A stretch of 57,865 nucleotides of DNA from Flavobacteriaceae bacterium. GTDB lineage: Bacteria > Bacteroidota > Bacteroidia > Flavobacteriales > Flavobacteriaceae. The stretch covers positions 1 through 57,865 of the forward strand of contig CANHMG010000004.1 in NCBI GenBank assembly GCA_947461795.1, written 5' to 3'. A program made the position numbers and the translations under genes. Below the pieces are notes generated by a model. It did not search any database. It was not told the DNA's origin and saw only the letters and a program-made list of their open reading frames with translations. Positions 1 through 57,865 of the stretch are shown here, in pieces (the first letter of the stretch is position 1; each line of letters opens with the position of its first letter).

Positions 1-105
1 AGGTTTTATATATCGTACAAATGTACCTATTATTAATTTTTAGAATGCCAAAGTTCCCATAAATATATCAACACTAAAGTATTACTTTTGTTAAAAAAAC
101 AAAGC

Positions 106-735
106 ATGAAAGAAATTCTTAGGTATTTTCCAGATCTTACGGAGCTTCAAATCTCACAATTTCAACAATTAGAAGTTTTATATCAAGATTGGAATGCTAA
201 AATAAATCTGATTTCTAGAAAAGATATTGAGGAGTTGTATGTGAAACATGTGTTGCATTCTCTCGCAATCGCCAAAATTCAAAAATTCGAGCCTGGTACT
301 TATGTATTAGATGTTGGAACTGGCGGCGGTTTTCCGGGAATCCCATTAGCGATATTGTTTCCAGAAACTCGATTTTATTTAATTGATGTAATTTTGAAAA
401 AGATTAATGTTGTGAAGGCTGTCGCGGATGCTATTGGATTGAAAAATGTAAAAGCAGAACAATTACGTGCTGAAAATGTCAAAGGCGATTTCGATTTCAT
501 TGTGAGTAGAGCGGTTACCAATATGCCTGATTTCTACATGTGGGTGAAAGATAAAATAAAGAAACAAAACAAGCACGAGTTAAAGAACGGTATCTTGTAT
601 TTGAAAGGTGGCGATTTAACGGAGGAGTTGAAGGATTTCCCTAAGGCAACCGAATATCCAATTGCTGAATTTTTTGAGAATGAATTCTTCGAAACCAAAA
701 AGGTGGTTCATTTGCCTTTGAAGTTTAAGGTATAA
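106..735 (+). CDS. rsmG: 16S rRNA (guanine527-N7)-methyltransferase RsmG
   Basis: ORF 88..735; NLISRKDIEELYVKHVLHSL and LDVGTGGGFPGIPLAI motifs typical of RsmG/GidB. The ATG at 106 (MKEILRYFPDL) is a better start than 88. Confidence 0.93.
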   Translation: MKEILRYFPDLTELQISQFQQLEVLYQDWNAKINLISRKDIEELYVKHVLHSLAIAKIQKFEPGTYVLDVGTGGGFPGIPLAILFPETRFYLIDVILKKINVVKAVADAIGLKNVKAEQLRAENVKGDFDFIVSRAVTNMPDFYMWVKDKIKKQNKHELKNGILYLKGGDLTEELKDFPKATEYPIAEFFENEFFETKKVVHLPLKFKV

Positions 736-745
736 TGATTCAATT

Positions 746-789
746 AAAAAAAAGCCACAAAAGGAAAGTTTTTGTGGCTTTTTTTTTAG
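746..789. terminator. bidirectional intrinsic terminator between convergent genes
   Basis: aaaaaaaagccacaaaa-ggaaag-tttttgtggcttttttttt hairpin with A-run and T-run. Confidence 0.85.
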
Positions 790-802
790 TTATTAATTTG
801 AC

Positions 803-1822
803 TTATTTTTTTACAATTTTTCGAATTGTTTTCCCTGAGTTAGTTTCAATTGTAGCATTATAAATACCACTTTGTAGATTCCCTAGAGAGACGGAGTCTT
901 CAATGTTTGAATTCTCAAAAACAATTCTGCCGCTAATGTCAGTAATCGTAACACGAATTATTTTCTGATTTTGATTATCGAAATAAAGTCGATCTTGAGT
1001 AGGATTCGGATATATTGTCATTGCATTATTAATGGTAATACTTTGATTAACGCCAAGGGGAAGATTATATTTTTCGAATTGATCATAAACTTCATTATTG
1101 ATGCCTTGTAGTGGAACATTAACAATCGTATGAGATGACCTAAAGATTGGAGAATTTGAACCGCCATTAATATAATAATAATGTAAGGTTTGTTCTATTG
1201 TACCTACAGTGCCTAAAAATCCAAGAGTCATTGTAATGTTTTGAATTGATTTAAGTCGTGTTACTTCATAGGATGTTACTCCTGTTCCGTCAATATTGAG
1301 ATTTAAGGTTCCATAAGCGTCAACACTAACATTTATTGTTCCGGTAACATTTCCGTTTGTATTTCCAGAAGTAAAAGTTCCGGCTAAGTTATCTAAGTTT
1401 GAGTAGCCATAACTTAATGGAAAAGTTCCTAATAATGCATTGTTAGTTGCAAAATTAAGTTCAATTTGTGGATTTATAAGTCCAGTAATCGAAACTACTC
1501 CTAGGATTTCTTTAGAATAGATTTTAGAATCTGAAACATTTAGGCCAATGGTAGAAACGGTAACTGTACTAGTTGTTGTGTTAGGGTAAGTGGTGATTTC
1601 TTGTAAAGTTGGAGTGAGATTATTATCAGTTGATGATCCAATTTGAGTTAAATCGACAAAATTCCAGGATGCACTTTGTCCTGAAGGGTTTTGATCAAGA
1701 GGAATAGAAGTAGAAACAACAGTGTAAGTTGATCCATTAACTGGATAATAAGAATTAATCGGTGCCTGTGCATTACAAACCATTGAAAAAATTAGAATTG
1801 CAAAAAGTAATTTTGATTTCAT
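803..1822 (-). CDS. secreted protein with T9SS type A C-terminal sorting domain
   Basis: N-terminal signal peptide (MKSKLLFAILIFSMVCNAQ); C-terminus IYPNPTQDRLYF...ITDISGRIV...LQSGIYNATIET...RKIVKK. Confidence 0.85.
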   Translation of the reverse strand: MKSKLLFAILIFSMVCNAQAPINSYYPVNGSTYTVVSTSIPLDQNPSGQSASWNFVDLTQIGSSTDNNLTPTLQEITTYPNTTTSTVTVSTIGLNVSDSKIYSKEILGVVSITGLINPQIELNFATNNALLGTFPLSYGYSNLDNLAGTFTSGNTNGNVTGTINVSVDAYGTLNLNIDGTGVTSYEVTRLKSIQNITMTLGFLGTVGTIEQTLHYYYINGGSNSPIFRSSHTIVNVPLQGINNEVYDQFEKYNLPLGVNQSITINNAMTIYPNPTQDRLYFDNQNQKIIRVTITDISGRIVFENSNIEDSVSLGNLQSGIYNATIETNSGKTIRKIVKK

Positions 1823-1897
1823 AAAAATTGAATTTAAAAATAGACTTCGAAAGTACTAAATATTTCTTTTTCAGAGCAATAAAAAAAGTCTATAATA

Positions 1898-2850
1898 ACC
1901 CGTTGGGTGTGATTATTTGAAGTAAAATAAATTGATAAAATATTGGTCAAGATGCTGAAATTCAGTATTCTTAAGTCGCATAAATAACCAATAACAATGT
2001 CAAATATAATAAAAAAATATTTAAGAGTTTTAGAAGTTATAAGTTCTTTGAATTGAGAACTAGAACGTAAATCAGATGTTGCATAAAAAAAATGTCTGAT
2101 TTAGAAGTATTTGCAATGAGATTAACGGTAGAATTCATGTCGATTGATATCGAAAACTCTATATTTAAAGAGATTAGTAAGGCACAAATACCTAATTTAA
2201 TTGAGCGAAGTCAGTTTAATAAAAGTAGACGAAAATTATTTTTATTTTTAGAATAAGTAAGAACAAAATTACCCTCTCGGTTTTTAGAATTTGAAGATTA
2301 TTATATTGTTGATCGTGTGCCTTTGGAAATTTGCAAGTTTGTTCGTCATAGGAGAATTAAAATTTGTAATAACGATTATTAAACTTCTCCTTCAAAAGGG
2401 TTTTGCGCATCTCAAAATAACTGGTTTTACAGATATAAATTGAATGGAGCTTTTTCTGTAGTTTGCGTTTTTCATTCTTTAGCTAATACAAAATCGGAAG
2501 TTCACAATCTTCATTTTTTGAAAAATATATAACACCAAATATCTAATTGTGTCTTGCTTGGTGATAGAGGTTACTTATCTCAAAGCATTCAGTTAGATTT
2601 ATTTCAAACTGTAAATATCAGTTTAGAAATACCAAAAAGATTATAAGTCACAACCTTATATCAATAGAAAATCAAGAAAAAGGATTGAAACATTATTTTC
2701 ACAATTATGCTAAAACTTTTTAAAGGTTTTAATACAAGAATTTTAGCAAAAATAACAGCATTAACATTGGTTCAAGGTATCAATAAATTCATTTTTGATA
2801 GATCAATAAACAATATTAAAAATCAAATAATTTAATTACACCCAACGGGT
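1898..2850 (+). mobile_element. degenerate IS982-family-like insertion sequence (about 953 bp)
   Basis: Perfect terminal inverted repeats ACCCGTTGGGTGT (1898-1910) / ACACCCAACGGGT (2838-2850) flanking a decayed transposase reading frame. Confidence 0.82.
1997..2835 (+). pseudogene. IS982-like transposase pseudogene
   Basis: Conceptual translation MSNIIKKYLRVLEVISSLN*ELERKSDVA*...MSDLEVFAMRLTVEF...FEDYYIVDRVPLEICKFVRHRRIKICNNDY*TSPSKGFCASQNNWFYRYKLNG...CVLLGDRGYLSQSIQLDLFQ...TRILAKITALTLVQGINKFIFDRSINNIKNQII*; several in-frame TAA/TGA stops, frameshifts and an internal deletion. Confidence 0.82.
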
Positions 2851-3065
2851 TATAGTTAATTATAAGCAAACTAGAATTTAAAATTTATGTTAAATTTTAA
2901 CATTTTTACAATAGTTACGTATTTCATCGTTTTTTATTGTAGAATGTCGATGATTCTTGGTTATAATGTTAAATAATAATTACTTTGGTGTAAGACTAAT
3001 TTTTTATTTAAACAGGATTGCTAAAGCCTGAATCAAGTAAGCTAAATTTTAATAAAATAAAATAA

Positions 3066-3557
3066 ATGGAAACATTAAAAATGATTAATTCTAAGTTTGG
3101 TTTAGCAAGTGTTCTACTTGTAAGTGTATTCTCTTTTTTAATTACATCATGTTCTAGTGATAGTAAAAGTTCAGAAAATAGAGTAGAGAGTTCAATTATA
3201 CCGGAATCCTGGGGTGACAGACCTATAACAGTGACAGAATCACCAATCAGTTTAAGCTCGAAAAATGTTGTCTTTAATGTTTGGGATAGTGGACAAATTG
3301 ATGGTGACATTATTACACTTGTTGTAAATGGTAGAATTGTTCTAGATACCTATGAACTTACTGGTTCAGAATTTAGTGTGCCAGTGGAATTAGACAATTT
3401 AGGGTATAATTATGTGCTTTTATATGCTCATAATGAGGGTAGTATTTCGCCAAATACTGCTGCATTGTCAATGACAGATAGCGATGGAAACTATCAACTT
3501 CTTACACTTTCAGCTGATCTTCTGAGTAATAGTGCTTGTGATCTTATTGTACAGTAA
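3066..3557 (+). CDS. small hypothetical lipoprotein
   Basis: Lipobox-like FLITSCSSD after an N-terminal hydrophobic stretch; no further homology recognised. Confidence 0.6.
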   Translation: METLKMINSKFGLASVLLVSVFSFLITSCSSDSKSSENRVESSIIPESWGDRPITVTESPISLSSKNVVFNVWDSGQIDGDIITLVVNGRIVLDTYELTGSEFSVPVELDNLGYNYVLLYAHNEGSISPNTAALSMTDSDGNYQLLTLSADLLSNSACDLIVQ

Positions 3558-3700
3558 TTTTTGTAAGAGAGAATTATTAATAAGTAGAAAATTAAAATAA
3601 TAAGTTAGTAATTACTGTATAGATTGAATTTTTAGTAAGTAAAATTTATATCAAAATCATAAAGCTAAAAAAGGAATCTTAATTTTTCAATGATACTATA

Positions 3701-3744
3701 AAAAAAGTTGTTGTTTCAAATAATGGAACAACAACTTTTTTTTT
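3701..3744. terminator. bidirectional intrinsic terminator
   Basis: aaaaaagttgttgtttcaaataatggaacaacaacttttttttt hairpin between convergent genes. Confidence 0.85.
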
Positions 3745-3753
3745 ATAAGATAA

Positions 3754-5385
3754 TTAAATTTCTCCCAAAAATGGATAGCGATAATCTTCTGGAGTAACAA
3801 AAGTTTCTTTGATGGTTCTTGGAGATGCCCAACGTAACAAATTCAGTGCAGAACCTGCTTTGTCATTAGTACCTGATGCTCTTGCTCCACCAAAAGGTTG
3901 CATTCCAACAACAGCTCCGGTAGGTTTGTCATTGACGTAGAAATTTCCTGCAGCATTTTGAAGCGCTGTTGTTGCTTCTTCAATAGCATAACGATCTTGA
4001 CTGAAAACAGCACCTGTTAATGCATATTCGGAAGTTTGATCTACAAGTTGCAAAGTCTCATTCCATTTGGAATCTTCATAGACATAAATAGTCATTACAG
4101 GACCGAACAATTCTGTTTCCATCGTTGTATATTTTGGGTCTGTAGTGACAATAACTGTAGGTTCTATAAAATAACCTTTCGATTTGTCATAGTTCCCGCC
4201 AATGATGATTTCTGCATTGGTGTCTTTTTTAGCTTGGTCGATGTAACTCGCCAATTTATCAAAAGATCCTTCGTGAATAACGGCAGTAATAAAATTACTA
4301 AAATCTTCTGGCGAACCCATTTTCATGGATTTTACATCAGTAATTAGTTGCGATTTAACGTCATTCCACAAGCTTTTTGGAATATAAGCTCTAGAAGCTG
4401 CGGAACATTTTTGTCCTTGAAATTCAAAGGCTCCACGGGCAATTCCTGTAACTACTTGTTTTACATTGGCACTTGGATGTGCAATAATGAAATCTTTTCC
4501 ACCAGTTTCCCCAACAATTCTTGGATAGGTTTTATAGTGATGAATATTCATTCCAATGGTTTTCCATATGTCTTTGAAAACATGAGTGGAACCTGTAAAG
4601 TGAACTCCTGCAAAATCACGACTCGCAAAAACAGTTTCGCTTATCATTTGAGCATCACCAAAAACTACATTGATAACACCATCAGGAAGACCAGCTTCTT
4701 TAAAGATATCTATGATGATTTTAGCGGAAAAGACTTGGCTATCGCTTGGTTTCCATAGTACCACATTGCCCATCATCGCAGCACTAGCAGGAAGATTCGC
4801 AGCAATGGCTGTAAAATTGAAAGGCGTTATAGCATACACAAAACCTTCTAAAGGACGATATTCCAAACGATTCCATACTGCAGAATCTGATTTGGGTTGG
4901 TCGTTATAGATTTGTGTCATGAATTCAACGTTATAACGTAAAAAGTCAATCAATTCACACGAAGCATCAATTTCTGCTTGAAAAATAGTCTTCGATTGCG
5001 CAATCATTGTCGCTGCATTGATGCGAGCTCGATACGGACCCGCAATTAATTCGGCTGCTTTTAAGAAAATGGCAGCACGTTGTTCCCACGCCATATTGGC
5101 CCATTTAGTTTTAGATTCTAACGCATTAGCAATGGCTTTTTCAACATGTTTTTTCTCTGCTAAATGATAGGTACCAACGATATGTTGATGATCATGAGGA
5201 GCAGACATGGTCCGTGTATTTCCTGTTTTTATTTCTTCGCTACCAATGTATAAAGGCACCTCGATTTTTTCGTTCCACATCTTTTTGTAAGCTGCTAAAA
5301 CAGCCGCTTTTTCAGGCGAATTAGGTGCGTACGATTTTACAGGTTCGTTAACTGCTTTGGGTACGTGAAAGAATCCTTTGAGCAT
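3754..5385 (-). CDS. pruA: L-glutamate gamma-semialdehyde (1-pyrroline-5-carboxylate) dehydrogenase
   Basis: ORF 3754..5469; MLKGFFHVPKAVNEPVKSYAPNSPEK, FTGSTHVFK, VGETGGKDFIIAHPSA, GQKCSAASRAYIP, ELFGPVMTIYVY motifs. Start likely MLKGF at 5385. Confidence 0.93.
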   Translation of the reverse strand: MLKGFFHVPKAVNEPVKSYAPNSPEKAAVLAAYKKMWNEKIEVPLYIGSEEIKTGNTRTMSAPHDHQHIVGTYHLAEKKHVEKAIANALESKTKWANMAWEQRAAIFLKAAELIAGPYRARINAATMIAQSKTIFQAEIDASCELIDFLRYNVEFMTQIYNDQPKSDSAVWNRLEYRPLEGFVYAITPFNFTAIAANLPASAAMMGNVVLWKPSDSQVFSAKIIIDIFKEAGLPDGVINVVFGDAQMISETVFASRDFAGVHFTGSTHVFKDIWKTIGMNIHHYKTYPRIVGETGGKDFIIAHPSANVKQVVTGIARGAFEFQGQKCSAASRAYIPKSLWNDVKSQLITDVKSMKMGSPEDFSNFITAVIHEGSFDKLASYIDQAKKDTNAEIIIGGNYDKSKGYFIEPTVIVTTDPKYTTMETELFGPVMTIYVYEDSKWNETLQLVDQTSEYALTGAVFSQDRYAIEEATTALQNAAGNFYVNDKPTGAVVGMQPFGGARASGTNDKAGSALNLLRWASPRTIKETFVTPEDYRYPFLGEI

Positions 5386-5502
5386 ATTTTTGAATGTTGA
5401 TTGTTGTAGATTGTCGGTTTTAAAATCGAGTACAAAAGTACAAAGGTTTATTGGAAAATTAGGCGACAAAACGGAATAAATTATTACTTGATTTCGTAGT
5501 TT

Positions 5503-5648
5503 CTAGCCCAGATAGTAGTGGAAAGCTTTTTGTTTTTGCGACTATTTTTTGGTAGCAGAAAAAAGCGACCGAAGGAAGCTCTTTTGATGCTAAACAAAGA
5601 AAGGAGCAAGGACAAATACTTGGAACGGATAGCTGGAGTGGCTTCTAG
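5503..5648 (-). repeat. diverged copy (copy a) of the dispersed flavobacterial intergenic repeat
   Basis: tagcccagatagtagtggaaagc ... ggaacggatagctggagtggcttctag; end blocks resemble the other copies in reverse orientation. Confidence 0.5.
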
Positions 5649-6031
5649 TTTAAAGCGAAAGGAGCACTTAATTTAAAAGTGGGCACAATCACTTGGAAAT
5701 TTTTAGTAGAGGTAAAGTTGATCATGTTGAAATACCCATGCATGGCGCCAAAAGGAGATGAAAGTAAGCAGCCAGAATTGTAAGTATGTATTTCTCCAGG
5801 TTTTAAAACGGGCTTTTTTCCTATAACACCTTCGCCATCAACAGTTTCTTTTTCGTTTAAAGAATCAAAAATTTCCCAATGTCTTGAAGTAAGTTGAACC
5901 GAATCTTTACTGTGATTTTCTATGGAAACTTCGTAACTGAAAGCAAAATGTATTTTATGATTTTTGAAGTAGGTTCCTTCAAAATTTGTTAATACCGAAA
6001 TTTTTATGCCTTGGGTGATTTGAGTAACCAT
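5645..6031 (-). CDS. apaG: ApaG domain protein
   Basis: YEVSIENHSKDSVQLTSRHWEIFDS...VDGEGVIGKKPVLKPGEIHTYNSGCLLSSPFGAMHGYF is ApaG signature. Confidence 0.93.
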   Translation of the reverse strand: MVTQITQGIKISVLTNFEGTYFKNHKIHFAFSYEVSIENHSKDSVQLTSRHWEIFDSLNEKETVDGEGVIGKKPVLKPGEIHTYNSGCLLSSPFGAMHGYFNMINFTSTKNFQVIVPTFKLSAPFALN

Positions 6032-6105
6032 GATTTTCTTTGAATTTTGAATATCAAATTTACGAAAAAATCAATTTTAGAGAATAATTTAAAGTTAAAT
6101 TTTAT

Positions 6106-7359
6106 TTAATTGATGATATCTGTTGAACTTGCTACTGCTTTTCCTATGATTCGGTCGTAGCGTTGGTTGTTTTCTTTGTAATAAATCAAAGCAAAATAAT
6201 TGTCTTCCGTTTGAAAAAAGTTACCATCGATGGCATTGGAATTGTCTATTTTTCCGGCTTTGTCAGCCACCACATATTGGTAATTGGTAAAGCCTTGTTT
6301 GATCATAATCGCTTTCTCATAGACCGCTTTCTCGGCATTATAGTCCATTTTGCTTTCCGTATTTATCGCATAATTATTGAACATTCCATTGACGTAAATA
6401 TCTTTTTTCTCATAGAATGAAGGCGCGGATAAGGTAAAGTAAGCCCAAACATAATCCGCTTCAATTTCGTTGTTCTCTACATTGAGTGTTTTAATCAAAA
6501 AATTACCATTATAATCGGGATTATAGGTATAAGGCTGCCTAGCCCGAGCTTCATCGGTGTAGAGATATGCGTTGTAAACCCCGCCTTGTGAATCGATTTT
6601 AGCAACATTATTGGTTGCGGCTCTAACATCTTTGTTTTCAAAATATCGAAATTCATTTCCTGCCCAAAATTGAGTTTCTGTATCGTATTTGTATATCAAA
6701 TCGTTGGCTAATGTAAACATAGGTTTGATGTTCGTAATGCCAGAATTAAGTTTCCCGTTTTGGAGTAAAAGCACTTTTACATTGGTCAGTGGACTCTGAA
6801 AAGTTATGCTTGTTGATTTTACAGAAAATTCAATGTTGTGTTTGTAATTGGCATCAGCAATATTTCGTGCTCTTTTTATTTGCATGGGAACCGAGACGAT
6901 ATTTTCATACAAAATAAATTTTCTTGAGAAAACAATATCTCCATTTTCATCTACAATTTTAATAATATAATTTCCACTAACTAGTAGTTGTGTGTTTCGA
7001 TTCGGAAATTGAATTCGATAATGGGAATAAAGTTGTAATGCGTTGTAGGAGTTTGTATAATCTATAATTCGTTGATTGTCGAATCCTCTCATGTATTCGT
7101 TTATCGAAAGCTGTGATTGTTTCCAATCGTAATCACAATGAATGATTTGATAATAATAATTGGCTTCGTTTCCATGTAAATCATCAAATTGCAATTGAAA
7201 GGAATCTCCTAATTGAAAAACAGGGACAATGTTTTGCTTGTTTTGAACAAACGTAATGGTTTTGATATGAAAAGGAGGAGCTACTTCTTTTTCCACTTGA
7301 GCTGAAGCAAATGAAACTACAATGAGTAGCAATATCGAGGTGAATATAGGTTTTAGCAT
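6106..7359 (-). CDS. DUF5103-like secreted protein (type IX secretion plug protein family)
   Basis: Signal peptide; PVFQLGDSFQLQFDDLHGNEANYYYQIIHCDYDWKQSQLSINEYMRGFDNQRI typical of the family. Confidence 0.75.
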   Translation of the reverse strand: MLKPIFTSILLLIVVSFASAQVEKEVAPPFHIKTITFVQNKQNIVPVFQLGDSFQLQFDDLHGNEANYYYQIIHCDYDWKQSQLSINEYMRGFDNQRIIDYTNSYNALQLYSHYRIQFPNRNTQLLVSGNYIIKIVDENGDIVFSRKFILYENIVSVPMQIKRARNIADANYKHNIEFSVKSTSITFQSPLTNVKVLLLQNGKLNSGITNIKPMFTLANDLIYKYDTETQFWAGNEFRYFENKDVRAATNNVAKIDSQGGVYNAYLYTDEARARQPYTYNPDYNGNFLIKTLNVENNEIEADYVWAYFTLSAPSFYEKKDIYVNGMFNNYAINTESKMDYNAEKAVYEKAIMIKQGFTNYQYVVADKAGKIDNSNAIDGNFFQTEDNYFALIYYKENNQRYDRIIGKAVASSTDIIN

Positions 7360-7429
7360 AGATTTTTTTAAAAATTAAATGTACTAAAAAAATGAATAGT
7401 TAGGTTTTATTAACACCATATTTATGGTG

Positions 7430-8197
7430 TTACTTTTTTGTGCAAACTGGAATAATTTCTCCTTTTGCCAAACAATATTTTTCTACTAAATCTGGAGTAA
7501 GCTTTTTTGTATAATCTACTTCATTTACAGTAAACCCAATATTTCTTAGTTTATCAAAATAATCTCTTCCATAGATTCGTACATGATCGTATTGTCCAAA
7601 TATTTTGGAACGCTCTTTTTGATCCGTTATTGTATCATCAGAAAAAGTCTCGGCTCTATGTAAATCCTGTGGAATTTGGAAAATGCCCATTCCACCTGGC
7701 TTTAAAACTCGAAACAATTCTTGCATCGCTTTCGTGTCATCAGGAATATGTTCTAAAACGTGGTTGCATAAAATCACATCGTAGGTGTCATCTTCAAAGG
7801 GTAGATGACAAATATCTGCTTTTACATCGGCTAATGGTGAAAGCAAATCTGTAGTAGTATATTGTAGATTTTTTTGATTCCGAAACATTTGATAAAAAGC
7901 TTGTTCAGGAGCAAAGTGAAGCACTTTTTTAGATGCTGAAAAAAAATCGGTTTCTTCTTTCAGATACAACCAAAGCAACCGATGTCTTTCTAATGAGAGA
8001 GTGCTTGGTGAAAGCACATTATTGCGTTGAGTTCCGTATCCATAAGGTAAAAAATTGCTGAAGCTTTTTCCGTCGATTGGGTCGGTAAATCGATTGCCTT
8101 TTAATAGAAATGCGAGAATAGGACGCACAACATAACTCAATCGGATGAGGATTGGGCGCGGGATAGTATTGAGTATAAGTTTAAAGATTTTCTTCAT
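7430..8197 (-). CDS. class I SAM-dependent methyltransferase
   Basis: ADICHLPFEDDTYDVILCNHVLEHIPDDTKAMQELFRVLKPGGMGIFQIP. Confidence 0.88.
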   Translation of the reverse strand: MKKIFKLILNTIPRPILIRLSYVVRPILAFLLKGNRFTDPIDGKSFSNFLPYGYGTQRNNVLSPSTLSLERHRLLWLYLKEETDFFSASKKVLHFAPEQAFYQMFRNQKNLQYTTTDLLSPLADVKADICHLPFEDDTYDVILCNHVLEHIPDDTKAMQELFRVLKPGGMGIFQIPQDLHRAETFSDDTITDQKERSKIFGQYDHVRIYGRDYFDKLRNIGFTVNEVDYTKKLTPDLVEKYCLAKGEIIPVCTKK

Positions 8198-9015
8198 TAT
8201 AGCACCAATGGTTGTTTCCGAAATTCATCTTCTTCATGACTAACAATTCCCAATGCTTGATACACATAAGCGAACGTAGAAAGCAATTCTGGTTTCCCAT
8301 CGATAATGGCAACATCATGTTCGAAATGAGCACTTGGTTTTCCATCGGCGGTTAGAATGGTCCAACCGTCTTTGAGTTGTTTGATATTTCTCGTTCCCAT
8401 ATTAATCATAGGTTCAATAGCTACGACCATTCCTTCGACAAAAAGTTTTCCACGACCCCGTTTTCCGTAATTGGGCATTTCTGGATCTTCGTGCATTTTC
8501 TGCCCTAATCCATGGCCAACTAATTCGCGAACAACACCATAACCGTGATCTTCTGTATATTTTTGGATGGCATTCCCCACATCTTCTACACGATTTCCAA
8601 TTCGAAATTCACGAATCCCAACATATAAAGATTCTTTGGTAACTTGAAGAAGTTTTTTAGTTTCAGGGGCGACTTCACCAATTTCAAAAGAATACGCATG
8701 ATCGCCATGATAGCCGTTTTTGAAAGCGCCACAATCCACTGATATCACATCACCTTCTTGAAGTGGAGTGTTGTTTGGAATACCGTGAACGACTTGTGCG
8801 TTTGGACTCATACACAACGAATTCGGGAAGCCATAAAGTCCTAGAAAACTAGGTTCAGCTCCATGATCGCGAATAAACGTTTCTGCTAATTTGTCGAGAT
8901 ATAATGTAGTTACGCCTGGCTTAATTTCACCTGCAATCATTCCTAAAGTTTTAGAAACGATGAGCGCACTTTCACGCATTAATTCAATCTCTTCTCTTGT
9001 TTTTTGGATAATCAT
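8197..9015 (-). CDS. map: type I methionyl aminopeptidase
   Basis: MIIQKTREEIELMRESALIVSKTLG, SVDCGAFKNGYHGDHAYSF, GHGLGQKMHEDPEMPNYG, EPMINMG. Confidence 0.95.
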   Translation of the reverse strand: MIIQKTREEIELMRESALIVSKTLGMIAGEIKPGVTTLYLDKLAETFIRDHGAEPSFLGLYGFPNSLCMSPNAQVVHGIPNNTPLQEGDVISVDCGAFKNGYHGDHAYSFEIGEVAPETKKLLQVTKESLYVGIREFRIGNRVEDVGNAIQKYTEDHGYGVVRELVGHGLGQKMHEDPEMPNYGKRGRGKLFVEGMVVAIEPMINMGTRNIKQLKDGWTILTADGKPSAHFEHDVAIIDGKPELLSTFAYVYQALGIVSHEEDEFRKQPLVL

Positions 9016-9058
9016 TTTGTATCAATTGAGGGCTCAAAAGTAACTATTTTTAGCATAT

Positions 9059-10447
9059 TTATTCAGGATTTGCGATGATTTTATACAACTCTGAATTGGA
9101 AATATAATATCGATTTTCTAAAGCGATTTGAGCCAGTTGCGCGACTACTAAATTATTTTCTCTGGTGTTGACTAAAAACATGGAACTTTCACCAAAAGAA
9201 AAAAGTCGTTCTTCTGAAGTTAACATGATGGAGTTGTCAGCAACCAAACTTCCAATAAATTGTTTTTGTTTTTGCAAGGATTGAATTTCAATTTGTTGCG
9301 CTTTAATTTTGTTCGAAAGTTGTACTTTTTCTAAAGCTAAAGCAAACTGAGATTCTTGTAGTTTGAATTTAGCAATTTTCAAATCCCCGCGTTCTTTTCG
9401 TAAAAAAAGTGGGAAATAAAAATTCATTCCAATTTTATAATCTTCAAAACGATAGTTGTCAAACGCATTTGGTTCGGATAAATACATGTAACCAACATCT
9501 ATTTTGGGCAACAAACTATTGGCTTTGAGTTTCCGCTCTACATTGAGAATATCCACTTTACTTTGAATTGCATTAATTTTGGGATGGTTCGTTATGGAGA
9601 AATCGCTATTCAAAATATCATTTGTTTTTAATGTTTCCTGAATGGTAAATTCTAATTTTTCTTCCGGTATTAACGTATCCGAAAGTTCCAAAGGAATCGA
9701 GTTTTCCAACCACAGATAATTGGCTAATTCGAGTTTGGCTTTGGAAAGTTTTAGATTCGAATCTTCCAAACTTAACAAACGATTTTTTACAATAATTCCA
9801 GCTTCAACACTATCAATGGCTGGCTTGTCTCCTTGTTCGATTAATGATTTCACCCCTTTGAAACGCATTTTTGCATTGGAGGCGTAATTTTCATAAAGCT
9901 TCACTTCACTATAACTTCGTTTCCAATTGAAATAGGCAACTGACGCATCATACAATACCGCAATAGCATTGAGTTTTCTTTCCGCTTGGCTCAAACGAAT
10001 TTGCATTTTTGCTTTTCGTAAATCGGCCATTCTTTGATTGATAAACAATCCTTGACCTAAAGGAACTGTAATCCCCAGTGAAGTTAAACCTTGGTTAGGC
10101 ATCGTGTTTTCTGGATTTAAGAATACACCTTCACTGTTGTCGAAACCTGCTTTAATTTCAACGCCATACCATGTTGGAATCTTGAAACTGCTATTCAAAA
10201 GCGAATAATATTCGCTGTCTTTGAATTGTTTCTTTGAAAAATCCACTTCTATTTTTGGGTCGAAACTACCTCGAGCTCTCATTAAGTTTGCTTGCGCCAT
10301 ACTGATTTCAAGATTTGCAGACTTAACCAATGGATGGAATTTTTTTACTTGTCCCAAGAATTCATTATAAGTGAAATCAGTTGGACTGGTGTTTTGTCCA
10401 AAACAAGATATAGCTGTAAATAAGAAAACAGAAAGTAGGTTTCTCAT
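9059..10447 (-). CDS. TolC-family outer membrane efflux protein
   Basis: Signal peptide; SANLEISMAQANLMRARGSFDPKIEVD and long coiled-coil repeats typical of OEP/TolC. Confidence 0.85.
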   Translation of the reverse strand: MRNLLSVFLFTAISCFGQNTSPTDFTYNEFLGQVKKFHPLVKSANLEISMAQANLMRARGSFDPKIEVDFSKKQFKDSEYYSLLNSSFKIPTWYGVEIKAGFDNSEGVFLNPENTMPNQGLTSLGITVPLGQGLFINQRMADLRKAKMQIRLSQAERKLNAIAVLYDASVAYFNWKRSYSEVKLYENYASNAKMRFKGVKSLIEQGDKPAIDSVEAGIIVKNRLLSLEDSNLKLSKAKLELANYLWLENSIPLELSDTLIPEEKLEFTIQETLKTNDILNSDFSITNHPKINAIQSKVDILNVERKLKANSLLPKIDVGYMYLSEPNAFDNYRFEDYKIGMNFYFPLFLRKERGDLKIAKFKLQESQFALALEKVQLSNKIKAQQIEIQSLQKQKQFIGSLVADNSIMLTSEERLFSFGESSMFLVNTRENNLVVAQLAQIALENRYYISNSELYKIIANPE

Positions 10448-11793
10448 TATTTTTTGTCTTTAGAATTTGTTTCTACTGGTGTATAATAGTTTGGTGGGAA
10501 ACCGTTCAAAGTTCGCCACAGCTCAAACCAAACGGGCACATTATTCAACAATGCTATTGTTTGAGCGCCAGCACCCATACTTAATTGTTTGGGCCAAGGA
10601 ATATCTTCTTCGTCTGGTGCAACCAAGATTCGGAACTTTCCATTATCGCTAATAAAATTTTCAATGGCAACCACTTTACCTCCGAATGTTCCGTAAGACA
10701 TGTCTGACCAACCTGAAAAGACGATTGTAGGCCAACCATCAAACCATACACGTATTTTTTCACCACGATGAATTAAGGGAAAGTCTACTGGATCAACATA
10801 AGTTTCTACTGCTATTTCATAATTCGCAGGCATGATGCTGACAATTGGTGTTCCTTCCTTGATGCTTTCGCCGATACCGGCCTGTAAAGCTCTATTTACA
10901 TAGCCAGTTTGTGGCGCTTTGATATAATACATTCCGTTTCGGATACTATAATTCACCACTTGATTCTCTAGTTTATTGACTTGCGCTTCGGTGTCGTATT
11001 GATTACTCAAGGCAGTAAATTGGTCACTTTCCGCTTTTGAAGATTTCTCGTTATATTCCGCTTTGATGCGATTAATTTCTACACGAGCATTAATGAATTC
11101 GTTCTTACTTGTAAGGTATTTGTTTTCTTGTGAAATAATTTTGGCTTCAGCATCTTGCAATTTCAAGCGCTTTTCTTCCACATCTGTCAGCGGTTTTAAA
11201 CCTTCTTTATTCAATTGCGTGGCTCGATTAAATTGGGTTTTGGCGATTTTCAGTTGGGTTTTCACTGCTTCCAAATCGATGCTGTCGGTTTTAATTTTGA
11301 AAATTGCTTGCTTGATTTTATTTTGTGCTTGTTGCAGTTTTAGTGTCTTTTCATTTTCAATAGCATCAATTTGATTTCCCAAGGAAGTTACTTTGGAACC
11401 ATAAGATTCAACAGATTTTTTCTTCGCCTCTGCTTGATTTTTGGTGTTCCCCACGAGATTAGGATCGAAATATTCTTCTTTTATCTCAGAAATGAATAGG
11501 ATGGTGTCGCCTTTTTGAACGAAATCACCTTCTTTCACATACCACTTTTCGATTCGTCCAGAAATGACCGTTTGAATGGTTTGTGGCCTTTGATTTGGTT
11601 TTAAAGTAGTGACTGAGCCATGACCTGAAATATTTTGAGTCCATGGCAAGAACAAGGCAATAATAACCAAGAATGAAACAACAGCAATAATTCGATTTAA
11701 GATTTTATAGTAAGGACGGTTACTCAAATTCTTTACCGTCGAGTACTTTTCTAGTGGATGTATACTTTGTGTGTTTTGGGAGATATTCAGCAT
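10447..11793 (-). CDS. HlyD-family periplasmic adaptor (membrane fusion) protein
   Basis: Single N-terminal TM; GRIEKWYVKEGDFVQKGDTILFI, coiled coil, YIKAPQTGYVNRALQAGIGESIKEGTPIVSIMP. Confidence 0.88.
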   Translation of the reverse strand: MLNISQNTQSIHPLEKYSTVKNLSNRPYYKILNRIIAVVSFLVIIALFLPWTQNISGHGSVTTLKPNQRPQTIQTVISGRIEKWYVKEGDFVQKGDTILFISEIKEEYFDPNLVGNTKNQAEAKKKSVESYGSKVTSLGNQIDAIENEKTLKLQQAQNKIKQAIFKIKTDSIDLEAVKTQLKIAKTQFNRATQLNKEGLKPLTDVEEKRLKLQDAEAKIISQENKYLTSKNEFINARVEINRIKAEYNEKSSKAESDQFTALSNQYDTEAQVNKLENQVVNYSIRNGMYYIKAPQTGYVNRALQAGIGESIKEGTPIVSIMPANYEIAVETYVDPVDFPLIHRGEKIRVWFDGWPTIVFSGWSDMSYGTFGGKVVAIENFISDNGKFRILVAPDEEDIPWPKQLSMGAGAQTIALLNNVPVWFELWRTLNGFPPNYYTPVETNSKDKK

Positions 11794-11797
11794 GATA

Positions 11798-13456
11798 TTA
11801 TTTTTTTAGATCCGTTACAACTTTACCATTTTGAAGGATGATATTTCTGGAACATTTGGTTTTCCATCGCTCGTTTTTTGATGACACGATTACTGTCCAT
11901 TGGTGCTTGTCTGACATAATGAAATCGATAACTTCGTTAGCCACTTCTTCATCCATATTGTCTGTTGGATTTTCGTAGAACAATATTTTTGGTTTGTGGA
12001 TGATGCTACGAGCCAGTAGAATTTTTTTCGAATTCGATGAAGAAAGTTGTTTTCCTTCAGGAAAGATTTTAGTATCTAACCCTTGAGGCAAGGATCTAAT
12101 AAGTCCGCCGAGTTGAACCGCATCAATTGCCCAGCGAATGTCTTCACTCTTAACGTTTGGATCGTTAAAAGTGATGTTCTCTAAAATAGTTCCTTCGAAA
12201 GGTGTTTCTCCATTAAGTATTGTTCCAATTTGCGAACGGTATTGTTGAAGATTGATTTTTCTAAACGTATCATCATTAATTAAAAACACACCGGATGTTG
12301 GCTGCAGTAATCCAGACAAAACTCGAATAAGCGTTGTCTTACCAGAACCATTTTCGCCTTCTATAAATATTTTTTCTCCCTGAGCTATTTTTAGAGATAT
12401 TGACTTGAGCACATCACTCTTAGTATCGGGGAAACGAAATTTTAAGCTATCAATTTCCAACTGAATGTTTGTGAAGCAATAGTCGTTTTCAGCTGCAGTC
12501 TCCTCCTCTAAATCCATATCCGTAATACTTCCAATTTTTTCTACAGAAGTCAAAACATCGTAGAAAGTTTCTAGGCCAAGGATGATTTTTTCAACGGAAT
12601 TAATAACGAGTAAGATGATGATTTCTGCCGCGACGAATTGCCCAATGTTCATTTGTTGTGTAATGACCAAGTACCCACCAATTGATAAGAGACAAGTGGT
12701 AATAATCATTTTGAATACGATAAGTTGCGAGAACTGTCTTTGGATAATTTTGAAATGTTTTTCGCGATATCCTAAATAATCCGTAACTAAAGTATTGTTT
12801 TTTTCTAGTGCAAAGTCGTAGTTAAGATTTTTTCGAAAACTAAAATTATTACGTGCCATTTCTTGCAACCAGCTCGCTACTTTGTATTTGAAATGAGATT
12901 CACTCAAACTTGTCTCTAAGCCAACTCGATAGGAGAATTTAAAAATCACATATAATAAAACCATTAGGAGAATTCCGAATAGTATAAAATACGGATGATA
13001 TAGCGATAGCAATAAAATTCCGAAGATGATTTGCAGTATGGCAGCTGAGAAATCGATTAAGAGTTTGGAGGTTCCTTTTTGAATGGATATCGTATCAAAG
13101 AATCGATTCGCCAATTCGGGCGGATAGACGTTATACATGGATTCAAATTTTATTTTTGGGATACGAGATGCAAAATCGAAAGAAGAGCGTACAAATATTT
13201 TTTGTTGTAAGTTTTCTGTAATTCGTAACTGCATCAACGATAGAATTCCAACTAATGCAACACCTAGTACTACTAGAATGATGAGTACAATCCAGGAAGC
13301 GCTAATTCTTCCAGCTTGAATAAAGTTGACAATAGCCTGAATACCAAGTGGCAAAGACAAACTAATCAATCCAGCGAAAATCGCATAAAAGAAAAGTTGC
13401 ATAACATCTTTTTTTTCTAAACCTAACAGGTTATAATATCTTTTAAGTGGTGTCAT
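11798..13456 (-). CDS. ABC transporter, fused transmembrane and ATP-binding domains, no N-terminal C39 peptidase
   Basis: TM half plus Walker A GENGSGKTTLIRVL; signature, Walker B and H-switch divergent (see findings). Confidence 0.88.
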   Translation of the reverse strand: MTPLKRYYNLLGLEKKDVMQLFFYAIFAGLISLSLPLGIQAIVNFIQAGRISASWIVLIILVVLGVALVGILSLMQLRITENLQQKIFVRSSFDFASRIPKIKFESMYNVYPPELANRFFDTISIQKGTSKLLIDFSAAILQIIFGILLLSLYHPYFILFGILLMVLLYVIFKFSYRVGLETSLSESHFKYKVASWLQEMARNNFSFRKNLNYDFALEKNNTLVTDYLGYREKHFKIIQRQFSQLIVFKMIITTCLLSIGGYLVITQQMNIGQFVAAEIIILLVINSVEKIILGLETFYDVLTSVEKIGSITDMDLEEETAAENDYCFTNIQLEIDSLKFRFPDTKSDVLKSISLKIAQGEKIFIEGENGSGKTTLIRVLSGLLQPTSGVFLINDDTFRKINLQQYRSQIGTILNGETPFEGTILENITFNDPNVKSEDIRWAIDAVQLGGLIRSLPQGLDTKIFPEGKQLSSSNSKKILLARSIIHKPKILFYENPTDNMDEEVANEVIDFIMSDKHQWTVIVSSKNERWKTKCSRNIILQNGKVVTDLKK

Positions 13457-13460
13457 AGGA

Positions 13461-14135
13461 TTATTTTCTTAATACATTTTGAACTAAATGAATGTAAAAG
13501 TCGGAAGGCGATATTGTTTCGTTGCAATCAGTAATGGTGTCGATATGTTGTTTTAAAAAATGCTGATGTAAACTACCTTCAACGATGTTCGAGGCAAGGC
13601 TTTTAGCAAATGGATATTCTGGATTCACTTCGGTGATATAGGTGACAATTCGGTTGATTATTCTTTTGTAAATTAAAAAGAAACCTTCTTTATTTTCTTG
13701 ATCAATTTCTTTGGTTTGAAGCGTTTTGGTAAATTCAGTAATGATAATTTTGTTTAAAACAGATTCGTTGATGTGCTCTGTAGCCTGATCATCAACAATT
13801 TTTTCAGTAATAATAGTTATTGCTCGGTTTAATTTTTCTTCGGAATCAATAACGTTAGAAGTTGTGAATACTAATTTGTATTCCATCCAACTCCAATACC
13901 ATGAAGATAAATAGAGCATCAACTTATGTTTGTTTTCAAAATAGCGATAAATAGAACTTTCGTTCGAGCTAATTTTATCACCCAACTTTTTGAATGTAAA
14001 ATTTTCAAACCCAATTTCTTCAATTAAAAGAATGCTGTGTTCTATAATTTTCTTTCCTAAAATTGAGGTTTCAGGATCTTTAACGAAGATTTTTGAATTG
14101 ACTTGAATTTTAAAATTACTGAGCAACGTATTCAT
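13461..14135 (-). CDS. TetR/AcrR-family transcriptional regulator
   Basis: N-terminal HTH: IIEHSILLIEEIGFENFTFKKLGDKISSNESSIYRYFENKHKLMLYL. Confidence 0.85.
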   Translation of the reverse strand: MNTLLSNFKIQVNSKIFVKDPETSILGKKIIEHSILLIEEIGFENFTFKKLGDKISSNESSIYRYFENKHKLMLYLSSWYWSWMEYKLVFTTSNVIDSEEKLNRAITIITEKIVDDQATEHINESVLNKIIITEFTKTLQTKEIDQENKEGFFLIYKRIINRIVTYITEVNPEYPFAKSLASNIVEGSLHQHFLKQHIDTITDCNETISPSDFYIHLVQNVLRK

Positions 14136-14158
14136 TTTGATAAAATTTTATGCAAATA

Positions 14159-14175
14159 TAATAGTATTACTATTA
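14159..14175. promoter_or_regulatory. candidate TetR operator overlapping the -7 box of the tetR-ABC-HlyD-TolC operon
   Basis: Perfect 17-bp palindrome TAATAGTA-T-TACTATTA; on the - strand it runs into TATATTTG (Bacteroidetes -7) just upstream of the tetR ATG. Confidence 0.55.
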
Positions 14176-14284
14176 ATAATGAAAATTTAACTTTTATTTA
14201 TTATTTTTTCAAAAGATGAATAAATGAGAATTGTCATGTTTTACAATCGATTTCCGCCTTAAATTTGACTAAAATTTCTAAGGT

Positions 14285-15553
14285 ATGAGTAAGTATGTCA
14301 CAGCGGATGAAGCTGTAAAAGTTGTAAAATCTGGAGATCGAGTTTATCTTCAAGCGGCAGCAGCTGCGCCAACCATTTTAGCAAATGCATTAACAGCAAG
14401 AGCTTCAGAACTCCGAAATGTTGAGGTTTGTCATTTGCATATCGAAGGAGAAGCACGTTACGCTAATCCTGAATTGTCCGAAAGTTTTCATGTGAATTCG
14501 TTTTTTATTGGAGCCAATGTTCGACACACATTGAAGGCTGGAAATGGATCCTATACGCCTGTTTTCTTGAGCGAATTACCCCATTTATTTCGCAAAAATG
14601 TTTTGCCAATTGACGTTGCGTTTATTCATGTTTCGCCGCCTGATATTCATGGTTATTGCTCGCTTGGTGTTTCTGTTGAAGCGACCGTTGCCGCGATCGA
14701 GAATGCTAAAATTGTGATTGCTCAAGTCAATCCACAGATGCCAAGAACTTTTGGCGATGGAATTTTGCATGTTTCCGAAATAGACTATTTAGTAGAAGTT
14801 GATGTCCCAATCTATTCGCATGAAGTGGTTCCTTTTTCGGCAGAAGAAGAAAAGATTGGAGGTTATATTGCTTCATTGATTGAAAACAAAAGCACGCTTC
14901 AAATGGGTATTGGATCTATTCCCAATGCGGCTTTGAGTAAATTGAAGCATCATAAAGATTTGGGATTGCATACCGAAATGTTCTCTGATGGTGTGATTGA
15001 TTTGATTGAAAACGATGTCATTAATTGCAACTACAAAGGGACCTTGCGCGGCAGAGTTTTGGCAACTTTCTTAATCGGTTCAAAGCGATTGTATGATTAT
15101 GTGAATGACAATCCGTTTATTGAAATGAAAGAATCCTCAATGGTAAATGATACGGCTCGCATACGAAAAAACCCGAAAATGATTGCGATTAATTCTGCGA
15201 TAGAAGTAGATGTGACCGGTCAGGTTTGTGCGGATTCTATTGGACCCAATATGTATTCAGGAGTTGGAGGCCAAATGGATTTTATAAGAGGTGCCTCTTT
15301 AAGTCCAGGTGGAAAAGCCATCATTGCTTTGCCCTCTACTACGAAACGTGGAGAAAGTAGAATCGTTCCTTTTCTCAAACAAGGCGCAGGCGTTGTTACG
15401 ACACGCTCTCACACGCACTACGTCATTACTGAAAATGGAATTGCAGATTTGTATGGCAAGACATTAAAACAACGAACAGAGGCTTTGGTTCGTATTGCAC
15501 ATCCGAATCATCAAGAGAATATTGAACGAGAATATTACGAATTGTTGAATTAG
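14285..15553 (+). CDS. acetyl-CoA hydrolase/transferase (4-hydroxybutyrate CoA-transferase-like)
   Basis: QMGIGSIPNAALSKLKHHKDLGLHTEMFSDGVIDLIE; GVGGQMDFIRGASLSPGGKAIIALPST; VTTRSHTHYVITENGIADLYGKTLKQR. Confidence 0.9.
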   Translation: MSKYVTADEAVKVVKSGDRVYLQAAAAAPTILANALTARASELRNVEVCHLHIEGEARYANPELSESFHVNSFFIGANVRHTLKAGNGSYTPVFLSELPHLFRKNVLPIDVAFIHVSPPDIHGYCSLGVSVEATVAAIENAKIVIAQVNPQMPRTFGDGILHVSEIDYLVEVDVPIYSHEVVPFSAEEEKIGGYIASLIENKSTLQMGIGSIPNAALSKLKHHKDLGLHTEMFSDGVIDLIENDVINCNYKGTLRGRVLATFLIGSKRLYDYVNDNPFIEMKESSMVNDTARIRKNPKMIAINSAIEVDVTGQVCADSIGPNMYSGVGGQMDFIRGASLSPGGKAIIALPSTTKRGESRIVPFLKQGAGVVTTRSHTHYVITENGIADLYGKTLKQRTEALVRIAHPNHQENIEREYYELLN

Positions 15554-15557
15554 AGAT

Positions 15558-15591
15558 AAAAAAAGCTCCCGTAATTGGGAGCTTTTTATTT
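15558..15591. terminator. bidirectional intrinsic terminator
   Basis: aaaaaagctcccgtaattgggagctttttatt. Confidence 0.85.
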
Positions 15592-17107
15592 ATAATAAGG
15601 AATGTCTTGTCATTACTTCGGGTTTTTCTATTCCCATCAAATCCAAAATGGTGGGAGCCAAATCACCTAAAACACCATCCTGAATTGTTTTCAATTCAGG
15701 ATCTACCAAAATAATAGGAACTGGATTCGTAGTATGTGCAGTATTTGGTGAGCCATCAGGGTTTATCATCGTTTCACAATTGCCATGATCGGCAATGATT
15801 ATTGTCGTGTAATTATTTTTTAAAGCAGCTGTGATTACTTTTTCTACGCAAGTATCAACGGCTTCACAGGCTTTGATGGCCGCACTCATAACGCCAGTAT
15901 GTCCGACCATATCGCCATTGGCAAAATTCAAACACACGAAATCTACTTCGCCTTTTTCGAGTTCAGGAACCAATGCATCGGCAAGTTCGAAGGCACTCAT
16001 TTCGGGCTGTAAATCGTAGGTTGCGACTTTCGGAGAGCTTTTTAAAATGCGACTTTCCCCTGCAAAAGGCAATTCTCTTCCGCCAGAAAAGAAGAAAGTT
16101 ACGTGTGGATATTTCTCTGTTTCGGCGATACGGATTTGCTTTTTGTGGTTTTTTTCTAAAACTTCACCTAGGGTTTCCGTGATATTGTCTTTGTTATAAA
16201 CGACTTTGACATTTTGATAGCTTTCGTCGTAGTTGGTTAAAGTCACATAATACAAATTGAGTTTGTGCATGTTTTGTTCGTGGAAATCTTTTTGAGAAAG
16301 TACTTCTGTCAATTCTCGTCCACGGTCGGTTCTGAAATTGAAAAAGATGACGACATCATTTGCTTGGATAGTTGTCAGCGGCGCATTATTGGAATCGACC
16401 ATCACAATCGGTTCAATAAACTCATCGGTAATATTTTTCTCGTAGTTTTCGGCGATGGATGCAACGGCATTTTGTGATTTGGTTCCCGTTCCATTAATTA
16501 ATAAATCGTAGGCGCGTTTCACTCTTTCCCAGCGTTTGTCTCGGTCCATGGCATAATAGCGACCGATTACCGAAGCTAATTTGACGGAAGTATTGGCAAT
16601 ATAATTCTCCAAATTTTGAATATAAGATTTTCCAGATTTTGGATCTACATCGCGACCGTCGGTGAAAGCGTGAACAAATACTTTTTGTAAACCAAAATCT
16701 TGAGTCGCATCGATGAGTCCACGAAGGTGAGAAGTATGCGAATGCACGCCACCATCGGATACTAAACCAAGAAAGTGTATATTGACATTTTTGTCTTTTG
16801 CATATTGAAAAGCCTCGAGGAGCACGGATTCTTTGCTTAGTGTTTTGTGTTCAACGGCTAGATTTATTTTAGCTAAATCTTGATATACTATGCGTCCAGC
16901 ACCAAGGTTCATATGGCCAACTTCGGAATTTCCCATTTGACCTTCTGGCAAACCTACGTTGAGCCCGTCGGTACGCAATTGAGCAGACGGATATTTTTTA
17001 TACAGCGAATTGATAAAAGGAACATTCGCATTGTCTATAGCTGAAACCTTAGGATCGGGTGATTTCCCCCAGCCATCGAGTATCATTAGGATTACTTTTT
17101 TATTCAT
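15590..17107 (-). CDS. gpmI: 2,3-bisphosphoglycerate-independent phosphoglycerate mutase
   Basis: MNKKVILMILDGWGKSPDPKVSAIDNANVPFINSLY; LPEGQMGNSEVGHMNLGAGRIVYQDL; NFANGDMVGHTGVM; ADHGNCE. Confidence 0.96.
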   Translation of the reverse strand: MNKKVILMILDGWGKSPDPKVSAIDNANVPFINSLYKKYPSAQLRTDGLNVGLPEGQMGNSEVGHMNLGAGRIVYQDLAKINLAVEHKTLSKESVLLEAFQYAKDKNVNIHFLGLVSDGGVHSHTSHLRGLIDATQDFGLQKVFVHAFTDGRDVDPKSGKSYIQNLENYIANTSVKLASVIGRYYAMDRDKRWERVKRAYDLLINGTGTKSQNAVASIAENYEKNITDEFIEPIVMVDSNNAPLTTIQANDVVIFFNFRTDRGRELTEVLSQKDFHEQNMHKLNLYYVTLTNYDESYQNVKVVYNKDNITETLGEVLEKNHKKQIRIAETEKYPHVTFFFSGGRELPFAGESRILKSSPKVATYDLQPEMSAFELADALVPELEKGEVDFVCLNFANGDMVGHTGVMSAAIKACEAVDTCVEKVITAALKNNYTTIIIADHGNCETMINPDGSPNTAHTTNPVPIILVDPELKTIQDGVLGDLAPTILDLMGIEKPEVMTRHSLL

Positions 17108-17111
17108 AATT

Positions 17112-17145
17112 TTATTTGCTCACAAAGACGTAAAGTCGCAAAGCT
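17112..17145. repeat. 'CTTTGCG-box'-like low-complexity repeat next to repeat copy b
   Basis: gctcacaaagacgtaaagtcgcaaagctttt; resembles the reverse complement of 39674..39700. Confidence 0.4.
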
Positions 17146-17165
17146 TTTTTTGGTGTTGAATAGAT

Positions 17166-17273
17166 TGCCCTAGCCCTGATGGAAGCGGCATCCTTTTGTT
17201 CTGGTTTTACTTTGTCAGTTCGCTCTGCTTGTCTCAGAACAAAAGATATAGCGTACAGCAGGAAACAGCTACA
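17166..17273 (-). repeat. dispersed intergenic hairpin repeat, copy b
   Basis: ccctagccctgatggaagcggcatccTTTTGTTCTG...CAGAACAAAAgatatagcgtacagcaggaaacagct. Confidence 0.8.
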
Positions 17274-17286
17274 AAATTAATCAATA

Positions 17287-19695
17287 TTACTTCTTTTTTA
17301 AGGAATTGTAATCGATAAAATAACGCAAACTGATGGAGAATATGTGATTTAGATTTTCGTTATCGATGGCTTTTGTGAAATTGGAATCGATGTTTCGGCT
17401 AAATTGCCTTTCTAAAAGCGCAGCATTATTTCTGTATAAAATAGTAACTTGACTTCCTGGTGCGAACCACCAATTATAAGAAAGGTCAAAATTCCAAAGA
17501 TTTAGGTTTTGATTGAGGTTGTTGGTATACGTTGTATTTTCTTCTAGAGTACCATCGTTTTTTAGGTTTAGAAATTCTCTATTGGTAACGTATGACCAGT
17601 AATGACGAGCAGATAGATTGATATTCATTCGATTGTTTACCGAATATTTTCCTTCTAATTTATTGGAGTAAGTGATAATATCACGACGCGTAAAAACAAA
17701 ATTATCACCTTCAGTTTTGAATGTGTTTCCGATATTATCATTGAGTCGAGAAAAGTCGAATTCGTAAATCAATGAAAAGCGGTCGTTAAAACGATAGCGT
17801 GGACTAATAAAGACGCCATATTTAATTCGCTTATTTTCATTAAAAAGGGTAATATATGGATTTATATCGAGGGCAAACTTGCGATTATAATTAGAAGAAA
17901 AGTAAAACCAAAAATCTATATTTTCAGGGATAGTAAGAAATTGGGTATCATCTAGAGAAAGCACCTCGTAAAAATCATATACTTTTAGAGGTCTTACACG
18001 AGTTCCAACACCATAATAGTCATTTAATTTGTCCGTACAGTTAAAGCTAAGATTGGTATTAAAAGTTTGAACTCTGCCTGTTTTGTTTTCGAATTCTGAG
18101 TCGGCATTTAGGAACATGTTCAACGAGTTAAACCTTTTTGTTGGGTTGATAATTCGATAACTTGCTTCCGCATTGGCAGTGTGGTAATGAGTTCTGAAAT
18201 TAATACCTAAATCATTGATGTCATAGTCTTTGGAGATGAACTGACCTTTAAATTTATAACGGAATTTTCCACTAGTTTCGGCAAAAAGTAATGAAGTATT
18301 ATAACCTTTTTTGTCTTCTGGTAAAAAGGCATCGTTAATGAAACTGTATTTAAAATCACCTTTTAAGTTATAGGTATTTTGTTTGGTGTTGAGATCAAAA
18401 ACCCCTGCAGTAACATTGGCATCTCTAAAGGAACCGTTTCGCAAAACGTTGGTATTTATTAAAGAGATGGAAGAATTTTTTCTAAAGCGTTGGTCTAAAA
18501 CCACTACGTTATAGTTTGTCAAAGGCTGTAACGTTTCTTGTCTTGAAGTATTGTTATCCGTGTTTTTTACTTGAATGCTAGTGTTTTCAGTTATAGCATT
18601 TAATACACCAATTCCGAGTCCTGATTTGGTTCGTCCAGAAACTTTCAGTGCATTGATGAGTTTAATAGAGTTGGGATATTCTTCGACTTCTTCATTAGCT
18701 GCTACAGCTATTTTTTCTACGCTACCAATACGTCGCGAATATACTAGACTGCCAATGTTGAATAAGTCAGTGCCTTCGGTAAAAAATGGGCGGTTCTCAT
18801 TGAATTGTTGCTCAAATGGACCTAAATACAATTCGACGTTGTCAAATTTGGTTTGGCCAAAATCGGGAACTAAAATAGCATCTAAGGTAAAAGCGTCGCT
18901 GATTCCGTATTTGATGTCTAAACCACCTTTGATTTCACTTCTAGTTTTTTGAATTCTATTGCTATTTAAATAGAAAGAAGAATAAGGAATAAGAAACAAG
19001 CGAGTTGGAGTTTTTATGTTGTCGATTCCTTCTAAAATTCCTGATTGAGCACTTTCGTTATAGATCTTGGTGTCGATGAAATTCCATGTATACGATTGAC
19101 GATCTCTTCGGATTTCGCGATAAAAATTAATTCCCCAAGTTTGTTTTTCTGCTTTTGAAAATCGCAATGCTGCATAAGGAATTTTTATTTCAGCAGCCCA
19201 ACCATAATCGGTAGCTACTACTTTGCTTTCCCATATAGCATCCCATGTAAAATCTTCGCCATCTTTATTGGTAAAAATACAATCGATTTGAACTCCAGAA
19301 GCGCTTACAAAAAATCGAAAATCTTGCTGACTGTCGTTGAAGCCATTGATGAAAACTCCAAAGTGATCTGCTGTTCCAAAATTGTCTCTAAGTCTTATCT
19401 CTCGCAATATTTTACTAGGTTCGTCATCGTACATTTTTGCTGCGATGTAGATGGCATCGTCGTTGTACGCAATTTGAACTTCTGTTTTCTTAATGTCGTC
19501 AATGGGTTTACCGTTGTCTGGAAAAAACATGACGAAATCTTTTGCCTTGGGGGCAAATTCCCAAATAGGTTCGTCGAAATTCCCGTCGATTGTAATATTT
19601 CCTGAAGCCACCGCATTTAACACCTTTTTTTGACTGTAAGAATTTACATTAAAAAGGAGTGAATAAAACAGTAAAAAGTGGGAATATTTAATCAT
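17287..19695 (-). CDS. DUF5916 / carbohydrate-binding family 9-like outer membrane protein
   Basis: Signal peptide; ITIDGNFDEPIWEFAPKAKDFVMFFPDNGKP...TEVQIAYNDDAIYIAAKMYDDEPSKI; C-terminal beta-barrel-like. Confidence 0.85.
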   Translation of the reverse strand: MIKYSHFLLFYSLLFNVNSYSQKKVLNAVASGNITIDGNFDEPIWEFAPKAKDFVMFFPDNGKPIDDIKKTEVQIAYNDDAIYIAAKMYDDEPSKILREIRLRDNFGTADHFGVFINGFNDSQQDFRFFVSASGVQIDCIFTNKDGEDFTWDAIWESKVVATDYGWAAEIKIPYAALRFSKAEKQTWGINFYREIRRDRQSYTWNFIDTKIYNESAQSGILEGIDNIKTPTRLFLIPYSSFYLNSNRIQKTRSEIKGGLDIKYGISDAFTLDAILVPDFGQTKFDNVELYLGPFEQQFNENRPFFTEGTDLFNIGSLVYSRRIGSVEKIAVAANEEVEEYPNSIKLINALKVSGRTKSGLGIGVLNAITENTSIQVKNTDNNTSRQETLQPLTNYNVVVLDQRFRKNSSISLINTNVLRNGSFRDANVTAGVFDLNTKQNTYNLKGDFKYSFINDAFLPEDKKGYNTSLLFAETSGKFRYKFKGQFISKDYDINDLGINFRTHYHTANAEASYRIINPTKRFNSLNMFLNADSEFENKTGRVQTFNTNLSFNCTDKLNDYYGVGTRVRPLKVYDFYEVLSLDDTQFLTIPENIDFWFYFSSNYNRKFALDINPYITLFNENKRIKYGVFISPRYRFNDRFSLIYEFDFSRLNDNIGNTFKTEGDNFVFTRRDIITYSNKLEGKYSVNNRMNINLSARHYWSYVTNREFLNLKNDGTLEENTTYTNNLNQNLNLWNFDLSYNWWFAPGSQVTILYRNNAALLERQFSRNIDSNFTKAIDNENLNHIFSISLRYFIDYNSLKKK

Positions 19696-19918
19696 ATAAG
19701 CCAGTAGGTTTCACTCACAAAAATAACTATTATATTGATTAACACAACTACTTTACAATATTTTCCAAATTCATTCGTTAAGTAAAATTTGCTTTTTAGG
19801 ATTCTCTTTAAGGATTTAATAACGTGTTAAAACTGTATATTTTGTGCGGTTTGTCGATTAATTGTGTCGATTAACGCATTTTTAACAAAAAAAAGTTTGC
19901 GTAGAAATTTTGGATTGA

Positions 19919-19926
19919 TATATTTG
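19919..19926 (+). promoter_or_regulatory. Bacteroidetes -7 element upstream of the L,D-transpeptidase-like gene
   Basis: TATATTTG with an upstream TTTG at suitable spacing (aaaagtttgcgtag...gatatatttgtc). Confidence 0.45.
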
Positions 19927-19962
19927 TCACCCCAAGTCTATACATTAACTTAATCGATTTCA

Positions 19963-20658
19963 ATGAAATACAAATTTTTATCCATCGCCATATTTTTTTT
20001 ATTTTCGTTTACAACTACAAATAAAATCAATACCTATAATTCAAAAGTAATTTATTCTTCTGCACTCTCTAAAGAAGTAGAAGCAGAATCTTTATATCAT
20101 AAATTGAATTGTAATAAATTTGAATTGCCAAATTTAAATTGCTTTACAGAAGCCCTAACCGGATTTTATGAATTAAAGCAAAAAGGATTGATTGAAAAAG
20201 ACATTATCACTTTAATAGATTTTAGCTTGTCTTCTAATGTAAAAAGACTTTGGATCATTGATTTGGCTACTAATTCTATTCTTATGAACACTTTTGTAGC
20301 GCATGGTATGAATACTGGAGAAGAGTTTGCAACTTCATTTTCTAATGCAACTTCATCATTAAAAAGTAGTTTAGGATTTTACAGTACAGGTGAAATTTAT
20401 AATGGGAAGCATGGGTTGTCCTTAAAATTAGATGGTTTAGAAAAAGGAGTCAATGACAATGCAAGAGATAGAGGTATTGTCATGCATGCTGCAGATTATG
20501 TTTCTACTTCTTTTATTAAGAACAATAACCGTTTAGGAAGAAGTCAAGGTTGTCCTGCGATTCCTGAAGAATTGACTCCACAAATTATACAAATGATTAA
20601 AAACAAATCCTGTTTGTTTATCTATCATCCTTCAAGGACTACTTCTTCCAAAGCATAA
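19963..20658 (+). CDS. murein L,D-transpeptidase catalytic domain family protein (YkuD-like)
   Basis: LWIIDLATNSILMNTFVAHGMNTGEEFATSFSN...SSLGFYSTGEIYNGKHGLSLKLDGLEKGVNDNARDRGIVMHAADYVS...NRLGRSQGCPAIP. Confidence 0.85.
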   Translation: MKYKFLSIAIFFLFSFTTTNKINTYNSKVIYSSALSKEVEAESLYHKLNCNKFELPNLNCFTEALTGFYELKQKGLIEKDIITLIDFSLSSNVKRLWIIDLATNSILMNTFVAHGMNTGEEFATSFSNATSSLKSSLGFYSTGEIYNGKHGLSLKLDGLEKGVNDNARDRGIVMHAADYVSTSFIKNNNRLGRSQGCPAIPEELTPQIIQMIKNKSCLFIYHPSRTTSSKA

Positions 20659-20662
20659 TCAA

Positions 20663-21121
20663 TTATTTAGAGCTATTGTCATATTTTTTGAACATGATAT
20701 AGTGAATGCCGATCGGATCTATTTCAAAGGGTTCACCTGTTTTTTCAAAGCCTAGCTTTTCGTAAAATCCAATAGCAATGATTCGAGCATTGAACCATAG
20801 TAAGAATTTTTCTTCTTTCTGTAAATAGGTAACTGCGTGATGAATTAATGCTGCTCCATAGCCTTTTTTTTGATGTTCTTCAAGTACAGCCATGCCTCTG
20901 ATTTGAAATTGCTTTTCATTATCAAACAACTCTTTTTTGGTTTGAAAAACAGAAACAATTCCAACTACAACTGAATTTTCAAACAAACCGAAATGTAAAG
21001 TAGATTGTGAATTATCATTCGGATAGATGCATTTTTCTATAGGTTCTCCTTTTCTCAAAATGGTATGCCTTAGCGGATAGGTTTCTAAAGCGGTAATTTT
21101 TTTTAGAGTATACATTTTTTT
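20663..21121 (-). CDS. GNAT-family N-acetyltransferase
   Basis: QIRGMAVLEEHQKKGYGAALIHHAVTYLQ...ARIIAIGFYEKLGFEKTGEPFEI. Confidence 0.85.
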   Translation of the reverse strand, partial: KKMYTLKKITALETYPLRHTILRKGEPIEKCIYPNDNSQSTLHFGLFENSVVVGIVSVFQTKKELFDNEKQFQIRGMAVLEEHQKKGYGAALIHHAVTYLQKEEKFLLWFNARIIAIGFYEKLGFEKTGEPFEIDPIGIHYIMFKKYDNSSK

Positions 21122-21240
21122 TATCAAATTTAAACAGGTAACAATTTAATTTTAAAAAGGTTGTGATTTCAAAATAAATCAAACACAAATAAAATTACAA
21201 TTTTTATTAAAAAAACTTGCAATACAAGAAACTTATTATT

Positions 21241-21248
21241 TATATTTG
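21241..21248 (+). promoter_or_regulatory. -7 element of the tRNA-Gly promoter
   Basis: TATATTTG 14 nt before the tRNA 5' end, with TTG at 21216-21218 about 22 nt upstream. Confidence 0.5.
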
Positions 21249-21261
21249 CACCACCAAAAAT

Positions 21262-21334
<73 letters not shown>

Positions 21335-21337
21335 CAT

Positions 21338-21378
21338 AAAAAAACCTCAAATGAAAGTTTGAGGTTTTTTGTTTTTTT
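21338..21378 (+). terminator. intrinsic terminator after tRNA-Gly
   Basis: aaaaaaacctcaaatgaaagtttgaggttttttgttttttt. Confidence 0.85.
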
Positions 21379-21420
21379 ATGGAATTCAAAAACTTTAGAA
21401 AAATAATATTTTCAATTCAA

Positions 21421-22245
21421 TTACACCGCCACAACACCCTTAATATGCGGATGAGGCTCGTAACCTTCTAAAGTAAAATCCTCAAACGTAAAGTCGAAGA
21501 TGTTTTTTACCTCTGGATTTAAAATCATTTTAGGCAAAGGTTTTACCTCTCGAGACAACTGTAATTCCAATTGTTCAAAGTGATTGTTGTAGATATGAGC
21601 ATCCCCAAAAGTGTGGATAAACTCGCCCACTTCTAAATTGCAAACTTGCGCAATCATCATCAATAGTAAAGCGTAGGAAGCAATATTAAAAGGAACTCCC
21701 AAAAAGATATCAGCGCTTCGTTGGTATAATTGACACGATAATTTACTGTCGGCAACATAAAACTGAAAAAACGCATGGCATGGAGGCAAAGCCACTTTCC
21801 CATTAGCTACGTTTTCTGCAAAAGATTTTGATGTGTCGGGCAGCACTGATGGGTTCCAAGCAGAAATCAACATACGTCGACTGTTCGGATTTGTTTTTAA
21901 AGTTTCAATTAATTCTGTGATTTGATCGATTTCTTCACTGTTCCAATTACGCCATTGGTGACCATAAACGGGTCCTAAATTTCCCTCTTCATCGGCCCAT
22001 TCGTCCCAAATTTTCACGCCATTTTCGTTGAGGTATCCAATGTTAGTCTCGCCTTTTAAAAACCAAAGTAATTCATATACAATCGATTTTAAATGTAATT
22101 TTTTTGTGGTTACCATCGGAAAACCTTCACTCAAATCAAAACGCATTTGATAACCAAAAACACTTTTGGTTCCTGTTCCAGTTCGATCTCCTTTTTGAGT
22201 GCCGTTGGCAAGAACGTGTTTTACTAGGTCGTGGTATTGTTTCAT
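21421..22245 (-). CDS. thyA: thymidylate synthase
   Basis: [81 protein letters not shown]. Confidence 0.97.
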
Positions 22246-22322
22246 TTTATTGTAGGTTATGCGTTTTAGGTTGTCGGTTGGTTATCGTTTTAGAAGGATT
22301 ACTGATAATAGAGAACAATTTA

Positions 22323-22949
22323 TTACAGTTCTCGCTTAGAAATTTCGTCACGAATCTTTGCGGCTTTTTCGTAATCTTCATCTTGTACCGCACCTTCTAA
22401 AAGCTCGTGCAATTCAGACATACTGTGCTTGGTGTAAGTATTACCCGACTGATTGCTTTCTTCCATACCGAAAGTTTCTGGAGTAGAAAGTACACCTTCA
22501 ATACTAGCATCTTCATTCGAAGCTTCTAAAGCATTTCTTTTTAAATAAATTCCAGCTTTGTCTAAGATGTTTTTGTAGGTAAAAATTGGAGCCGAAAACC
22601 GCAATGCCAATGCTATAGCATCGGATGTTCGAGCATCGATGATTTCTTCAATTTTATCTCTTTCGCAAATAATACTCGAGTAAAAAACACCGTCTACCAA
22701 TTTGTGAATAATGACTTGTTTTACAACAATATCAAATCGTTCCGCAAAGTTTTTAAACAAATCATGTGTCAAAGGGCGAGGAGGTTTGATTTCTTTTTCT
22801 AAGGCAATGGCAATTGATTGCGCTTCGAAAGCCCCGATAACAATAGGTAATTTCCGCTCACCATCTACTTCATTCAGGATTAAAGCGTACGCGCCATTTT
22901 GAGTTTGACTGTACGAAATTCCTTTTATTGTTAATTTTACTAAGCTCAT
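22323..22949 (-). CDS. bifunctional nuclease family protein (DUF151) with C-terminal UVR-like motif
   Basis: LPIVIGAFEAQSIAIALEKEIKPPRPLTHDLFKNF...IDARTSDAIALALRFSAPIF; C-terminal ELLEGAVQDEDYEKAAKIRDEISKRE. Confidence 0.9.
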   Translation of the reverse strand: MSLVKLTIKGISYSQTQNGAYALILNEVDGERKLPIVIGAFEAQSIAIALEKEIKPPRPLTHDLFKNFAERFDIVVKQVIIHKLVDGVFYSSIICERDKIEEIIDARTSDAIALALRFSAPIFTYKNILDKAGIYLKRNALEASNEDASIEGVLSTPETFGMEESNQSGNTYTKHSMSELHELLEGAVQDEDYEKAAKIRDEISKREL

Positions 22950-23006
22950 AATTGCAAAAGTACAACGAATTGTTACAAAGTACCAAGATATTTTTTCATT
23001 TCAATT

Positions 23007-23049
23007 CAAAAAAAAGGCTATCCAAACAATCTCTATTTAGATAGCCTTT
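23007..23049 (-). terminator. intrinsic terminator downstream of etfA
   Basis: On the - strand: aaaggctatctaaatagagattgtttggatagccttttttt. Confidence 0.75.
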
Positions 23050-23073
23050 GATAGACACAATTTAGGAAAAATA

Positions 23074-24039
23074 TTAGTTTTGAGCTTTAAAAGCTTTAAA
23101 TTTTTCAATCAATTTAGGAACTATTTCAAAAGCATCTCCAACCACACCATAGTCAGCAACTTTAAAAAACGGAGCTTCAGCATCGGTATTGATCACTACT
23201 TTTACTTTCGAAGAGTTGATTCCAGCAATATGTTGAATAGCACCAGAAATTCCCACTGCAATATATAAATTAGTAGCCACTGGTTTTCCTGTTTGCCCCA
23301 CATGTTCTCCGTGAGGTCTCCAACCTAAATCAGAAACGGGTTTAGAGCAAGCAGTAGCTGCTCCTAAAGTAGCGGCTAATTCTTCTATCATACCCCAATT
23401 CTCTGGCCCTTTCATACCGCGTCCGGCAGAAACAACAATATCAGCATCCGCAATGGTTATTTTTCCAGAAGATTTTTCTACCGATTGAACTTTTACTCCA
23501 AAATCAGTATCGTTAATAGCTGGAGAGAAATCTTCTTGCGTCATCGATGAAGCGTTTTCGAAAATCCCGTACGAGTTTTTGGCTAAGCTTAATACTTTTA
23601 TTTCGGTTGCAATTTCAGTAATGTTGAAAGCTTTATTGGAAAATGCATTTCTTTTTACTTGAAACGGATTGGTGCTTAAAGGCAATCCAACTACATTCGA
23701 GGCAAAACCAGCGTCTAATGCAACTGCTACCAATGGAGCCAAATACAAACTATCCGTTGTAGAGGACAACAACACCAATTTCACATTTTCTTTTTGAGCC
23801 GCTTGTTTGATAGCATCTGCATACGCTTTTGCAGTAAAACCACTCAGTTTATCGTTGTTTATTTTCAATACTTTATCAACGCCGTATTTTGATAATTCTG
23901 AAACATCGCCAGCATTTACAGTAATTGCGGTAACGGTTGTTCCCATTTCAGTTGCGACTTTCTTAGCGTACGAAGCCAATTCGAAAGCTACTTTTTTAAA
24001 TTTTCCTTCTGCAGATTCTGCGTAGATAAGTATAGACAT
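23074..24039 (-). CDS. etfA: electron transfer flavoprotein subunit alpha
   Basis: VSAGRGMKGPENWGMIEELAATLGAATACSKPVSDLGWRPHGEHVGQTGKPVATNLYIAVGISGAIQHIAG. Confidence 0.96.
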   Translation of the reverse strand: MSILIYAESAEGKFKKVAFELASYAKKVATEMGTTVTAITVNAGDVSELSKYGVDKVLKINNDKLSGFTAKAYADAIKQAAQKENVKLVLLSSTTDSLYLAPLVAVALDAGFASNVVGLPLSTNPFQVKRNAFSNKAFNITEIATEIKVLSLAKNSYGIFENASSMTQEDFSPAINDTDFGVKVQSVEKSSGKITIADADIVVSAGRGMKGPENWGMIEELAATLGAATACSKPVSDLGWRPHGEHVGQTGKPVATNLYIAVGISGAIQHIAGINSSKVKVVINTDAEAPFFKVADYGVVGDAFEIVPKLIEKFKAFKAQN

Positions 24040-24081
24040 CTTAAATTATTTTGAATGATAAATTTTAAATTTTGAATTTTA

Positions 24082-24146
24082 GCGTGCCCCTGCGGGTCGG
24101 GCTTTTCGCAGTACGCGGTACTTGCTGCAATCCCTCACGCGGCGCG
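24082..24146 (-). repeat. GC-rich REP-like repeat between etfB and etfA
   Basis: agcgtgcccctgcgggtcgggcttttcgcagtacgcggtacttgctgcaatccctcacgcggcgcg; GCGTG...CACGC ends; GC content much higher than its surroundings. Confidence 0.6.
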
Positions 24147-24153
24147 TCAATAA

Positions 24154-24900
24154 CTAGATAACTTTTGCTTCGTTGTGCAATGCGTTGATTAATCCATCCA
24201 AATCATCTGCTGAGAATAATTTCACGGCTGATTTAGGGGCTGGTTTTTCAAATTTCACTGCCTTAGTTTCAACATTCGCTGCAACAGGTTCTAAAACAGT
24301 CAATACTTTCGTTCTCGCTGTCATAATTCCACGCATGTTTGGGATTCGCAAATCTTTTTCTTCAACCAATCCTTTTTGTCCCCCAATAATTAAAGGTAAC
24401 GAAGTAGCAACGATTTCTTTTCCGCCATCAATTTCTCTAGAAGCTTTTGCGGATGTTCCATCAACGGTCAATTCGATGCATGAATTCACAAAGTTGTAAC
24501 CCAATAATCCGGCAAGCATTCCAGGAACCATTCCGCCGTTATAATCTAACGATTCTCTACCAGCAATTACTATATCGTAACCGCCCGATTTGATCACTTC
24601 TGCTAATTGTTTGGCAACGAAAAAACCGTCGGTTGGAGTCGCATTCACTCGAATGGCTTCATTAGCACCAATTGCTAAAGCTTTTCTCAAAGTTGGCTCT
24701 GTGTCTGGTCCACCAACATTCACAACAGTTACGTTGGCACCTTGTTGTTCTTGAAACCAGATGGCTCGTGTCAATCCGAATTCGTCGTTGGGATTGATGA
24801 CAAATTGTACTCCATTGGTATCAAATTCGGTATCGCCATTGGTGAAATTAATTTTGGAAGTAGTATCAGGAACGTGGCTGATGCAAACTAATATTTTCAT
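24154..24900 (-). CDS. etfB: electron transfer flavoprotein subunit beta
   Basis: MKILVCISHVPDTTSKINF...VVNVGGPDTEPTLRKALAIGANEAIRV...DIVIAGRESLDYNGGMVPGMLAGLLG. Confidence 0.95.
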   Translation of the reverse strand: MKILVCISHVPDTTSKINFTNGDTEFDTNGVQFVINPNDEFGLTRAIWFQEQQGANVTVVNVGGPDTEPTLRKALAIGANEAIRVNATPTDGFFVAKQLAEVIKSGGYDIVIAGRESLDYNGGMVPGMLAGLLGYNFVNSCIELTVDGTSAKASREIDGGKEIVATSLPLIIGGQKGLVEEKDLRIPNMRGIMTARTKVLTVLEPVAANVETKAVKFEKPAPKSAVKLFSADDLDGLINALHNEAKVI

Positions 24901-25000
24901 ATTATAGATTGTTTGTTTAAAAAATGTTGCGCAAAATTAGGACATTATTTTTAATTATTTGATATGCATGCATAATAAATTTCCCTATTATAACGATTTC

Positions 25001-25079
25001 GTAGCCCTGATTGTAGCGGCATCCTTTTGTTGTCTTCTTTAGACAACAAAAGATATAGCGGAAAGCAGGTTCAAGCTTC
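25001..25079 (-). repeat. dispersed intergenic hairpin repeat, copy c
   Basis: gtagccctgattgtagcggcatcCTTTTGTTGTCTtctttAGACAACAAAAGatatagcggaaagcagg. Confidence 0.82.
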
Positions 25080-25153
25080 TAATAAAATACAGAGAATTTA
25101 TGCTTTTAGTTGTTTAAAATATTTATTTTTGCTGTTCAAAATTTGAAAACATT

Positions 25154-26131
25154 ATGAGAACGATACAATTTAGAGAAGCGATCTGTGAGGCAATGAGTGA
25201 AGAAATGCGCCGAGATGAATCGGTATATTTGATGGGTGAAGAGGTTGCGGAATATAACGGGGCGTATAAAGCATCGAAAGGAATGTTAGACGAATTCGGA
25301 CCGAAACGGGTAATTGACACTCCGATTGCAGAATTAGGTTTTGCTGGAATTGCAGTGGGTTCGACAATGAATGGTTGCAGACCAATTGTAGAATATATGA
25401 CCTTCAACTTTTCTTTGGTGGGTATCGATCAGATCATCAATAATGCTGCAAAAATGCGTCAAATGTCGGCGGGACAATTTCCGATGCCGATGGTTTTTAG
25501 AGGTCCGACGGCTTCAGCGGGCCAGTTGGGAGCTACGCATTCGCAAGCTTTTGAAAATTGGTTTGCCAATACGCCAGGTTTGAAAGTGGTTGTTCCATCA
25601 ACGGTTTATGATGCAAAAGGTTTGTTGAAAGCTGCAATTCGTGATAATGATCCTGTAATTTTTATGGAATCAGAACAAATGTATGGCGATAAAGGGGAAG
25701 TTCCGGAAGGAGATTATACGATTCCATTAGGAGTTGCGGACATAAAAAGAGAAGGAACCGATGTTACTATTGTTTCTTTTGGAAAAATCATCAAAGAAGC
25801 GCATATCGCTGCAGACGAATTAGCGAAAGAAGGTATTTCTTGTGAAATAATCGACTTGAGAACGGTTCGCCCAATGGATTATGAAGCGATTTTAACTTCA
25901 GTAAAGAAAACCAACAGACTCGTTGTTTTAGAAGAAGCTTGGCCTTTTGCAAGTGTAGCTTCTGAAATTACTTATATCGTGCAAGAACGTGCTTTCGATT
26001 TCTTGGATGCACCGATTCAGAGAATTACAACGGCGGATACGCCTGCGCCATATTCACCAACCTTATTAAAAGAGTGGTTGCCAAATTCGGAAGATGTACT
26101 GAAAGCTGTTAAAAAAGTGATGTATAAATAA
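25154..26131 (+). CDS. pdhB: pyruvate dehydrogenase E1 component subunit beta
   Basis: MRTIQFREAICEAMSEEMRRDESVYLMGEEVAEYNGAYKASKGMLDEFGPKRVIDTPIAELGFAGIAVG. Confidence 0.95.
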   Translation: MRTIQFREAICEAMSEEMRRDESVYLMGEEVAEYNGAYKASKGMLDEFGPKRVIDTPIAELGFAGIAVGSTMNGCRPIVEYMTFNFSLVGIDQIINNAAKMRQMSAGQFPMPMVFRGPTASAGQLGATHSQAFENWFANTPGLKVVVPSTVYDAKGLLKAAIRDNDPVIFMESEQMYGDKGEVPEGDYTIPLGVADIKREGTDVTIVSFGKIIKEAHIAADELAKEGISCEIIDLRTVRPMDYEAILTSVKKTNRLVVLEEAWPFASVASEITYIVQERAFDFLDAPIQRITTADTPAPYSPTLLKEWLPNSEDVLKAVKKVMYK

Positions 26132-26255
26132 GATTGCTAGATTATTAGACCGTTTGAAAAATTAAATCCAAAAATCTATTAATCTATTAATCTAAAAATC
26201 TAAATAACTATATTTGAAACTTCATCGAATTGCTTTGATGGAGTTTTTTTGTCCT

Positions 26256-28736
26256 ATGAAAAAGAATTTTTATTTACTTGTATTCGCCATTTTCTCTCCA
26301 TTTTTAGTAGCGCAAACTAAAGTAAGTGGTATTGTCGTTGATAATACCAATCTGCCAGTTCCTTATGCCAATGTGATTTTTAAAAACTCTACACTGGGAA
26401 CCGTAACAAATGAAGACGGTCGTTTTTATATCGAATCCGATAAAACCTACAAGACATTGGTGGTTTCTTTTATGGGTTTTGATACCAAAGAAGTTCCTTT
26501 AACCAAAGAAGTCAATTATAATTTTAAAGTTACGCTGAGTGACGGGAATAAGTTGAAAGAAGTGGTAGTTTATTCTGGTAAAACATCCAAGAAAAACAAT
26601 CCAGCGCTTGATATTCTTCGAAAAATTTGGGAACGAAAACGTAAGAATGGCTTGAACATGTTCAACCAATATCAAATGGAGAAATACGAAAAAGTAGAGT
26701 TTGACATGAATTCTATTGATAGTGCTTTTATGAAAAAGAAGATTTTCAAAGGCATGGAATTTATTTTCAAACAAGTCGATACTTCAAAAATCACAGGAAA
26801 AACGTACTTGCCAATTTTTATCAACGAAGCACTTTCGGATGTATACGGCGATAATGTTCAGAAGAAAGTCAAAGAAATTCTCAAAGCCAATAAAAATTCT
26901 GGTTTTGAAACCAATCAACAGTTGATTGCTTTTATCAAAGATTTGTATTCGGATTACAATATCTATAACAATTACGTAACTTTTTTCGACAAGAGCTTTA
27001 CGAGTCCATTATCTCGAACAGGAATAGATGTGTATAATTATGTATTGACAGACACCGCTTATATTGATAAAAAATTGTGTTACAACATTGTATTTTATCC
27101 GAGACGTAAAAATGAATTGACATTCAAAGGTGATTTTTGGGTCAATGATACTACATGGGCAATCAAGAACATCAATATGGCGGTGACGAAAAGTGCCAAT
27201 ATCAACTGGGTAAAAGATGTTTATATCGAGCAAGAATTTGAAGTAATGAACGACTCAGTTTTTCTTTTAACCAAAGATTATATGATGTCTGATTTTGCTT
27301 TAAATAAAAAAGAAAAATCAAAAGGAGTCTATGGAAAAAGGACTACTTATTATAGGAATCATCAATTCAATAAAGAAAAACCGCTCGATTTTTATAAAGA
27401 AGATGTCAATTTTAATGATGAATCAATCTATATAAAACCCAATGAATTTTGGGAAGAAAATCGTTTTGAGAAACTCACGAAAGATGAATTGGGAGTTTAC
27501 AAAATGCTCGATACGTTAAAAACGGTTAAAAAATTTAAACGACTCTACGATGCGGTATCTATTATCACCAGCGGTTACGTACCATATGGTAATATTGAAT
27601 ACGGTTCTATTTATTCTGTCATTGGGAACAATGATGTAGAGGGCTTGCGATTAAGAGCTGGTTTAAGAACTCACTTTGGCGCCAACGACCCATGGAGATT
27701 GCAAGGTTATCTGGCCTACGGATTTAAAGATAATGGAGTAAAATATGGAATGTCCGGCAAATGGATGATCAATAAAAAAGATAGAATTATCATATCAGGA
27801 GGAAATCGTCGCGATATAGAACAAATTGGAGCAAGTCTAACAACTACGAACGATGTGTTAGGAAGAAGTTTTGCTTCGTCTGCTATTTTTACCAACGGTA
27901 GCAATGGAAAATTAACTAAAATAAATCTCTCTGCTATCGCATTAGAAATTGAGCCTATAAAAAATATCACGTTAGAAGCCGGATTCACCTATCGAACTTT
28001 AGTATCTGCTTCTCCAACATTTAGCCTCGATTATTATACAGACGATACCCATACTCAAACCAAAAGTGATGTCATCCAGCCTGAGGCTTACTTTCAAGCC
28101 GATTTTACTCCCAAAAGGAAAACCGTCGGATTTGGTGTCGAACGCAATGTAGTTGACAATCCCTACACACGTATTTTCTTCAATTATAGTCGAGGATATA
28201 AAGGATTTATGAATGGTGATTTCTCGTACAATAAATTTCAAATCTACTACAATCAACCCATTATAATTGGAGCCATCGGAAGAACGAATTTGATTACCGA
28301 ATTGGGTAAAACTTACGGAAAAGTGCCGCTTGGGCTACTGAGTATTGTGCCGGGAAATCAAACCTATTTCACCATCGAAAATACTTTCAACAATTTGAGT
28401 TTTTATGAATTCGTAACGGATCAATACGCCACTTTTCAATGGATTCACAATTTTCAAGGGAAATTATTCGCTCGTGTTCCTTTCTTAAGAAAGTTAAATT
28501 GGAGAGAAATTATCGGTTTCAAAGGAGTCTACGGAACGGTTTCAGACGAAAATAGAGCTATCAATGCTTCGGGTTTGATCTACAATGCTCCTGAAAAATT
28601 CTATTGGGAATACAGCGCAGGTGTTGGGAATATCTTCAAAGTATTGCGAGTTGATTTCTCTTGGAGAGGCAACTATTTTGAAGTGCAAGGAGCCAACCGA
28701 TTTACCGTAAAAGCTTCGATTGGTTTTTATTTCTAG
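26256..28736 (+). CDS. DUF5686-like protein with N-terminal carboxypeptidase-regulatory-like domain
   Basis: ORF 26214..28736; VSGIVVDNTNLPVPYANVIFKNSTLGTVTNEDGRFYI; C-terminal beta-barrel-like; start MKKNFYLLVFAIFSPFLVAQ at 26256. Confidence 0.82.
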   Translation: MKKNFYLLVFAIFSPFLVAQTKVSGIVVDNTNLPVPYANVIFKNSTLGTVTNEDGRFYIESDKTYKTLVVSFMGFDTKEVPLTKEVNYNFKVTLSDGNKLKEVVVYSGKTSKKNNPALDILRKIWERKRKNGLNMFNQYQMEKYEKVEFDMNSIDSAFMKKKIFKGMEFIFKQVDTSKITGKTYLPIFINEALSDVYGDNVQKKVKEILKANKNSGFETNQQLIAFIKDLYSDYNIYNNYVTFFDKSFTSPLSRTGIDVYNYVLTDTAYIDKKLCYNIVFYPRRKNELTFKGDFWVNDTTWAIKNINMAVTKSANINWVKDVYIEQEFEVMNDSVFLLTKDYMMSDFALNKKEKSKGVYGKRTTYYRNHQFNKEKPLDFYKEDVNFNDESIYIKPNEFWEENRFEKLTKDELGVYKMLDTLKTVKKFKRLYDAVSIITSGYVPYGNIEYGSIYSVIGNNDVEGLRLRAGLRTHFGANDPWRLQGYLAYGFKDNGVKYGMSGKWMINKKDRIIISGGNRRDIEQIGASLTTTNDVLGRSFASSAIFTNGSNGKLTKINLSAIALEIEPIKNITLEAGFTYRTLVSASPTFSLDYYTDDTHTQTKSDVIQPEAYFQADFTPKRKTVGFGVERNVVDNPYTRIFFNYSRGYKGFMNGDFSYNKFQIYYNQPIIIGAIGRTNLITELGKTYGKVPLGLLSIVPGNQTYFTIENTFNNLSFYEFVTDQYATFQWIHNFQGKLFARVPFLRKLNWREIIGFKGVYGTVSDENRAINASGLIYNAPEKFYWEYSAGVGNIFKVLRVDFSWRGNYFEVQGANRFTVKASIGFYF

Positions 28737-28810
28737 GAGCAAATTCCAGCTGTCCGTTATATCTTTTGTGTCGAACGCCGACACAAAAGGATGCCACTTC
28801 CATCTGGTCT
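28734..28810 (+). repeat. dispersed intergenic hairpin repeat, copy d
   Basis: taggagcaaattccagctgtccgttatatCTTTTGTGTCGaacgcCGACACAAAAGgatgccacttccatctgg. Confidence 0.85.
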
Positions 28811-28822
28811 ATACACAATAGT

Positions 28823-29431
28823 ATGAAAGAAGCACTTCATTTCTTAACCACTCAAGAGCCTATTTTCAAACAGATAATATCACAATACGGCTTGCCTACA
28901 ATTCCTTCACGACCTCAAGGTTTTGAAACTTTAGTGTTACTGATATTAGAACAACAAGTTTCAATTGATTCTGCCAAAGCTACTTATTTGAAATTAAGAG
29001 CTAAAGTATCCTTATTTGACCCCCAAACTTTATCGCTCTTACTCGATGAAGATTATCGTTCGGTAGGCGTGAGTCGACAAAAAACGAGTTACATCAAAGG
29101 GTTGTCTTTAGCAATTTTAAATAATGAAATTAATATAGAAAATTTAGCCAACAAATCTGCAATAGAAGTTCGTCAAGAATTAATCCAGATAAAAGGAATC
29201 GGCAACTGGACCATAGATGTGTATTTGATGTTTTCACTTCAAGCTACGGATGTTTTTCCCATTGGTGATATTGCAGTCGTGAATACAATTAAAGAATTAT
29301 TCGACATCCATACCAAAGAAGAAATGGTTTCCTATGCAGAAAAATGGAGCCCACATCGTTCCTATGCTACCATTTTGTTATGGCATCACTATTTAAACAA
29401 ACGAAATAGAAAAATTTCTTATACCTATTAA
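28823..29431 (+). CDS. DNA-3-methyladenine glycosylase II-like (HhH-GPD) protein
   Basis: ETLVLLILEQQVSIDSAKATYLKLRAKV...ELIQIKGIGNWTIDVYLMFSLQATDVFPIGDIAV; start MKEALHF at 28823, since the upstream part of ORF 28766 lies in repeat copy d. Confidence 0.88.
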   Translation: MKEALHFLTTQEPIFKQIISQYGLPTIPSRPQGFETLVLLILEQQVSIDSAKATYLKLRAKVSLFDPQTLSLLLDEDYRSVGVSRQKTSYIKGLSLAILNNEINIENLANKSAIEVRQELIQIKGIGNWTIDVYLMFSLQATDVFPIGDIAVVNTIKELFDIHTKEEMVSYAEKWSPHRSYATILLWHHYLNKRNRKISYTY

Positions 29432-29524
29432 TAGATAACTAACATTATTCATTGGATATTCTTGTTTTTTGTTAATGTTTTGTTACTTTTGCCACCGATA
29501 AAATTTATAACAAAAATTATATTT

Positions 29525-32101
29525 ATGGAATCAATGATGATTTATGTGCCAATAGTAATGGCGTTAATTGGATTGCTTTTTATGGCATTCAAAAGAGCTT
29601 GGGTTTTAAAACAAGATGCTGGAGACGGTAAAATGAAAGAAATTTCAGATTACATCTACGAAGGCGCTTTAGCATTCCTAAAAGCTGAGTACAGATTATT
29701 AGCCGTATTTGTCGTTTTGGCAAGTATCGTTTTGGCAGGTATTACTTTTATACCTGGGGTTCAAACCAATATATTAATTGTAGTAGCTTTTATTTTCGGT
29801 GCCTTTTTCTCTGCTTTAGCTGGAAACATGGGGATGAAAATTGCTACGAAAACTAATGTTAGAACAACACAAGCCGCTCGTACAAGTTTACCACAAGCTT
29901 TGAAAGTTTCTTTCGGAGGTGGAACTGTAATGGGATTAGGTGTTGCTGGTTTAGCTGTTTTGGGTTTAACAACTTTCTTTATTGTTTTTTATAATGTTTT
30001 TATGGGCGGTGTTTGGTCTTCAACTGAAGACATGACAATCGTATTGGAAACTTTAGCTGGATTCTCTCTTGGAGCAGAATCTATCGCTTTGTTCGCAAGA
30101 GTTGGTGGTGGTATTTATACCAAAGCTGCTGATGTTGGAGCGGATTTAGTAGGTAAAGTAGAAGCGGGCATTCCAGAAGATGATCCACGTAATCCTGCTA
30201 CTATTGCGGATAACGTTGGAGATAACGTTGGAGACGTTGCTGGTATGGGAGCTGATTTATTCGGTTCGTATGTAGCTACCGTTTTAGCAGCAATGGTTTT
30301 AGGAAATTATGTAATTAAGGATATGGGCGGAAGCATTCAAGATGCTTTCGGGGGTATTGGACCAATTTTATTACCAATGGCTATCGCAGGTTTCGGAATT
30401 TTATTCTCGATCATCGGAACCATGTTAGTAAAAATTTCTGATGACAATGCTAAAGAAGCTCAAGTTCAAAAAGCATTAAACATCGGAAACTGGGTTTCTA
30501 TAGTTTTAACGGCTGTTGCTTGTTTCTTTTTAGTAAAAATGATGTTGCCAGAGACTATGAAAATGACATTCTTTGGAGAAGGATTACAAGATATTTCTTC
30601 TATGAGAGTTTTCTATGCTTCATTAATCGGATTATTTGTTGGTGGTGCTATTTCATCTGTAACAGAATATTATACCGGATTAGGAACAAAACCAGTTTTG
30701 GCTATCGTGCAAAAATCATCTACAGGAGCAGGAACCAACGTAATTGCTGGTTTAGCAACTGGAATGATTTCTACTTTTCCAACGGTATTATTGTTTGCTG
30801 GAGCAATCTGGTCAACGTATGCTTTAGCAGGTTTCTATGGTGTAGCTCTTGCAGCTTCGGCAATGATGGCAACTACAGCAATGCAATTAGCAATCGACGC
30901 TTTCGGACCAATATCTGACAATGCTGGTGGAATTGCTGAAATGAGTGAATTGCCAAAAGAAGTTAGAACGAGAACAGACATTTTAGATTCAGTAGGTAAT
31001 ACTACTGCTGCAACTGGAAAAGGTTTTGCAATCGCTTCTGCGGCTTTAACCTCTTTAGCTTTATTTGCTGCTTATGTTACTTTTACTGGAATTGATGGTA
31101 TTAATATCTTCAAAGCTCCTGTATTAGCGATGTTATTTGTAGGTGGAATGATACCGGTAGTTTTCTCTGCTTTGGCAATGAATTCTGTTGGAAAAGCTGC
31201 AATGGATATGGTATATGAAGTGCGTCGTCAGTTTAAAGAAATTCCAGGAATTATGGAAGGAACTGGAAAGCCAGAATACGCTAAATGTGTAGATATTTCT
31301 ACAAAAGCGGCTTTACGCGAAATGATGTTGCCAGGAATTATGACCATTGGTTTCCCAATTGCTATTGTTCTTTTAGGTAAATTAGTTTACGGAGACAATA
31401 ACCAATTAATCGCTGAAATGTTAGGAGGCTATATGGCTGGAGTTACCGTTTCGGGTGTACTTTGGGCTGTGTTCCAAAATAACGCTGGTGGTGCTTGGGA
31501 TAATGCTAAAAAATCATTTGAAGCAGGTGTTTTGATCAATGGTGAAATGACTTTCAAAGGTTCTGATGCTCACAAAGCTGCGGTAACTGGTGATACTGTT
31601 GGAGATCCATTTAAAGATACATCAGGTCCGTCAATGAATATTTTAATCAAATTGACTTGTTTAATTGGGTTGGTTATCGCTCCGATTTTAGGAAACGGCG
31701 AACAAAAAATGTGCGCTAAACCGATGCAAATGCAGATGGAAATGAAAATGGAATGTGATGGTGATATGATGGGTAAATGTGATATGGACAAATGTGCTAC
31801 GATGACTAAAGAAGAATGTGCTGCAATGTGTGATTCTCTTCAATGCACCCCTGAGCAAAAAGAAATGTGTTTGTCTCATTACGATGCTAATGGAAAATTC
31901 GTTGCCCCAGCTAAAAAAGATTGTTGTGCTAAAAAAGAAGTTGATATGCCTGCAATGGATAAAAAAGTTCGTGTTGAAATCATCAATAAAGATGGTAAAG
32001 CGAAAGCTACTGTAACTACAACAGTAAACGGAACTTCTGCAACTCAATCTTTTGAAGGAACAGAAGCTGAAGTAAAAGCTAAAGTTGATGCAATGAAATA
32101 A
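29525..32101 (+). CDS. hppA: membrane-bound ion-pumping pyrophosphatase with Cys/Met-rich C-terminal extension
   Basis: [56 protein letters not shown] and [14 protein letters not shown]...[27 protein letters not shown] signatures; start [18 protein letters not shown] at 29525. Confidence 0.95.
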
Positions 32102-32118
32102 AAGCTATTTAATAAATT

Positions 32119-32153
32119 AAAAAAGCCTCAATAGTATTATTGAGGCTTTTTTT
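32119..32153 (+). terminator. intrinsic terminator after hppA
   Basis: aaaaagcctcaatagtattattgaggcttttttt. Confidence 0.85.
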
Positions 32154-32285
32154 ATGATTTTTAAGATGTTAATATCTCTTTTTATAAAGTTAATATCTAA
32201 AGAATAATTCAGATTTATCTGTACTAAGAATTAGTATATTTGAAACCGAAATCACCACTTAATTTGAGTTACTCTAAATCCAGAT

Positions 32286-32774
32286 ATGGAAGAAAAAAGC
32301 AATAAAAACGCTGTAGAAGCCTTACTTTCTGAATATAGAAATGTAATCATTGCTTTCCAGAAGGTTATTTCACCTATTTCCTATGCGAACTTAACAACTA
32401 TAGTAGATTCAACCACTTCAAATTCAGATTGTCAATCCATACAATCTATTATTACACATGTTGTTAGTTCAGGGTATTCGTATGCTGGGTATATTCGAAA
32501 ACAGATTAACTTAAGTGACAATCGCCCGGGAAAAATAACCCGAATGTCCATTACAGAATACCATAATGATTTAGAAAATTTGAAGGTTTATACCCAAGAA
32601 ACTTTCAAAACAATAGAGGATGAAGATTTAGAAGAGTTCGATGAAGAAAAGAAAATACAAACCTCTTGGGGTCAAGTTTATGACATCGAACAAATGATGG
32701 AACATGCCGTAGTACATGTCTTAAGACATCGTCGCCAAATTGAAAAATATTTGAAACTTTTGTCAATGGAATAA
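32286..32774 (+). CDS. DinB-like protein
   Basis: SIQSIITHVVSSGYSYAGYIRKQI...EQMMEHAVVHVLRHRRQIEKYLKLL typical DinB-like helical bundle with His residues. Confidence 0.7.
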   Translation: MEEKSNKNAVEALLSEYRNVIIAFQKVISPISYANLTTIVDSTTSNSDCQSIQSIITHVVSSGYSYAGYIRKQINLSDNRPGKITRMSITEYHNDLENLKVYTQETFKTIEDEDLEEFDEEKKIQTSWGQVYDIEQMMEHAVVHVLRHRRQIEKYLKLLSME

Positions 32775-32837
32775 AAAGAAAGCTCGTTAAACAAAACTAG
32801 GATCTTTTAATTTTATTCTTTTTCATGTAACACATTT

Positions 32838-34235
32838 TTATTTTTTATTCTTAGACCTAAGAATGGTTTTGCGATAAACAGCATAGTATTTTGAAACAAA
32901 TAATGGTTGCTTCATCTTTGTTTTATCCCACTCTAATTCCGTAACAACAAAATCATAATGATCAAGAGTGTCTGCGCTTATATACTTTTTTTTAGGTTCC
33001 ACTATTGTATAGTTTTTATATCCTTGAGAGAGTAAGTTAAATTCAAGATTATATCGCAATAAAGTGCCATTTAAAAAATATTTTTTATTTCCAACCATTT
33101 GCTTAATAATGCCATCAGATGTAATATTCAGGGCATTGTCTTTATCTTCGTAATTTAAAATACGAGAATTGAAATTGTAAAGGAGAATGAGTTGAAAAAC
33201 TACAATAGAGTAAAAAAGATGTCTTAATTTAAGAGATTCGATATAGTGTTTATAGGGAATAAAAATAATCAAAACAATAAGAAGACTATAATAATTAAAA
33301 ACTCGTGCAAAAGGATTTACTCTCTGAAGACTTACTAAAACAGCTGGAGCCAAAAAGCAAACTGTAGCAAAATAAATTTCAAATTTATGACCAGATTGTA
33401 CAATTTTATAATAACTCCAACTCAATAAAATAGCTAAAATACTCCAATGAATTCCAGTTATTTGACTAACAGCAGATGGAAAATAAAAAGGCAAAGATTT
33501 TAAAGCTTGTAAAAACGACATAGGTTTTACAAATCGATTATTAGTAATACTTTCTATTCCGCATGTATACATAATTGGGGAATAGAGTAGCGCACAAAAT
33601 ATCAAAACGATGAGGAAGAGTATTGTTTGTTTCCAAAATAAATGAGGTTTTATAAGGACAATTAATGAATAGAGTGTAAGAATTGGATATATAAAAGTTG
33701 GTATCGTATATAAACCTAAAAGAGAAAACAATCCTAGCCAAACAAATGTTATTCGAGTTGGGACATTGTAACAAATTTTAAAAGTGTAATAAAGACTATT
33801 AATAAAAAAAAGATTAATGAGCCCATATCCTCTTGCCATATAACTATAATATATATTTAAGAATAGTAATGAAAAGACACATACAATCAAAAGAGCCATT
33901 TTTTGATTATAAAAAAAAATGATAAATCGATACAATGATAAGAGCGTTAGGATATTAATTCCAATAGAAACTAAGCGTAACTTTAGTAAATTTGAAAGCA
34001 TTGGAATTTGATTCGTAAGGGTTGTTAGAATCGAAAATAGCACATGATTGTTTGGTGCTGGATATTGTGAAATGGCAGTATAAAAACCTTTATTAGTAAA
34101 CAGAATAAAGGTGCATGATTCGTCAAAAGAAACGGGTAACGTTACGCAATAATAAAGTGAGATTGCGAATGAAACTAAAATAATATAAACCAAAATTAAT
34201 GAAGTATTCTTATCTGCTTTAGAGGTCCACTTCAT
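32838..34235 (-). CDS. polytopic membrane protein, possibly glycosyltransferase family 39-like
   Basis: Many hydrophobic segments; VSFDESCTFILFTNKGFYTAISQYPAPNNHVLFSIL resembles the first loop of GT39-type proteins. Confidence 0.55.
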   Translation of the reverse strand: MKWTSKADKNTSLILVYIILVSFAISLYYCVTLPVSFDESCTFILFTNKGFYTAISQYPAPNNHVLFSILTTLTNQIPMLSNLLKLRLVSIGINILTLLSLYRFIIFFYNQKMALLIVCVFSLLFLNIYYSYMARGYGLINLFFINSLYYTFKICYNVPTRITFVWLGLFSLLGLYTIPTFIYPILTLYSLIVLIKPHLFWKQTILFLIVLIFCALLYSPIMYTCGIESITNNRFVKPMSFLQALKSLPFYFPSAVSQITGIHWSILAILLSWSYYKIVQSGHKFEIYFATVCFLAPAVLVSLQRVNPFARVFNYYSLLIVLIIFIPYKHYIESLKLRHLFYSIVVFQLILLYNFNSRILNYEDKDNALNITSDGIIKQMVGNKKYFLNGTLLRYNLEFNLLSQGYKNYTIVEPKKKYISADTLDHYDFVVTELEWDKTKMKQPLFVSKYYAVYRKTILRSKNKK

Positions 34236-34287
34236 ATAAAAAGGATTATAATTAAAACTATTGAATCGTGAAAAGGATTTTTAATTC

Positions 34288-34902
34288 TTAGAATAACCCG
34301 TTCAATTCCGCATTAATTTTATTCAAAATCATTCCCAAATCTTCAGGATTATTGACAAAATCAATATTGTCAACATCAATAACTAAAAGTTTTCCTTTGC
34401 TGTAAGTGTGAATCCAGGCTTCATAACGCTCATTCAATCGACTTAAATAATCTATCGAAATGGAATTTTCATATTCTCTTCCGCGTTTGTGAATTTGTGA
34501 AACTAAATTCGGAATGGAACTTCTCAAATAAATGAGCATATCCGGTGCCTCCACCAAAGATTCCATCAATTCAAATAAGGATTTGTAGTTTTCAAAATCA
34601 CGATTGGTCATCAATCCCATAGCATGCAAATTGGGTGCGAAAATATGGGCGTCTTCATAAATCGTTCGATCTTGTATAATTTTTTTACCACTCTGACGAA
34701 TTTGCAATACTTGGCGAAAACGACTGTTCAAGAAATATATCTGTAAGTTAAACGACCAACGTTCCATTTGATGGTAAAAATCATCCAAATACGGATTGTC
34801 TACAACGTCTTCAAAATGAGGCTCCCATTTAAAATGTTTCGCTAATAAACGAGTAAGTGTTGTTTTTCCTGCTCCGATGTTTCCTGCTACTGCTATGTGC
34901 AT
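34288..34902 (-). CDS. deoxynucleoside kinase
   Basis: MHIAVAGNIGAGKTTLTRLLAKHFKWEPHFEDVVDNPYLDDFY...QDRTIYEDAHIFAPNLHAMG. Confidence 0.92.
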   Translation of the reverse strand: MHIAVAGNIGAGKTTLTRLLAKHFKWEPHFEDVVDNPYLDDFYHQMERWSFNLQIYFLNSRFRQVLQIRQSGKKIIQDRTIYEDAHIFAPNLHAMGLMTNRDFENYKSLFELMESLVEAPDMLIYLRSSIPNLVSQIHKRGREYENSISIDYLSRLNERYEAWIHTYSKGKLLVIDVDNIDFVNNPEDLGMILNKINAELNGLF

Positions 34903-35681
34903 TATGGTACTGCTATTTTATAATTCGTAATTCCGTTGTCTGTAAAAATAGATAAAATTTGGTCTTTATAGGTAAAATTTTTAAAGGTTTTTTTGTCAAT
35001 TTCAACTAGAGTCGATTTTTTATCTTTGAAATCGTATTCATACAATTCGTTTCCTTTTTTAAACAACAAAAGCGTATCTGAAATCCATTGAATTTGATCA
35101 AAGGGAGGAAGATTCCCCATCTGATCTATTTTCCCATATACATCACAACGAAAGGAATTTCCTTCCTCGTCAATCCATTGAAAATAATTAAAACCAGACT
35201 CATAATAAGTGACATTATTCGTAAAAGGTGTAGTCAAAGTTTTAAATTCTCTTTTAGTATACTCATACAAACCAATTTTCTGTGACAAGTTATTGTAAAT
35301 CCATAATCGATTACCAGCCGCAAGCCCAATTGCTATGGCAATAATCGGATTAGTTGAATCGTTGAGATTGATGCTTGCGGTTTCATTTAACTGATTGTCA
35401 AGGAGAATTACCGCGTTAAAATCCTGATAAAACAACACTATTTTTAAAGGGTTTTGCAAATCTACTTTCGTAATTTTTCCCAACTGAAGGTTTTTATACT
35501 GCCATTTTTGCTCCCCAAATTGTTTCGTCAAAACGTTATTAGTAATAGAGTAAATAGCGCCTAATGCATCATAACCTACAAAGGCATCGGCTTTCATATC
35601 GAAAGTGTTCATCAATACCGGTTTTTGCGCCAATCCATTCCATGCACAAAATAGCCAAAATAACAAATACACTTTTTTCAT
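34902..35681 (-). CDS. hypothetical secreted protein, possibly beta-propeller-like
   Basis: Signal peptide MKKVYLLFWLFCAWNGLAQ; repeated short strands; ORF abuts the dNK gene. Confidence 0.55.
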   Translation of the reverse strand: MKKVYLLFWLFCAWNGLAQKPVLMNTFDMKADAFVGYDALGAIYSITNNVLTKQFGEQKWQYKNLQLGKITKVDLQNPLKIVLFYQDFNAVILLDNQLNETASINLNDSTNPIIAIAIGLAAGNRLWIYNNLSQKIGLYEYTKREFKTLTTPFTNNVTYYESGFNYFQWIDEEGNSFRCDVYGKIDQMGNLPPFDQIQWISDTLLLFKKGNELYEYDFKDKKSTLVEIDKKTFKNFTYKDQILSIFTDNGITNYKIAVP

Positions 35682-35715
35682 AAAACGAATTTACAATTCT
35701 TTTTTTTAATAATTA

Positions 35716-35818
35716 GTAGCTAATTCCTGCTGTTCACTATATCTTTTTTGCTTGTCAAGTTGATTGCTTCCATAGCACTTTATCGTAGCAAAAAAGGATG
35801 TCGTTGCCATCAGGGCTA
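35716..35818 (+). repeat. dispersed intergenic hairpin repeat, copy e
   Basis: gtagctaattcctgctgttcactatatCTTTTTTGCT...AGCAAAAAAGgatgtcgttgccatcagggcta. Confidence 0.82.
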
Positions 35819-35819
35819 A

Positions 35820-35854
35820 AAAAAGCCCGACTCCAATAAGAAGTTAGGCTTTTA
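35820..35854 (-). terminator. imperfect intrinsic terminator downstream of metK
   Basis: On the - strand: aaaagcctaacttcttattggagtcgggctttttt. Confidence 0.5.
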
Positions 35855-35891
35855 TTTGCGCTCTTTGCGCTATACTTAGCGTGTTTTTTGA

Positions 35892-37142
35892 TTATAAACC
35901 AAACGCCGCTTTAACTTTCTCCACAAAATCTAATTTCTCCCAAGTAAACAATTCAACAGTAACTGTTTTTTCATTTCCACCTGGAGCTCTAAACGTTTTT
36001 GTTACAGTTTCAGGAGTTCTCCCCATGTGTCCGTAAGCAGCAGTTTCGCTATAAATTGGATTTCTTAATTTCAATCGTTGCTCAATAAAGTAAGGACGCA
36101 TGTCAAAAATAGCTTCTACTTTTTTAGCGATTTCACCATTAGTCATGTTCACTTTAGCAGTACCATAAGTTTCAACAAAAATCCCCATCGGTTGAGCCAC
36201 TCCAATGGCATACGAAACTTGTACTAATATTTCATCTGCAACTCCAGCCGCAACAAGGTTTTTAGCAATGTGACGTGTCGCATACGCCGCACTTCTATCT
36301 ACTTTACTTGGGTCTTTTCCTGAGAAAGCACCACCACCGTGAGCACCTTTACCACCGTAAGTGTCCACAATAATTTTTCTTCCTGTCAATCCCGTATCTC
36401 CGTGAGGTCCACCAATTACGAATTTCCCAGTTGGATTGATATGGTATTGAATTTTGTCATTAAACAAATGCGCATATTCCGGATATTTGGTTTTCACTCT
36501 CGGAATCAAGATAGCAACCAAATCACTTTTTATTTTCGCCAACATTTTTGTTTCCTCATCAAAATCATCGTGTTGTGTAGAAATTACGATTGCATCAATA
36601 CGAACCGGTTTATTATCGTCAGAATATTCTAAAGTAACTTGCGATTTCGCATCAGGACGTAGATATTTAATTTCGTTATTTTCTCTTCTCAAATTCGCTA
36701 ATTCAATCAAAAGCGCATGCGAAAGATCTAATGCCAAAGGCATATGATTCTGAGTTTCATTGGTAGCATAGCCAAACATCATTCCTTGGTCACCCGCACC
36801 TTGATCTTCTGGATTTGCTCTTTCAACTCCTTGATTAATATCAGAAGATTGCTCGTGAATCGCTGAAAGCACACCGCAAGAATCCGCTTCAAACATATAT
36901 TCGCTTTTCGTATATCCAATTTTTCGGATTACTTCACGGGCAATTTGTTGTACGTCTAAATAGGTATTTGATTTTACTTCACCCGCTAAAATTACTTGAC
37001 CTGTAGTAACCAAAGTTTCACAAGCTACTTTAGAAGTTGGGTCGAATGCCATGAAGTTATCAATCAATGCATCCGAAATTTGATCAGCTACTTTGTCAGG
37101 ATGTCCTTCACTCACTGATTCTGACGTAAATAAATAAGCCAT
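35892..37142 (-). CDS. metK: S-adenosylmethionine synthetase
   Basis: [90 protein letters not shown]. Confidence 0.98.
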
Positions 37143-37204
37143 AATAATTGTTTTATTTTAAATTAATGAAACGAAAAAAAAGATTGCTAATAAAACTAAA
37201 GAAG

Positions 37205-37284
37205 AGAATTTCTGCTTTAGCATTTTTTTTGACTCTCAAAATAACTAGAGTCAGAGGTTGCAATCAGTTCAAATTTTTCCTCTT
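37205..37284 (-). ncRNA. SAM-II-like riboswitch with an extra L3 hairpin, upstream of metK
   Basis: - strand: aAGAGGaaaaatttgaaCTGattGCaaCCTCTGACTCTagttattttgAGAGTCaaaaaaaatGCtaaagCAGaaattc; P1 AGAGG/CCTCT, L1 ending TTGCAA, pseudoknot CTGattGC/GCtaaagCAG, as in SAM-II. Confidence 0.68.
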
Positions 37285-37296
37285 GATTTTCGGTTG

Positions 37297-37304
37297 CAAA
37301 TGTA
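37297..37304 (-). promoter_or_regulatory. -7 element of metK
   Basis: TACATTTG (TAnnTTTG) on the - strand just 5' of the riboswitch. Confidence 0.5.
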
Positions 37305-37386
37305 TGAAACCATTTTTGATTAGAAAAAATTTTTTAGAGTAGTTTTTTTTATTAGTTTTGTCCCTTAACTATTTAATAAAACTATT

Positions 37387-38286
37387 ATGAAAAAACTATT
37401 ACTTTCTTTATTAATCCTCTGCGGATTAAATGCCCATGCTCAAGTTTCAATATTTGATGATTCTTTCGAATTTTATGACGATTTTGCAATTGCAGATGTT
37501 GGAGATTGGACCTTAACTGATGTTGATTTGAAAGCAACTTATGGGTTTACAGGTGTTACTTTTCTTAACACTGGAGTACCAAAGTCATTCCAAGTGTTTA
37601 ACGCTACAACTACAACACCAGCTCTTACTCCATCAGCTACAGCAGATTGGTCAGCTAGAACTGGAGATAAACACATGGTATGTTTTGCAGCTTCTACAGC
37701 ACCACCAGTTAATAATGATTGGTTGATTTCTCCACAAATTACTTTAGGGAATACAAATACAATTAAATTTTGGGCTAAAGCTTGTGACGCTACGTATTTT
37801 CAAGAAAGATTTAGCGTTTGGGTATCTACAACTGGAACAGCTGTAGCAGATTTTACTAAAATTTCTGCAGGAGCTTATATTACAACACCTAACATCACTT
37901 GGGTAGAATATACGTATAACTTAGCAGCTTCATATGATGGTTTACCTGTATACGTTGGTATCAAATGTACATCTCCAGACATGTTTGGTTTTGCAGTTGA
38001 CGATTTTTCAGTTACTGCTGTTACTTTAGGAACTGAAGGTTTCTTTGCTTCAAACTATGCAGTATATCCAAACCCAGCTTCTTCTGTTTTGAATATTAGC
38101 TCTAAAAACACGACTGTTTTTAACCAAGTTCAACTTACTGATATTAATGGTAGAATTGTAAAATCAGAAAAAAATACTGGAGTTATTACTACTCAAATTA
38201 ATATTGCAGATTTAAATGCGGGTGTTTACTTCTTAAAAGTAACTTCTGATCTAGGAAGTTTTAGTACAAAAGTTGTAAAAAAATAA
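37387..38286 (+). CDS. T9SS-sorted choice-of-anchor J domain protein
   Basis: Signal peptide; DFAIADVGDWTLTDVD...NNDWLISPQITLGNTNTIKFWAKA; C-terminal YPNPASSVLNISS...TDINGRIVKS...LNAGVYFLKVTSDLGSFSTKVVKK. Confidence 0.85.
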   Translation: MKKLLLSLLILCGLNAHAQVSIFDDSFEFYDDFAIADVGDWTLTDVDLKATYGFTGVTFLNTGVPKSFQVFNATTTTPALTPSATADWSARTGDKHMVCFAASTAPPVNNDWLISPQITLGNTNTIKFWAKACDATYFQERFSVWVSTTGTAVADFTKISAGAYITTPNITWVEYTYNLAASYDGLPVYVGIKCTSPDMFGFAVDDFSVTAVTLGTEGFFASNYAVYPNPASSVLNISSKNTTVFNQVQLTDINGRIVKSEKNTGVITTQINIADLNAGVYFLKVTSDLGSFSTKVVKK

Positions 38287-38301
38287 TTTTTATCCACAAA
38301 T

Positions 38302-38338
38302 AAAAAACCTGATTCCGAAAAGAATCAGGTTTTTTTTT
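38302..38338 (+). terminator. intrinsic terminator
   Basis: aaaaaacctgattccgaaaagaatcaggttttttttt. Confidence 0.85.
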
Positions 38339-38370
38339 GAATATTTGTGAAACTTTTAAAACTACTCATC

Positions 38371-39246
38371 ATGAAACAATATCTACTTTACATAGGCCTA
38401 TTCATAAATTTCGGTACACTGCAAGCCCAAACCCTATTCACTGAAAATTTTGATGTTTTTCCATCAGCATGGACAAAAACCAACCAAAGCCAACCCGTAG
38501 GGCTTTCCAATTGGCAACAAGGAAATGTAAGCGCTTTCGGTACTGGTTTCAACGGTGGGGCGACTTCTTATGCAGGTGTAAATTATAACAGTGTAGCAGC
38601 AGGAACACCTGGAACGATTAGTAATTGGCTTATATCACCAAGTATCAGTCTTCAAGATGGTGATGTAGTGAAGTTTTATACAAGAGCAGGAAGTAATTTT
38701 AGTAGCATTCCAGATCGTTTGGAATTACGCCTAAGTGCTGCAGGCGATGCATCGGTTATTCCATCAACAGGGAGTGCCGATTTAGGTAGTTTTACTACTT
38801 TAGCAGCAAGTGTAAATCCCAATCTAGCACCATCTGTTTACCCTGTAACATGGACAGAAGTGCTATACACAGTATCAGGTTTGCCTACAGCAACCAATTG
38901 TAAATTAGCATTTCGTTATTATGTAACCAACGGTGGACCTTCAGGTTCCAATGGTAACGCAATCTGGATTGACGCACTCTCAATCAATCGTGTTTTAAGT
39001 ACAGATTCTTTTTTCAAAAACAATTTTGCTGTATCGCCAAACCCAGCCAGTGATGTAGTAAACATTACTAACAATGCAACATCTACAATCACTTCAATCC
39101 AACTTACGGATATGAATGGTCGTACTGTAAAAGAAGTAAAAGGAAAGGTGGATCAAATCAACATCAGCGAATTAAACGCTGGAGTTTATTTCTTAAAAAT
39201 TAATTCTAACCAAGGAACGGGTTCGTCTAAAATTATCAAAAAATAA
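38371..39246 (+). CDS. T9SS-sorted choice-of-anchor J domain protein (tandem paralogue)
   Basis: ORF 38347..39246, start MKQYLLYIGLF at 38371; LFTENFDVFPSAWTKTN...SNWLISPSISLQDGDVVKFYTRAG; same C-terminal sorting domain. Confidence 0.85.
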   Translation: MKQYLLYIGLFINFGTLQAQTLFTENFDVFPSAWTKTNQSQPVGLSNWQQGNVSAFGTGFNGGATSYAGVNYNSVAAGTPGTISNWLISPSISLQDGDVVKFYTRAGSNFSSIPDRLELRLSAAGDASVIPSTGSADLGSFTTLAASVNPNLAPSVYPVTWTEVLYTVSGLPTATNCKLAFRYYVTNGGPSGSNGNAIWIDALSINRVLSTDSFFKNNFAVSPNPASDVVNITNNATSTITSIQLTDMNGRTVKEVKGKVDQINISELNAGVYFLKINSNQGTGSSKIIKK

Positions 39247-39261
39247 TTTTTCAACACAAAT

Positions 39262-39298
39262 AAAAAAACCTGATTTCTAAAAGAGTCAGGTTTTTTTT
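39262..39298 (+). terminator. intrinsic terminator, nearly identical to 38302..38338
   Basis: aaaaaaacctgatttctaaaagagtcaggtttttttt. Confidence 0.85.
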
Positions 39299-39426
39299 AT
39301 GCATTGTCTTTTCTCTTTCATCTTTCATCTCTTCCTACTACAACGTTGTCGCATTTATTTTTGAAAAAGTTATTGCAAAAACCATTTCTATTCCCTTACT
39401 TTGCCCTGTTCTTAATTTTATTGATC

Positions 39427-39528
39427 GTTATCACGAAAGCCAGAGGGATTAGACCCGTCGAAAGCTTAGCAACCCTTTACCATAAAGAAGGTGCTACATT
39501 CTACCAAGCGCAAGTTTGGACAGATAAC
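39427..39528 (+). ncRNA. SAM-I (S-box) riboswitch aptamer upstream of metH
   Basis: GTTATC...agccagagggattagacccgtcgaaagcttaGCAACCctttaccataaagaaGGTGCTAcattctacc...GATAAC; matches S-box core (GAGGGA..CCC..GAA.GC..GCAACC..GGTGCTA) with P1 GTTATC/GATAAC. Confidence 0.88.
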
Positions 39529-39570
39529 CACGAGAATTTCTCTCACTTTTTACGATAACAATTTTATTTT

Positions 39571-39654
39571 TTAGGAGCTAATCCCGCTGTCCTCTGCAAT
39601 CTTTTGTGCCAAAAAACGTCACAAAAGGATTTACGTTGCCATCGGGGCTAGGGT
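39571..39654 (+). repeat. dispersed intergenic hairpin repeat, copy f
   Basis: ttaggagctaatcccgctgtcctctgcaatCTTTTGTGccaaaaaacgtCACAAAAGgatttacgttgccatcggggctag. Confidence 0.85.
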
Positions 39655-39673
39655 AATCAATTTCAAAACAACA

Positions 39674-39700
39674 CTTGGCGTCTTAACGCCTTTGCGAGCA
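39674..39700. repeat. 'CTTTGCG-box'-like repeat directly upstream of metH
   Basis: cttggcgtcttaacgcctttgcgagca. Confidence 0.4.
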
Positions 39701-39707
39701 AAAAAAT

Positions 39708-40712
39708 ATGGCAACAATTCAACAAGCAATTCAAAACCGAATCCTCGTTCTCGACGGTGCCATGGGTACCATGCTGCAACGTCACAATTTCTCTGAAGAG
39801 GATTTTCGTGGACAACGATTCAAAGATTTTCCTCATTCCCTAAAAGGAAACAACGATTTACTATCCATCACGCAACCAGCTGCCATACGTGACGTTCACG
39901 CACAATATTTCGAAGCCGGTGCCGATATCGTAGAAACCAATACATTTTCAAGTACCACCATCGGAATGGCAGATTACCATCTCGAAGATTTGGTGTATGA
40001 CCTCAATTTTCAATCGGCTAAAATTGCCCGTGAAGTAGCAGACGAATTCACTGCTAAAAATCCAGATAAACCTCGATTCGTAGCAGGCTCGATTGGTCCA
40101 ACGAATAGAACGGCGAGCATGAGTCCAGATGTTAATGATCCGGGTTTTCGAGCCGTAACTTTCGATGACCTTCGTATTGCCTACAAACAACAAGTAGAAG
40201 CCTTAATGGATGGAGGTTGCGACTTACTACTAGTAGAAACTATCTTCGACACACTCAATGCCAAAGCGGCTTTGTTCGCTATCGAAGAAGTTAAAGAAGA
40301 ACGCAACATCGATATACCCATTATGGTTTCAGGAACGATTACCGACGCTTCAGGTAGAACACTTTCTGGTCAAACGGTCGAAGCTTTTCTGATTTCAATT
40401 TCCCATATTCCATTGTTAAGCGTCGGTTTCAATTGTGCACTGGGCGCCGATCAACTCAAACCCTATCTCAAAAGATTGGCAAGAAATACTTCTTTAAATA
40501 TTTCGGCACATCCGAATGCTGGATTGCCAAACGCCTTTGGTCAATACGATCAAACTGCCGCAGAAATGCAAGTGTTAATTCGAGAGTATTTAGAAGAAAA
40601 CTTAATCAATATCATTGGAGGTTGCTGCGGAACAACGCCGGAACACATCAAGTTGATTGCTGAAGTCGCAGCAGAATTCAAGCCTAGAACCATTTTAGAA
40701 ACGATCGAATAA
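39708..40712 (+). CDS. metH: homocysteine S-methyltransferase module of split methionine synthase
   Basis: [72 protein letters not shown]. Confidence 0.94.
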
Positions 40713-40714
40713 CA

Positions 40715-43372
40715 ATGGAAAAAAAGTATCTAAAACTTTCAGGTCTCGAACCATTAATCATAACACCCGAGACGAATTTCGTAAATGTCGGTGAACGCAC
40801 CAACGTAACAGGTTCTCGTAAATTCCTACGATTAATTAAAGAAGAACGCTACGAAGAAGCATTGTCTGTTGCTCGTGATCAAGTAGAAGGCGGTGCCCAA
40901 ATCATCGATATTAATATGGATGAAGGTATGCTCGACGGGGTTCATGCGATGACGACTTTTTTAAATTTAATAGCATCTGAACCTGATATTTCACGTGTTC
41001 CAGTCATGATCGATAGCTCAAAATGGGAAATCATCGAAGCCGGTTTGAAAGTCGCTCAAGGAAAATGTGTCGTCAATTCTATCTCGCTAAAAGAAGGGGA
41101 AGCCGCTTTTGTTCACCATGCCAAATTGGTCAAACGATACGGAGCCGCCGTAATTGTAATGGCTTTCGACGAAAAAGGTCAAGCCGATAATTACGAAAGA
41201 CGCATCGAAATTTGCAAACGTTCGTATGATATTCTTGTGAATGAAGTAGGTTTTCCGGCTGAAGATATCATCTTCGACCCGAATATATTTCCTGTTGCCA
41301 CCGGAATGGACGAGCATAAATTAAATGCACTCGATTTCTTCCACGCCACCAAATGGATAAGAGAAAATCTGCCGTATGCACACATAAGTGGAGGTGTTAG
41401 CAATGTCTCGTTTTCCTTTAGAGGTAATGATAAAGTGCGCGAAGCCATGCACTCCGTTTTCTTGTATCATGCCATTCAAAATGGGATGACGATGGGAATT
41501 GTAAACCCGGAAATGCTGGAAGTATATGACGAAATTCCAAAAGATTTACTCGAACATGTTGAAGATGTATTACTCAATAGAAGGGAAGATGCCACAGAAC
41601 GGTTACTCGATTTTGCTGAAAATGTAAAAGGGGATGCCAAAAGCAATGAGAAAGCAATTCAAGAATGGCGTTCGGGAACAATTCAAGAAAGATTAACCCA
41701 TTCTTTGGTAAAAGGAATTGATGAGTTTATAGAAATAGATATTGAAGAAGCAAGGTTAGCAGCCGCAAAACCTATTGAAGTCATCGAAATTAATTTGATG
41801 GCGGGCATGAATGTCGTGGGTGATTTGTTTGGGTCAGGAAAAATGTTCTTGCCTCAAGTGGTAAAATCTGCACGTGTCATGAAAAAAGCGGTAGCTTATT
41901 TATTGCCTTTTATCGAAGCGCAGAAAGACGGAAAATCGTCATCTGCAGGTAAAATTTTAATGGCAACCGTAAAAGGCGATGTACATGATATCGGGAAAAA
42001 CATTGTTTCAGTAGTTTTAGGTTGTAATAATTATGAAATCATTGATTTGGGTGTGATGGTGCAACCAGAAAGAATCATCGAAATGGCCATCAAAGAAAAT
42101 GTAGATATTATCGGTTTAAGCGGATTGATAACGCCATCCTTAGATGAAATGGTTTATCTCGCGAAAGAATTAAACAAACTCAATATCAAAATTCCAATTA
42201 TGATTGGAGGCGCGACAACTTCTCGTGCGCATACTGCCGTGAAAATTGCCCCTGAGTATAATGAAACTGTGGTGCATGTCAACGATGCGTCACGTGCTGT
42301 AACTGTTGCAGGAAATTTATTAAACGCAGATAATTTAGACTATTCAAAAGCATTGCGATCGGAATACGACGAGTTACGTGAAGGTTATTTGAATCGAAGT
42401 CGTGACAAGAATTTTCTAACGATAGAACAAGCTCGATTGAATAAACTGAAATTAGACTGGGAAAATTTTAATCCAAAAAAACCTAATTTCATTGGGTCAA
42501 AAACAATAGAAGTTGAAATTGAAACCCTGATTCCGTACATCGACTGGACGCCTTTTTTCAGAACTTGGGAATTGTTTGGGAAGTATCCCGCCATTTTGAC
42601 TGATGAAGTGGTAGGGGAACAAGCAACGGACGTTTTTAAGGATGCTCAAGAAATGTTGGGTCAAATTTTGAAAGAAAACAAACTCACCGCCAAAGGGATT
42701 TATGGTATTTTCCCTGCCAACACAATCCATGATGATGATATTGAAATTACAACAGAACAGAGCATAAAATTCTTGACACTTCGCCAACAATCTCAAAAAA
42801 CGAAAGGCGCTTTCAATATGGCGTTAGCTGATTTTGTAGCTCCAAAAGATTCTGGCAAACAGGATTATATGGGATGCTTTTGTGTCACAACTGGTTTTGG
42901 AGTAGACGAATGGGCCGCTGAATTTGAAAAAAATCTAGACGATTACAACTCCATCATGATCAAAGCCCTAGCGGATCGTTTGGCGGAAGCATTTGCGGAA
43001 TATTTGCATGAGAAAGTCCGTAAAGAAATTTGGGGTTACGCAGCCGATGAAAACCTTGATAAAGTCGATTTGATCGAAGAAGAATACAAAGGCATTCGCC
43101 CTGCACCAGGATATCCAGCCTGTCCTGATCATCTTGAGAAACCAACGATTTGGAAACTCTTGAAAGTCGAAGAAGAAATTGGCGTTAAACTTACCGAAAG
43201 TATGGCGATGTGGCCAGCATCTTCTGTATCTGGGTATTATTTCGGAAATCCAGAAAGCAAGTATTTTGGTTTGGGAAAAATCAAAGAAGATCAAGTCATC
43301 GATTACGCCAAACGAAGAAGTATCAGTACAGAACAAGCCACTAAATGGCTTAACCCGAATATAGCAGATTAA
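40715..43372 (+). CDS. metH: methionine synthase, pterin-, cobalamin-binding and reactivation modules
   Basis: [76 protein letters not shown]. Confidence 0.95.
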
Positions 43373-43444
43373 GAACAGTTGTCCGTTAATAGTTGCAGTT
43401 TTTACAGCTCACAACTTACAACTCACAACTCACAACTAAAAAAC

Positions 43445-44401
43445 ATGAAAGTAACCCAACACATAGAAAACGCTCAAGGAAAACCCTTATTCTCCTTCGA
43501 AATTTTACCGCCTTTGAAAGGGCAAAACATTCAATCTATTTTTGACAGTATTGATCCGTTAATGGAGTTCAATCCACCATTTATCGATGTAACATACCAT
43601 CGTGAAGAATACGAATTCAAAGAATTGCCAAGTGGCTTGTTGCAAAAGAAAATTGTCAAGAAACGTCCAGGAACGGTTGGCATTTGTGCGGGGATTCAAA
43701 ACAAATATACTGTAGATGCGATTCCACATATTTTGTGTGGAGGATTCTCCAAAGAAGACACCGAAAACTTACTCATCGATTTGGATTTCTTAGGCATCGA
43801 TAATGTTGTAGCTCTTCGTGGCGATGCTTTGAAAACTGAAACGTATTTCAAACCTGAAAAAGACGGCAATGAATACGCCACGGATTTAGTTTTACAAATC
43901 AATAATTTGAATAATGGGATTTATTTGGATGAAGATTTGCAAAACACTTCCAAAACTAATTTTTGTATTGGAGTTGCGGGTTATCCAGAAAAACATATGG
44001 AAGCGCCAAGTTTAGATAGTGACATTCATTTTTTAAAACAAAAAATAAAAAACGGTGCCGAATATATTATTACTCAGATGTTTTTCGACAATCAAAAGTT
44101 TTTCGACTTTGTTGCTAAATGTAGAACGGCAGGTATAACAGTTCCTATTATTCCAGGTTTAAAACCAATTGCAACAAAAAAACAACTAAACTTAATTCCA
44201 CATCGTTTTAGTCTAGAATTGCCTGACGATTTGATTATGGCGGTGGTGAAAGCCAAAGACAACGATGCAGTAAAACAAATCGGAATCGAATGGTGTATCG
44301 AACAAAGTAAAAGTTTGGTGTCAGCTGGAATTCCAGTATTGCATTATTATTCGATGGGTAAAGCGGAGAATATTAAGGCGATTGCAAAGGAAATATTTTA
44401 A
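43445..44401 (+). CDS. metF: methylenetetrahydrofolate reductase
   Basis: ORF 43379..44401, start MKVTQHIENAQGKPLFSFEILPPLKG at 43445; NVVALRGDALKTE; GVAGYPEKHMEAPSLDSDIHFLKQKIKNGAEYIITQMFFDN. Confidence 0.94.
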   Translation: MKVTQHIENAQGKPLFSFEILPPLKGQNIQSIFDSIDPLMEFNPPFIDVTYHREEYEFKELPSGLLQKKIVKKRPGTVGICAGIQNKYTVDAIPHILCGGFSKEDTENLLIDLDFLGIDNVVALRGDALKTETYFKPEKDGNEYATDLVLQINNLNNGIYLDEDLQNTSKTNFCIGVAGYPEKHMEAPSLDSDIHFLKQKIKNGAEYIITQMFFDNQKFFDFVAKCRTAGITVPIIPGLKPIATKKQLNLIPHRFSLELPDDLIMAVVKAKDNDAVKQIGIEWCIEQSKSLVSAGIPVLHYYSMGKAENIKAIAKEIF

Positions 44402-44435
44402 TAAAAAGAATATATTTACGACTTTATTAAAGTAA

Positions 44436-45530
44436 ATGAGAAAGTGTTTTTGTGTTTTGATAGTATTGATGAATTCTGTTGTATTTGGCCAACAATTGGA
44501 GGACACAAATTCATTTGAAATTTACCAATTACGCGGAAACATTCTACCACACTCTAAGGAATTGTATCATTTAATTACAGGCCATCCAGAAGGTGTCATG
44601 GTTAGTTTTTCTAAAAAAACCCATGGTAAAGAGGCGTGGCAAAAACTCTATAATTATCCAGATTATGGAGGTTATTTTTTATATCAAGACTTTAAAAACG
44701 AAATTCTAGGGAAAAACTACGCTATTGGAGCGCATTATAATTTCTATTTCTTACATAGAAAATTACAATTCAAAATTGCACAAGGAATTGCCATGACTAC
44801 CAATCCTTATGATAAAGTCGACAATAGTAAAAACAGAGCGTTTGGTTCTAAATATATGGGCAACACCAACTTTATGCTTAATTTTAAAAAAGAAAATTTA
44901 GCGGACGGTTTCGGATTGGAAGCAGGTTTCTTCTTTACACATTATTCTAATGGTAGATTCAAATCACCCAATAGCGGAATCAATACCTACGGAATAAATC
45001 TTGGACTTAATTATAATTTTTGCAAGTCCAAACCCAAAATTATAGACACGGTTACTGTTAGTTTAAAGTTTAATGAACCGATAAAATTTAATTTCGTTTT
45101 TCGAACCGGATTTAACGAAAGTATTACTATCGGAAGTGGTCAAAAACCATTCTACCATATTGGTTTTTATGCCGACAAACGAATCAATAAAAAGAGCGCT
45201 CTTCAATTGGGAGCGGATTTGTTCTTAACTACTTCAATCAAAGAGTATATTGTTTACCGATCCATAGCTTATCCAGAAGACCATATAGATCGCAATACCG
45301 ATTATAAAAGAATTGGTTTATTTATCGGACATGAATTATTTATTAATAAGATTTCTCTAGAAACACAAGTAGGATATTATGTATATCGCCCTTTTGACCT
45401 AGATGTTCCAATATACGATCGTTTAGGAATGAAGTACTATTGGACACCTAAAATATATTCTGGAGTTGCTGTAAAAACACATGGGTTTTTAGCCGAAGCT
45501 ACCGAGTTTTCCGTAGGTATTCGCTTATAA
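44436..45530 (+). CDS. acyloxyacyl hydrolase / lipid A deacylase PagL-like outer membrane protein
   Basis: Signal peptide; GFGLEAGFFFTHYSNGRFKSPNSGINTYGINLGLNYNF (PagL-like H-S motif). Confidence 0.75.
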   Translation: MRKCFCVLIVLMNSVVFGQQLEDTNSFEIYQLRGNILPHSKELYHLITGHPEGVMVSFSKKTHGKEAWQKLYNYPDYGGYFLYQDFKNEILGKNYAIGAHYNFYFLHRKLQFKIAQGIAMTTNPYDKVDNSKNRAFGSKYMGNTNFMLNFKKENLADGFGLEAGFFFTHYSNGRFKSPNSGINTYGINLGLNYNFCKSKPKIIDTVTVSLKFNEPIKFNFVFRTGFNESITIGSGQKPFYHIGFYADKRINKKSALQLGADLFLTTSIKEYIVYRSIAYPEDHIDRNTDYKRIGLFIGHELFINKISLETQVGYYVYRPFDLDVPIYDRLGMKYYWTPKIYSGVAVKTHGFLAEATEFSVGIRL

Positions 45531-45539
45531 TAATTGACA

Positions 45540-46292
45540 ATGAAAAAATGTATTCTTCTTTTTAGTATTCTTCTACTTTTCATTCATTGTGAAAAGCCAT
45601 ACGATTGTATCAAATCAAGTGGTCCTATCAAATCAAAAGTTTTTGAAGGACTCACTTTTACTAAATTACTTGTCAATAAAAGAATTGCAGTGGTCATCAC
45701 CGAGGGTCCAGAGTATATAGTTGAAGTAAAAACAGGAGAGAATTTAATCAACGATATTGAGGTTACAGTTTCTGGCGATTTATTGACGCTCACCGACAAT
45801 ACGAGCTGTAATTGGGTTCGAGATTACGGCGAAACTATAGTCTATATTACGGCGCCTAACATTACGCAAATTAATTCAAAAACAGAGCAAAATATATCTT
45901 CAAACGGTGTGCTTCATTTTCCACGTTTACATATTTTTTCTACCAACGAAATTGATGGCTATGCAGGAGCAGGAACTGGGGATTATTATTTATCGATAGA
46001 CAATGAAAACTTAATAGTTGAAAACAATGATTTAGGTCGCTATTTCATTACAGGAAATACAGACTTATTACAGGTTAGTTTCTGGGAAAATGGAGGCGTT
46101 TTTCACGGCGAAAATTTATTTGCCAATACCATCAATTTTTACCACCGTGGCAGTAATGATTTGTTCATTCGTCCAACCAATTTCTTAAATGGGGATATAT
46201 ATAATGTTGGAGATGTCAATTGCTACTCGCGTCCACCTGCTGAAAATGTTCATGTCACAGAACATTATCGTGGGAGTTTAATTTATCGTTAG
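45540..46292 (+). CDS. DUF2807 / head GIN domain-like lipoprotein
   Basis: Lipobox LLLFIHCEKPYDC; FTKLLVNKRIAVVITEGPEYIVEVKTGENLINDIEVTVSGDLLTLTDN. Confidence 0.75.
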   Translation: MKKCILLFSILLLFIHCEKPYDCIKSSGPIKSKVFEGLTFTKLLVNKRIAVVITEGPEYIVEVKTGENLINDIEVTVSGDLLTLTDNTSCNWVRDYGETIVYITAPNITQINSKTEQNISSNGVLHFPRLHIFSTNEIDGYAGAGTGDYYLSIDNENLIVENNDLGRYFITGNTDLLQVSFWENGGVFHGENLFANTINFYHRGSNDLFIRPTNFLNGDIYNVGDVNCYSRPPAENVHVTEHYRGSLIYR

Positions 46293-46297
46293 TTTTT

Positions 46298-46410
46298 TTA
46301 GGAGCTTTTTCCAGCTGTTCACTATATCTTTTTTGTTTTGTCAGCCCGAGCGCAGTCGAGTGGTTTTTTCTAAAACAAAAAAGGATGCCGCTGCCATCTG
46401 GGCTAGGCAA
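46298..46410 (+). repeat. dispersed intergenic hairpin repeat, copy g, with a nested palindrome in its loop
   Basis: ttaggagctttttccagctgttcactatatCTTTTTTGTTTTgtcagcccgagcgcagtcgagtggttttttctAAAACAAAAAAGgatgccgctgccatctgggctag. Confidence 0.85.
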
Positions 46411-46457
46411 TAACTTTCAATTGACAAATGGATAAAAATATTCTTTGATAGCAAACA

Positions 46458-47825
46458 CTATTCTTTTAAAAGTTTTGTTTGAAAAAGTTCATTTTCAGTT
46501 TCGTATTTTAAAAGATACATTCCTGAACTTAATTCAGACACCGAAAGTACATCGCCATTAATGATTGTTGATTTTATCAATCGCCCATTCAGGTCATATA
46601 TAAAAACAGATTTGACTTTTTGAGAAAAAGTAATAATGTTTGAAGCTGGATTGGGTGAAACGGTACTATTTGCTTGGTTTGTAAACGCTTCGTTACTTAA
46701 AGGACTACAAAGTACATTTGTTAAAACCGCTTTGTCAACATTGGTTCCGTCTCCTAATTGTCCGTAGAGATTATACCCACAACCAAAAAGACGCCCGTCT
46801 AATTTTGTTATTACCGAATGATTGCCACCTGCAGCAACACTTTTCCAATCTGAATCACTACTTATTTGGTTAGGGACATTATCATTTCCTCCCAATTGGT
46901 TAGTCAATTGTCCAAAACCGTTATAACCCCAACCCCAAAGCGTATGATCGGCTTTTATGCCTATTGAAGAAAGTCCAGAAATACAAACGCTTATCCATTG
47001 ATCCGTTCCTATTTGAACGGGTGCGATTTTATCGATGTAAGTACCATCTCCTATTTCTCCCAAATTGTTTTTTCCCCAAGCCCATAGTGTACCATCTGTT
47101 TTAATTCCTAATACAGTATAAGGTCCAGCAGAAATATATTTCCAATTGTTAGCAGTTCCAACTTGTACCGGAGTATACGAAGCATTAAGATTCCCATATC
47201 CTAACTGACCGTACGTGTTATCACCCCATGACCATAACGTTCCGTTTTCTTTTATTGCATAGGAGCTCATAAATCCTCCGCCAGCTACAAACTTCCATGC
47301 CTCACTGCTAATTAGAGTTGGTTCCAACCTAGTAATCGTAGTGCCATCGCCCAATTGTCCGCTAAAATTATAACCCCATGACCACAACGAATTATCCGTT
47401 TTAACTCCCAAACAAGATGAAAATCCAGCTGAAACAGATTTCCAAAAAGAGTCTCCCAATCGTATTGGTATAGGCTGAATTATAGTAGTTCCATTTCCTA
47501 GTTGCCCATCATAATTGTATCCCCAACCCCACAGTGCCCCATCAGTTTTTAAGGCCAAAGAATGTCCATAATTAGCGGTAATAATTTCCCAATCAGTGGC
47601 GGTGCTTATTTGGTAAGGAGTATATCGATTAAAGTTAGTTCCATCACCTAAAGAACTTTCAAAATTTCTTCCCCAAGTCCAAAGCGTTCCATCATTCTTA
47701 ATAGCTGTTGTCCGATTTTCGCCAGCAGTAATAGTTCGCCAACATTGAGCTTTGGCAGTACTTAAACCTAAAATGGTGCAGAAAATAAATGTAAAAGTCT
47801 TGAGAGTACGTAGTTTAAATTTCAT
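46458..47825 (-). CDS. T9SS-sorted RCC1-repeat protein
   Basis: Repeated KTDGTLWAWGxNxxGQLGDGTxxxxxxPxQI units plus C-terminal SPNPASNIITF...DLNGRLIKS...SGMYLLKYE. Confidence 0.9.
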   Translation of the reverse strand: MKFKLRTLKTFTFIFCTILGLSTAKAQCWRTITAGENRTTAIKNDGTLWTWGRNFESSLGDGTNFNRYTPYQISTATDWEIITANYGHSLALKTDGALWGWGYNYDGQLGNGTTIIQPIPIRLGDSFWKSVSAGFSSCLGVKTDNSLWSWGYNFSGQLGDGTTITRLEPTLISSEAWKFVAGGGFMSSYAIKENGTLWSWGDNTYGQLGYGNLNASYTPVQVGTANNWKYISAGPYTVLGIKTDGTLWAWGKNNLGEIGDGTYIDKIAPVQIGTDQWISVCISGLSSIGIKADHTLWGWGYNGFGQLTNQLGGNDNVPNQISSDSDWKSVAAGGNHSVITKLDGRLFGCGYNLYGQLGDGTNVDKAVLTNVLCSPLSNEAFTNQANSTVSPNPASNIITFSQKVKSVFIYDLNGRLIKSTIINGDVLSVSELSSGMYLLKYETENELFQTKLLKE

Positions 47826-47867
47826 AGTTTATTTTATTTAATGCTCGTTTATTCAATTTCAATAAAC

Positions 47868-48770
47868 TTACAACTTCTTCGTCACTTCTCGAAACAAACT
47901 TTCTAAATTCTTGTTTCTTAAATTGAGTTGTAACGTTTTCAATCCATGTTCTTGAGCAAAATCAAAAACTACGGGACGCATATCTTGGTCGGATATAAAG
48001 GTTAATTCCCAAATATTTCCATTGCTATTATTTGAGCTAATCAAATTCGGTATCGCTGCAATAATCTCCGTATCGATTGTTTTATCAAATTCAACTTCTA
48101 TAATTTGTTCTTCCCCTTTTGATTGTATTGTATCTATTTTCTTATCCGTAACAATTTTACCGCCATCAATAATAATCACTCGATCGCAAATGGCTTCTAC
48201 TTCTTGCATTATATGAGTGGAAAGAAAAACCGTTTTGTCTTTACCAACATTTCGAATCACATTTCGAATCTCCACAAGTTGATTCGGGTCTAAACCTGTT
48301 GTAGGTTCATCCAATATCAAAACATCAGGATTATGCAGTAATGCATTTGCTAAACCAACTCTTTGGCGATATCCTTTCGATAATTGGCCGATTTTCTTAT
48401 GACGTTCAGACATTAAGCCGGTTAAGAGAATCACTTCCTCAATTCGGTTTTTAGAGACTCCATAAACATTGGCATTGAATTCTAAATATTCACGAACATA
48501 CAAATCCAAATACAAAGGATTGTGCTCTGGCAAATATCCAATCGATTGTTGCACTAACAAAGGTTGAGTTTTTACATCATAGCCATTCACAAAAGCTTGA
48601 CCTTCATCAGCAGATAAATAAGTCGTCAGGATTTTCATCAATGTCGATTTTCCAGCACCATTGGGTCCCAAAAAACCAACGATTTCTCCTTTCTGAATCG
48701 TAAAGGAAACTTGGTTTAATGCTTTTTGAGCACCATAACTTTTAGAAAGAACACGAACTTCTATCGACAT
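47868..48770 (-). CDS. gldA: gliding-motility-associated ABC transporter ATP-binding subunit GldA
   Basis: ORF 47868..48887; MSIEVRVLSKSYGAQKALNQVSFTIQKGEIVGFLGPNGAGKSTLMKILTTYL start at 48770; LSKGYRQRVGLANALLHNPDVLILDEPTTGLDPNQLVEIR. Confidence 0.88.
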   Translation of the reverse strand: MSIEVRVLSKSYGAQKALNQVSFTIQKGEIVGFLGPNGAGKSTLMKILTTYLSADEGQAFVNGYDVKTQPLLVQQSIGYLPEHNPLYLDLYVREYLEFNANVYGVSKNRIEEVILLTGLMSERHKKIGQLSKGYRQRVGLANALLHNPDVLILDEPTTGLDPNQLVEIRNVIRNVGKDKTVFLSTHIMQEVEAICDRVIIIDGGKIVTDKKIDTIQSKGEEQIIEVEFDKTIDTEIIAAIPNLISSNNSNGNIWELTFISDQDMRPVVFDFAQEHGLKTLQLNLRNKNLESLFREVTKKL

Positions 48771-48885
48771 ATATTTTGATTTGAAACAAAAGTAAAGAAT
48801 ACTCAAGGAAATTTTCAAAAAAAAATAATCTTTTGTGAAAGCGTAAACATTTTTTTTTACTTTAGCAATCCAATTATTGTTACCC

Positions 48886-48966
48886 ATGTTGAATAACCGT
48901 TTCTATTTTAGCAATTCACTTTATTTCTTCTGCAAAGAAGCAAGGGATTGTGGTATGGTTATTTGA
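48886..48966 (+). CDS. putative Phe/Tyr-rich attenuation leader peptide (26 aa)
   Basis: ATG TTG AAT AAC CGT TTC TAT TTT AGC AAT TCA CTT TAT TTC TTC TGC AAA GAA GCA AGG GAT TGT GGT ATG GTT ATT TGA = MLNNRFYFSNSLYFFCKEARDCGMVI*; below the 60-aa cutoff of the supplied ORF track. Confidence 0.8.
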   Translation: MLNNRFYFSNSLYFFCKEARDCGMVI

Positions 48967-48991
48967 AAAATTATTAATTCAAAAAATATAC

Positions 48992-49021
48992 AAATCCCGA
49001 TGCGAATCGGGATTTTTTTTT
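48992..49021 (+). terminator. intrinsic terminator (attenuator) 5' of pheA
   Basis: aaatcccgat-gcga-atcgggattttttttt; 10-bp stem plus T-run, 12 nt before the pheA ATG. Confidence 0.88.
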
Positions 49022-49032
49022 AGCATTTTTAT

Positions 49033-49860
49033 ATGAAGCATAGTATTGCCATACAAGGAATCAAAGGCTCTTTTCACCATCAAGTCGTGTTAGAGTATTT
49101 CCCAGAAGAAAACGACATTGAGGAATGTTTGTCTTTCGAGGAAGTGGTCGATAGTTTATTATCGGGGCAATCTTCACAAGCTGTTATGGCTTTAGAAAAC
49201 TCCATCGCGGGTTCAATTATTCCCAATTATGCCTTAATCGATAAGAATAGTTTGCACATTGTCGGGGAACATTACTTAGATATTCATCAAAACCTAATGG
49301 TATTGAATGGACAGACTATTGAAGACATAAAAGAAATTCATTCACATCCAATGGCTTTATTACAATGCATGGATTTTCTTAAAAAACATCCTTACATTAA
49401 ATTGGTAGAAGACAAAGATACCGCGGAAACAGCGCGAAGAATTCACCAACATCAACTCAAAGGAATCGCAGCAATTGCTAGTAAAGCCGCTTCGCAAATG
49501 TATAATTTGAATATCATTGCGCCTGAAATACAAACAATCAACAACAACATGACACGTTTTGTAATTGTAACAAAACATAAATCCGATGCTGTAAAAGAAA
49601 ATATAAATAAAGCATCATTAAAGTTTGAATTGGATCATAAACGTGGTAGCCTTGCCGCTGTTCTCAATGTGATGAGCGATTGCAAATTGAATCTCACTAA
49701 AATCCAATCTTTGCCAAAAATTGAAACTCCTTGGAAATATTCTTTTTTTGTAGATGTGACTTTCGAAAATTACGACGATTTTGAAAAAGCAAAGACAATC
49801 ATTAATATCATGGCAGAACATTTTAAAATTTTGGGTGAATATCAAAACAAACAACCATGA
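49033..49860 (+). CDS. pheA: prephenate dehydratase
   Basis: IAIQGIKGSFHHQVVLEYF; ALENSIAGSIIPNYALID; HSHPMALLQCMDFL; NNNMTRFVIV; ACT domain SLAAVLNVMSDCKLNLTKIQSLP. Confidence 0.92.
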   Translation: MKHSIAIQGIKGSFHHQVVLEYFPEENDIEECLSFEEVVDSLLSGQSSQAVMALENSIAGSIIPNYALIDKNSLHIVGEHYLDIHQNLMVLNGQTIEDIKEIHSHPMALLQCMDFLKKHPYIKLVEDKDTAETARRIHQHQLKGIAAIASKAASQMYNLNIIAPEIQTINNNMTRFVIVTKHKSDAVKENINKASLKFELDHKRGSLAAVLNVMSDCKLNLTKIQSLPKIETPWKYSFFVDVTFENYDDFEKAKTIINIMAEHFKILGEYQNKQP

Positions 49861-51023
49861 TCAAAACAGCTAAAAGATTAGAAACGATAGAAGAGTACTA
49901 TTTCTCAACCAAATTGAGAGAGGTTCGGCAGTTGCAATCCGAAGGAAAACTAATTATCAATATGGGAATTGGAAGCCCTGATTTAGCGCCTCATTCCTCT
50001 GTTATTAAAGCCATTCAAGCTGCCGTAATAGAAGAAAACGCCCATCAATATCAAAGCTATCAAGGTTTGCCTGAACTTCGAAATGGAATGGCTCATTTTT
50101 ACCAAAAACATTTTCAAGTGGCATTGAATCCGACTACTGAAATATTGCCGCTTATGGGTTCTAAAGAAGGAATCATGCATATTTCGTTGGCTTTTTTGAA
50201 TGAAGGCGATCAAGTATTAATTCCAAATCCAGGCTATCCGACTTATAGTTCAGTTACCAAATTAGTCGGAGCGAAACCAGTTTTTTATGATCTGCAAGAA
50301 GATTCAAATTGGGAACCCGATTTCGAGGCTTTAGAAAAACTAGATTTGTCAAAAGTAAAATTGATGTGGGTTTCGTACCCGCACATGCCAACAGGAGCAA
50401 CGGGTAGTTTGACGTTATTTAAAAAGTTAATCACTTTTGCTAGAAAGCACCAGATTCTTTTGATTAATGACAATCCGTATAGTTTTGTTTTGAATGACAA
50501 TCCAATTTCAATTTTGCAGATTGAAGGCGCGAAAGAGATAGCAATAGAACTTAATTCACTATCCAAGACTTTCAATATGGCGGGTTGGCGAATTGGTTGG
50601 GTTTCTGGGAAAGTCGAATTCATCGAAGCGATTCTAAAAGTAAAAAGCAATATGGATAGCGGTATGTTTTACGGGATTCAAAAAGGAGCCATTGCCGCTT
50701 TACAACTTGATAATTCATGGTTTGTGGAACTTAATAAAGTTTACGCTTCAAGACGCGCATTGATTTTTGAATTGGCGGAGCAACTACATTGCACTTTCGA
50801 CAGAAAATCAGTGGGCTTATTTGTTTGGGCGAAATTGCCCGATGGCGTTGAATCATCAGAGCAATTTATCGATGATATATTATACAACAAACACATTTTT
50901 ATTACGCCTGGAACGATTTTCGGCAGCCAAGGAGAAGGATATGTTCGATTTTCATTATGCGTTACAGCAGAAAAAATTAAAGAGGCGATTGAGAGATTTC
51001 ATTCGACAAAAGATAACCGATAA
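49857..51023 (+). CDS. pyridoxal phosphate-dependent class I/II aminotransferase
   Basis: INMGIGSPDLAPHSSVIKA; PLMGSKEGIMHISLAFLNEGDQVLIPNPGYPTYSS; NSLSKTFNMAGWRIGWVSG. Confidence 0.93.
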   Translation: MIKTAKRLETIEEYYFSTKLREVRQLQSEGKLIINMGIGSPDLAPHSSVIKAIQAAVIEENAHQYQSYQGLPELRNGMAHFYQKHFQVALNPTTEILPLMGSKEGIMHISLAFLNEGDQVLIPNPGYPTYSSVTKLVGAKPVFYDLQEDSNWEPDFEALEKLDLSKVKLMWVSYPHMPTGATGSLTLFKKLITFARKHQILLINDNPYSFVLNDNPISILQIEGAKEIAIELNSLSKTFNMAGWRIGWVSGKVEFIEAILKVKSNMDSGMFYGIQKGAIAALQLDNSWFVELNKVYASRRALIFELAEQLHCTFDRKSVGLFVWAKLPDGVESSEQFIDDILYNKHIFITPGTIFGSQGEGYVRFSLCVTAEKIKEAIERFHSTKDNR

Positions 51024-51032
51024 CAAATAGCT

Positions 51033-51884
51033 ATGAAAGTTTACATCATCGGAGTAGGATTAATAGGAGGTTCCATGGCGTTGGATATTCAATCTCATTT
51101 TACCCATGCGAAAGTGTTTGGCATGGATGCGAACGAACGCCATTTGGAAGAAGCGCTTCAATTGGGAATAATACAACAGCAAGCCACTTTCGGAGATTTA
51201 CACGAAGCAGATGTTGTTATTCTGTCCGTTCCTGTGGATATTTGTCTCACAGTTTTGCCTCAAATATTGGATAGTATTGGTGAACAAACGATTGTATTTG
51301 ATGTTGGTTCTACTAAACTTCCAATTTGTGAATCAATAGCAAATCACCCGAAAAGAAACCATTTTATGGCAACACATCCTATTGCTGGAACGGAGTTTTC
51401 TGGACCTGCAGCGGCAGTTAGGAATCTCTTTCAGGGAAAGACCAATATCATTTGTGAAGTAGAGAAAACGTCTTTTAAATTGCAAGAAAAAGCATTAGAG
51501 GTGTTTCAGAAATTGGGCATGAGAATTCGGTATATGAATCCAAAATCGCATGACAAACACATTGCGTATGTTTCGCATTTGTCGCATATAAGTTCCTTTA
51601 TGCTCGGAAAAACCGTCATCGAAAAAGAAAAAGACGAGCGTGATATTTTTGATATGGCGGGTAGTGGATTTGAGAGCACCGTGCGATTGGCGAAGAGTTC
51701 TCCTGCAATGTGGACGCCCATTTTTCAACAAAACAAAAAACAAGTGGTGAAAAGTTTGGAAGAATACATCGCCAATTTGACGCAATTTAAAGAATTACTA
51801 GAACAAGACAATTACGAAGCAGTTTTTGAAGAAATGCAAAGTGTAAATAAGATTCGTGAGATATTAACAGGAATGAAGAAATAA
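51033..51884 (+). CDS. tyrA: prephenate dehydrogenase
   Basis: MKVYIIGVGLIGGSMALDI; FDVGSTKLPICESI; HFMATHPIAGTEFSGPAAA; HDKHIAYVSHLSHISSFMLG. Confidence 0.92.
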   Translation: MKVYIIGVGLIGGSMALDIQSHFTHAKVFGMDANERHLEEALQLGIIQQQATFGDLHEADVVILSVPVDICLTVLPQILDSIGEQTIVFDVGSTKLPICESIANHPKRNHFMATHPIAGTEFSGPAAAVRNLFQGKTNIICEVEKTSFKLQEKALEVFQKLGMRIRYMNPKSHDKHIAYVSHLSHISSFMLGKTVIEKEKDERDIFDMAGSGFESTVRLAKSSPAMWTPIFQQNKKQVVKSLEEYIANLTQFKELLEQDNYEAVFEEMQSVNKIREILTGMKK

Positions 51885-51889
51885 GCAAC

Positions 51890-51957
51890 AGAGTTCCTGA
51901 GTCTCTGAGTTTCTACGAAATACTCAGAAACTTCTTTGCTCAGGAACTCAGAAACTC
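51890..51957. repeat. long imperfect inverted repeat between tyrA and the DAHP synthase/chorismate mutase gene
   Basis: GAGTTCCTGAG (51891-51901) pairs with CTCAGGAACTC (51939-51949), inner AGTTTCT / AGAAACT. Confidence 0.75.
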
Positions 51958-51968
51958 TAAAAAAAACT

Positions 51969-53051
51969 ATGGGAAATAATGCAAAAATGAGAACGTGGCT
52001 GGATGATTTTAAATTGACGCATCCATTAGTAATAGCCGGTCCGTGTAGCGCGGAAACCGAAGAGCAAGTGTTGAAAATCGCACACGAATTGAAAGATTCC
52101 GATGTAAGTATTTACCGCGCTGGGATTTGGAAACCACGTACGCGACCAGGTGGTTTTGAAGGTGTTGGTGCCATTGGATTAAAATGGTTGCAAAAAGCCA
52201 AAGCCGAAACAGGATTATTGATGGCGACAGAAGTGGCCAATGCGGCGCATGTAAAACTGGCATTGGAACACGATATTGATGTATTGTGGATTGGAGCTCG
52301 AACAACTGTAAACCCTTTTGCGGTGCAGGAAATAGCCGATGCTTTGCAAAATACAGATAAAATTGTTTTGGTTAAAAACCCAGTAAATCCCGATTTAGCC
52401 TTATGGATTGGTGGTGTTGAAAGATTACATAATGCAGGAATTAAAAAATTAGGCGTGATTCATAGAGGATTTTCGACGTATGAAAAAACAAAATACCGCA
52501 ATATTCCAGAATGGCAATTGCCTATTGAGCTCCAAAGTAGATTTCCTGATTTACCACTAATTTGCGATCCATCTCATATTACAGGAAAAAGAGACATGAT
52601 ACAGGAAGTTTCCCAACAAGCACTCGATTTGAATTACGATGGCTTGATTATCGAAACACATTGTGATCCCGACAACGCATGGAGTGATGCTGCTCAACAA
52701 GTGACACCAACGGTTTTAAAACAGATTTTCAAGGATTTACGGATACGAAAAACAAGTACAGATGAAGATGATTTCAATACGAAAATGATCAAACTTCGCG
52801 CAGATATAGACATTGCAGACAGTAAATTATTGGAAATATTAGGCAAAAGAATGAAAGTGGCGGATCAAATCGGAGCGTTGAAAAAAGAGAAAAACATAGC
52901 GGTACTTCAAAACAAACGTTGGAATGAAATTCTTGAGAAAATGATAGTAGAGGGTGAAGAACGAGGCTTGAGTGAAGAATTTATTTTAAGATTGTTTAAG
53001 GCGATTCACCAGGAAAGCATTAGTCATCAGGAGAAAGTGATAAATAGTTAA
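51969..53051 (+). CDS. bifunctional DAHP synthase / chorismate mutase (type II)
   Basis: ORF 51936..53051; GPCSAETEEQVLKIAHELKDSDVSIYRAGIWKPRTRPGGFEGVGAIGLKWLQ; C-terminal LRADIDIADSKLLEILGKRMKVADQIGALKKEKNIAVLQNKRWNEIL. Confidence 0.94.
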   Translation: MGNNAKMRTWLDDFKLTHPLVIAGPCSAETEEQVLKIAHELKDSDVSIYRAGIWKPRTRPGGFEGVGAIGLKWLQKAKAETGLLMATEVANAAHVKLALEHDIDVLWIGARTTVNPFAVQEIADALQNTDKIVLVKNPVNPDLALWIGGVERLHNAGIKKLGVIHRGFSTYEKTKYRNIPEWQLPIELQSRFPDLPLICDPSHITGKRDMIQEVSQQALDLNYDGLIIETHCDPDNAWSDAAQQVTPTVLKQIFKDLRIRKTSTDEDDFNTKMIKLRADIDIADSKLLEILGKRMKVADQIGALKKEKNIAVLQNKRWNEILEKMIVEGEERGLSEEFILRLFKAIHQESISHQEKVINS

Positions 53052-53083
53052 ACAAAAGAATTTAATTTATGAAGAACAAAAAT

Positions 53084-53111
53084 AACCTTCATTAGTACTG
53101 AAGGTTTTTTT
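53084..53111 (+). terminator. intrinsic terminator after the aromatic amino acid operon
   Basis: aaccttcattagtactgaaggttttttt. Confidence 0.82.
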
Positions 53112-53167
53112 GTATCATTGCCAAAAATTTAGTTCAACCTATTTAATAACACTTTTAATTTTTACAA

Positions 53168-54820
53168 ATGAAAAAAAATGTATTTCTTTTTTTCTTTTTT
53201 CTTTTCACATTCATCAATTTGAATGCTCAGAACAAAATTGATAAAATTTCTATGACTTATGGAGAAGAATTAGCCGATGATAAACAAAAAATCGTCAAAA
53301 TTATTGGTGAATCCAATGGGAAAATATTTGGACTTGGATTGAATAAAGAAGATTATTTTATTAAAATTTTCGACTCTAAATCAATGAAGTTACTTTCTTC
53401 AAATGCTATTGTTATTCCTCAAATGACGAATAAAGAAGTAGATTTTGAAGATATTTTTTTAATAAATAATAAACTTTACGCTATTGGAAGTACCTTTAAT
53501 AAAAGTGATAAAACTTTTAATTTAATAGGAGCTGAAATTTCAGAAAAAGGTATATTAAATAAAAACACGATTAGTTTATTTAATTCAGTTGTAGCTAAGA
53601 AATCAGAAAGAGGAGATTTCTATTTTGAACTTTCTTCAGATGAAAAGACCTTACTAATCATGCATACGTGTCGTTTTCCAAAAGAAGATATGGTGCAATA
53701 TGAAGTGAGATTGTTTGATGAGAACTTAAAATCATCTTTTGAAACTTCGGACAAAGTGAAATTTGATGATAGTAAAAAAGACTATGAATTTACTATTTCA
53801 GATTTTGATTTGAATTATAAAGGAGATGTTTTCTTAGTAATTAACGAAAGTTATAGAGATTCAAAAAAGAAAGAGCAAATTGAAAAGTTTGAAATTCATG
53901 CCTTTAAAAAAGAAAATGGTTATAAAAAAGAAGTCATTGACATCAATATCAAAGGAAAAGAGATTATCAATTGTAAAATGATGACTACCAACAAAAACAC
54001 CTTGCAGTTAGTTGGTTTCTACTCTAGTGTACGTGCCAATGGAAAAGCAAATAAAGAATTAAAAGGAATTTATAATGCTAGTATAAATTTAGCTACAAAC
54101 GTAAATGAAAACTTAAAATTCAATGAATTTGATTATGCAACCAAAGTTAAATTGTTAGGGGAAAGAAGAGCTAAAAAAGGAAAAGATTTAAAACCTTTAT
54201 ATAATATTACCACCCTAATTGAGAAAAATGATGGCGGTATTATCGTTCTTTCTGAATTGCAATTTATTTATGTTGGTCAAAGTCAAGGTTTCGGACCATT
54301 TGCTTTTACACCAGTTACCTATACTAAAAATGAAATTATTGTTACCTGTCTAAAGCCTGACGGTACCTTAGATTGGAGTAATGTTGTAGCTAAAGAGCAA
54401 TCGGCAAGTGTAACAACAATGACAGTTACATTCGGAATTGGAGGCAATAGTGGCGGATTCTCCGTAGGAGGAACGTTAACGATTCCATTAGCTCAAATGG
54501 GTAAAGGTCCAGAATATTTAGGTTCGATTGCAATATATAAAGACGGAGTATTAAACATTCTTTTTAATGACAATGTAAAAAACAAAGGAATAACGGATAT
54601 CGAACAAATTAAATCACTTGGAAATTATAATAATGCTGTTCCAACACTTTTTATATTTGATGAGAAAGGGAATATTACGAGAAAAGACCCTGAAGAGGTT
54701 GTGAAAAATGAATTGGTGCTTCGTCCTGCTGTTTTTTATAGAAAAACCCCAAAAGAATATATTATTTATTCTTCACGAAAAAAACAAGACAAACTTGGAA
54801 GGATGATTTTAGAAGATTAA
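53168..54820 (+). CDS. hypothetical secreted protein
   Basis: Signal peptide MKKNVFLFFFFLFTFINLNAQ; long intact ORF with coding-like composition; no family recognised. Confidence 0.6.
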   Translation: MKKNVFLFFFFLFTFINLNAQNKIDKISMTYGEELADDKQKIVKIIGESNGKIFGLGLNKEDYFIKIFDSKSMKLLSSNAIVIPQMTNKEVDFEDIFLINNKLYAIGSTFNKSDKTFNLIGAEISEKGILNKNTISLFNSVVAKKSERGDFYFELSSDEKTLLIMHTCRFPKEDMVQYEVRLFDENLKSSFETSDKVKFDDSKKDYEFTISDFDLNYKGDVFLVINESYRDSKKKEQIEKFEIHAFKKENGYKKEVIDINIKGKEIINCKMMTTNKNTLQLVGFYSSVRANGKANKELKGIYNASINLATNVNENLKFNEFDYATKVKLLGERRAKKGKDLKPLYNITTLIEKNDGGIIVLSELQFIYVGQSQGFGPFAFTPVTYTKNEIIVTCLKPDGTLDWSNVVAKEQSASVTTMTVTFGIGGNSGGFSVGGTLTIPLAQMGKGPEYLGSIAIYKDGVLNILFNDNVKNKGITDIEQIKSLGNYNNAVPTLFIFDEKGNITRKDPEEVVKNELVLRPAVFYRKTPKEYIIYSSRKKQDKLGRMILED

Positions 54821-54825
54821 ATAGT

Positions 54826-54857
54826 AAAAAGGTTGTGAAATTTCGCAACCTTTTTTA
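54826..54857 (+). terminator. intrinsic terminator
   Basis: aaaaaggttgtgaaatttcgcaacctttttt. Confidence 0.82.
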
Positions 54858-54934
54858 TTTGAATCAACTTTAAACTTAATAACTGTTTCTATTTTTTACC
54901 TTTGTAATTCATAATTTAAAATTCATCATTAATT

Positions 54935-55915
54935 TTGACAGGACTCGTCTATAAATCTACTGGAAGTTGGTATACCGTAAAATCCGAAAAAGGAGATTTT
55001 ATCGAATGCCGTATGAAAGGAAAATTCCGCATGAAAGGCATCAAAAGCACCAATCCGATTGCTGTTGGTGATATTGTAGATTATGAATTGGAAGAATCGT
55101 CGGACACTATTACGGGAACTATTCACAACATTCACGAAAGGAAAAATTATATTGTCCGAAAATCCGTCAACTTGTCGCATCAAATGCACATCATTGCCTC
55201 GAATGTGGATTATGTTTTTTTGTTGATTACCATCAATAACCCTCCAACGACGACCAATTTTATAGATCGTTTTTTGGTCACCGCAGAAGCGTATGGAATA
55301 GAAACTATTTTAGTTTTTAATAAAATTGACACTTTTGACGAACCCACTTTAGACGAACAATTGTATTTACAACATATCTATCAAGAAATTGGCTACCAAT
55401 GTCTTCGCGTTTCTGCCAAAGAAAATAAAGGAATTGAAGAATTAAAACAGTTGATGATTGGCAAAGTCAGTATGTTTTCGGGTCATTCAGGTGTTGGCAA
55501 ATCAACTTTGGTTAATGCTATGGAACCGAGTTTGCATTTGAAAACAAAAACAATTTCAGAGCAAAGCAAACAAGGGCAACATACGACCACTTTTGCTGAA
55601 ATGTATGATTTGAGTTTTGAAGCTAAAATCATCGATACACCAGGAATTAAAGGTTTTGGTATTGTCGATTTGGATAAAGAAGATATCAGTGGCTATTTTC
55701 CCGAGTTTTTCAAATTGAAAGACCAATGCAAATTCAACAATTGCTTGCACAAAGACGAACCCAATTGTGCCATAAAAAAAGCCTTAGAAAACGATCAGAT
55801 TTCATGGTCGCGCTACAAAAATTACCTTCACATTTTAGAAGGCGATGAAGAACATTATCGAACCGATGTATATAATGAAGACCGCATTATCAGTGATCAA
55901 TCTCGAAAATCATAG
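54935..55915 (+). CDS. rsgA: ribosome small-subunit-dependent GTPase A (TTG start)
   Basis: VFNKIDTFDE; FSGHSGVGKSTLVNAM; TTTFAEMYDLSFEAKIIDTPGIKGFGIVD; zinc motif CKFNNCLHKDEPNCAIK. Confidence 0.95.
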   Translation: MTGLVYKSTGSWYTVKSEKGDFIECRMKGKFRMKGIKSTNPIAVGDIVDYELEESSDTITGTIHNIHERKNYIVRKSVNLSHQMHIIASNVDYVFLLITINNPPTTTNFIDRFLVTAEAYGIETILVFNKIDTFDEPTLDEQLYLQHIYQEIGYQCLRVSAKENKGIEELKQLMIGKVSMFSGHSGVGKSTLVNAMEPSLHLKTKTISEQSKQGQHTTTFAEMYDLSFEAKIIDTPGIKGFGIVDLDKEDISGYFPEFFKLKDQCKFNNCLHKDEPNCAIKKALENDQISWSRYKNYLHILEGDEEHYRTDVYNEDRIISDQSRKS

Positions 55916-55921
55916 CCATTT

Positions 55922-56374
55922 ATGAAAGTAGTTATTCAAAGAGTTTCTCAAGCTTCGGTAACCATCTCTCAAGAAATTGTGGCTAACATTCAATTAGGTT
56001 TGTTGGTTTTGGTTGGTATTGAAGAAGACGATACTTTTAATGATATACAATGGTTGTCAAATAAAATCATTCATCTCAGAATTTTCGCTGATGCAAATGA
56101 AGTGATGAACTTATCAATTAAAGAAGTTAATGGCGACATTATCGTTGTAAGCCAATTTACGCTTCACGCTTCTACCAAAAAAGGAAATCGACCATCGTAT
56201 CTCAAAGCTGCTAAACCAGAATTTTCAATTCCGATGTATGAAAATTTTGTAAATGAATTAGAAATCGCATTAGGTAAGAAAATTCAAACTGGACAATTTG
56301 GAGCCGATATGAAAGTTTCGTTGCTCAACGACGGTCCGGTAACGATAATTATGGATTCTAAAAATAAGGAATAA
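55922..56374 (+). CDS. dtd: D-aminoacyl-tRNA deacylase
   Basis: MKVVIQRVSQASVTISQEIVANIQLGLLVLVGI; VVSQFTLHASTKKGNRPSYLKAA; GADMKVSLLNDGPVTI. Confidence 0.96.
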   Translation: MKVVIQRVSQASVTISQEIVANIQLGLLVLVGIEEDDTFNDIQWLSNKIIHLRIFADANEVMNLSIKEVNGDIIVVSQFTLHASTKKGNRPSYLKAAKPEFSIPMYENFVNELEIALGKKIQTGQFGADMKVSLLNDGPVTIIMDSKNKE

Positions 56375-56700
56375 TGAATATAAAAAACTCTCAACTCGAC
56401 GTAGATACATGGATCAAAGACCACGGTGTTCGCTATTTCAACGAGCTTACCAATATGGCTCAACTTACCGAAGAAGTCGGAGAAGTAGCGCGAATTATTG
56501 CCCGACGTTACGGAGAACAATCCGAGAAAGAATCCGATAAAAATAAAGATTTAGGCGAAGAATTAGCCGATGTGGTTTTTGTTGTTTTATGTCTAGCCAA
56601 TCAAACCGGAATTGATCTTCAAGCCGCTTTCGATAAAAAAATGGATCTCAAAACCAACCGAGATCACAATCGTCATCACAACAATGAAAAACTAAAATAG
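56374..56700 (+). CDS. MazG-family nucleotide pyrophosphohydrolase
   Basis: ELTNMAQLTEEVGEVARIIARRYGEQSEKESDKNKDLGEELADVVFVVLCLANQTGIDL. Confidence 0.9.
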   Translation: MNIKNSQLDVDTWIKDHGVRYFNELTNMAQLTEEVGEVARIIARRYGEQSEKESDKNKDLGEELADVVFVVLCLANQTGIDLQAAFDKKMDLKTNRDHNRHHNNEKLK

Positions 56701-57865
56701 TGTCTTTGCAACTCAATCGTTCGGAAGTAATTTTGTCTTCTAAAATTACTATTTCTGGTTCCAAATCAGAAACCAACCGATTGCTCTTGTTACAAGCTTT
56801 GTATCCGAATATCCTAGTAGAAAACGCCTCAATCTCAGACGATTCCCAAGTGATGATTCAGGCACTTAAAACTACGAATTCCGAAATCGACATTCACCAT
56901 GCAGGAACCGCAATGCGCTTTCTCACCGCTTATTTTGCTATCCAAGAGGGACGAGAAGTTATTCTTACAGGTTCTTCTCGGATGAAGGAACGACCGATTC
57001 AAATTTTGGTGAATGCATTACGACAATTAGGAGCCGATATTGCATATGAAGAAAAAGAGGGTTTTCCGCCATTGCGAATTCGAGGCAGAAAATTGACCAA
57101 CTCTACAGTTTCTATACAATCGAATGTCAGTAGTCAATACATTTCCGCCTTACTTTTGATCGCACCAAAACTCGAAAATGGATTGCATCTCACTTTGGAA
57201 GGCGAACTTACTTCAGTTCCTTACATTCAAATGACTTTGAATTTACTTCATCAAGTTGGAATCAAAAGCGAATTCAACCAGAATAAAATTATTGTTTTTC
57301 CAACAACCCAACTATCCAACAATTCAACAATCACCATAGAATCCGATTGGTCTTCAGCATCTTATTTCTATGCTATAATTGCGCTTTCAAAAGTAGGTAC
57401 TCAAATTGCCCTTTCAAGCTTCAATGAAAATAGCCTACAAGGCGACTGTGCTTTAATAGAAATCTATAAAAATTTTGGAGTTGAAACTACTTTCAACGAA
57501 AACAATATTACTCTGAGAAAAATCAACCACCAACCAACAACTTTCAACCAACAACTCAATAATACACCCGATCTTGCGCAAACCATCGTCGTCACTTGCT
57601 TCGGATTGGGAATCGCTTGCCATCTTACAGGTTTGCATACACTTAAAATTAAAGAAACCGACCGATTGGTTGCGCTTCAAAATGAACTTTCAAAATTAGG
57701 CGCAGTGGTTTCTAGTACAAAAGATTCCATAACAATTGAAGCGTCAACTAAAATAAATTCCAACATCAAAATAAAAACCTATAACGACCACCGAATGGCG
57801 ATGGCTTTTGCGCCGCTAGCTTTGCGAGTTCCTATTTTCATTGAAGATGCTGAGGTTGTGTCTAA
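56700..57865 (+). CDS. aroA: 3-phosphoshikimate 1-carboxyvinyltransferase (EPSP synthase), truncated by window end
   Basis: Not in the ORF track because it runs off the end. From GTG 56700: MSLQLNRSEVILSSKITISGSKSETNRLLLLQALYP...HHAGTAMRFLTAYFA...SSRMKERPIQILVNALRQLGADI...KTYNDHRMAMAFAPLAL. Confidence 0.93.
   Translation, partial: MSLQLNRSEVILSSKITISGSKSETNRLLLLQALYPNILVENASISDDSQVMIQALKTTNSEIDIHHAGTAMRFLTAYFAIQEGREVILTGSSRMKERPIQILVNALRQLGADIAYEEKEGFPPLRIRGRKLTNSTVSIQSNVSSQYISALLLIAPKLENGLHLTLEGELTSVPYIQMTLNLLHQVGIKSEFNQNKIIVFPTTQLSNNSTITIESDWSSASYFYAIIALSKVGTQIALSSFNENSLQGDCALIEIYKNFGVETTFNENNITLRKINHQPTTFNQQLNNTPDLAQTIVVTCFGLGIACHLTGLHTLKIKETDRLVALQNELSKLGAVVSSTKDSITIEASTKINSNIKIKTYNDHRMAMAFAPLALRVPIFIEDAEVVS

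Follow-up and report, generated by a model that had tools for sequence, protein, structure and literature searches.

The window analysed here, a stretch of 57,865 nucleotides from a member of the Flavobacteriaceae, carries a four-gene Flavobacterium operon for Phe and Tyr synthesis, in which the enzyme identities were confirmed with Pfam. An intrinsic terminator stands directly before its first gene, pheA, and a short ORF with clustered aromatic codons stands before the terminator, raising the question of how these elements act on transcription of the operon. A preliminary description had placed the ORF, the terminator and the pheA ATG at 49033, and each of these coordinates is exact to the base. 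The features of the locus are as follows.

48832..48865, + strand, likely promoter of the Bacteroidota type, with TTTG at 48832-48835 and a -7 box TACTTTAG at 48858-48865, 28 nt upstream of the leader ATG (motif match)
48886..48966, + strand, leader peptide ORF of 26 codons, ATG at 48886 and TGA ending at 48966, peptide MLNNRFYFSNSLYFFCKEARDCGMVI and then the stop (ORF listing, genus alignment, frame conservation)
48889..48900, + strand, strand 1a, codons 2-5, pairing with 48955-48966 (fold, covariation)
48901..48909, + strand, Phe-Tyr-Phe (F6-Y7-F8), first predicted control codons (ORF reading, codon tally)
48911..48917, + strand, strand 1b, GCAATTC, pairing with GGATTGT at 48945-48951 (fold, covariation)
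48922..48930, + strand, Tyr-Phe-Phe (Y13-F14-F15), second predicted control codons (codon tally, invariance of F15)
48944..48967, + strand, strand 2, GGGATTGTGGTATGGTTATTTGAA, with either strand 1 or strand 3 as partner (folds, covariation)
48978..48998, + strand, strand 3, TTCAAA...TATAC.AATCCC, the antiterminator partner, its 3' end doubling as the terminator 5' arm (folds, covariation)
48992..49021, + strand, intrinsic terminator, a 3:4 stem (48992-49001/49006-49015) of 10 pairs with a 4-nt loop and a T-run up to 49021 (pattern search, covariation)
49033..49860, + strand, pheA, prephenate dehydratase (Pfam PF00800)
49857..51023, + strand, class I/II aminotransferase (Pfam PF00155)
51033..51884, + strand, tyrA, prephenate dehydrogenase (Pfam PF02153 and PF20463)
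51972..53051, + strand, DAHP synthase-chorismate mutase fusion, the listed ORF starting at 51936 (Pfam PF00793 and PF01817)

This is the layout of an attenuator, in that a short ORF with a cluster of end-product codons, predicted to be translated, precedes the operon, an intrinsic terminator lies between this ORF and the first gene, an antiterminator (2:3) is exclusive with the terminator (3:4), and a 1:2 helix frees the terminator in the untranslated state, as judged by folding and covariation. We consider it highly probable (about 0.92) that the pheA leader is a ribosome-mediated transcription attenuator set by how much charged tRNA-Phe and tRNA-Tyr is available. The preliminary description had offered the same reading, and it is strongly supported by the conserved ORF and the three covarying helices described below. 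Without a ribosome on the leader, strands 1 and 2 would pair, strand 3 would be left free, and the 3:4 terminator would form and halt transcription ahead of pheA. If Phe or Tyr runs low, a ribosome would stall at the aromatic codons and block pairing by strand 1, its leading edge just reaching strand 2; the freed strand 2 would then pair with the emerging strand 3, consuming the terminator 5' arm, and RNA polymerase would continue. When both amino acids are ample, the ribosome would reach the stop codon in or adjoining strand 2 and mask strand 2, such that 3:4 forms again. Stalling, termination, antitermination, and the sensing of both Phe and Tyr are what we infer from the sequences, and the likely transcription start was likewise placed from the promoter motif. 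With 0-1 mismatch, a best match to TAnnTTTG is found in 162 of 163 Flavobacterium leaders and in about 35% of the shuffled sequences, and it mostly lies 25-40 nt upstream of the ATG.

The pheA loci for comparison were taken from named genomes, mostly Flavobacterium, together with further genomes of the same genus, and the 171 Flavobacterium records comprise 170 loci plus the window, which one locus (L081) duplicates. The leader layout is present in 166 of the 171, with 164 identified by automatic search and two others (L007 and L085) in which the element is present and clipped at contig ends. It is absent from the remaining five genomes (L152-L156), in which PheA is divergent (41-46% identity), possibly through gene replacement. 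The aromatic content of the leader peptide is by itself only mildly unusual in such a T-rich stretch, with six aromatic residues in 18 leader codons against a mean of 3.1 in base shuffles (P = 0.04). The combination of an aromatic ORF, a terminator and a complementary strand 2 is found at this one place on the two strands of the window, and 20 dinucleotide shuffles do not yield it at all; the background rate comes solely from the window and these shuffles. Chance is removed as an explanation by the alignment over their full length, end to end, of 142 distinct Flavobacterium leaders, which were selected in part on ORF content.

Within this alignment residue 15 is Phe in all 142 leaders (TTC in 119, TTT in 23), Phe (133 leaders) far outnumbers Tyr (seven) at residue 14, and Tyr (135) far outnumbers Phe (seven) at residue 13; substitutions at codons 13-15 are exclusively synonymous or exchanges of Phe and Tyr. 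The leader frame is open in all 92 leaders tested, with stops in the other two frames in 77 and 81. A conserved frame with conserved aromatic codons, changes restricted to synonymous or Phe/Tyr substitutions, and covarying stems had all been predicted beforehand, and all held in the comparison. The same data bear on the alternative that the leader senses Phe alone and that the Tyr codons are tolerated neighbours. Although Phe codons outnumber Tyr codons (511 versus 313 across the 92 leaders), F15 is invariant and the enterobacterial leader is likewise Phe-only, we regard this as unlikely, given that the last cluster holds Tyr in 92 of 92 leaders, that Tyr so predominates at residue 13, and that tyrA belongs to the operon. 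A single leader appears to serve both products of one shared pathway, as in the favoured attenuator responding to both amino acids.

The three mutually exclusive helices, 1:2, 2:3 and 3:4, covary. Strand 1 consists of early codons of the leader itself, codons 2-5 and 9-11 (AATAACC and GCAATTC), and strand 2 (GGGATTG...GGTTATTTGA) has as its alternative partner the terminator 5' arm together with the stretch preceding that arm. Folded at full length, the leader adopts helix 1:2 together with the terminator (-33.9 kcal/mol, z = -3.8), and RNA truncated before strand 4 folds into the antiterminator. In the 142-sequence alignment the covariation score of all three structures lies above each of 500 shuffles, and 77.5, 95.7 and 91.3% of cells are paired for the three structures, far above slid versions. 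One position covaries across three strands, being G/C/G in 71 leaders, A/T/A in 52, G/T/A (with a G-U pair) in 17 and A/T/G in one, with a gap in one. Because shuffles leave descent uncontrolled, partners were also swapped between species, and native partners pair more stably than swapped ones within the genus for 1:2 (-12.5 versus -10.0 kcal/mol), 2:3 (-16.7 versus -14.9 kcal/mol) and 3:4 (-8.9 versus -8.2 kcal/mol; 0/2000 permutations for each). The antiterminator proposed at the outset, GGGATT with AATCCC of the terminator 5' arm, is borne out by the covariation of 2:3. Strand 1 had been drawn differently, as a CTTC/GAAG pairing, and proves to be 48889-48900 plus 48911-48917, pairing with 48944-48967; CTTC/GAAG was rejected as a competing 1:2 stem, since it lies ahead of GGGATT, shares no bases with it, and is not maintained in several clades.

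The spacing of these strands fits the position of a stalled ribosome. With the last aromatic codon in the A site, the leading edge of a ribosome would lie at about the start of strand 2. Strand 2 is clear in 83 leaders, and in 80 of them it begins 10-17 nt past the first base of the final aromatic codon, which would agree with such a leading edge. Folding with the ribosome footprint masked gives, with no ribosome, 1:2 in 90 of 92 leaders and 3:4 in 91 of 92; with a stalled ribosome and RNA ending before strand 4, 2:3 forms in 92/92, and with a ribosome at the stop codon, 3:4 forms in 92/92. As measured from strand 2, the stop codon falls between -11 and +30 nt, that is, from just before to just after it, and a ribosome at the stop codon would therefore mask strand 2 in most leaders. 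In full-length equilibrium folding the terminator is favoured over the antiterminator in 84 of 92 leaders, and the switch would therefore require transcription-coupled timing. Antitermination won through timing is also thought to hold for the classic attenuators.

Outside the genus we examined pheA upstream regions from 40 genomes of the Flavobacteriaceae, representing 39 genera, and 20 more from order, class and phylum lists, all hand-picked from match lists. The layout is present in 56 of these 60 and is missing in four (L195 and L200-L202, the last three with PheA at about 32% identity). Strand 2 and the terminator arm change together beyond the genus, as in GGGACT/AGTCCC, CGAGAC/GTCTCG, GAGGCT/AGCCTC, GCGGGA/TCCCGC and GAGCGGTC/GACCGCTC. 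A fixed 22-nt region past the last aromatic codon has a better matching score with its own terminator arm (17.0) than with those of others (13.6) (0/5000 permutations), and native partners again exceed swapped ones for 1:2 (-16.0 versus -10.8 kcal/mol) and 2:3 (-14.2 versus -10.4 kcal/mol; 0/3000 permutations for each). Automatic detection of strand 2 was wrong in seven family leaders, picking an A/T-rich segment; read by eye, CGAGGC pairs with GTCTCG in six of them (L187, L212, L213, L216, L217 and L222), and CGGGAC with GTCCCG in the seventh (L171). The pairing letters have been replaced while the same predicted switch is kept, in most of the Bacteroidota pheA loci sampled. Comparison of these sequences establishes the predicted ORF, its aromatic codons, and the three exclusive helices with their covariation. 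One locus (L207), read by eye, seemingly has tandem attenuators, with a leader MAYRSAYYFYFFCFFSSCRG and a GTCCCG terminator followed by MNCMGYTYYYFFSLMDHRRLWVV with GGACCATC/GATGGTCC.

That the structured RNA might instead be a ligand-binding riboswitch or a T-box before a terminator, with the ORF accidental, is very improbable. The leader is indeed structured, has a terminator and can fold in a second way, but at the pheA leader no Rfam family, T-boxes and known riboswitches included, reaches its gathering score, a conserved aptamer core is absent, and the reading frame and aromatic codons are conserved though the RNA letters change. Rfam matches to BSnc120, PyrR, Trp_leader and Phe_leader at this position were rejected, as all are far under the cut-off. 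A constitutive terminator accompanied by a small, functional, unregulated membrane peptide is comparably implausible, for although the peptide is strongly hydrophobic and conserved in the genus, its sequence outside the aromatic codons and its stop position vary widely, searches of Pfam and NCBIfam with the leader peptides gave no match, strands 1:2 and 2:3 covary, and the upstream neighbour gene is divergent, so that the terminator ends no + strand gene.

Two other kinds of loci bear on the attenuator reading. In all ten genomes in which hisG was found (L231-L240), a leader peptide rich in consecutive His codons, followed by a terminator, stands upstream of the gene, for example MLSNQLHHHHFHYCSQAMC with its stop and then the terminator; the layout is that of the pheA leader, with His in place of Phe/Tyr and HHHHFHY codons before the terminator. 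The predicted control codons follow the pathway of the downstream genes. In one Flavobacterium genome (G001), pheA and tyrA have been lost and the DAHP synthase/chorismate mutase is retained. In the relic of the leader that remains in this single genome (L241, about 4480-4590), the aromatic codons are eroded, strand 2 is broken and the stop is gone, decay as would be expected once selection ends.

Leader-peptide attenuation is a textbook mechanism (see the scheme in PMC1183508), and the enterobacterial pheA leader (Rfam RF01859, Phe_leader) is alike in regulating pheA with end-product control codons, exclusive stems and a terminator before the gene. The two are unrelated in sequence, however: the match to RF01859 reaches 23.7 bits, no better than chance matches, where the cut-off is 55. 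In contrast to the enterobacterial leader, the Bacteroidota peptide mixes Phe and Tyr, and sometimes Trp, before an operon that makes both Phe and Tyr; its strand 1 is formed by the leader's first codons; and a Shine-Dalgarno-like site is missing in 52 of 56 leaders.

The preliminary description was aware of no published leader of this sort in the genus, but a structured pheA 5' element in Flavobacteriaceae was reported in 2021 (PMC9723704). The element precedes pheA in F. psychrophilum, is conserved in other Flavobacteriaceae genera and has no Rfam match; an element at hisG is named too, and strong clues to leader-peptide attenuation are given for amino-acid operons in general. It is almost certainly the same element as described here, although the main text there specifies neither a peptide nor helices, an amino acid, or an occurrence past the family. 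In B. thetaiotaomicron a putative attenuator was tabulated in 2005 for pheA > hisHb > aroA-aroQ > tyrA from Merino's predictions (PMC1173090, Table 7). This entry has the same operon content, the same phylum and a predicted terminator/antiterminator, but is a table row with neither leader peptide nor comparative test; leader-like short ORFs in B. thetaiotaomicron 5' UTRs were noted in 2020 (PMC7366714). In the literature searched, hints of a described Bacteroidota Phe/Tyr leader came only from PMC1173090 and PMC9723704; Vitreschak 2004 and Lopatovskaya 2010 did not turn up in it and may hold Bacteroidetes candidates. The kind of element is thus known and this one has been glimpsed before, and its peptide, three helices, covariation and phylum range were not found in the literature examined, PMC9723704 to the extent accessible. 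A regulatory element hitherto only listed in Bacteroidota, a phylum in which leader-peptide attenuation has hardly been studied, now has a precise, testable structure.

Translation in Bacteroidota is mostly initiated without Shine-Dalgarno sites, and leader-peptide attenuation demands a ribosome close behind RNA polymerase. The pheA and hisG leaders would therefore be ready-made reporters of transcription-translation coupling in this phylum. We lean slightly towards the fuller proposal of an attenuator that responds to both Phe and Tyr and was already present in the ancestor of much of the Bacteroidota, in which the first codons fold onto strand 2 and initiation does not use a Shine-Dalgarno site, and which hence needs close coupling of transcription and translation.

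Other RNA elements were seen elsewhere in the window. Two different SAM riboswitch classes fall within some 2.3 kb on opposite strands, RF00162 (SAM) at 39425-39530 on the + strand and RF01726 (SAM-II) at 37207-37288 on the - strand. Flavo-1 RNA (RF01705), an unexplained family, is present in seven copies in 58 kb, on both strands, at 5501, 17168, 24999, 28739, 35719, 39576 and 46304.
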